Shown here: one piece after another, positions 1 to 34,985 of the stretch
Layout: each line of letters starts with the position of its first letter
Numbering within the stretch: position 1 is the first letter of the stretch
Virus record (IMG/VR): IMGVR_UViG_3300030085_002245
Coordinates: 1-34,985 of that record
DNA from: a virus
Length of the DNA stretch: 34,985 bases
Strand: one strand, 5' to 3'
Translations under genes and position numbers: made by a program
Notes under the pieces: generated by a model
Database searches by the model: none
Told to the model about the DNA's origin: nothing
Seen by the model: the letters and a program-made list of their open reading frames with translations, nothing else

Positions 1-3000
1 TCAAGATTATTGTGAATAGTTAGATTATATGCTGATATAATACCAACATTAAATGGTGCTGCGTCAACCCACTGAGCACTAGAACCATATCCAAATACGG
101 ATTCATCATAGTAAATAAACGTTCTAGCAAGAATTGGACTATACCACATGTCCCCATTCACAGGACTTCCTGGTGCAGTCGTACTAATACTGATTACATC
201 ACCACGTACAATATTGATAGTAGAAATTCCAGATACAGGAGCAGTGACTGTAGAGATTCCTGATCCTCTAAAATCTAATAAAGTAACTCCATACCCTACA
301 TTTCCACCTGCTGTATTGATTCCAATACCAACTTCAATACCAGTTAAGTTAGAACCGTCACCAGAGAAGGATGTTGCACTTAATGCACCAGAAGATGAAT
401 TGAATGAAAGATTGCTACCACTCTTAGGTGGTAAATTTCCTGTAGCAGCAGTTACGAATAATGGGAAACAAGTAGTATCACTAGACTCGTCAGTAACTGT
501 AACATTTGTGGATGTAGTAGCAGTATCAGCGTTACCAGTGGTGTCTTGGTTTAGAGTTCCAATGACAAAATCAAGTGTATTATCACTATCGTCGTATGTA
601 ACACTAATACCAGTCTCAGTATTGCTGGAGACCATCGCTCCTACAGTATCAGAGATGGTTTCTGCAAGAGTCACTCCATCAATAGTGATGGCATCCGCTT
701 CCAGTGTTCCATCGACATCAACATTACCAGAAATATCTAAAGATGATGCTGTTACAATTCCAACAGTGATATTTGGTGTTCCTGTCAGACCTTCTGCAAG
801 AGCAGCAGTTCCTGTTGTATCTTGATTGAGAGTTCCAACGACTAAATCGATAGTGCCATCGGAGTCCTGATATGTTGCCGTGACACCTGTCTCTGTATTA
901 CTAGAGAACATCGCCCCGACAGTATCCTGAACCACTTCGGTCAAATCAATATTTGCCGACCCGTCAAAACTTACTCCATGAATTGTTCTAGCAGTCTCAA
1001 GTGCAGTAGCGGTTGCTGCATTACCAGAAGTATCCTGGTTACCTGTTGCATTTACACCAGGAAGGTTAATATTTGATGTACCATCAAAAGATACTCCACC
1101 GATTGTTCTAGCAGTTTGTAGTTGTACTGCATTAGTTGCTGTAGTAGCAGTTCCTGTTACATTACCAGTTAAGTTGCCTACAAATCCAGTGTTAGCAGTA
1201 ATGGTAGTGCCTGTAACAGCTGCAGGTGTGTTAGCACCAACAATACCGTCAATATTACCAGTAACATTTCCAGTTACATTACCAGTAACATTTCCAGTTA
1301 CATCGCCAGTAAGATCTCCTGTTACATCTCCAGTTAGATCGCCAACAAATGATGTTGAAGTTGTAACGCCACTTACATTAACACCACCATTAGATACTAT
1401 AATACCGCCAGTAGTAACTCTAACACCAGTTCTTGCTGTTACTACTCCAATAGCATCAACACTAGTTACATCTTCATATGTTAATGTTCCAGCAATAGAT
1501 ACATTTCCAGTTGCAGTGATATCTGCAACGGTAATACTAGGAGCACCACTTAAACCAGCAGCAGTTCCTGAAGTGTTTTGGTTACCTGTTGCATTTACAC
1601 CAGGTAAGTTAATATTAGCAGTACCATCAAAAGATACTCCACCGATTGTTCTTGCGGTTTGAAGAGCAGTTGCCGTATCTGCATTACCAGTTACGTTTCC
1701 TGTTATATTACCAACAAATGATGTTGCAGTTAATGCGCCAGATGAAGAGTTAAAGGTAAGATTAGTACCAGACTTTGCCGCTAGAGCAGTGCCAGTCGCA
1801 GCAGTAGCAAATAGTGGGAAGCAAGTAGTATCACTAGACTCGTCAGTGACAACAAATCCACCTCCAATGTTTGAATTTGTTTGAACGGCATTACCCATGT
1901 AACCATGATTGGTACACTGATAATGTAAAATTGATGGTGTGCTATCACTTACTGTAATCTCAGTATAACTATTCTGGAAACTTACACCTGTTGTATATTC
2001 TGTAGTCTTGTCTGCTTCAAGATAGAATTTTAGAGGATGACTACCTGTATTATCATTCGTAAATCTATAAGTTCTACCTGGTGTTAGCGTGAGGAATGGC
2101 GATTCAACACCATTAATTAAATATCCATTACTACTTCCTGATCCATTATATCTGTGATTTGCTGTTTTAGTAGCAACAGTGACAGTGTAAGTAACTGTTG
2201 ATCCAAATGGTGCGCTTAAACTATCAAATCCTTCAAATGATGTTGCAGTAACAATTCCAAGGTTACTTAGGCTTCTATCTGCATTAACAGCCAGTGCTTT
2301 TGAAGAAACGGCAACACCAACAGTTGTTCCATCAAGAAGGTTGAGTTCAGCTGCTGTAGATGTAACACCATCAAGAATGTTTAGTTCATTGGTGGTTGCG
2401 GTGACACCATCGAGAAGGTTGATTTCAGCGGTTGAAGCAGTTACACCATCGAGGATGTTCAGTTCAGCAGTTGAAGCAGTTACACCATCGAGGATGTTCA
2501 GTTCAGCAGCGGTAGAGGTTACATCAGTACCATCTATGGAGAGAATAGTTAAATTCACCCCAGGTGCAGTGAACTGGTTCGTGATTGGATTGTAATGTAA
2601 ACTAGAGTCAGTATAAACAGTCTCTGCAGTTGCAGATGAATTATTGGAGTCTACGAATGTTAGGTGGTGATTGGCGTTGGATGTACTGAGTTGTGTCTTA
2701 ACTTGGTCAGCAGTACCTGCGTTACCACTTGTATTACCAGTAACGTTACCAGTGACATTACCAACAAGAGTTCCTGCAGTCAGTACATTGGTGCTAGGAT
2801 TATAGGTAAGTCCACTGTCAATTCCAAAAGCTCTACCAGTGGAGGTGTTAGAACCATCCGTCATGGTGAGTGTAAAATCAGTGTTAGTGCTTGAGATATT
2901 AGTAACACTGAGATTGGTAGCCATGTCGGCAGTACCAGTCACATCACCTGTCAGGTTTCCAGTAATATTAGCAGCAACACTTCCAGAAACAGTCAGAACA

Positions 3001-4355
3001 TTTGATGAGGGATTGTAGGAAATACCAGCATCAGTCTCAATAAGTTCTTGAGTTGGTGAAGTGTTGTTTGAATCAACGAAGGTGATGTAGTGTGATGCAT
3101 TAGTATCAGTAGCACCAACAGCGACAGAGGATGCCTGAGCACCACCACCACTTACAGTCTCAAGTGAAGTCTCAAGTTCTTGAAGTGCTGCCTTAACAGT
3201 TGCATTATCACTGATTGTTGAACCAGTAAATGTTCCAAGGTCACCAGTCAGGTTAAGTTCAGATGTGGTAGCTGTGATACCGTCAAGAACATTCAGTTCA
3301 GATGTGGTAGCAGTAACACCATCAAGAATATTAAGTTCAGATGTTGAGAGTGTGGCACCGTCAAGAATGTTCAGTTCAGCAGCAGTTGATGTAATTTCAA
3401 CACCATTCCTATAATAGGTGGCAAAATTGGCAAGTCCACCACTTAATAAATTGCTACTAGGATTGTAATAAATCCCATCGTCAGTGTAAAGGTTCTCTGC
3501 AGTTGAAGATCCGTTATTTGAATCAACAAATGTGATGTAGTGATTAGCATTGGTTGATCTACTAATCGTCTTTATGGTGTCAGCAGCAGTTGCTGTGTCT
3601 GCATTACCAGTTACATCACCGGTAATATTACCACTGAAACTGGAAGCGGTTACTACACCAACAAATTCAGCATTACCATCTGTGGTGAAAGTAACGACAC
3701 CAACTCTACTGGTAGTAATTCCCGCAGCAGTTGTACCATAAGTAATATTACTATCACTGGCAGGTGGTACATTTCTGCCATCTGCTGTATCACTTCCTGT
3801 TGCTATATTATATGCAAAGACATCTACTCCAGTTGGACCAAGAGCCTCGTTGTTATTATTACTTGTGTAATCAGGATCATCGAAACTGAAGATAGCAAAC
3901 CATGCATTATCTTCTTCAGAGAAGATAATCATCCTATCTTCTGAATCTGTTCCAGTAGTCGCCGTATAATAGTAGTAATTACTATTAGTGTTGAACAGCG
4001 CATTACCAGAACTTATTGTTCCAGTATCAAGAGTAAATCCTGTATTTTGTCTTTGGTATGTTCCGTTGAAAGAGGATGGTGAAAAACCAGATACAGTTAT
4101 CTCACTATAGTCTGTTGTTGATCCACCACCACTGGTTTGAATACCTGAATAGGTAATTGACTCGCTGCCATAAGTCTCGTCCCAAGGATTTACAAGAGTG
4201 ACTGTGGTTGCAATTCCCACACCACCAGTATCTTGTTTGGTAAAAAGTTTACCATCATAAGTGTTTAGTGCTAATTCGCCTGACTCTAAATTAGCAAGAG
4301 TCGGTCTTTTGTTGGCAACAGAAGACCTCTTAAACTTAACCTTTGGATTTGCCAT
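1..4355 (-). CDS. Long tail-fibre protein, C-terminus cut by window edge
   Basis: The frame is open from the ATG at 4355 to the left edge, giving at least 1451 residues with no stop, so the C-terminus lies outside. The N-terminus (MANPKVKFKRSSVANKRPTL, then LESGELALNTYDGKLFT) is of the phage fibre attachment type and resembles the start of the 597-residue fibre. In order: an unrecognised aromatic-rich domain (about 70-185); repeated HYITFVDSNN...YNPSSNxLT shaft modules; two blocks of 13-residue ELNILDGVTAST repeats; a cupredoxin-like domain (about 715-825); NVTG repeats; duplicated DESSDTTCFPLF modules; and a GDMWYSP...FIYYDE segment near the cut end. Such proteins form trimeric host-recognition fibres. 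Function is inferred from composition and repeats; the receptor-binding tip is not visible. GC in a sampled line (27/60 at 1201-1260) is above that of the baseplate genes. Confidence 0.85.
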   Translation of the reverse strand, partial: MANPKVKFKRSSVANKRPTLANLESGELALNTYDGKLFTKQDTGGVGIATTVTLVNPWDETYGSESITYSGIQTSGGGSTTDYSEITVSGFSPSSFNGTYQRQNTGFTLDTGTISSGNALFNTNSNYYYYTATTGTDSEDRMIIFSEEDNAWFAIFSFDDPDYTSNNNNEALGPTGVDVFAYNIATGSDTADGRNVPPASDSNITYGTTAAGITTSRVGVVTFTTDGNAEFVGVVTASSFSGNITGDVTGNADTATAADTIKTISRSTNANHYITFVDSNNGSSTAENLYTDDGIYYNPSSNLLSGGLANFATYYRNGVEITSTAAELNILDGATLSTSELNILDGVTATTSELNVLDGITATTSELNLTGDLGTFTGSTISDNATVKAALQELETSLETVSGGGAQASSVAVGATDTNASHYITFVDSNNTSPTQELIETDAGISYNPSSNVLTVSGSVAANITGNLTGDVTGTADMATNLSVTNISSTNTDFTLTMTDGSNTSTGRAFGIDSGLTYNPSTNVLTAGTLVGNVTGNVTGNTSGNAGTADQVKTQLSTSNANHHLTFVDSNNSSATAETVYTDSSLHYNPITNQFTAPGVNLTILSIDGTDVTSTAAELNILDGVTASTAELNILDGVTASTAEINLLDGVTATTNELNILDGVTSTAAELNLLDGTTVGVAVSSKALAVNADRSLSNLGIVTATSFEGFDSLSAPFGSTVTYTVTVATKTANHRYNGSGSSNGYLINGVESPFLTLTPGRTYRFTNDNTGSHPLKFYLEADKTTEYTTGVSFQNSYTEITVSDSTPSILHYQCTNHGYMGNAVQTNSNIGGGFVVTDESSDTTCFPLFATAATGTALAAKSGTNLTFNSSSGALTATSFVGNITGNVTGNADTATALQTARTIGGVSFDGTANINLPGVNATGNQNTSGTAAGLSGAPSITVADITATGNVSIAGTLTYEDVTSVDAIGVVTARTGVRVTTGGIIVSNGGVNVSGVTTSTSFVGDLTGDVTGDLTGDVTGNVTGNVTGNVTGNIDGIVGANTPAAVTGTTITANTGFVGNLTGNVTGTATTATNAVQLQTARTIGGVSFDGTSNINLPGVNATGNQDTSGNAATATALETARTIHGVSFDGSANIDLTEVVQDTVGAMFSSNTETGVTATYQDSDGTIDLVVGTLNQDTTGTAALAEGLTGTPNITVGIVTASSLDISGNVDVDGTLEADAITIDGVTLAETISDTVGAMVSSNTETGISVTYDDSDNTLDFVIGTLNQDTTGNADTATTSTNVTVTDESSDTTCFPLFVTAATGNLPPKSGSNLSFNSSSGALSATSFSGDGSNLTGIEVGIGINTAGGNVGYGVTLLDFRGSGISTVTAPVSGISTINIVRGDVISISTTAPGSPVNGDMWYSPILARTFIYYDESVFGYGSSAQWVDAAPFNVGIISAYNLTIHNNL
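1249..1344 (-). repeat. 12-bp tandem repeat (NVTG shaft repeat)
   Basis: Eight consecutive 12-base units, in phase with the fibre frame, encode four-residue NVTG / DLTG / DVTG steps. The units vary mostly at third positions, so the protein repeat is kept while the DNA drifts. This is a typical beta-solenoid or fibre-shaft pattern. Confidence 0.85.
1881..2213 (-). other. Cupredoxin-like domain inside the long tail fibre
   Basis: Residues about 715-825 of the fibre read as a cupredoxin sandwich. There is a 'LTLTPGRTYRF' strand, then TNDNTGSHPLKFY with the first candidate ligand His773, then 'SILHYQCTNHGYMGN' giving Cys814, His817 and Met820. C-x2-H-x2-M is the type-1 copper loop spacing of amicyanin, and the 41-residue distance from the first His to Cys is in the normal range for small blue copper proteins. 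The four ligands are seen; copper binding is inference. Related C-x2-H-x2-M domains occur in other marine phage structural proteins as far as I recall, so it may be a widespread fibre domain. Confidence 0.7.
2326..2520 (-). repeat. 39-bp tandem repeat, five copies (ELNILDGVT)
   Basis: The CCAT core recurs at 2329, 2368, 2407, 2446 and 2485, exactly 39 bases apart. Each unit encodes 13 residues of the form AELNILDGVTAST. It lies between shaft modules and the cupredoxin-like domain. Confidence 0.9.
3253..3397 (-). repeat. 39-bp tandem repeat, second block in the fibre
   Basis: The CCGT/CCAT core recurs at 3280, 3319 and 3358, with a degenerate extra copy on the low-coordinate-numbered end near 3253. 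The encoded unit is again ELNILDG(V/I/A)T with 13-residue period, matching the block at 2326-2520. A single copy occurs in the neighbouring 597-residue fibre near 5430-5465. Confidence 0.85.
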
Positions 4356-4364
4356 TATGTCAGC

Positions 4365-4374
4365 GGTATATACC
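4365..4374. other. 10-bp perfect palindrome in fibre leader
   Basis: GGTATATACC lies ten bases upstream of the long fibre's ATG. It is one of two palindromes in this 55-base gap. It may form a small hairpin in the leader or be chance in AT-rich DNA. Confidence 0.4.
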
Positions 4375-4382
4375 TAATTGAT

Positions 4383-4398
4383 TCTGTTATATAACAGA
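4383..4398. other. 16-bp perfect palindrome in fibre leader
   Basis: TCTGTTATATAACAGA is its own reverse complement and can fold as a 6-bp stem with a 4-base loop. It sits just downstream of the late-promoter-like octamer at 4405-4412, about where transcription would begin, so it would be a 5'-end hairpin on the fibre mRNA. There is no T-tract, so it is not a standard terminator. The role is inference. Confidence 0.5.
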
Positions 4399-4404
4399 TA
4401 TTCT

Positions 4405-4412
4405 TATTTATT
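4405..4412 (-). promoter_or_regulatory. Candidate late promoter for the long tail fibre
   Basis: The minus strand reads AATAAATA, one base off the T4 late consensus TATAAATA. It overlaps the stop codon of the 72-residue gene and lies about 50 bases ahead of the fibre ATG. T4-type late promoters need only this octamer. Confidence 0.5.
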
Positions 4413-4629
4413 AGAAAGTCGAATCATCTTTTGTAGACTTTGCAGTGCGGGGAGTCTTTGTCTTACTCAACCTTTCAATCTCTTTCTCCTGTTCCTTAAC
4501 CTTTTCATTCAATACGTTCACAAGGTCCGTCAGTTGTCTAATCTTTGCACTCGTCGCTACAGATTGGGTAAACAAATCAGATGCTGCTGTTTGATATGAT
4601 GTCAACAAATACTTATAATCTTCGTTCAT
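4411..4629 (-). CDS. 72-residue coiled-coil protein between two fibre genes
   Basis: This is a small soluble protein whose second half shows clear heptads (IRQLTDLVNVLNEKV, then EKEIERL), ending in a Lys/Thr-rich tail and a final DDSTF. I do not recognise the family. Its size, coiled coil and position between two fibre genes recall T4 gp57A, a roughly 79-residue coiled-coil chaperone for fibre trimerisation, but no sequence match is claimed. The ATG follows directly after the T-tract of a strong terminator hairpin and has no Shine-Dalgarno sequence. A late-promoter-like octamer at 4658-4665 could make a short leader. It could instead be a minor virion component. Confidence 0.75.
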   Translation of the reverse strand: MNEDYKYLLTSYQTAASDLFTQSVATSAKIRQLTDLVNVLNEKVKEQEKEIERLSKTKTPRTAKSTKDDSTF

Positions 4630-4658
4630 AAAAAAAGGGGAGATATTTAGTCTCCCCT
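4630..4658 (-). terminator. Rho-independent terminator after the 597-residue fibre gene
   Basis: On the minus strand AGGGGAGA pairs with TCTCCCCT (8-bp perfect stem, 7-base loop CTAAATA) and is followed by seven T. It lies 22 bases beyond the fibre stop codon. This is the strongest terminator in the window. Its T-tract touches the ATG of the next gene, so termination and initiation of that gene are physically linked. Confidence 0.9.
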
Positions 4659-4665
4659 ATTTATT
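4658..4665 (-). promoter_or_regulatory. Candidate late promoter overlapping the terminator
   Basis: AATAAATA on the minus strand is 7/8 to the T4 late octamer. It abuts the 5' arm of the terminator hairpin. RNA started about 7-8 bases downstream would begin near the loop and lack the 5' arm, so it would escape the terminator. Confidence 0.5.
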
Positions 4666-4680
4666 AAGTTGTGGTTAGAA

Positions 4681-6474
4681 TCAGAATGAACCGCCGTCCA
4701 GAGTGATGTTCTCAAGAGTTCTCTCAGAACCAGAGCAGTTGATGACCTGTGTGTTACCAGCACAGTCATTTACATACAGAGAACCAATTTCAAGAGCACC
4801 TGCTGTAGCGTTAGTCAGAACACCTGAAGACTCGGTTGCTACTGCGGAAACTACAATTCTTGATGCCGAATCATCCCAGAAGACTGCTGCTTTCTTAGCG
4901 GAGTCTGTGTAGTAGTTGAAGATAACACCGATGTCCTTGTTCAGGTCAGAAGATGGTGCGGAACCATCAACCATTCCCAGTTCCAGGAGTTGGTCTTCAA
5001 TGGTTGTTTGTGATGTATTAACCTGTGTGGTAGAACCATTAACGATCAGGTTGCCAGCAACAGTCAGGTTTTGGCTCAACGCAACAGCACCAGTGCTGTC
5101 GGAGATTGTGATAGCAGCTGTGCCGTCTCTTGCCTTCAGGTTAGTTGCTTCAACAGTTGGAACATCGATGGATGTTGTAACTTGAACTGCTGAAGGAAGA
5201 CCAATAGTAACAGTCTGACCAGATGCAGAAGTCTCAACCTCGTTAGATGTACCAGCAATGGTCAGTGACTGTGAATCAAGGTCAACAGCACCTGTTCCAG
5301 AATCACCAGCAAGGTCAAGATCTTGCGCAGTTACTTGGGCATCAACGTATGCCTTGACTGATTGTTGAGAAGGAATAGAAGTGGCACTATTAGATGCCAT
5401 ATTGTCTTCATCAACAAATGCAGTTACACCGTCAAGAACATTCAGTTCTGCTGCAGTTGATGTAACATTAGTTCCACCAATATCCAGAGTGGTAACAGAA
5501 ATCTCACCACCAACTGTAAGAAGATTGGAACTGGGATTGTAAGTAATTCCAGCGTCAGTTTTGATTGCCTCTTGAGTCGCAGAACCGTTGTTGGCGTCAA
5601 CAAAGGTCAGGAAGTGAGAGGCGTCAGTAGCATCAGAAATCGTTGCAACAGTAGCAGCAGATCCACCACCACCAGCGACCTGTGCATCAACGTAGTCTTT
5701 AACAGCAGCAGATGTTGGAACGGTTGTATCGTTATCGTTAGAACCGATACCCTCAGACTCAATAACAAGAGTTCCAGCAGCAATTTCACTAGTAGAAATC
5801 GAAACTGCTAAGTCAATAGTTCCATCACTATCTTGATAAGTAGCAGTAACACCCGTTTCGGTGTTAGAAGAGAACATCGCACCAGCGATATCCTGAATTC
5901 TCTCAGCGTTCAGAGTAACATCACCAGAAGTGACCGTAAAGTCTGTACCATCGAAAGTTGCAACACCCTTATTAGTTTCGGTTGCGTCTTCCGCAGCAAT
6001 GGTGATAGTATCATCACTCACAGTGGTATCGATACCCTCACCACCTGAGAAGGTCAGAGTACCACCAGTTGAGAAGGTATCGTTAGAACCAGAGTCGGCA
6101 GCAAGAGTAAAGGAAGATGCCGCAGGTGCGGAGAATGACAGGTTACCTGAACCATCACTAACAATAACGTCGTTAGCGTTACCGTCGTTCGCAGGCATGG
6201 TCAGCGTATAACTTGCTGCCAGGGAGTTGGGACACTTAAGGGTAACGGTATTCGTACCGTTGTTAGTACCTTCTACAAGTTTGACACCGCTACCAACAGT
6301 AGTTGTATTTACCTGCCAATATCTACCTGAACCTACGAACTGATTGTTGGATGTTGTGGAATCAATACCGACATACAGGTCATAACTGTCGGTAGTAAAA
6401 CCAGGTTCACCTGCTCTAAGACCGGGCAGATTAGCAAGAACACCCCTCTTAAACTGAATTACGGGAGCTGCCAT
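4681..6474 (-). CDS. Tail-fibre protein (597 residues)
   Basis: The N-terminus (VIQFKRGVLANLPGLRAGEP, then GFTTDSYDLYVGID) is the phage fibre N-terminal type also seen in Mtd-like proteins. A shaft follows: TLTMPANDG, MFSSNTETGVTATYQDSDG (about 200-222), two 'SAAVKDYVDAQV / QSVKAYVDAQV' segments, a HFLTFVDANN...ITYNPSSNLLTV module and one ELNVLDGVTA unit. The last third has 'NLTVAGNLIVNGSTTQVNT', then TIEDQLLELG and GVIFNYYTD, common in marine phage fibres. The protein ends NITLDGGSF, a C-terminus shared with the two small proteins upstream. GC is near 47% in sampled lines (29, 30, 28 and 27 of 60), clearly above the baseplate genes. It is preceded by an ACTAAATA octamer and followed by a strong terminator. 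Role: host adsorption structure; which fibre it is remains unknown. Confidence 0.85.
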   Translation of the reverse strand: MAAPVIQFKRGVLANLPGLRAGEPGFTTDSYDLYVGIDSTTSNNQFVGSGRYWQVNTTTVGSGVKLVEGTNNGTNTVTLKCPNSLAASYTLTMPANDGNANDVIVSDGSGNLSFSAPAASSFTLAADSGSNDTFSTGGTLTFSGGEGIDTTVSDDTITIAAEDATETNKGVATFDGTDFTVTSGDVTLNAERIQDIAGAMFSSNTETGVTATYQDSDGTIDLAVSISTSEIAAGTLVIESEGIGSNDNDTTVPTSAAVKDYVDAQVAGGGGSAATVATISDATDASHFLTFVDANNGSATQEAIKTDAGITYNPSSNLLTVGGEISVTTLDIGGTNVTSTAAELNVLDGVTAFVDEDNMASNSATSIPSQQSVKAYVDAQVTAQDLDLAGDSGTGAVDLDSQSLTIAGTSNEVETSASGQTVTIGLPSAVQVTTSIDVPTVEATNLKARDGTAAITISDSTGAVALSQNLTVAGNLIVNGSTTQVNTSQTTIEDQLLELGMVDGSAPSSDLNKDIGVIFNYYTDSAKKAAVFWDDSASRIVVSAVATESSGVLTNATAGALEIGSLYVNDCAGNTQVINCSGSERTLENITLDGGSF

Positions 6475-6500
6475 TACTTATTTTCTTTGAAATATAATAT

Positions 6501-6508
6501 TATTTAGT
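6501..6508 (-). promoter_or_regulatory. Candidate late promoter for the 597-residue fibre
   Basis: ACTAAATA on the minus strand, in the 45-base gap before the fibre ATG, matches the CTAAATA variant also found before gp13 and differs at two positions from T4 TATAAATA. The leader would be about 20 bases. Confidence 0.45.
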
Positions 6509-6519
6509 ATAGTGTATCT

Positions 6520-6756
6520 TTAAAAACTTCCACCATCAACGCTTTCTCTAGGAATATTATCTGCGTCTATTTGTTGTTCTAACTGAGTAACAAATGGATT
6601 GGAAATATCATCATCCTCCTGAGAAAACTCTAACACATCATCTACAGAAACTAACTCAAATCTTCCAGAAGTATTATTATATCTTACTACGTGTTTATCT
6701 TTTAAATTAGATATTGTATCAGAAAAATTAGATAAAGTTCTAAATCTTACTGGCAT
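6520..6756 (-). CDS. Small fibre-cluster protein (78 residues), paralogue of its upstream neighbour
   Basis: Its last 70 residues align by eye with the upstream 106-residue protein: a short 'HVVRYNNTSGRFELVSVDDV' segment, then NPFVTQLEQQI and the terminal SVDGGSF. The 'x-V-x-Y-x-x-x-x-G-(K/R)-F-x-L-V-S' pattern resembles short shaft motifs in phage fibres. The start ATG overlaps the TAA of the upstream gene by one base (TAATG), implying coupled translation. No membrane segment or signal peptide. Function unknown; a structural or fibre-attachment role is inferred from the shared C-terminus and position. Confidence 0.8.
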   Translation of the reverse strand: MPVRFRTLSNFSDTISNLKDKHVVRYNNTSGRFELVSVDDVLEFSQEDDDISNPFVTQLEQQIDADNIPRESVDGGSF

Positions 6757-7076
6757 TAGAAAGTTCCTCCATCTAGATCCTCAAGTGCAATGGTATTTAA
6801 GTTCAGTTCCTGCTCCAACTGAGTAACAAATGGATCGTTAATGTTGCTATCTTCAGCAGAGGTTGCCAGGATTTCATCAGCAGATACTAAAACAAATTTA
6901 TCAGTGCCACTATCATAAGAAACTATTAAGTTGTCTTTTGAGGCATCTAAATTTCCAAAGTTAATATCACCCATTTCTTCTAACGAAGATGGTTGTCTAG
7001 TGGATCTTGCCGTTACCTTTGGTTGTGGTTTTTTTGTTACACTAGAAATGTTTCGTGCTTTTCTTACTACAGCCAT
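6756..7076 (-). CDS. Small fibre-cluster protein (106 residues)
   Basis: It has a basic N-terminal arm (about residues 1-30, rich in Lys/Arg/Thr), then MGDINFGNLDAS, 'NLIVSYDSGTDKFVLVSADE', DPFVTQLEQEL and the terminal LDGGTF. The part after about residue 35 is paralogous to the 78-residue neighbour, which lacks the basic arm. It starts five bases after the stop of the 110-residue gene and overlaps the next gene by one base. I do not know the function; it is probably a virion protein of the adhesion cluster. Confidence 0.8.
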   Translation of the reverse strand: MAVVRKARNISSVTKKPQPKVTARSTRQPSSLEEMGDINFGNLDASKDNLIVSYDSGTDKFVLVSADEILATSAEDSNINDPFVTQLEQELNLNTIALEDLDGGTF

Positions 7077-7081
7077 AAGTT

Positions 7082-7414
7082 TTAAGTGGTAATGCCTGCT
7101 GTTACAATTGCCATACCTTCAACCATTCTGGAAACAGATCCACTGCCCGATGTCAAAACAACGTCATAGTAATATCTTCCAGGATCTAAAGCAACCGTTT
7201 TCCCCGCTGTCATCGCAATAGAAACTTCTCCGGTTGAACCAGTGATGCTTACTGTGAATGACTGAGAAGACGTTGCCCCAGGATGTTTTTTAACTTTAGA
7301 CGCACCCGTAAATCCTGCTAAGTTAGATGCAGAACCATCAGACTCAGTAGATGTAAAAACCTCACTAAAGTCAGTTCCTTGTGGGATAGTTATATTTACT
7401 ACAGGGGTTGCCAT
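7082..7414 (-). CDS. Beta-rich 110-residue protein, baseplate/fibre-type
   Basis: Alternating strands (VVNITIPQGTDFSEVF, SFTVSITGSTGEVSIAMTAG, GRYYYDVVLTSGSG, MVEGMAIVTAG) and the 'G-x-Y-x-Y-D-V' turn suggest an Ig-like or BppU N-terminal-like sandwich. Proteins of this look and size are common in T4-like marine phages next to fibre genes, as I recall. It follows gp16 by 13 bases. A GATAAATA octamer at 7429-7436 overlaps the gp16 stop, but it is very close to this start. Function is unproven; likely a small virion or fibre-linked protein. Confidence 0.75.
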   Translation of the reverse strand: MATPVVNITIPQGTDFSEVFTSTESDGSASNLAGFTGASKVKKHPGATSSQSFTVSITGSTGEVSIAMTAGKTVALDPGRYYYDVVLTSGSGSVSRMVEGMAIVTAGITT

Positions 7415-7427
7415 CGTGCTTTTTTAA

Positions 7428-7862
7428 CTATTTATCATCAATCTTTTGCTTCTTAAGCATCTTTGCTAAATCTGCAGTCGATCCTACAAAAAGTGCATTG
7501 GTAACATTTTGAGGACCCTTAGATTTAGATTCTTCCTCTACATCTTTTAACTTCTTCTGCAGGTCCATCAGTTTATCGGTTGCATCAGAGACATTCTTAA
7601 TAAGTTGTCCAGCAACTTCATATGCTCTTGGCATTTCACTTTCTTGTGCTAACTCAAGAATTCCATTGATTGCTTCCTGACCCTTTTCAATGATTGAATA
7701 CAAGTTTCCTCTTGTGTATTCATAATCTTTCCTAACGTCATCTACAATAGGTCTTTCGGGTTTTTCCTGTTTAGGAATAACTTCAGTCTTTTCTGTTGCT
7801 GCAGGAACTATGTCTCCTGCAACATTGAAAGCGTCATTTAAATCGTCAAATTTGTTTGCCAT
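7428..7862 (-). CDS. 16: Small terminase subunit gp16
   Basis: A 144-residue acidic/helical protein matching T4 gp16 (164 residues) in layout. An N-terminal linker is followed by 'DDVRKDYEYTRGNLYSIIEK' (T4 has DDYGVVRRNMHFQQQ), a central helical pair (AINGILELAQESEMPRAYEV, then a heptad-like LMDLQKKLKDVEEE), and a conserved C-terminal NVTNALFVGSTADLAKML (T4 NATVFMGSPTELMD). Its role is to form the ring that recognises concatemeric DNA and regulates the gp17 motor. It lies five bases after gp15, as in the T4 order. Unusually, the large terminase gene does not follow: fibre-type genes come next. Confidence 0.87.
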   Translation of the reverse strand: MANKFDDLNDAFNVAGDIVPAATEKTEVIPKQEKPERPIVDDVRKDYEYTRGNLYSIIEKGQEAINGILELAQESEMPRAYEVAGQLIKNVSDATDKLMDLQKKLKDVEEESKSKGPQNVTNALFVGSTADLAKMLKKQKIDDK

Positions 7863-7867
7863 AGAAA

Positions 7868-8863
7868 TTAAATCTCATCAAAACCGAAGTTGTCGCCAAA
7901 CTGAATAAGGTCTGCATCTGCTGCAGTAATTAACTTAACCTCTGCTCCCTTTACGTGATTAGTAGCAGTTGTAGAGTCATATCCTCTCTCTACTGTAACC
8001 TTGCTTCCAGACCTGGATGCAATGCGGAAGTTCTCATCATCAATAACAAGAACTCCACCAACTGCAATACTGGTTGTATCACTAACTTCGATAATCGTTG
8101 CAATATCTGTAACATCATCAGAAAGTCTTGCTATGACGTTGTTTGAATAACTTTCTGTTGCTCTTGGTTGAACACTGTATGTGAATTCTCTGGATGGAGT
8201 TTGTGTTCTGTCTCCAGCAATATAACCAACAGTAACCTTTTTGATAACATCCTTGGAAGGATCGGAGATAGGACCAAACAGATAAGACTTTGCAGTAAAT
8301 CTCAAAGTGTAGATAAGAGACCTTCTTGTCTGATAATTGCCTTCATAGTCATCAGACATTGTGATACCTTCAAATACCACAGGAACATCTCTTTTTTCTC
8401 CAATTTGATCTACAAGATCAATGGTCAGATTATATGCAGGTTGAAAATATGGTAAAATCTGTTCTACGATTTGAAGCATATCATCATTTAATTTTGAATA
8501 TATGCTTAACTCAAATGACATATTATATGGAACAGGCATGAAAGTCTTTCTTACCTTTTTCTTATCACTACCGAGGGCAGAAATAAACGTTTGAGTAGAA
8601 GTTACCTTCCTTGATGGATCATAACTCAAACCAATCATCTCAAAAGACATTCTCGGCAGAGACAACTGAGTTGGTTTGTTTAGGTCAGATACCTGCTCCA
8701 GTCTGGCAAGAAACTTTTGAGTAGGACCATATGCAAGCGGAACTTTCAGTTCGCTTACAGTGTTATCAGAAGAATCCGTATGACGGATATTGATATCATT
8801 GAAGAGAGTTCCGAATCCAATGACGGTTCTTCTTAATATTTCGTGGTAAAAATACTCAAACAT
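7868..8863 (-). CDS. 15: Tail sheath stabiliser and completion protein gp15
   Basis: The N-terminus MFEYFYHEILRRTVIGFGTL parallels T4 gp15 (MFGYFYNSSFRRYATLMGDL), and the diagnostic 'DDMLQIVEQILPYFQPAYN' (about 128-146) is almost identical to T4's DDMFQIVEQILPYFQPHFN. gp15 caps the tail and joins it to the gp13/gp14 neck. At 331 residues it is longer than T4 gp15 (272): the C-terminal part (about 250-310) is an added small module, GGVLVIDDENFRIASRSG then TVERGYDSTTATNH, which also occurs in the gp7-like and 833-residue proteins. A CATAAATA octamer lies 22 bases upstream, overlapping the gp14 stop. Weak ribosome-binding site (GGTTGAAAAATG). Confidence 0.95.
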   Translation of the reverse strand: MFEYFYHEILRRTVIGFGTLFNDINIRHTDSSDNTVSELKVPLAYGPTQKFLARLEQVSDLNKPTQLSLPRMSFEMIGLSYDPSRKVTSTQTFISALGSDKKKVRKTFMPVPYNMSFELSIYSKLNDDMLQIVEQILPYFQPAYNLTIDLVDQIGEKRDVPVVFEGITMSDDYEGNYQTRRSLIYTLRFTAKSYLFGPISDPSKDVIKKVTVGYIAGDRTQTPSREFTYSVQPRATESYSNNVIARLSDDVTDIATIIEVSDTTSIAVGGVLVIDDENFRIASRSGSKVTVERGYDSTTATNHVKGAEVKLITAADADLIQFGDNFGFDEI

Positions 8864-8884
8864 TTTTCAACCAGTACGATATAC

Positions 8885-8892
8885 TATTTATG
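8885..8892 (-). promoter_or_regulatory. Candidate late promoter for gp15-gp16
   Basis: CATAAATA on the minus strand is 7/8 to the T4 late octamer. It overlaps the gp14 stop and sits about 22 bases before the gp15 ATG. Confidence 0.55.
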
Positions 8893-10300
8893 GATTGCCG
8901 AATGGATTACGTTCGGTGAAGTCAAGAATGCTATCTGCTTCACTTTCAATAATATCATTTTGAGCATATGGGTCTACAAGATTATCTGTATTTACGACCC
9001 TAACCTTATATATCGCTCCAGATGTTCCGCCCTGAACAATATCATTTGGTAAGAAGTCTCCCGTAACGTTTGAAATCTCCAAGGTATTTGTAGTAGACTT
9101 CCATTCTCTTACGCGAGCAGTATTTCCACTTACGCTTCCAGTAATAGTTTCGTTGTAGATAAATGTACCGATACCAACAGTAGTACCGAATCCAACTGGG
9201 TTAGCAACAACAACGGTTGGAGCAGTGCTGTATCCAAGACCTGCGTTTGTAAGGTATATTGCAGTTACAATACCAGCACCATTGATGTATGCGTGTGCCG
9301 ATGCAGATGCAGTTGTAACACCAGAAAGGAAGACTTCGTTTGTAAAGGAAACACCTGGTGCAGTGCTGTATCCAGAACCACCACTTGTAACAGTGACGAT
9401 ACCAATAACACCATCACCAATAGTTGCAGTTGCGGCAGCACCTACTCCACCACCTCCAAAGAACGCTACAGATGGTGGTTCAGTGTATCCATAACCAGCA
9501 TTTACTACCTCTACGCCCTGAACCTTAGAATCTTCTTTATTTCCAGTACAGTCAACCAAATCACCAATCATAGTTGCGACACCTACAGCGGTAAGTCCTG
9601 TAGTTGGTGCAGAAGAAATAGCAACTCTTGGTGCAGAAGAGTAACCGTTACCTCTATTTGAAAGTGTAAAGAATCTTACACCACCATCAACAACTCCACC
9701 CTGAACCGCAGCAGTTGCAGTTACTGCAGAACCAACAAGAGTCAGAGTTTGAATGTAACCTTCATCTGCAACATTATCATCAATCTCTGTAACACCAGTG
9801 TCCAAGATTTCGTCTTCGTATCTGAAGAGTTCGCAAGTCAATTCATAAACATAGTTCTTCTGAAGTTGGTAGAATGGTTTTTCATGTTCTACAAATTTAA
9901 TTTCAAATAGTCTATCACCCAATGGGAAATATACTAAGTCACCTTCTTTTGGTCTAGATGCAAGTTCAATATTTGGTAGACTTTCGGTCAAAGGAGTAAT
10001 ATAGTTTTCAAATCTTTCCTTTGAAATAGTAAGAGTTAAATCATCTAATGGTTGGACACCAAACTTTGATAAGATAGTTCCCTGTCCTTCATATCCTTCA
10101 TATGTGTTTACATATGCCTCAAGAGGATATGCATTATCAAACTTAGACTCAATAACTTCTTTTATTATTGTATTTGTCGTAGCATATTTTCTCGGAATAT
10201 AATATATCTCAACTCCATACATGCGGAGTTGTTCATTAATCAAGTCTTGTACTAAAGACTGCTCTGTTTGTGAACCTTGCTGAAAAAATGGGTTAAGCAT
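8888..10300 (-). CDS. 14: Neck protein gp14 with inserted repeat domain
   Basis: Residues 1-175 are gp14-like: MLNPFFQQGSQTEQSLVQDL, then QLRMYGVEIYYIPRKY, GDLVYFPLGDRLFEIKFVEH and YQLQKNYVYELTCELFRYED. The last 25 residues (SEADSILDFTERNPFGNP) are the family's C-terminus. At 470 residues it is far longer than T4 gp14 (256). The excess is a central block (about 187-383) of four GxGYxxxPxV units (NGYSSAPRV, GYGYTEPPSV, GSGYSTAPGV, GLGYSTAPTV), followed by a GSVSGNTARV...GDFLPNDIVQGG module. gp14 with gp13 closes the filled head and docks the tail. It starts one base after the gp13 stop (TGATATG). The insert differs from the N-terminal part in GC (27/60 against 16/60 in sampled lines). Confidence 0.93.
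   Translation of the reverse strand: MLNPFFQQGSQTEQSLVQDLINEQLRMYGVEIYYIPRKYATTNTIIKEVIESKFDNAYPLEAYVNTYEGYEGQGTILSKFGVQPLDDLTLTISKERFENYITPLTESLPNIELASRPKEGDLVYFPLGDRLFEIKFVEHEKPFYQLQKNYVYELTCELFRYEDEILDTGVTEIDDNVADEGYIQTLTLVGSAVTATAAVQGGVVDGGVRFFTLSNRGNGYSSAPRVAISSAPTTGLTAVGVATMIGDLVDCTGNKEDSKVQGVEVVNAGYGYTEPPSVAFFGGGGVGAAATATIGDGVIGIVTVTSGGSGYSTAPGVSFTNEVFLSGVTTASASAHAYINGAGIVTAIYLTNAGLGYSTAPTVVVANPVGFGTTVGIGTFIYNETITGSVSGNTARVREWKSTTNTLEISNVTGDFLPNDIVQGGTSGAIYKVRVVNTDNLVDPYAQNDIIESEADSILDFTERNPFGNP
9150..9740 (-). repeat. GxGY repeat block inserted in gp14
   Basis: Four imperfect units of about 40 residues, each with GxGYxxxPxV followed by a small-residue strand and a 'G-I-V-x-x-I/V-x-V' strand, probably a beta-solenoid or stacked-hairpin domain. 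The same unit recurs in gp8, the 833-residue protein and the gp7-like protein. Boundaries are approximate. Confidence 0.75.
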
Positions 10301-10301
10301 A

Positions 10302-11132
10302 TCATCCGATCATATCTAATGGGGGAAGTTCATATGTATTAGACATTCTCTCCATCAACTGGTCAAGTTCTCTCTGAGCATCATCATATATCTGTCTTCC
10401 ATTCAGTTCAATACCGCCAGGAAGTTTTACTCCTTGGAATTTAATAAGGTTCTGACCCCATTGTTTCTTAATTAAAATAGTAAGATATTTCTTGAGGAAA
10501 GAATCATTATAAACTCTAGTAAAATCATTTGGATCTAAAAGTCTATTACAATCTATAATGATATAACTATCAACCGATGCACCTGCCCAGTCAATATCTA
10601 AGTAAAGTCTATCTTGACGTTGATTAAATCTTATTTGCTTATCTGTAGAAAGCAAGAAATCAATATCTTCAAGATATGTTTTAGTCATTGCATAAGTTAA
10701 TAGTTCAGTAGAACCAAAGAAGTAAATATCATTTAAGAATAATTGATATTTAACACTGAACATATTATTTGTGATACTATTAGTACCATCAAATTTAAAT
10801 ATTTTATTAACTCCTATGATATGTGGAGGAACTTGAAGGTAGTTACTGTTTTCTTCAAAACTAAACGTAGTCGCAGTGTCAACTATCGTTGTCGTTGCAG
10901 TTGTAGTTGCAATTCCAACATTTCCTCTGCCTCTATCAATGTCTTCTTGAGTTATCTTATATTTCAAATACGTTTGAGTAACACCATCAAAGTGTCTCTC
11001 ATGAAAATATTGCAAAGCATCATCTACTAGGTCATCAATTTGCTCATCAGCAACATTGATTTCCAATACAGGGGCACCAAGTTGCCTTTTGCAATAATCT
11101 ACTAATTCTTGTCTAGATGATGGTTGCGCCAT
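10302..11132 (-). CDS. 13: Neck protein gp13
   Basis: At 276 residues it is close to T4 gp13 (309). Family-type features are the N-terminal helix 'SSRQELVDYCKRQLGAPVLE' with VADEQIDDLVDDALQYFHER, then LQVPPHIIGVNKIF (T4 has an equivalent VPxxIIGVNRVF), YQLFLNDIYFFGS, and the C-terminal 'FLKKYLTILIKKQWGQNLIK' with LPGGIELNGRQIYDDAQREL. gp13 is a head-completion neck component acting with gp14. It is one base away from gp14, so translation is probably coupled. A CCTAAATA octamer lies 20 bases upstream, overlapping the stop of the 73-residue gene; AGGA occurs about 13 bases before the ATG. No inserted repeats, unlike gp14 and gp15. Confidence 0.93.
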   Translation of the reverse strand: MAQPSSRQELVDYCKRQLGAPVLEINVADEQIDDLVDDALQYFHERHFDGVTQTYLKYKITQEDIDRGRGNVGIATTTATTTIVDTATTFSFEENSNYLQVPPHIIGVNKIFKFDGTNSITNNMFSVKYQLFLNDIYFFGSTELLTYAMTKTYLEDIDFLLSTDKQIRFNQRQDRLYLDIDWAGASVDSYIIIDCNRLLDPNDFTRVYNDSFLKKYLTILIKKQWGQNLIKFQGVKLPGGIELNGRQIYDDAQRELDQLMERMSNTYELPPLDMIG

Positions 11133-11152
11133 TTCTACAACTTATCCTGTAA

Positions 11153-11160
11153 TATTTAGG
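11153..11160 (-). promoter_or_regulatory. Candidate late promoter for gp13-gp14
   Basis: CCTAAATA on the minus strand contains the CTAAATA core also seen before the 597-residue fibre. It overlaps the stop of the 73-residue gene and lies 20 bases before gp13. Confidence 0.45.
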
Positions 11161-11377
11161 GTTTGTTTGCTAGAGACCTAAGAAGATCTTTAATTTCGTC
11201 AAGGTCTGTTTTCAAGTTTGAAACATCAGACTCCAATTTTTGCATTCTCTTTGCTTCAATCTCCTTACTTTTCTTCAATTTCAAGTAATTGTTGTAGTCA
11301 GTTAGATTTGTGTTTAGTATTGCTTTAGTAGATTCATCTCTTACTAAGTTATTATTATCAACAATTTTTGAATACAT
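11156..11377 (-). CDS. 73-residue coiled-coil protein
   Basis: A charged, soluble, helical protein with heptads in the second half (RMQKLESDVSNLKTDLDEIK, then DLLRSL). The N-terminal part is 'YSKIVDNNNLVRDESTKAIL'. Similar short proteins beside neck genes are common in T4-like cyanophages, as I recall, without known function. It starts one base after the 833-residue gene's stop with the same TGATATG junction used between gp13 and gp14. It may be an assembly factor or trimerisation element; it occupies roughly the genomic place of T4 wac but is far too short to be fibritin. Confidence 0.78.
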   Translation of the reverse strand: MYSKIVDNNNLVRDESTKAILNTNLTDYNNYLKLKKSKEIEAKRMQKLESDVSNLKTDLDEIKDLLRSLANKP

Positions 11378-11378
11378 A

Positions 11379-13880
11379 TCAAGCTAACGCAATAGTTCTA
11401 AAGTCTTTCAATCTTGGTGGGAATGCCTGGTTCGTGGAAGAACCAACAATCTTGATGCAGAAATATCTAAATGGTGGTAAGTTTTCTGCTGTAAACTCAT
11501 AATCACGGAAGACAAGTTCTTCACTTTCGTATGCATAAACGTCAGTCTTAGGAACTTTTTGATCAGGAGTTCCATCACTTGAGGAAACATCAACTGTTTG
11601 TCCTAAGTTATTGAGATTTGTATATCCAGGGAATGGATAGTAAATTGCTTCCTCATTAACATCATTTTTAATTGCATACAGTGCTCTGATATCACTATCA
11701 TCATTAACATATGCAGCAACAAGAGTCTTAATTGAAGTTGCTGGGACTTCAAGTTTAATAACGTTAGTTGCATAAACAAATGCTGATGGATCTTCCTTGA
11801 GAGACGCAACTCTTTCGTCAGTCGCAAAGTTCTCAATTGGTTTATTAATTCTGTTGGTTACAAGAATTAACGATGCTCTATCCAAGTCAACAACTGGAGA
11901 AATATCTGGGTTATTCGTAGTCAGATTTAAATTAACATTTAATGACTTATTACCTGGTAAAGTATCGAGAACAGCATCTTCATTAACTTTTGACGCAACC
12001 ATTCTTGGATTTTCAAAGTAGTTATTTGCATCTAAACTCAAGTCAGTAAATCCTTTATCAACAAAAGATTGCTCAGAACCATTAACACTTGTTGCTGATA
12101 TAGTTCTTATCGAAGCATCAACAGTAGTTCCATTCAAAGAAAGAATTTGAATATTAGGTCTTACTGTTTCAAACTGAATATTTTGAGTTGCCCTAATAAT
12201 AGAACCACCTGCAGACTTACTTTCGTTTGCATAAAGTTTAGGGAATGAAGTTCCGACAGATCTATCAACTTGCCCCTGAGGTAAAGCAGCAGTATTTCCA
12301 TCTTGAGTCATGTCGATCTTAATATTGTAATAATCAAGACCCACTCTATCAGTCAGTGTTGTATCTTGTAATTCATGATTTTTATTAATTCTTCTCAAAG
12401 ACACATTGTCAATTTCATATTTAAATACAGAACTTCCACTACTATGAGATGTGGCAGAAGTTTGATCTATCTCTCTTGTAATTCCAGTCAATGAAGTAGA
12501 AGTAACGCCTTCATAAGCAACAATCTCATCATCAATTATTACATATCCAGGATTTGTGCTGCTTACGCCTACATTCTCAAACGTAGAGAAGTTGACAGTG
12601 CCGTCAACTAAGATAGCATCAGTAGAATCTACAGAGTAATTCTCTGTTAGTTTAATTGGTTTTATATCACTCGTAACTTCAGAAATAGTTACTACGTTTG
12701 TGCCAGAGTGCATTCCGTGGTTCTTATGATTGACCTTGAAATGCAATCCGTCGTTTACTGTCTGAATTCCGTCTGCAGGAATAGTAACATTTCCACCAAC
12801 AGACTGATTTAACGTTGTAGTGACGCCAAGACTATTTGTATATCTAATTGTACCACCTACTCCTGTTGCAAAATCTCCCTGTACGTTGTCTAAAATTATT
12901 TCATTATTACCTACAGTTGCCTGAACTGAAAGTTGCAGGTTTCGTCCAAGAGTTTGTGTTCCTATCTGGTCTGCGGACAATACATCACCAATAACATAAC
13001 CTGTTCCGCCTTGACTGATAGTTGCAGCGACAGCAACTCCATTGCTAATAGTAATATCTGCAGTTGCGTCTCTACCAGTTCCAGTGATGCTTGTTAGAGC
13101 AACACCAGAGTGGACAAATGAACCAGCAGAAGGTGTATAACCAATACCTGCGTTAATAATACGAAGTTCACCATTTGATGTTCCTGCAAACCCAACGTAA
13201 TTTCCTGTTGCGTTTGAGTTCATCTGTAAGACTGTATTACCAATCTCAAGACCACTATCATTAACGGTTGTGCCCAATCCAACACGAATTCTCTTTGAAG
13301 AGAACTCCAAGGAATCTTTAAGTAATGTTGAAATTTGACCGTTTCCTACACCAAGTTCTGGGTTGTAGAAATTAAAATTACCTGGGGATTCTACAAACTG
13401 TGCTTTATATAATGTAAATTTCAAATCTTCATATGGACTTTCATTCCAAGTGAAAGTATTTTGAGATTTGAATAAACCACCTAAAAGTGGTTGTTTTGTA
13501 ACAATAACTTCTCTGGATTCTTGACTGGTGATAGTAACATCACCCTCACCCAATCTAGATACCCATACTCTATAGTTTTCTGAATTTGACAGAATGACTA
13601 TTGAGTGAAATCTCTCCCCAGTAAGATAAATTGGAGAGTCAAAAGTTATTCTCGTAGCAACAGAACCATCATCTGAAAGATTAACATCTTCAGGATCTAA
13701 TGTTACTTCACTAAAGGGAAACACATTTTGTGTAGGTAGACCCAATTCCATGGATCTTAATTGAACCGTTACTGGTAGAGTTTCATCTTTAGTTTGAAAA
13801 AAGATGTCAACAGAAGTTACAAAGATTCCGCTTGGTTCTTCTACATAAAATGATTGTGCTAATGGGTCTACAACGTTCAT
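11379..13880 (-). CDS. Large virion structural protein (833 residues), partner of the DUF4815 protein
   Basis: The N-terminus (MNVVDPLAQSFYVEEPSGIF, then VTSVDIFFQTKDETLPVTVQ) is a segment I associate with DUF4815-type phage structural proteins, where it usually forms the C-terminal half of one polypeptide. Here it is a separate gene. The middle carries GxGY repeats (NAGIGYTPSAG, SQGGTGYVIGDVL; about 240-305), an HGMHSGTNVVTI unit and a 'GYVIIDDEIVAYEGVTST' module (about 440-470). The end (YEFTAENLPPFRYFCIKIVG, then FPPRLKDFRTIAL) looks like a beta-sandwich. A likely baseplate or fibre-connector component, since T4 genes 9-12 are absent from this interval. It is in the same frame as the upstream gene but separated by four stop codons and a promoter-like octamer. 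Confidence 0.85.
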   Translation of the reverse strand: MNVVDPLAQSFYVEEPSGIFVTSVDIFFQTKDETLPVTVQLRSMELGLPTQNVFPFSEVTLDPEDVNLSDDGSVATRITFDSPIYLTGERFHSIVILSNSENYRVWVSRLGEGDVTITSQESREVIVTKQPLLGGLFKSQNTFTWNESPYEDLKFTLYKAQFVESPGNFNFYNPELGVGNGQISTLLKDSLEFSSKRIRVGLGTTVNDSGLEIGNTVLQMNSNATGNYVGFAGTSNGELRIINAGIGYTPSAGSFVHSGVALTSITGTGRDATADITISNGVAVAATISQGGTGYVIGDVLSADQIGTQTLGRNLQLSVQATVGNNEIILDNVQGDFATGVGGTIRYTNSLGVTTTLNQSVGGNVTIPADGIQTVNDGLHFKVNHKNHGMHSGTNVVTISEVTSDIKPIKLTENYSVDSTDAILVDGTVNFSTFENVGVSSTNPGYVIIDDEIVAYEGVTSTSLTGITREIDQTSATSHSSGSSVFKYEIDNVSLRRINKNHELQDTTLTDRVGLDYYNIKIDMTQDGNTAALPQGQVDRSVGTSFPKLYANESKSAGGSIIRATQNIQFETVRPNIQILSLNGTTVDASIRTISATSVNGSEQSFVDKGFTDLSLDANNYFENPRMVASKVNEDAVLDTLPGNKSLNVNLNLTTNNPDISPVVDLDRASLILVTNRINKPIENFATDERVASLKEDPSAFVYATNVIKLEVPATSIKTLVAAYVNDDSDIRALYAIKNDVNEEAIYYPFPGYTNLNNLGQTVDVSSSDGTPDQKVPKTDVYAYESEELVFRDYEFTAENLPPFRYFCIKIVGSSTNQAFPPRLKDFRTIALA

Positions 13881-13912
13881 TTTTTATATCTGTTGACTAT
13901 TATTAGTAATTA

Positions 13913-13920
13913 TATTTATC
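13913..13920 (-). promoter_or_regulatory. Candidate late promoter for the 833-residue gene
   Basis: GATAAATA on the minus strand is 7/8 to TATAAATA. It lies in the 54-base gap, 32 bases before the ATG. No Shine-Dalgarno sequence is visible ahead of that ATG. Confidence 0.5.
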
Positions 13921-13934
13921 TAGATTTTTCAGAC

Positions 13935-16900
13935 CTAGAAACCAGCTGCTCTTGCTCTTGGTCCTACGACAGCGCCAGTTCTTGCTGCCCAGGCACGAAC
14001 AGATGCCATACTGTAACCAGCAGCAAGTGCTCTATTAAGACCAGCGAGACCAACTGCTGCTTGACCACCAGCAAATGTATTAGATTGAAGACTACCTGCG
14101 TTTTGGTTAATAATGCCACGTTGTCCCGTTGCTGGAGCATAACCTGGAGCGTATCCTTGGTATTCGCGACTGCCACCGCCGCCACCATAACTACGTGGAG
14201 GAGTTGGAATCTTAGTTCTATTAAGAACAACAGGATCTAAGGTCTTAGTTACAGACTTACTTTCACTTATAGAATCATCTACAAGTTTCATATTTCTAAC
14301 AAGGATAAGATTCTCCTGAACGGTGTTAATCTTACCTTCAACAAAATATTTTTCTGTAGATCTTGTTGTTACAAATCCAGGTATCTGAGTATTATTTTCA
14401 TCATTTATGAGTTGGAACAACTTAGTTCCCGCTTCAAATTTTGGACTTTGGGTTAAGTTTGGATCGGGAATATAAAGAGAACCAATAAGGGCACCTACTC
14501 CATCAGTTACCAGTCTGACATTTGTAATTCTAGCAATAGCGCCACTGGTCTTACCACGAAGTTTCATTCCATTAAATACATTTCCATAGAATTCACCTTG
14601 TGGTTGGTTTGCTAGACTATAAGTATCAACGTTCAGTATTGTTGATGATGCTGAATAAGCAGCAGGAATAGTCAGATTTTGGTCGTAAGGATTGTTCTTA
14701 AAGACCTTATTTGGATTATTGTAAGCACCATACTTATGATTTTGTTGTGCTACTCTAAACTGAATGGATTGTCCAGGAAGAAGTTTTCTATTAGTTTCAA
14801 AAGTACAAACAGTTTCTCCTACTTGGAATACTCCAGTTTCCATCTCAATTTCAAGAAGTTTTGGAACGACATAATCTGACATTCCAACAGCATCAAAGAA
14901 AGGATAAATTCTAGTAAACAGTTTCATTCCCTTAGCAGAGAACTGAACGTTTCTAGACCTTACAAAAGGAATAACCTGACTGTTTAGAATTCTATCTCCA
15001 AAAGAAGTTTCTGCGAAATCTTCCTTGAAGATTTTTCTAGTACCCTGTCTAGTTGATGTTCCAGTCTTAGTTTCTGTTTCAATTTCTTCCTTATATCCTG
15101 CTTTATTTCTTGTTGCCTTCACCTTAGTTGAACCAGTCCAAACATCCTGCCAGGAATCCCAGGTAACAGGACCAAATCCAGTTTGTGCGTCAAAACCTTG
15201 TTCCGACAACTGTCTTGCAGTTTCATTATAATTACCTTCTGCTTCAATAGTCTTTGCAGCAATTCTTGTTTGATCAACCCAAACATCAGATGAAGGATAC
15301 AACGCTAGAGAACCACCATAGAAGGTTGCTGCATAAGGTTGAACATTTACAACTCTAGTAGAATATGGTTGCGTAATAGTTGCAACTTCACTATAGTCAA
15401 GAGTTACTAACTGACCAGTTCTCTTAACATTTGTTCCGACAAGACTTGTATCGGTGCTAGCATCAGCCGCTGGGTTTACACTAGTTCCAATACCTACAAG
15501 TGAATTTGTTCCAAGTAATAGATCAATTGACGTTGTATGGTGAGTTGGTCTTACCTCAGAATTTGGAATATCAATACTATTTTTTACAATAGTAACTTTT
15601 TTCTGAACATCAGTTGTGGAGAAATCATCAACAAAGAAACCAGACTTAAATCTATTAAGTCCATTCGCATCTTGAATAAGGAGACTTGACGTATCAACTT
15701 CAAGTAAAGAAAGTGCAGTGTAATACTCAAGATTTTTAATTCTATCCTCAAGTTTAGCGATATCGATCATTCGATATCTTCTGTGCTCCTTAGTTTCGGT
15801 CTGAACATCATTAATGTTGCAGAGATATGCAGGAAGAGTCATTGTTGCAATCTCTAAAGCACCATCACTTCTAATGGGAACTTGAGGTGACTCTGCTGGT
15901 TTACCAGGAGTTATCTGGAATACACCATCCTTAGTGAGGAATATCTTATCAATTCTTGGTAAGTAGAAAGAATATGTCAAGAGTAAAGACTCATCAGACG
16001 CCAAGACGTTAGATGCAGAATTTCCTTGTGCTGTGAAAGTTCTAGAAAGGAACTCAAAAGGAGATCTTGCGTTCTCGCTTACATCTGGAGCAGAAACTCT
16101 TGGTCTGATATCAACCATATCAGCATTACTGATTCCGTTTATAGAACCAATAGAACAATAATCAAACTGTTGATATGAATTTACAGTTGTAATATCTCCA
16201 GTGTCTGCAGAATCAAATGTAGCAGACATGAAAGCAATTTTCAGTTTTCTTGTTGGGTCTTTCGTGTTATTTTTTCTAACAATGTAAGACTGGTCGTATA
16301 TTGTATTTCTTTGATTTGTTTCTAAATCGAATGAAGATGTAATATCGTTATCACCGTCATCAAGGGCAGAAATAAATCCAGTAATACCAGACTCTTTAAA
16401 TGTTACTTGCTCTCCCTCAACAAAAGCAGTATCATTTTCACTAGTAAATGAAATCTTAAGATCATTTACTTTTTCGATATAAGAACCAATAGCATTACTA
16501 GTAGTTCCAATAAACTCTTCACCAATCAGAAGGTCATTAACTTTTCCAGTAGAACCATTTAAGTCTGTTAAGACAATCGATGGAAGATCTGGAGTATTAG
16601 TATCATTAGACTCAAATACTCCATATACCTTCATTACATCTGGACGTAACAGAGCAATCTCAGTATCTTGAACTCTGGTTCCGTAAGCATAGTTACCATA
16701 AGTCAATCCATCATTAAGAGTGGTTGCACCAATACCTGAACCAGAAAGTTTAGACTTATCAATAACAATAGTCTGTGCTCTACTCTTAATTTTTGCTTTT
16801 GATTTTACGTTTATTTTTCTAAGAGTTGCAATTAACTTTGCATCTCCATTTGAACCCAAACCATTAATAGTAACAGTCTGAGAACCGTTTGTAAATACAA

Positions 16901-19136
16901 ACTTATCAGAACTCAGTGCTTCTGTTGTTCCATCTTCTCTAACAAGAACATATCTTTCCTCATCAAAAGGTAAGAAAGTTTCATCGGTGCCTGCATCAAC
17001 AGCACCAGTTGAGTTTGATGTGATTGTTACCTCAAACTGTCTTCTGATTGTTAAATTAGACTCAGTTAAATCTACACTTGCAATATTTTGTTTTGGAAGT
17101 GGAGTGTATAAAGTGTTATCCGTTGATGACTCAAGTCGAGTTGTTAATATTTTGAAATCAGATGGATTAATATCAGATGCAGGAAGAGCACCATCACAAA
17201 TACCAATAACAGTAGTAATACCACTAAGTGTTAGACTATCGTTAGCAACACTGGTAATTCTAGCGAAGGTGTTTGTTGTCAGTCCTGGATTTGAGAATGC
17301 TACCAGATTTCCTACGGTAGCAATACCAACAAAGAGAGTTTCTGAAGTCGTTACTGTGCTAATACCACCACTAACACCGGTAATATTGACTTGTCCAATT
17401 CTTGTTAATGTGGATTGTGTAGTATCTGCAGTAAATGTGTAAGAAGTTCCCACTACACCATGTACTGCCTTTACATCACCAATACCTCTTGAAGTGACTG
17501 CAGTAGAAACTCTAGAGTTATCAATACCGTCAAAGATAAACTTTTCACCTAAAGAGAATTTGCCCTGTGTATTATAAACTGTAAGTTGTCTATTGTTTGT
17601 AGTATCGTATCTTAAGAAACCAACAGCACCACTTGATTTGCCTTTAATATGAGTTGGAACACTCAGAGAAATTGGTTCATTGAGTTCAATGGTTGTATAA
17701 GTTTGAATATCATACAGAGCAATATCCCACTCATTTTGAGCAGGGTTAGAGGTGTTATATGAACCAGACTCTAAAGCAAAGTCATATACTCTTGCAATAC
17801 CAATTTCTTCACCTGGAGCACTAAATTGATTTACACCAACTCTTCTGTCTCTAAGAGATACTGTATATGTAGTGGCGATACCAACATTTGGCGAACCATA
17901 AACTCTATTGAGTTTAAATGTTGGTCCAGTTATATAATTGATACTTTGATCTTCTAAGGTCTTTGTTGTTCTTGGTTTTTCAAAGTCCAAATAGGTTGGA
18001 CTAATCGTTTCTACTTCATATCCTTGAACATATGCCTTCATTGGAGAAACGGCATATGTGCCTAGATTCTCATTTGGAGTATTATTATCATATGTCTTTT
18101 GATTTTCAGTGAAGACTCCGTTATTACCTTTAAGGTTATTTAAAGTATTCTTTGCTGTAATAACGGGAGCATTAACGTAATAATCTCCAGATTCATCATT
18201 AGTTCTTCTCGCAAATTCTTGAGAAAGAACATTATATTCTGGGGTGTTTACGATAGAAATGAGTTTACCATTTCTAATTTCCATCAACTCAACAAAATTA
18301 TCTAAATCTGTTGAGTCTATTTCTAATTTTACTAACTGTGCATATATTTGAAATCTATCAGCACCTGGTGCTGCATAGTTTGAAAAACCTTGGGAGTTAT
18401 CATTTAAACTAGGATCTTCAAATGAGGTGACTATTTCTTCATATACTCTAAATCCAACTTTAAAACTTGGGGTACTACTGTATTCATCTAAGAAAAGTTC
18501 ATCCTTAAATACGTCTACAAAAGTTCCTCTTAAGAAATATACACCTTCTGACAGAAATACTGCAGAACCAACTACATTACATTCTTGAGATAATGTTGTT
18601 GCAAATGCTTCACCTGCTTGAAGATTAACAGTAGAAACTTCATTATCATCTTCTGCAAACTCAATTGTTTCTCCTTCAACAAGTAAAAGATTTTCTCCAT
18701 CAGAAAATCTAGTCTGAGTACCGTCTTCGGTTCCAGAACTTAAGTATCTTACATATATGGTTGTATTATCAACGCCTTCTCTAAAGTTTGAAATATATTT
18801 TTCAATAACTGCCGTAACACCACTGGACTGACCTTTTATAGTCTTATTAGTCAAATAAGGAAGAAATGCTTCTGCCGAAATGCCTTGAAATGTATTTTCA
18901 AGCAATACACCATCCATGTCATTCCTGAAACTTACGCCACCAGGAATGACTATAGAACCTTCTGTGAAAGTATGATTTCCAAACTGCTCAATTTGATTCT
19001 GCAGTATGGACTGCATTGTCGTCAGTTCTCTCGCCTGAACAGGATATCCTGGTTTAAACAGAACCTTATAATATTGACTCTCAGGATTAAAGTCATCAAA
19101 ATAAGGAGAGACGTTGAGATTAGTTTCCTGTGGCAT
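13935..19136 (-). CDS. DUF4815-type virion structural protein (1733 residues)
   Basis: The N-terminus is classic for DUF4815: NLNVSPYFDDFNPESQYYKV, LFKPGYPVQARELTTMQSIL and 'QFGNHTFTEGSIVIPGG'. Further on are FARRTNDESGDYYV (about 310) and SPMKAYVQGYEVET (about 365). The second half has 'FYLPRIDKIFLTKDGVFQIT', RYRMIDIAKLEDRIKNLEYY and GLNRFKSGFFVDDF. Several GxxSGAxAxV modules are interspersed (IKGQSSGVTAVI, IKGKSSGAVGFL, LRGKTSGAIARI). The C-terminus changes character: a GGGGGS stretch, a Tyr/Gly/Ala-rich linker and an Ala/Arg-rich tail ending PRARAAGF. The exact role is unknown; I infer a baseplate or fibre-attachment component, because it sits where T4 has genes 9-12. Starts six bases after gp8. 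Confidence 0.88.
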   Translation of the reverse strand: MPQETNLNVSPYFDDFNPESQYYKVLFKPGYPVQARELTTMQSILQNQIEQFGNHTFTEGSIVIPGGVSFRNDMDGVLLENTFQGISAEAFLPYLTNKTIKGQSSGVTAVIEKYISNFREGVDNTTIYVRYLSSGTEDGTQTRFSDGENLLLVEGETIEFAEDDNEVSTVNLQAGEAFATTLSQECNVVGSAVFLSEGVYFLRGTFVDVFKDELFLDEYSSTPSFKVGFRVYEEIVTSFEDPSLNDNSQGFSNYAAPGADRFQIYAQLVKLEIDSTDLDNFVELMEIRNGKLISIVNTPEYNVLSQEFARRTNDESGDYYVNAPVITAKNTLNNLKGNNGVFTENQKTYDNNTPNENLGTYAVSPMKAYVQGYEVETISPTYLDFEKPRTTKTLEDQSINYITGPTFKLNRVYGSPNVGIATTYTVSLRDRRVGVNQFSAPGEEIGIARVYDFALESGSYNTSNPAQNEWDIALYDIQTYTTIELNEPISLSVPTHIKGKSSGAVGFLRYDTTNNRQLTVYNTQGKFSLGEKFIFDGIDNSRVSTAVTSRGIGDVKAVHGVVGTSYTFTADTTQSTLTRIGQVNITGVSGGISTVTTSETLFVGIATVGNLVAFSNPGLTTNTFARITSVANDSLTLSGITTVIGICDGALPASDINPSDFKILTTRLESSTDNTLYTPLPKQNIASVDLTESNLTIRRQFEVTITSNSTGAVDAGTDETFLPFDEERYVLVREDGTTEALSSDKFVFTNGSQTVTINGLGSNGDAKLIATLRKINVKSKAKIKSRAQTIVIDKSKLSGSGIGATTLNDGLTYGNYAYGTRVQDTEIALLRPDVMKVYGVFESNDTNTPDLPSIVLTDLNGSTGKVNDLLIGEEFIGTTSNAIGSYIEKVNDLKISFTSENDTAFVEGEQVTFKESGITGFISALDDGDNDITSSFDLETNQRNTIYDQSYIVRKNNTKDPTRKLKIAFMSATFDSADTGDITTVNSYQQFDYCSIGSINGISNADMVDIRPRVSAPDVSENARSPFEFLSRTFTAQGNSASNVLASDESLLLTYSFYLPRIDKIFLTKDGVFQITPGKPAESPQVPIRSDGALEIATMTLPAYLCNINDVQTETKEHRRYRMIDIAKLEDRIKNLEYYTALSLLEVDTSSLLIQDANGLNRFKSGFFVDDFSTTDVQKKVTIVKNSIDIPNSEVRPTHHTTSIDLLLGTNSLVGIGTSVNPAADASTDTSLVGTNVKRTGQLVTLDYSEVATITQPYSTRVVNVQPYAATFYGGSLALYPSSDVWVDQTRIAAKTIEAEGNYNETARQLSEQGFDAQTGFGPVTWDSWQDVWTGSTKVKATRNKAGYKEEIETETKTGTSTRQGTRKIFKEDFAETSFGDRILNSQVIPFVRSRNVQFSAKGMKLFTRIYPFFDAVGMSDYVVPKLLEIEMETGVFQVGETVCTFETNRKLLPGQSIQFRVAQQNHKYGAYNNPNKVFKNNPYDQNLTIPAAYSASSTILNVDTYSLANQPQGEFYGNVFNGMKLRGKTSGAIARITNVRLVTDGVGALIGSLYIPDPNLTQSPKFEAGTKLFQLINDENNTQIPGFVTTRSTEKYFVEGKINTVQENLILVRNMKLVDDSISESKSVTKTLDPVVLNRTKIPTPPRSYGGGGGSREYQGYAPGYAPATGQRGIINQNAGSLQSNTFAGGQAAVGLAGLNRALAAGYSMASVRAWAARTGAVVGPRARAAGF

Positions 19137-19142
19137 GATTCT

Positions 19143-20696
19143 TTAGAACTGCAAAATAACTTTGATATCTTCTTTTTGATTCGCAGACCTTGTTATTGAA
19201 GGTCTGTTGTCAACATAAACTATATTTCCAGAATACTTTTTGACCTCTGGATTTGATACACCTTCAGTAAACGTTTGTCCGAGGTAATATGTCTTATTAT
19301 TTATTGTAGTCGAGACACCCGTAAATTCAGTGTGAATACCTAAAGTTACGCTACCACCAACAATGTTTACAGATCCACCAGTATCGGGAATAGACTTAAA
19401 TCTATTCATATTGAATCCATAAGTTGGAGTAGTATTTCTACTTCCATCAGTGTTAAAACCAGCAGTCGTCTTATCCTGCCAATACTTAAGAACACCAGTA
19501 GGAGCATCATAAGAGATTACACGACCTACTGCAGTAGACCCAAGACCAACTGTTTGTCTAATCTCAGTATCAGCAGCGAAAGTTGCAGTAGTAGAACCAG
19601 CACCAGTGAGTTTCAATGCATAAACAGCACTTGCCTTAGATGCAGAAAGAAGAGCAGTTGAATTATATTGCTCTGGATTTTCTACAATACCAACTCTTGC
19701 AATTTGATTTCCAGTGATAAAATCGGGATTCTGATTGTCATTTTCAATTCTTGAATAGACAAGAACGTTGTATGCACCAAGTTCTCTATAAATATCTGCT
19801 CCGTGACCACCTTGTGGAGGAATAATTACGTCAAAAGTTGGTCTTGTAGTTCCAGTGGGAACATTACCAGACTCTAAATCAACACTTCCGAAGGAATATC
19901 CAGAACCACCCTTAGAAATAGTAATAGATTCTACTTTAGACTCATTATTAACAACAATAGTTGCTTCTGCGCCACTTCCATCTCCTTTGATGGGAACTTG
20001 AGTATAAGTTCTATTTGCAGTTCCTACACCAGCACCACGACCAGTGATAGTTACGATTTTTAACTGTCCGCTTGTTGCAGCATTATTTCTAACAGAAACA
20101 TCATCGCTATTTGTCTCCCAGTCTCTTGGAACTGGCATAAAGTTTGTTGAGTCAAACTTTACAATGTCACTTGGTTTGATTGTATAAAGATATTTCCAGA
20201 TATAACCGTCGCCACTACTTCCAGCAGTTCTTGGTTCTAAATCAGTAAAAGTTGGTTGATCTAGAGAAGGTCTTCCGTTGGGGTTATCTGGATCTGTGCC
20301 GTTATGAAGACAGATGTATACTTTAAAGTCTTCGTTAACAACATAATAGTCGGCATTATATAAACTAGTTGCCCCAGATGGTTTAGATGTATTAGTCCTA
20401 CTAATATCATTACGATACATGTCGTAGGTAAATCCAGAAGTCCAAGTATTTTTCTTTACAACTTGCTTTACGTCACCATCATTGACTTTTTTCAAAGCAA
20501 TCATTGTGTCCCAATAATCATTTTCCTGCTCAAAACTATCTTTGGGTGCAGGTGGATTATCATCCCATGTTGAACTATAATCAGTCGCATTAGGAAGACC
20601 AACGAATGCATAAAAAGCATTTGTATCTGTGGTAGCCGCAGATACAAAACTCTTAGCATTCAAGATTCTAAGTTGATCAGTTATAATAGCAGACAT
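19143..20696 (-). CDS. 8: Baseplate wedge protein gp8
   Basis: Family landmarks: DYWDTMIALKKV near the N-terminus, 'GSSGDGYIWKYLYTIKPSD' (about 180; T4 gp8 has PGDGYVWEYLFEI) and the C-terminus 'SGNIVYVDNRPSITRSANQ' ending IKVILQF (T4 GEMIYMENRPPIIMAMDQ, ending INILFTF). gp8 is part of the baseplate wedge and binds gp7 and gp10 in T4. At 517 residues it exceeds T4 gp8 (334), mainly through a central stretch with a GGSGYSFGSV repeat and an 'AVGRVISYDAPTGVLKYWQD' module. It is preceded by a perfect TATAAATA late promoter in the gap after the gp7-like gene. No Shine-Dalgarno sequence. Confidence 0.95.
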   Translation of the reverse strand: MSAIITDQLRILNAKSFVSAATTDTNAFYAFVGLPNATDYSSTWDDNPPAPKDSFEQENDYWDTMIALKKVNDGDVKQVVKKNTWTSGFTYDMYRNDISRTNTSKPSGATSLYNADYYVVNEDFKVYICLHNGTDPDNPNGRPSLDQPTFTDLEPRTAGSSGDGYIWKYLYTIKPSDIVKFDSTNFMPVPRDWETNSDDVSVRNNAATSGQLKIVTITGRGAGVGTANRTYTQVPIKGDGSGAEATIVVNNESKVESITISKGGSGYSFGSVDLESGNVPTGTTRPTFDVIIPPQGGHGADIYRELGAYNVLVYSRIENDNQNPDFITGNQIARVGIVENPEQYNSTALLSASKASAVYALKLTGAGSTTATFAADTEIRQTVGLGSTAVGRVISYDAPTGVLKYWQDKTTAGFNTDGSRNTTPTYGFNMNRFKSIPDTGGSVNIVGGSVTLGIHTEFTGVSTTINNKTYYLGQTFTEGVSNPEVKKYSGNIVYVDNRPSITRSANQKEDIKVILQF

Positions 20697-20711
20697 TTTG
20701 CGTTTTTTATT

Positions 20712-20719
20712 TATTTATA
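20712..20719 (-). promoter_or_regulatory. Late promoter for gp8 (exact T4 octamer)
   Basis: TATAAATA on the minus strand is the exact T4 late consensus, in the 45-base gap between the gp7-like stop and the gp8 start, 15 bases before the ATG. The spacing implies a very short leader of about 8 bases. Confidence 0.65.
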
Positions 20720-20741
20720 GGGGATACTCAAAGAACAATAA

Positions 20742-23700
20742 TCAGATTAGATAAGTATCATACTTAAGTGGGTTGGAGCGAATAACACTTGCTGAAGTGT
20801 TTATTCCACTAAATCCATAGAAACTATATTCTTCTGGATTACCACCCCTTATCAAGTTGGACAGTTTGCCCCAACTGTATATACCGAAGAATTGACTATG
20901 ACCAAGACCAGTTAATCCATTGAAGTCTGATACACTTACAGTTACTTTCGCGACATAAGTGGTTCCATAACCAACTGCATTTGTTTGGGCAATAGAGACT
21001 GCTGCAACTTCGTATACATTATCTAAGAACTCAGTGCCTATACCAAGAACCGTTCCATCACCATACAGAGAGGTAACTCCGTTACCAACATTAGACTGTC
21101 TAACAATAAAGTAGTCTCCTGTGGAAATACCACTAACAGTAACAGCAGTTCCTACAAGGTTAGCATCTCTCAAGAATGAATCTTGTGGAATATACAGATC
21201 AAATACGATTCCAGTAGAAGCAACGCCAACTGAAGTTGTATTAACTCCAGAAACAACACCAAAGTCACCAGAATATATAACATTAGTTATTGTTTCTTCT
21301 TTCACTACAGGTTGTGATATAAGGACAACAGGTGGAGTTGAAGAAGTATATCCAGTTCCAGGAGAAGTAATAGATATTGAAGTAACAGTTCCTCCAGCAG
21401 AAATAGTTGCTGTTGCGTCTGCTCTTTGAGTCGTTCCTAAACCAACAGGATTTGCGATGGTAACCGATGGTACTGATGTATAACCAATACCAGGATTATC
21501 TATAACAATAGATGAGATAGTTCCTAATCCAGAAACAACAGCAGTTGCTGATGCACCAACCAGAGTATCTTGAGAAACTATTCTTACCTTAGTCTTATAG
21601 GTAGAGGAAGAGAATTCATTCTCATTATCAAAGAAAGTCTTAACACTCTCTACATAAATCGTTGTTGAACCAACACCGACAGGTTGAATAATATTAGAAG
21701 TTGGTTGAATTCTAGGTTCATAAATGTCTCTGTCTTTTCCAACTGCCTTACCATTAATGAAGATATCTTCAGTCTGACGACACCAGACTACTGCTCTTTC
21801 AAAACTTTCATTTCTAGTAATTCCTGGACCAGCATATGGATTTGTATTAGCAATATCACTAGAAGGAACATCCTTAACAAGTCTTGGATTTTCTTCTAAG
21901 TAGATATTTTCATCATAAAGTTTCAGAGTATCACCTTCAGTAACAGTCTCTAAAGTATCAATTTCAGCAACGTCAACTTCACCAGTTCCCTTATAGAACA
22001 GAATCTTACAAGTATCATTAACTTTTGGTGCTTCAGTGAAGGTAATCAAACTTCCACCATTAAAGATGTATCCTTGATCAGGAACTTGAAGGATATCATT
22101 TAAGAATACCAGCAAGTTTGCCTTAACTTCAAGTGCAGAACCACGTCGTGCTAAAATAGACTTATCAAAACCATCGACCTTCAGTGGGAATCTAGTTCTA
22201 GTTCCGTCGAAGAGGTTTTCAATCTTATCAATAACTTCAAGATCTCCGAAAGTCCAAGCACTGAATTTATCAGTTTGAACACTATCAATATCAATATGGA
22301 ACTCTTCAAATGTATATGATGTATCTGTTGGAATACCAGAAGTTCCGCCTATAGCAACTGTAAGTGTTTGTCCTTGTCCATAACCATATCCTGTGTTTCT
22401 GATTTCAAAGTCAATTACACTAGAACCTTGACCAACAACAATATCAACCGTTGCTTGAGTACCGATTCCTGTTGATTCGGAACTATAAACCAAAGGAACG
22501 TTAGAATAAGACAGAGGATCATCAAAGATTACAACTGGTGCGTTCGTTGCAGTGTATCCTGCTCCAGGATTAGTAATAGCAACACTAACAATGTGTCCAC
22601 CACTGATAGCAGCAGTACCGATGAACTCAATATTTGGAGTTCCAGTGCTAGATGTTGCGATACCAACGTTGACTACCGTTTGAACACCTGCTCTATAACC
22701 AGAACCACTGTTTCCAATGCTAATAGAGGTGATAGTTCCAAGACCTGAGATAACTGCGGTTCCACCAGCAGCAACCAGTGGTTGATATCCAAGTCCTGCA
22801 GAAGAACCAACTGAAACTATAACTCCACCAGAAGGCAAGTTTGAGGTATTGATATCATAGAGTGCTGATGTTGCAGTTCCTGTAAATTGAACGCTAGTTA
22901 CACCAACATTTTCGTGGAAATTAATGTCGCCAACAACGGAAACAAATTCAGACGATCTTGAAGGTTCTTGTAAGATTTCATTTATAAGAACTATTGCACT
23001 GTTGATTCCAGTAATGTTCTGTCCATTTGCTTGCAGCAAGAAACTGGTTTGAATTCCAGTAAAGGACTGAGAGACATCATCAAACACATAGTTCTTAGCG
23101 TAAGAATCTGTTGTTGCTCCAACAGTTCCAGATCTCATAAAGGTTCTACCACTAAAAGTAGAGTGTGTAGTGATTCCAGTAAAGTCTCTAGAATCGGGTG
23201 GGTTAGTTGTAGAACTTATTGGGCTTGGTCCGATTGGTGCGCTAATAAAGTTAAGTACGTTATCAACAATGTTGTAATCACCCTCAACTTTAGTTACTAA
23301 ATCATTTGCTGTATGAGCAGCAAGAGTAGTGCCCATCCAATTTCTTCTAACACGGAGTCTGTTAGTGAAGGTGCCGATTCCTACACTATCAACTCTTATG
23401 ATTTCATTATTAATCTTGAGAAGATCTCCGCCAGATATAGAAGTAATTCCGCTAAGGTTCAGGGTATCGTCAGTGCTCAATACTTGCTGAGTAATTGTAG
23501 TTGTTACTGCTGTAGAAACGACAGGAGACTGGATAGCATTATCAACTGAGAAGAGACCTCTTGCATTTTGATTTGTGGAAACAAATCTATGAGAGGTTCC
23601 AATACCAACACTAGTGATATCAAAAATTACTGGACTTGGTTTCAGAGCATTTTCTGCACTTGCAGCAAATTTAATTTTTAGATCAGATTCCTTAACTGCA

Positions 23701-26700
23701 TAAACAGTTGAAGGTAATTTATCCGTAGAACCAACACCAGGGACATTAACAGTTGCAATACCGATTGCTTGAGTGGTTCCAGCACCTGCATGACTGTAGG
23801 TAAGTTTCTCACCAGTTACAAAATAGTGCTGTGGAACCAAGACGGTGTTTCTAGAGGTGCTAACGACATCAGAATCACTACCATCAATATATCTTTCAAA
23901 AACAGGGAGGTTCTTATGAGTTAAATTGAATGCTCTCTTAATATCATTTTTTGTTCCAGTGTAAACACCAAAACCAGTGTCGATGATAGCACTACCAAGA
24001 TCAATTGATGTTGGATCTCCATCAACAATTCTTAGAGCATTTTGATATACTCTCACTTGAACAGCAATATTTGCATTTGGAGTAAATCTGAGTCGAGTAA
24101 ATGCTCCAGATATATCTGCAGTAATATCGCCAAGTGAAGAATCAGAATAGATATTACCAAATTCAGTGATGTCTACATCTGTTCCATCATCAACAACTAC
24201 AACCTCAGAAACTTGAGTCTTGTTGTTAGTTGTATCTTCAACACTTACGATGTAATATGCAGCATGATATGGGTCACTAGTATAATCACTAATTGTAGTT
24301 GCTGTTGGAGAACCAGAAGCACTAATAGAAGTATAAGTAGATTCTAAAATACCAGTGTTCAATTCTTCAGTTCCAATACCAGTTGATGCTGTATTGGAGA
24401 TAGAAAGTTGAATAGTATTAACAATATATGAAACACCAGCACCAACTGTAGGTGTGAAAGTTAAATTAATATTAGAACCAGAATATCCTACACCATAAGT
24501 TCCAATACCAGTTGATGCTACTGGACCTGTGGTTGTTATAAGTTGACCATACTCAACAAAACCAATATTTGAACCATCGTGTAATATAGTAACTTCATTG
24601 AATTCATTATAACTTGAATCAGTCGCACCAATCTGAACAAGAACCTTAGAAGAAGTATATGAAGAACTAATTCCAAGAATCGTATTAGCAGCAGTAGAAC
24701 CGCTTGAAATTATTGCATTTGAAGATTCAATATTAACAATATCACCAAGGGTAGTAGTTCCTACTCCTGCAAGAGCATTCTCAATACCATACGAGACATA
24801 ACTGATATCAAAATTATTGAATTCAAATCTTACTGGATAGAACTGAAGACTTGCTTCATCACCACGGATTGTGAGATCAAAGGATCCAAGTTCTGCTGCA
24901 GTTTCAACTTGACCATATTCATTCATATAAGTCTCATTGTCATCTCTAACTGTAGTTACAAGAGAGATTTGTCTTTCAGCAGTAAATCTTCTGTCTCTAA
25001 CGTAAGTTATAAATTTACGTGCTCTACCCGAATCTAAACGGAAGGTGCCAACATTTGTGAATCTAGTGGTTCTTGCGTTGCTATTGAAATCACCACTAAT
25101 ATCATCAATGAGAAGAACTCTGTTACCAATTGATTCAGTATAGTCTTTTAATACTGCAGAACTAAAGATAATTTCATCAGATATTACATTAGGTTCAATA
25201 ACTAAGCTATTTTCAGTTGCAAGATCAAAATCGTTAACACAATTTGTATCCACAATACTGATATAATCAACTAATGTTGTAACATCGCTTTCAGACTGAG
25301 TTGTGGTTATTCCCGCAAAGTCTTCTTCTCTTGATTCTATAACCAAATCACTGAACTTCTTAAATCCAGCGGTATGGTTCATGCTGCTTACAGCGTTATC
25401 CCACTTCTCAAGTGCAACTTGAGATCTAACAGCATAAGAGAAGTATTGATAGTAATCACTATCATGAACTCTTTGCAGACTGTTGTTCAGGAATCCAGTT
25501 TCAGTCTTCCATCCCTTTCTTACGATAGAAGAAGAGTCAACATCATAAACAGCGGAGTATTCACTAACTTCTCTAATTATTGCTTCTGAATTAGTATCTT
25601 GACCTGTAATAATTTCTCCAACAGCAAATGTATCCGAACCCAATATCTTCAGAGAATTGATGAATGGATAGCGAGTTTCAATTTTTCCAGAAGCACTATC
25701 AGAAGAAACAGTTTCTCCTAAGTTAAACTTGTTCTGCTGAAGAGAAACGTCAAATGTTGGGAAATATTTTTCAGGAGTTACAATACCAGAAGAACGTTGT
25801 AGATCAAATGTTCCTGGATTTTCACCTTCATTCAATAAACCATCGACACTATAAGTGATAGTTCCGTTTGCTCCACCAATATTTGCATCAATAGAAGTAA
25901 TAGTAAATCTAGCGTAGTTATACGCACTAGAGTTAAAACCTCTTAAAGTAGTTCCAATACCAACACTGGTATTTTCTACGAGCACTTTATCGCCAACTAC
26001 GAATGGATAGAGTGAAGTGCTACTATAACTTACTGCAAGACCAACAGTGACTTCTTTTGTAGAACTATCATATGATAAAGAGTTAATACCAACACCATTA
26101 GAGTTGCTAGTTGGAATAATTGTAGGGGCAACACCACGAATACCCTTCGTATTCTTTAAGATGGTAACTTCACTATCTCCAAGTTCATAAGTCAGGTCTA
26201 AATCTGAAATGACCTTACCAGTTACGCCATCAATAGCAACTAAGTCTGGAGCAATGGTATAATACTGTCCGACAGAGGTAATTCCAATTCTATCAATATT
26301 ATTAAATGCTTCTAACTTCAGAACCTGAGATAACTTTGCAGTTGGTCTAACAGATTTGTCTACAGAATAATCAAATCCAATATCTTTGATTTCAAATTTA
26401 TCCACTCTGCCGATTGTAGTGGTTTGTGCCTCTACAACAGCATTTGAACCAGTTTTTGTTGAAATTGAAGTGATTCCAGGGAGAACTCTATAACCACTTC
26501 CCTGAGAAGTCATGGTAATATCAGCAATCTCTCCATAGGCAGTCTTGGAACTAGTAGTATAGTTAATAACTGCTTCAGATGAAAGATAAGATGATCTTTC
26601 TGGAGTTTCAAATACAGTAAATGAGAAAGTATCAGTCGTTACTCCAGAAATAACATGATTTCCAGAATAGACACTATCAAATACTAATATCTTATTACTA

Positions 26701-29700
26701 TTTGAAATATTTAAACTATCGTTAATTCTCTGAACCTTTACAGTGGGATTCTCAAGTGTATCAACTGGTTCTAATGTATAGAATAGATCTTGTGGAACGC
26801 TATCGGTAACATTTAGAGTTACTTTTGCGTCAGTGTTAACACCTACAGAACCTGTGCGGATAATATTGAAAGTGGAGGTATCATTAGAGGTTTCAAAAGA
26901 ATTTCTAAAGTTACTATCCGTATAGAAGTTTAAATCAAACGCAGAGTAAGTTGTAGAATTCTTTGTAAATGATAATGATGGGTGAGAAACATCAAATACG
27001 ACTGGTTGATTTCTATATGCTCTAATTTCTGGATTTACAAGGGACAGAGTTCCGCCAGAAGCACCAGTAATATCAATGTTTATTTGATTTTGACTGGTTG
27101 CATCAAAATAAGTATTTGCAAGGCGAATAGTGTTATCATCAACTACAATAATGAAGTAAATTCTATCATCAACTAAACCACCGGATGGAGTAGTTGCATT
27201 ATGAATCACTTTATCACCATTACTGAATTCGTGAGAATTGATAGTGATTGTATTATCAGCAAGAGTTACATCACCAGCGACAAAATCTCTTGGATTAATT
27301 AAAATTCTTCTATTACTATCGTTATACCTTACTGTAAAGTTAGTTGTGACTCCAGAGTTGCAACTAATCTGAACATTATCATTAAGTAAAATACCATGAG
27401 TTGACGCAGTGGATACTGTGATGAGATTTCTATTAACCTTTCCAGTAACAACATCATCGCCATAGTTTGTAGTAAGACTATGAACAACGCCAGCACCGAT
27501 AGAATTGAAATATAAGATATCAGTAGTAACACTGCTATTAATACCAACAAATCCACCAGTAGAACCAAGACCAACTCTATTAGTTGCAATACCAATCAAG
27601 TCGTCAGAGATTTTTGCGGCAAAAACAGTCTGTTCGTCTGTCAGCGCAAACGTCATAGAACCATCAGTGGAGACAGAAACCGCAGTTCCGCCATTTGAAG
27701 AGTAAACCAGTTTATCACCAGTAACTAAATTGTGTCCTGGAAGGAAAATACTTCTAGTTGGAACGAACAGAGAACTATTACCAACACCAGGATTCTCAAA
27801 GGTCAGGGTAGAACCAATTCCTACTCCATATGAAGAACCTAAAGCAACTGATTCTTTAGGATTAAAGTATAATTCCTTATTGACCTTATACTGGAAACGA
27901 TTTGAACTTACGCCCACTGGGAAGGTAAACTTCCTACTGTCTTCAATAACAAGAACGCCAGCAGTATGAGAAGCACCTACAGTGCTTTCATATTCTCTTT
28001 GAACTCTAACTCTATCTTCTTCAAATTCAACGTTTAAAACTTTTACCTTCTCATTTTCAACAGCAAGAATGTCATTCTCTCTGATAAAAGGATATTGTAA
28101 GTTACCATAGAGACTGATATAAGTTACAATACCTGTTGCACCAGTGGTTCCGATTCCAGTAGCAAGTGAGAAGACTTCAGATCTTATTCCTACAGCAACG
28201 TTACCAGATAAACCAGTTCCATATGTGCTAAGACCAGTAATACTAACAACATTATTATTGTTCAGATTATGAGGTACTGTAGCAAAACCAAGGAAAGTAG
28301 CACTTTCTTTTGCTTGTACAAATTCAACACCCTCTAACCTAACTTCAGCGTTTGAAACTTGTGTAACTCCCTTACCAACAACAGAGGAAACTTTAGCAGA
28401 GACATTTTGTCCACTAGTATCTTTGTTATTGAAAATAACTCTATCACCAACAGCATAGCCAGTTCCACCAGTAAGGATTCCAACAGATTCAACCTTACCT
28501 ATAGATGAGTAAGTTACTTCTGAGGTTTGCTTTCTGATATTGTTAGAATTGACGAGATACTTATACCCACTATCATTGTTTAGAATTCCATATGGAGTAG
28601 TATTTCTAAGAACACCAGTTGTATTGAGGTCTATTACATCTTGATTGTATGTTGCAATAAAATTATTCTCAATAGGAACTGACTTGTAACCATTTCCAAT
28701 GAAATATGGGAATACTGGTTTTCTGAAGTTTCTAAAGACACCAGATGTCTCTACTGAAGAAGAATTGATTGTAGAGAAATACGCATAAACACCATCGGGA
28801 TATTCTGGAGTTACACAGAATCTACCATTGTGCTCATCTAAGTCTCCAGTTTCATCAAATACATAGTCCTCAACAAAGAATCCTGCTGGATATAAAGTTG
28901 TGCTTGGTCTAGAAGAACTTAAGGATAATCTGTAACCCGACTCAAGTGCTTTTACGACTCCCCTACCATCAATGCTAGAAAATCCATATGGACCGTAGAT
29001 TGGATTTCCATCATATGCCCATCCAATAATAGGAGAGTGTGAAGTTGATAATATTTCCTTATTGTTTTGTACTCTCAGGTCAGGTGTGTATATTTTTACA
29101 CCATTAACAGTTTTGAATGAAGAAATTGTTTTTCTAAGTTTTCTTGGTGCATATGCGTGAGTAAACTGCAGACCTGTTTCAGAATTGATTCCAGTATCAA
29201 TAATACCATCATCGTCAGTAATCTTCTCACTCTGAAGCAGTCTTTCAACCAAGTTAACTGTATATTGTTTTGATACAGTTTCAAACTTGACGCCACTTCC
29301 AGAAGATATTACCTTGATAGAAGATCTTACTCTATCATAACCGTTGCCGCCAAAAATAACTTTTACATCAACTAATCTACCACCCTCTAATACTGGGGTC
29401 AGTTGACATCCAACTCCTGGACCATCAAACTCAAATCTTGGTGCAGTATTGTATCCAGAACCACTACCAGTTACTAAAACCTCAATAATCTTTCCAGCAG
29501 AAACAACAGGAATAACCTGAGCACCACTACCAGTATTAACACTAACGTTTGCTTGTCTATTGAAGTTCAATACTGCTTCAGAACCATAGTTAGAACCAGA
29601 TTGCTCAAGGAATACTGATTTAATCTCTCCACGGACAATTGGTTGAATTGATGCAGATAAATCCTGGTCAGTTCTTGTGGATACTCCAATAACTCCAGTA

Positions 29701-32700
29701 ACAGTTACACTAATCGCAGGATAGTTGAAACTATGGAATCCAGACCCACTTGAAGTTAAGTCAATGTATTGCTTTGTATTGTAGAAGAAATCAGAAACCG
29801 TAGTAACGCCAACTACAGCATTACCAACACCAGTTGTTGTAGCAGTTCCAACTTCAGACAATCTGAAGTTATTCTCATCAACTACAGTCACATAATAAGA
29901 ACTGTTGTTAGCAAGACCACCTACTTCTGTTCCTTCAGTTGTATATACTACAATCTCTCCAGAAGAATATCTGTGATTCTTTGCAGTTACTACATTTGAA
30001 TAAGTATTGATTCCTGAAGTTGGGATAGAGATTTTTCTATTCTTGTATCCAGAACCACTTTCAACTACGTCAATAGAAGATATTTTCTTCTTTAAATTTG
30101 TAGATACAAGTCTATGATTACCAATACCAAATGAAGTTAAACTTACAGTATTGATACCCGCAAAAGCATCACTTTCAGTGTCGTGTAACTTTACGGTTGT
30201 AGAGTTTTGAACTGCAACAAAGTATGTTGAACTAGTAGTTAAACCACCAATCACAGTTTGACCGTCTGGTTCGTAAACTACTCTCTCAGCATCTCTAAAC
30301 TTATGGAATGAAGAGAACCCAACAGTATTGTTTGTCAGATTGACTTCTGCTGCAAGACTTTCAGAGTTAAAAGAAACCTCGTGCTTAAATTCAAATAGTT
30401 TTGCCTTTGCAATTGCACCAGAACCACTGCCACCAGTAATACTAATGATAGGTTCGGAGACATAATCAAATCCACCATCAATAACATTAATTCTATTAAA
30501 TTTACCGTGAACTTCGCAATAACCAGTTGCACCAGTTCCTACAGTATCTACAACCTGCAGAACTGGTGGAGTAATTACATCATAATCACTACCTTCTGAA
30601 AGGACATTGATTTGTTCTAAACCACCAAAGAAAACTTTATCCTTTGATTTGTAATTTAATATCTCTACACCGTTAACAAGAATACCAGTAGGACCAAAAA
30701 CAGTATTCTCTGATTGATCGTTAGTATTGTTTGGTTCTGTTAAAGTTCTTATTAACTTCTGACCGCTTAAAGTTTTATCAGCAAGTTCTGTAATTCTAAA
30801 CTGACTATTAGTTACTGTTCCAGATACTTCGACGTATACTGCATTATAAAGATTTGATCTACTCTTAGAAAGACTGATTGAAGTATCAGATATTTTTCTA
30901 ACAAAGAATATTTGTTCAGAAATATTTAAAGTGTTTGATGAAGATTCTGCTTTATATGTTACAGAGTCTCCAGTATAAAAACCGTGTTTACCAATATCAA
31001 GAACTTCGCCACTAAAAGTACCCGAGAACGTTACAGATCTGTCCGTAACAGTCAGTGCCTCATTTAAATATGAAGGCAGTGAGTTAGAAGTTACATAGAA
31101 TGCATTTGAATCTCGACCTGCATAAGTATTTTGAACATTAGATGAATATACATTTGCACCTGCATATTGCGAAGAATCTGCCCTTCTAATTGCTTTTCTA
31201 ACGTTGATGAGTTTTGTTTGATCAAATTGTCCTTGACCAAATATATTAAATTCTTTTGCGTTTGAGACAGATGCTACATTTGAATTAACAGTGGTATCGT
31301 CTGAAAGTGTTAGTACAACAGAATCACCAAGATTGATGATATTATCATCTTTAGTGATAATTTTATAAGTAAAGTTTGAAGCGTCAATTAAAGAAACAGA
31401 ATCAACCTCATAGTTTGTTGCAATATTATACAACCAATTAGATGCCTTTGGACCTAATTCATTTTTGCCCAGAGTTTTGATCTCAACTACATCACCTGCA
31501 CTGGTTTCTTTCGTCTCCTCACCGACGTAGAGGTCTGATAAGACGCCTGTTATTCTAAGTTCTACTTCTTCAGTTCCGCTTATATCGCTATATCCATAAG
31601 CATAAGCATCAAGTCTTATCTCTTCGCCTGCATCAAAAGATCTATCTACTCCACTACATCCTAAGAACTGTGTATAAGTCTTTGATTGATAAGTAACGCT
31701 TATCCTTACGTCGGGTGTAACGTCTATAATTAAAGTTCCAGATTCTGGAAATCCGATTGTAGAGTCAACATCTAAAGTATTTGCTCCAGAAACAATAGGA
31801 CTAGTTAATTGTGTTTGTGGATGAATTGAAAATTCACCTACAATAGAACCTTTCTGATTGAAGTTATAATCTAAACTAATAACATAATATTCTTTTCCAT
31901 TTCTAACAATTCTTTCTACATTAGTAACAGAACCAGACGCTTCATCAATATCGCCTGTTTTATCTTGATACAGTGTTTTATTAACTAAGTCCTCTGGGTT
32001 ACCTTTGAGTGCTTCTACTACTAAATCTCTAGTAACTCTGTATTGTGCAGAAGAGGGAATAATTAAATGATCACTTGGTTTGATTATTGTAACATCTTCA
32101 CCATAAAGTGCTCTAAAAAGAATTTCAAAAGATTCGTCAGTTCCTTTTGAAGTGTAAAAATCTTTAGATTGCTTGATGAACAGATTTGTATTTAAATCTT
32201 CATCAAAAGTTCTTTCATCAAAACCAGGGACAAATTGTCTCTTTACTTTTTTGAAGAATTCTTTTAAGAAAAGAACGCTAAGATTGGATACAGTTGCACC
32301 ATTATCGTGCTCATCAATACTGGTATCAGTAAATACCAACTGGTCGGGGGTATTGCTCCCTTGATAGGAAGTAACGCCGCTGAAACCCCGTACACACCCC
32401 TCAAACGAGGTGTTTGTCTTAGAGGTGTAAGTAATGATCTCAGCGTCAATTTTTAAAAGACCATAAGAATCTGGAAATCCTTTTGTAGATTTGACAGAAA
32501 TGCTACGATCGTTAAAATCAACACTAGAAGTTAAAGTAGTAGAGTCTACAATATTTGTAAGGTTTTCTACTTTAACGTATTGATCGATATTTTGGAGAAT
32601 ATCATATATTCCGCTTTGATTATCTAATGCCTCGTAATACTGAGACAGAAATTCTCCTACTAAAGGAAAATCCTCCCTGACGTATGCAGGAAGTTGACTC

Positions 32701-32738
32701 TCAACAACTGAACTAAGTTTGATTCTCTTTTCTATCAT
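20742..32738 (-). CDS. 7: Giant gp7-like baseplate wedge protein (3998 residues)
   Basis: It lies between gp6 and gp8, the gene 7 position. Residues about 1-330 match the C-terminal third of T4 gp7 (1032 residues): 'DFYTSKGTDESFEILFRALY' (about 193-212) against T4 DFYSTKGIEASYKFLFKVLY, followed by LVNKTLYQDKTGDIDEASG and GKEYYVISLDYN. In T4, gp7 initiates wedge assembly. The remaining 3650 residues are modular: GxGY repeats throughout, 'HxFxxGDxVxY...GGLxxxxYFV' units (about 583, 811, 921, 1835), a YHYH domain (about 1215-1350), a 'LQRVHDSDYYQYFSYAVRSQ' segment (about 2415), three EYGQ-type domains (about 2574-2903), and two 'F-D-G...LLVFLNDILQVP' modules (about 3218-3278, 3510-3583). No frameshift or internal stop is seen over 12 kb. 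Size alone makes it the window's largest investment; the extension may form peripheral baseplate decorations. Confidence 0.88.
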   Translation of the reverse strand: MIEKRIKLSSVVESQLPAYVREDFPLVGEFLSQYYEALDNQSGIYDILQNIDQYVKVENLTNIVDSTTLTSSVDFNDRSISVKSTKGFPDSYGLLKIDAEIITYTSKTNTSFEGCVRGFSGVTSYQGSNTPDQLVFTDTSIDEHDNGATVSNLSVLFLKEFFKKVKRQFVPGFDERTFDEDLNTNLFIKQSKDFYTSKGTDESFEILFRALYGEDVTIIKPSDHLIIPSSAQYRVTRDLVVEALKGNPEDLVNKTLYQDKTGDIDEASGSVTNVERIVRNGKEYYVISLDYNFNQKGSIVGEFSIHPQTQLTSPIVSGANTLDVDSTIGFPESGTLIIDVTPDVRISVTYQSKTYTQFLGCSGVDRSFDAGEEIRLDAYAYGYSDISGTEEVELRITGVLSDLYVGEETKETSAGDVVEIKTLGKNELGPKASNWLYNIATNYEVDSVSLIDASNFTYKIITKDDNIINLGDSVVLTLSDDTTVNSNVASVSNAKEFNIFGQGQFDQTKLINVRKAIRRADSSQYAGANVYSSNVQNTYAGRDSNAFYVTSNSLPSYLNEALTVTDRSVTFSGTFSGEVLDIGKHGFYTGDSVTYKAESSSNTLNISEQIFFVRKISDTSISLSKSRSNLYNAVYVEVSGTVTNSQFRITELADKTLSGQKLIRTLTEPNNTNDQSENTVFGPTGILVNGVEILNYKSKDKVFFGGLEQINVLSEGSDYDVITPPVLQVVDTVGTGATGYCEVHGKFNRINVIDGGFDYVSEPIISITGGSGSGAIAKAKLFEFKHEVSFNSESLAAEVNLTNNTVGFSSFHKFRDAERVVYEPDGQTVIGGLTTSSTYFVAVQNSTTVKLHDTESDAFAGINTVSLTSFGIGNHRLVSTNLKKKISSIDVVESGSGYKNRKISIPTSGINTYSNVVTAKNHRYSSGEIVVYTTEGTEVGGLANNSSYYVTVVDENNFRLSEVGTATTTGVGNAVVGVTTVSDFFYNTKQYIDLTSSGSGFHSFNYPAISVTVTGVIGVSTRTDQDLSASIQPIVRGEIKSVFLEQSGSNYGSEAVLNFNRQANVSVNTGSGAQVIPVVSAGKIIEVLVTGSGSGYNTAPRFEFDGPGVGCQLTPVLEGGRLVDVKVIFGGNGYDRVRSSIKVISSGSGVKFETVSKQYTVNLVERLLQSEKITDDDGIIDTGINSETGLQFTHAYAPRKLRKTISSFKTVNGVKIYTPDLRVQNNKEILSTSHSPIIGWAYDGNPIYGPYGFSSIDGRGVVKALESGYRLSLSSSRPSTTLYPAGFFVEDYVFDETGDLDEHNGRFCVTPEYPDGVYAYFSTINSSSVETSGVFRNFRKPVFPYFIGNGYKSVPIENNFIATYNQDVIDLNTTGVLRNTTPYGILNNDSGYKYLVNSNNIRKQTSEVTYSSIGKVESVGILTGGTGYAVGDRVIFNNKDTSGQNVSAKVSSVVGKGVTQVSNAEVRLEGVEFVQAKESATFLGFATVPHNLNNNNVVSITGLSTYGTGLSGNVAVGIRSEVFSLATGIGTTGATGIVTYISLYGNLQYPFIRENDILAVENEKVKVLNVEFEEDRVRVQREYESTVGASHTAGVLVIEDSRKFTFPVGVSSNRFQYKVNKELYFNPKESVALGSSYGVGIGSTLTFENPGVGNSSLFVPTRSIFLPGHNLVTGDKLVYSSNGGTAVSVSTDGSMTFALTDEQTVFAAKISDDLIGIATNRVGLGSTGGFVGINSSVTTDILYFNSIGAGVVHSLTTNYGDDVVTGKVNRNLITVSTASTHGILLNDNVQISCNSGVTTNFTVRYNDSNRRILINPRDFVAGDVTLADNTITINSHEFSNGDKVIHNATTPSGGLVDDRIYFIIVVDDNTIRLANTYFDATSQNQINIDITGASGGTLSLVNPEIRAYRNQPVVFDVSHPSLSFTKNSTTYSAFDLNFYTDSNFRNSFETSNDTSTFNIIRTGSVGVNTDAKVTLNVTDSVPQDLFYTLEPVDTLENPTVKVQRINDSLNISNSNKILVFDSVYSGNHVISGVTTDTFSFTVFETPERSSYLSSEAVINYTTSSKTAYGEIADITMTSQGSGYRVLPGITSISTKTGSNAVVEAQTTTIGRVDKFEIKDIGFDYSVDKSVRPTAKLSQVLKLEAFNNIDRIGITSVGQYYTIAPDLVAIDGVTGKVISDLDLTYELGDSEVTILKNTKGIRGVAPTIIPTSNSNGVGINSLSYDSSTKEVTVGLAVSYSSTSLYPFVVGDKVLVENTSVGIGTTLRGFNSSAYNYARFTITSIDANIGGANGTITYSVDGLLNEGENPGTFDLQRSSGIVTPEKYFPTFDVSLQQNKFNLGETVSSDSASGKIETRYPFINSLKILGSDTFAVGEIITGQDTNSEAIIREVSEYSAVYDVDSSSIVRKGWKTETGFLNNSLQRVHDSDYYQYFSYAVRSQVALEKWDNAVSSMNHTAGFKKFSDLVIESREEDFAGITTTQSESDVTTLVDYISIVDTNCVNDFDLATENSLVIEPNVISDEIIFSSAVLKDYTESIGNRVLLIDDISGDFNSNARTTRFTNVGTFRLDSGRARKFITYVRDRRFTAERQISLVTTVRDDNETYMNEYGQVETAAELGSFDLTIRGDEASLQFYPVRFEFNNFDISYVSYGIENALAGVGTTTLGDIVNIESSNAIISSGSTAANTILGISSSYTSSKVLVQIGATDSSYNEFNEVTILHDGSNIGFVEYGQLITTTGPVASTGIGTYGVGYSGSNINLTFTPTVGAGVSYIVNTIQLSISNTASTGIGTEELNTGILESTYTSISASGSPTATTISDYTSDPYHAAYYIVSVEDTTNNKTQVSEVVVVDDGTDVDITEFGNIYSDSSLGDITADISGAFTRLRFTPNANIAVQVRVYQNALRIVDGDPTSIDLGSAIIDTGFGVYTGTKNDIKRAFNLTHKNLPVFERYIDGSDSDVVSTSRNTVLVPQHYFVTGEKLTYSHAGAGTTQAIGIATVNVPGVGSTDKLPSTVYAVKESDLKIKFAASAENALKPSPVIFDITSVGIGTSHRFVSTNQNARGLFSVDNAIQSPVVSTAVTTTITQQVLSTDDTLNLSGITSISGGDLLKINNEIIRVDSVGIGTFTNRLRVRRNWMGTTLAAHTANDLVTKVEGDYNIVDNVLNFISAPIGPSPISSTTNPPDSRDFTGITTHSTFSGRTFMRSGTVGATTDSYAKNYVFDDVSQSFTGIQTSFLLQANGQNITGINSAIVLINEILQEPSRSSEFVSVVGDINFHENVGVTSVQFTGTATSALYDINTSNLPSGGVIVSVGSSAGLGYQPLVAAGGTAVISGLGTITSISIGNSGSGYRAGVQTVVNVGIATSSTGTPNIEFIGTAAISGGHIVSVAITNPGAGYTATNAPVVIFDDPLSYSNVPLVYSSESTGIGTQATVDIVVGQGSSVIDFEIRNTGYGYGQGQTLTVAIGGTSGIPTDTSYTFEEFHIDIDSVQTDKFSAWTFGDLEVIDKIENLFDGTRTRFPLKVDGFDKSILARRGSALEVKANLLVFLNDILQVPDQGYIFNGGSLITFTEAPKVNDTCKILFYKGTGEVDVAEIDTLETVTEGDTLKLYDENIYLEENPRLVKDVPSSDIANTNPYAGPGITRNESFERAVVWCRQTEDIFINGKAVGKDRDIYEPRIQPTSNIIQPVGVGSTTIYVESVKTFFDNENEFSSSTYKTKVRIVSQDTLVGASATAVVSGLGTISSIVIDNPGIGYTSVPSVTIANPVGLGTTQRADATATISAGGTVTSISITSPGTGYTSSTPPVVLISQPVVKEETITNVIYSGDFGVVSGVNTTSVGVASTGIVFDLYIPQDSFLRDANLVGTAVTVSGISTGDYFIVRQSNVGNGVTSLYGDGTVLGIGTEFLDNVYEVAAVSIAQTNAVGYGTTYVAKVTVSVSDFNGLTGLGHSQFFGIYSWGKLSNLIRGGNPEEYSFYGFSGINTSASVIRSNPLKYDTYLI
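22905..23085 (-). other. FDG/LLVFLND-type module, copy 1 in gp7-like protein
   Basis: FDDVSQSFTGIQTSFLL and SAIVLINEILQEPS (residues about 3218-3278) form a weaker copy of the module at residues 3510-3583 (FDGTRTRFPL, LLVFLNDILQVPDQGY, ITFTEAPK). The better copy is the type of beta module found in many phage structural proteins. Boundaries are approximate. Confidence 0.6.
24030..25017 (-). repeat. Three tandem EYGQ-type domains in gp7-like protein
   Basis: Residues about 2574-2651, 2691-2779 and 2824-2903 share the order beta-strand, 'D(D/G)xxxxxxEYGQ' turn and LxFxP strand: NETYMNEYGQVETAAELG with LQFYPV; SNIGFVEYGQLITTTG with LTFTPT; and TDVDITEFGNIYSDSSLG with LRFTPN. Divergence at the DNA level is large, so the duplication is old. 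Confidence 0.7.
28689..29096 (-). other. YHYH domain in gp7-like protein
   Basis: Residues about 1215-1350 contain 'HSPIIGWAYDGNPIYGPYGF', then DLDEHNGRFCVTPEYPDGVY and AYFSTINS, the core of the YHYH family (SPIIGxAxDGxPIYGPYG, then LDExNGRF). The function of this domain is unknown. It is typical of marine T4-like phages in my recollection. Confidence 0.85.
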
Positions 32739-32742
32739 TTCT

Positions 32743-34656
32743 TTACTGTCTTATGCGACTTCCGTTTGTGTAGCTGGTTGTTACATTATATAATGAACCC
32801 GAGGTATCAGAACCAGATGAAATATCATCTAGTTTCATATTTAAATTACTCTTACTAATATCTAGTTGCAAATAAAGATCCTGTTTTCCGATAACATCAT
32901 TTGATTTTGGAATTGCTGCAATTTCGATAATTGGTTCACCACCAAACGCTTTAGACGTTGTTTGAATGAGAATGGGATTCAAGAGAATCTCACCTTTAAC
33001 ATAATCAATAGTTCCTACAGACCTTCTTACGATATCAGGTTCTTCTGCAGTTGGATTTGTGAATAAGAATAAAGAACCTGTAGTTTCATTATCATCTGGA
33101 AGATCACTAAGATATACAGTTTCATTAATACCACTAACAGTAAATCCAGACGATTTGATGTTAAATCCATCAAGTCTGTTAATATGGAAACTATTTCCAT
33201 AACAAAGTTCATATTCAGCACTTGTATTCAGTACTGGACGAAGATTTCTTCTAATCAAAACTCTAGTAATGTTAGAAGTGATAGATTCGTGACTATCATC
33301 AACTATTTTTTGGAACTTACTATACTTAAATTTCGCCCCAAATTTGTTCAATTCGGAAGAATCTGCGTAATTTGTGATATTTGTAGAAACAATGCTCTTT
33401 ACAAAGTCTGCACTTGGTGCAAGATTACCATTATAGTAAGCACATATATCAACTTCGACATAAACATACTTAAGATCAACAATTTCTGGGATAATACCAG
33501 CAACACTATACTGTCTAAGTAAGACTTTCAGGTTATCTTTAAGACTATCGGGTAAAAACTGCCCGTTAGTTGGTTTAATACTGATATAAACTCTACCAAA
33601 TTGTGGTGGAGTCAGTGTTTCGCCTCCATATGCGGATACAGAACCAGTTTCAGCGTATATTTGAGGTATCAACGCTTCATAATCTGCTGCTGTTACTGCT
33701 CTATTCTGTGATGCATAGATTTTTGGAGCGTAATTCTTGATAGAATCGATAGATTCAATCTCTTTTCCACCCTCAGACGCAATATTAGTCGATACTAACG
33801 AAATACCTTCTGTTACACTAACACCATTATTGTCTAATATTCTTCCACTGAAGGAAAAGTTTGATAAACCATTTCCTTCTTCGCCACTTGTTCTAATATA
33901 AGATGCTTCAATATAGTTTAACGCTTCAAGTTTTCTACCAAAAATACCATCACCAAAGATAAGTTCATATCGTTGATCTTCTATCTCCTGAATAAAATAA
34001 ACACTTGATGTTCCAGTAACAGCAAATAAACTATTTGAAAGAGTATATTTTCTACTATTTGTGCTTGATTCAGTATCTCTGACAGTTACACTAAGAGTAG
34101 AAGTATCAATATTTGAGTTACCTAAGATATATCTTATCGGTGGAGCGGGGTTATCAGACTCTACAGTAAAATTATCTACTAAAAAAGTTCCCTCATAGAC
34201 CTCTACATCATCAAATGATGCAGTACCGTCTAGGACAGGAACCGTAATATCTTCTGGTATAGCAAATGTATAACTATCACCACCAAACGCGCTTGTAGAG
34301 GCAACTACGCCCTTCTTAAGGGTCAATGTGACGGGGTTGGTGCCGAAGTCTGTAGTATCAACAGAGAAGGAAATATTTGCTCTCGCTGCAGTTCTTGACC
34401 TTGGAACGTATCCAATGTTACGTGCAAGTGAAACTACGTTCTCTCTTAAGGTCGCACTATCAATGAACACCTCATTGCTAATCATATTAGCATTGTATGA
34501 GGAGATATAAGTGTTATACGCTAACGTATCAATGATTGGTGAGAGGTTAGATCCCTCAAAATCATAGTCAGTGAAATTTGAATTAACCCTAAGGTAATCC
34601 TTAATTGAAGACTTTATCTGATCAAAGTCTAGATTTGTGAAATTAACTAGTGGCAT
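32743..34656 (-). CDS. 6: Baseplate wedge protein gp6
   Basis: At 637 residues it is close to T4 gp6 (660). The N-terminal 'NFTDYDFEGSNLSPIIDTLA' with YNTYISSYNANM and 'LARNIGYVPRSRTAARANIS' are characteristic; the middle has the baseplate J-like 'PKIYASQNRAVTAADYEAL' (about 308-326) and 'GRVYISIKPTNGQFLPDS'. gp6 dimers form the inner ring that joins the six wedges around the hub. Its ATG overlaps the TAA of gp25 by one base (TAATG) and the gp7-like gene begins four bases after its stop, so these wedge genes are probably translated from one message. Confidence 0.95.
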   Translation of the reverse strand: MPLVNFTNLDFDQIKSSIKDYLRVNSNFTDYDFEGSNLSPIIDTLAYNTYISSYNANMISNEVFIDSATLRENVVSLARNIGYVPRSRTAARANISFSVDTTDFGTNPVTLTLKKGVVASTSAFGGDSYTFAIPEDITVPVLDGTASFDDVEVYEGTFLVDNFTVESDNPAPPIRYILGNSNIDTSTLSVTVRDTESSTNSRKYTLSNSLFAVTGTSSVYFIQEIEDQRYELIFGDGIFGRKLEALNYIEASYIRTSGEEGNGLSNFSFSGRILDNNGVSVTEGISLVSTNIASEGGKEIESIDSIKNYAPKIYASQNRAVTAADYEALIPQIYAETGSVSAYGGETLTPPQFGRVYISIKPTNGQFLPDSLKDNLKVLLRQYSVAGIIPEIVDLKYVYVEVDICAYYNGNLAPSADFVKSIVSTNITNYADSSELNKFGAKFKYSKFQKIVDDSHESITSNITRVLIRRNLRPVLNTSAEYELCYGNSFHINRLDGFNIKSSGFTVSGINETVYLSDLPDDNETTGSLFLFTNPTAEEPDIVRRSVGTIDYVKGEILLNPILIQTTSKAFGGEPIIEIAAIPKSNDVIGKQDLYLQLDISKSNLNMKLDDISSGSDTSGSLYNVTTSYTNGSRIRQ

Positions 34657-34985
34657 TATCGTGTCTGTTGTAATGCGAATGATAATTGTTGAGGTAGAAC
34701 ATCAATACCAACGATGTCATAACTTAACGTCACATTAAATTCATTATTACTGTAGTCTGGTGCGACACTTACATCTATTAATCTTACTCTTGGTTCAAAG
34801 TTATCAATAGTATTTCTAATTTCGTCTTCAATGACTGATGCAGAAATTCTATCGATGTTCTCAAACAGTGCTCTAGACACTCTAGAACCAAGATCTTGAT
34901 TAAAAAATCTCTCACCCTGTAAGGTAAATATAAGATTTCTCACAGATCTTGCAATCGCAGTCTCATTTTTAATTGCAAGCAGATC
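34656..34985 (-). CDS. 25: Baseplate wedge protein gp25, N-terminus cut by window edge
   Basis: The frame is open to the right edge. The visible 109 residues begin DLLAIKNETAIARSVRNLIF and continue TLQGERFFNQDLGSRVSRAL and 'IEDEIRNTIDNFEPRVRLID', the GPW/gp25 signature (NxxAIxxSxRNLIxTxxGERFF). T4 gp25 has 132 residues, so about 20 to 25 N-terminal residues are outside the window. An in-frame GTG at 34943 is not the start, because family-conserved sequence lies upstream of it. gp25 binds gp6 and sits at the sheath-baseplate interface. Confidence 0.93.
   Translation of the reverse strand, partial: DLLAIKNETAIARSVRNLIFTLQGERFFNQDLGSRVSRALFENIDRISASVIEDEIRNTIDNFEPRVRLIDVSVAPDYSNNEFNVTLSYDIVGIDVLPQQLSFALQQTR

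Follow-up and report, generated by a model that had tools for sequence, protein, structure and literature searches.

The tail fibre of a T4-like marine myovirus very probably contains a true cupredoxin domain with an intact ligand set of the type 1 copper kind, comprising two histidines, a cysteine thiolate and an axial methionine in a loop of amicyanin length. The fold is predicted by a model and the geometry of the side chains is inferred. The domain is built into the long fibre shaft and is therefore displayed on the virion. Its sequence, its predicted fold, the joint retention or joint loss of its ligands and its repeated presence in the fibres and baseplate proteins of other marine phages are shown here, while the binding of a metal, the identity of that metal and the function remain inferences.

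The window, that is the whole stretch of 34,985 nucleotides that was analysed, encodes recognisable gp6, gp8-type baseplate wedge, gp13, gp14, gp15 and gp16 proteins, with the gp numbers derived from PHROG names and gene order. The nearest relative of its gp6 is found in Prochlorococcus phage P-TIM68 (62% identity). The fibre gene follows gp13-gp14-gp15-gp16 (Table 1), and the fibre genes of P-TIM68 and Bellamy are placed alike, behind those for the sheath stabiliser gp15 and the small terminase gp16. The whole fibre protein matches the tail fibre profile phrog_30742 with an E-value of 1.1e-96 and the domain alone with 3.6e-46. The gp14 neck protein (window positions 8888-10300, minus strand) is extended at its C-terminus by a region, residues about 190-440, with similarity to families of baseplate and fibre proteins; judged from sequence alone, this would be an extra decoration region beyond the T4 core.

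Table 1. Positions in the window of the fibre gene, the cupredoxin domain and selected residues
Feature	Position	Strand	Remarks
Tail fibre ORF	3..4355	minus	1451 aa, open at window edge; after gp13-gp14-gp15-gp16
Cupredoxin domain, residues 706-831	1863..2240	minus	Alignments A1/A2, AlphaFold2, Foldseek, VIA-align
His773, first predicted metal ligand, in SHPLKF	2037..2039	minus	Invariant 101/101
Cys814, predicted thiolate ligand, in QCTNHGYMGN	1914..1916	minus	Invariant 101/101
His817, predicted second His ligand, in QCTNHGYMGN	1905..1907	minus	Invariant 101/101
Met820, predicted axial ligand, loop C-x2-H-x2-M	1896..1898	minus	Invariant 101/101
His734 of K-x3-H-R-Y motif	2154..2156	minus	Alignments

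The sequence-only reading had identified the same four ligand residues and their two motifs, with 41 residues from His773 to Cys814 and an amicyanin-type C-x2-H-x2-M loop. All of this held exactly in the sequence, the loop being QCTNHGYM. The ligands thereby follow the type 1 order of His, Cys, His and Met, in which the cysteine and the second histidine sit on the last loop. The span given for the domain, 1881-2213, was slightly short of the structured domain, and the spread of the domain as a module of marine phage tails, baseplate proteins included, had been missed. Metal binding and the proposed roles are still inference, as that reading itself said. The pattern H-x30-50-C-x2-H-x2-M did not occur in any of 20,000 shuffles of the fibre protein. 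The position after the first histidine is occupied by proline in 89 of 101 aligned sequences; asparagine is usual there in plastocyanin, azurin and amicyanin. A fifth histidine, His734, is nearly invariant in the subfamily of the window and replaced in other phage subtypes, and its motif is shared with cellular relatives in the form K-D-x2-H-P.

The fibre has only three cysteines in 1451 residues, Cys814 among them. The other two lie in a repeat, VTDESSDTTCFPLF(A/V)TAATG, which is present in two copies at residues about 835-860 and 1286-1310. A disulfide role for Cys814 was considered and is unlikely given so few cysteines, the other two being inside these repeats.

The fold was predicted with AlphaFold2 from the A2 alignment of 101 phage and cellular sequences. 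The model is a cupredoxin sandwich (pLDDT 90.7, pTM 0.82, core near 98) with nine strands of three or more residues spanning residues 720 to 826, which agrees with the superfamily's Greek-key beta-sandwich of 7-8 strands; a model made from the single sequence was discarded (pLDDT 45). In a Foldseek search against PDB the nine best matches were all cupredoxins, headed by rusticyanin (1.8e-4) and Hyphomicrobium nitrite reductase 2dv6 (4.9e-4), with multicopper oxidases or laccases, a pseudoazurin bearing an amicyanin loop, and amicyanin lower in the list. TM-scores against these solved cupredoxins were modest, about 0.4-0.5, and VIA-align superposed the model on the N-terminal region of 2dv6 with a Z of 9.1 and an rmsd of 3.0 over 93 residues. 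Structures predicted for beta-sandwich proteins of Pithovirus and Marseillevirus relatives (LCPAC, LCMAC; BFVD entries A0A481Z7Q7, A0A481Z6J5, A0A481YY19 and A0A481YWX9) also match the domain, with TM-scores of about 0.67-0.75 and 23-27% identity; this is a structural match only, without ligand data.

Searches of Pfam and PDB with the single domain sequence gave no match, and only profiles rendered hits. All three PDB matches of the A1 profile and the top three of the A2 profile are copper proteins, at modest E-values of 0.006-0.3, while the weak hits that A2 gave on non-copper chains (E 0.086 and above) were put down to chance. When the domain was aligned by profile, unguided, to the plastocyanin of phage P-SSM2, all four residues coincided with its established copper ligands, and a gap of two residues opened ahead of the methionine, as expected with the shorter amicyanin loop. 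The hhalign probability is low (12.6%, E 0.0023), so that this comparison serves as an alignment check and not as separate proof of homology. The sequence-only reading had proposed that a predicted structure be examined for the fold and for clustered ligand side chains; the predicted model is a cupredoxin, on which basis the fold is very likely, and the clustering is an inference from the sequence.

The four ligands are conserved jointly. In the A2 alignment, where identity to the window ranges from 23 to 86%, only seven columns are invariant (F60, H68, P102, Y107, C109, H112 and M115) and four of them are the ligands. Across all loci, histidine, cysteine, histidine and methionine are all present in 252 of 256 distinct domains. 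The four exceptions are a degenerate first copy in gp7 of P-HM2, a domain cut by a contig end, one with asparagine for the second histidine and a cellular copy with alanine for the methionine. A control for the search seeds was needed since some of them contained ligands. Domains holding a ligand-free seed had the full set in 72 of 73 cases, and the sole exception is cut by a contig end. A seed artefact was therefore rejected, also because the isolates found by tblastn show an all-or-none pattern.

Among 41 distinct domains from phage isolates the site is complete in 32, lost in nine and partial in none. The 32 include S-RSM4, which has a large insertion between the histidine and the loop and GHDVKF upstream, and one domain with a C-x2-H-x3-M loop. 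Of the nine without a site, one is truncated by the end of the stretch read, and two match the profile only very weakly (E 0.02 and 0.1) and are uncertain members. The fold signature is kept without the site in clearly degenerate copies, for example PSS2 gp080 and the second copy in each of P-SSM7, S-IOM18 and P-RSM4, so the fold can persist without the metal site. All-or-none retention is the strongest argument from sequence that the metal site works and is not just a constraint of the fold. Joint conservation among homologues, which the sequence-only reading had named as a further check, held in that the ligands are kept together and, when lost, are lost together.

The domain is a recurrent module of marine phage tails, found both in fibres and in baseplate proteins. 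When 50,697 phage records were searched by tblastn, 56 of them, all from marine phages, matched at E up to 0.01, and no match exceeded 60% identity. Scanning of IMG/VR with the single domain gave 61 loci, and profile scans gave at least 595 relatives and, for two distant subtypes, at least 591 and at least 254; these sets may overlap. Tail fibres with the domain are found in the window phage, P-SSM2, P-TIM68, Bellamy, Mosig, Melnitz, HTVC028P and Baldr. It is located at the C-terminus of gp9 in S-ShM2, P-RSM4 and P-SSM7 and in the gp7-region baseplate protein gp7 in P-HM2. Structural proteins without a name also have it, those of the podoviruses P-GSP1 and P-SCSP2 among them. When isolate genomes were searched with A2, all 12 had at least one match and several had three to five. 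The gp9-type subtype alone was found in 354 phage records, all marine, from cyanobacterial, SAR11, Methylophilales and other marine phages. A gp6 homologue is present in 2,387 records of the same collection, including 626 Escherichia phages, so the domain is absent from terrestrial T4-like phages at the search sensitivity used.

A functional metal site in the domain is likely, inferred in the absence of metal-binding data, and copper is the likely metal, again by inference as no metal has been measured. The model preferred here, in which a type 1 copper module receives its metal outside the cell and acts at the surface of the virion, probably during adsorption, is favoured with moderate confidence, with binding, metal identity and function all inferred. 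In this model the fibre domain would fold in the cytoplasm and gain copper from the lysate or from seawater, when the cell lyses or later. The timing is inferred from the absence of a signal peptide in the fibre, which is a product of the cytoplasm, a compartment with very little free copper. The loaded site would present the second histidine and the methionine loop at one end of the domain, and this exposed edge may form a docking or stabilising surface during adsorption, much as the extracellular cupredoxin azurin engages OprC, a copper transporter in the outer membrane of Pseudomonas aeruginosa (PMC6907878). A role in adsorption or docking rests on that analogy only and is judged less likely than not. 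Copper loading of a protein made in the cytoplasm is unusual, which counts against the model, as do the modest Foldseek TM-scores and profile E-values, the proline after the first histidine and the nine isolate copies, which show that the fold can have a structural use by itself.

The main alternative, a possibility nearly as strong as docking, is that the site does hold a metal but for structure alone, with copper (or zinc) stiffening a beta-sandwich spacer on a seawater-exposed fibre without any part in recognition or redox reactions. The many positions in the virion, in the fibre shaft, the gp9 C-terminus and the gp7 region, are as expected of a generic module. Nothing links the domain to receptor-binding tips, and the window copy lies in the middle of the fibre (residues 706-831 of more than 1451). 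On the other hand, cupredoxins generally fold without metal and degenerate copies lacking the ligands persist, so the fold does not require a metal. A redox module is unlikely. The type 1 site would then trade electrons with the host surface or with photochemical oxidants, making fibre conformation or adsorption dependent on redox state or light. The closest solved folds are electron-transfer copper proteins, a cellular relative adjoins genes for multihaem c-type cytochromes, and adsorption is light-dependent in several marine cyanomyoviruses (PMC2984593). However, phages of the non-photosynthetic SAR11 and Methylophilales have the domain as well, and its occurrence in phages of heterotrophs weakens a reading specific to photosynthesis. 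Nor is any redox partner known outside the outer membrane of these hosts.

It is likewise unlikely that the site holds another metal (Zn, Fe or Ni), or none in nature, with the four residues kept for reasons of folding or hydrogen bonding. The metal has not been identified by experiment, and T4 gp37 has documented HxH sites for iron, a kind of site also proposed in the fibres of other phages (PMC11705849). Against this, cysteine, two histidines and methionine in a cupredoxin frame are the classical copper set, and all-or-none loss argues against structural reasons acting on single residues. A metal-free immunoglobulin-like decoration domain with a fortuitous resemblance to cupredoxins is very improbable. 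Phage tails often bear such decoration, and the ligands are gone from some copies, but Foldseek, profile and family searches all indicate copper proteins, and conservation of the ligands in 101 of 101 sequences at identities down to 23% largely refutes this explanation.

Hundreds of ocean phages bear the domain on their tails, which suggests, without metal data and thus without proof, that copper may be carried on the outside of virions. Few viruses of the ocean are as abundant as cyanophages and pelagiphages. Should a large share of them bear several sites of the copper type in each fibre or baseplate protein, their particles would be a pool of protein-bound copper, adsorption could respond to the supply of copper, and tail proteins that are now labelled as structural only would gain a role as metalloproteins. 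A bolder reading is possible though less likely than not, in which copper-loaded type 1 sites are general on the tails of marine tailed phages and virions gain copper after lysis, the loaded domains then docking on copper-uptake or redox proteins of the host surface, as a copper version of the iron Trojan horse, or sensing redox state at adsorption.

The window domain has no match at E up to 1 in PF00127 (plastocyanin/azurin) or TIGR02657 (amicyanin), and none in PF25489 (At5g54830-like domain). Relatives come closer: the PF00127 cut-off of 21.2 bits is passed by two distant phage copies (L225, 24.1; L302, 22.0), TIGR02657 is matched weakly by 14 of the 101 relatives (best E 0.0017), and the PF25489 cut-off of 27 bits is passed by the cellular relatives L154 (35.0) and L157 (32.8). 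Some relatives also match the carbohydrate-binding module CBM_4_9 in Pfam weakly (best E 6e-4), which was taken as cross-talk between beta-sandwiches. Because it passes no curated Pfam or NCBIfam model, the window domain is filed as a cupredoxin fold with a type 1 ligand set and not as an amicyanin or plastocyanin.

A scan of cellular assemblies gave ten loci, of which five (L153-L157) appear to be truly cellular. They belong to Gallionellaceae and Gammaproteobacteria and are 32-36% identical to the window domain. These proteins, like PF25489, were found by the phage profile and have K-D-x2-H-P and YYQC-x2-H-x2-MGG in common. Unlike the fibre domain they have apparent export signals, which in L154 and L157 are N-terminal and followed by the cupredoxin domain. 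In the gammaproteobacterial assembly of L157 (positions 1425-4855) the cupredoxin-domain protein is encoded between multihaem c-type cytochrome genes, in what looks like an electron-transfer locus.

Viral plastocyanin (petE) is a free small protein with a signal peptide, whereas the window domain is internal to a fibre of more than 1451 residues. In P-SSM2 the true petE is a gene separate from those of the tail proteins bearing the domain. An origin from phage petE is not favoured, as the similarity to the P-SSM2 plastocyanin is weak and the motifs are instead common to PF25489-type cellular proteins. In Synechococcus phage S-SCSM2R (PQ898602.1; L355:2270-2776) the product of a gene annotated PetE is 168 aa long, shows no evident signal peptide and contains the virion-type domain. 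It probably belongs to the virion, in which case the gene is not an auxiliary gene for plastocyanin. Counts of marine viral petE may include virion proteins, and petE or plastocyanin annotations on viral contigs need caution.

No description of a cupredoxin or plastocyanin-like domain on a phage fibre, baseplate or virion was found in the open-access literature searched, a search that left out preprints and was not exhaustive. The fibres of P-SSM2, P-TIM68 and Bellamy, and phrog_30742, have the same domain in the same type of protein at about 48-60% identity, and the records of the three phages annotate a tail fibre only, with no mention of a copper-type domain. The HxH iron sites of T4 gp37 and the iron Trojan-horse hypothesis also concern a metal site on the fibre, which in the marine case is proposed to matter for host recognition (PMC11705849). 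The iron there is octahedral and held between the strands of a trimer, in contrast to a mononuclear copper-type site within one globular domain. Azurin is a soluble single-domain protein, unlike the fibre-embedded phage domain, and is delivered by a phage-tail-like secretion system (PMC6907878). Amicyanin, pseudoazurin and plastocyanin resemble the window domain in fold, in the ligand order H...C-x2-H-x2-M and in the length of the amicyanin loop; the window domain differs from them in lying inside a huge fibre without a signal peptide, in the proline after its first histidine and in its N-terminal K-x3-H-R-Y motif.
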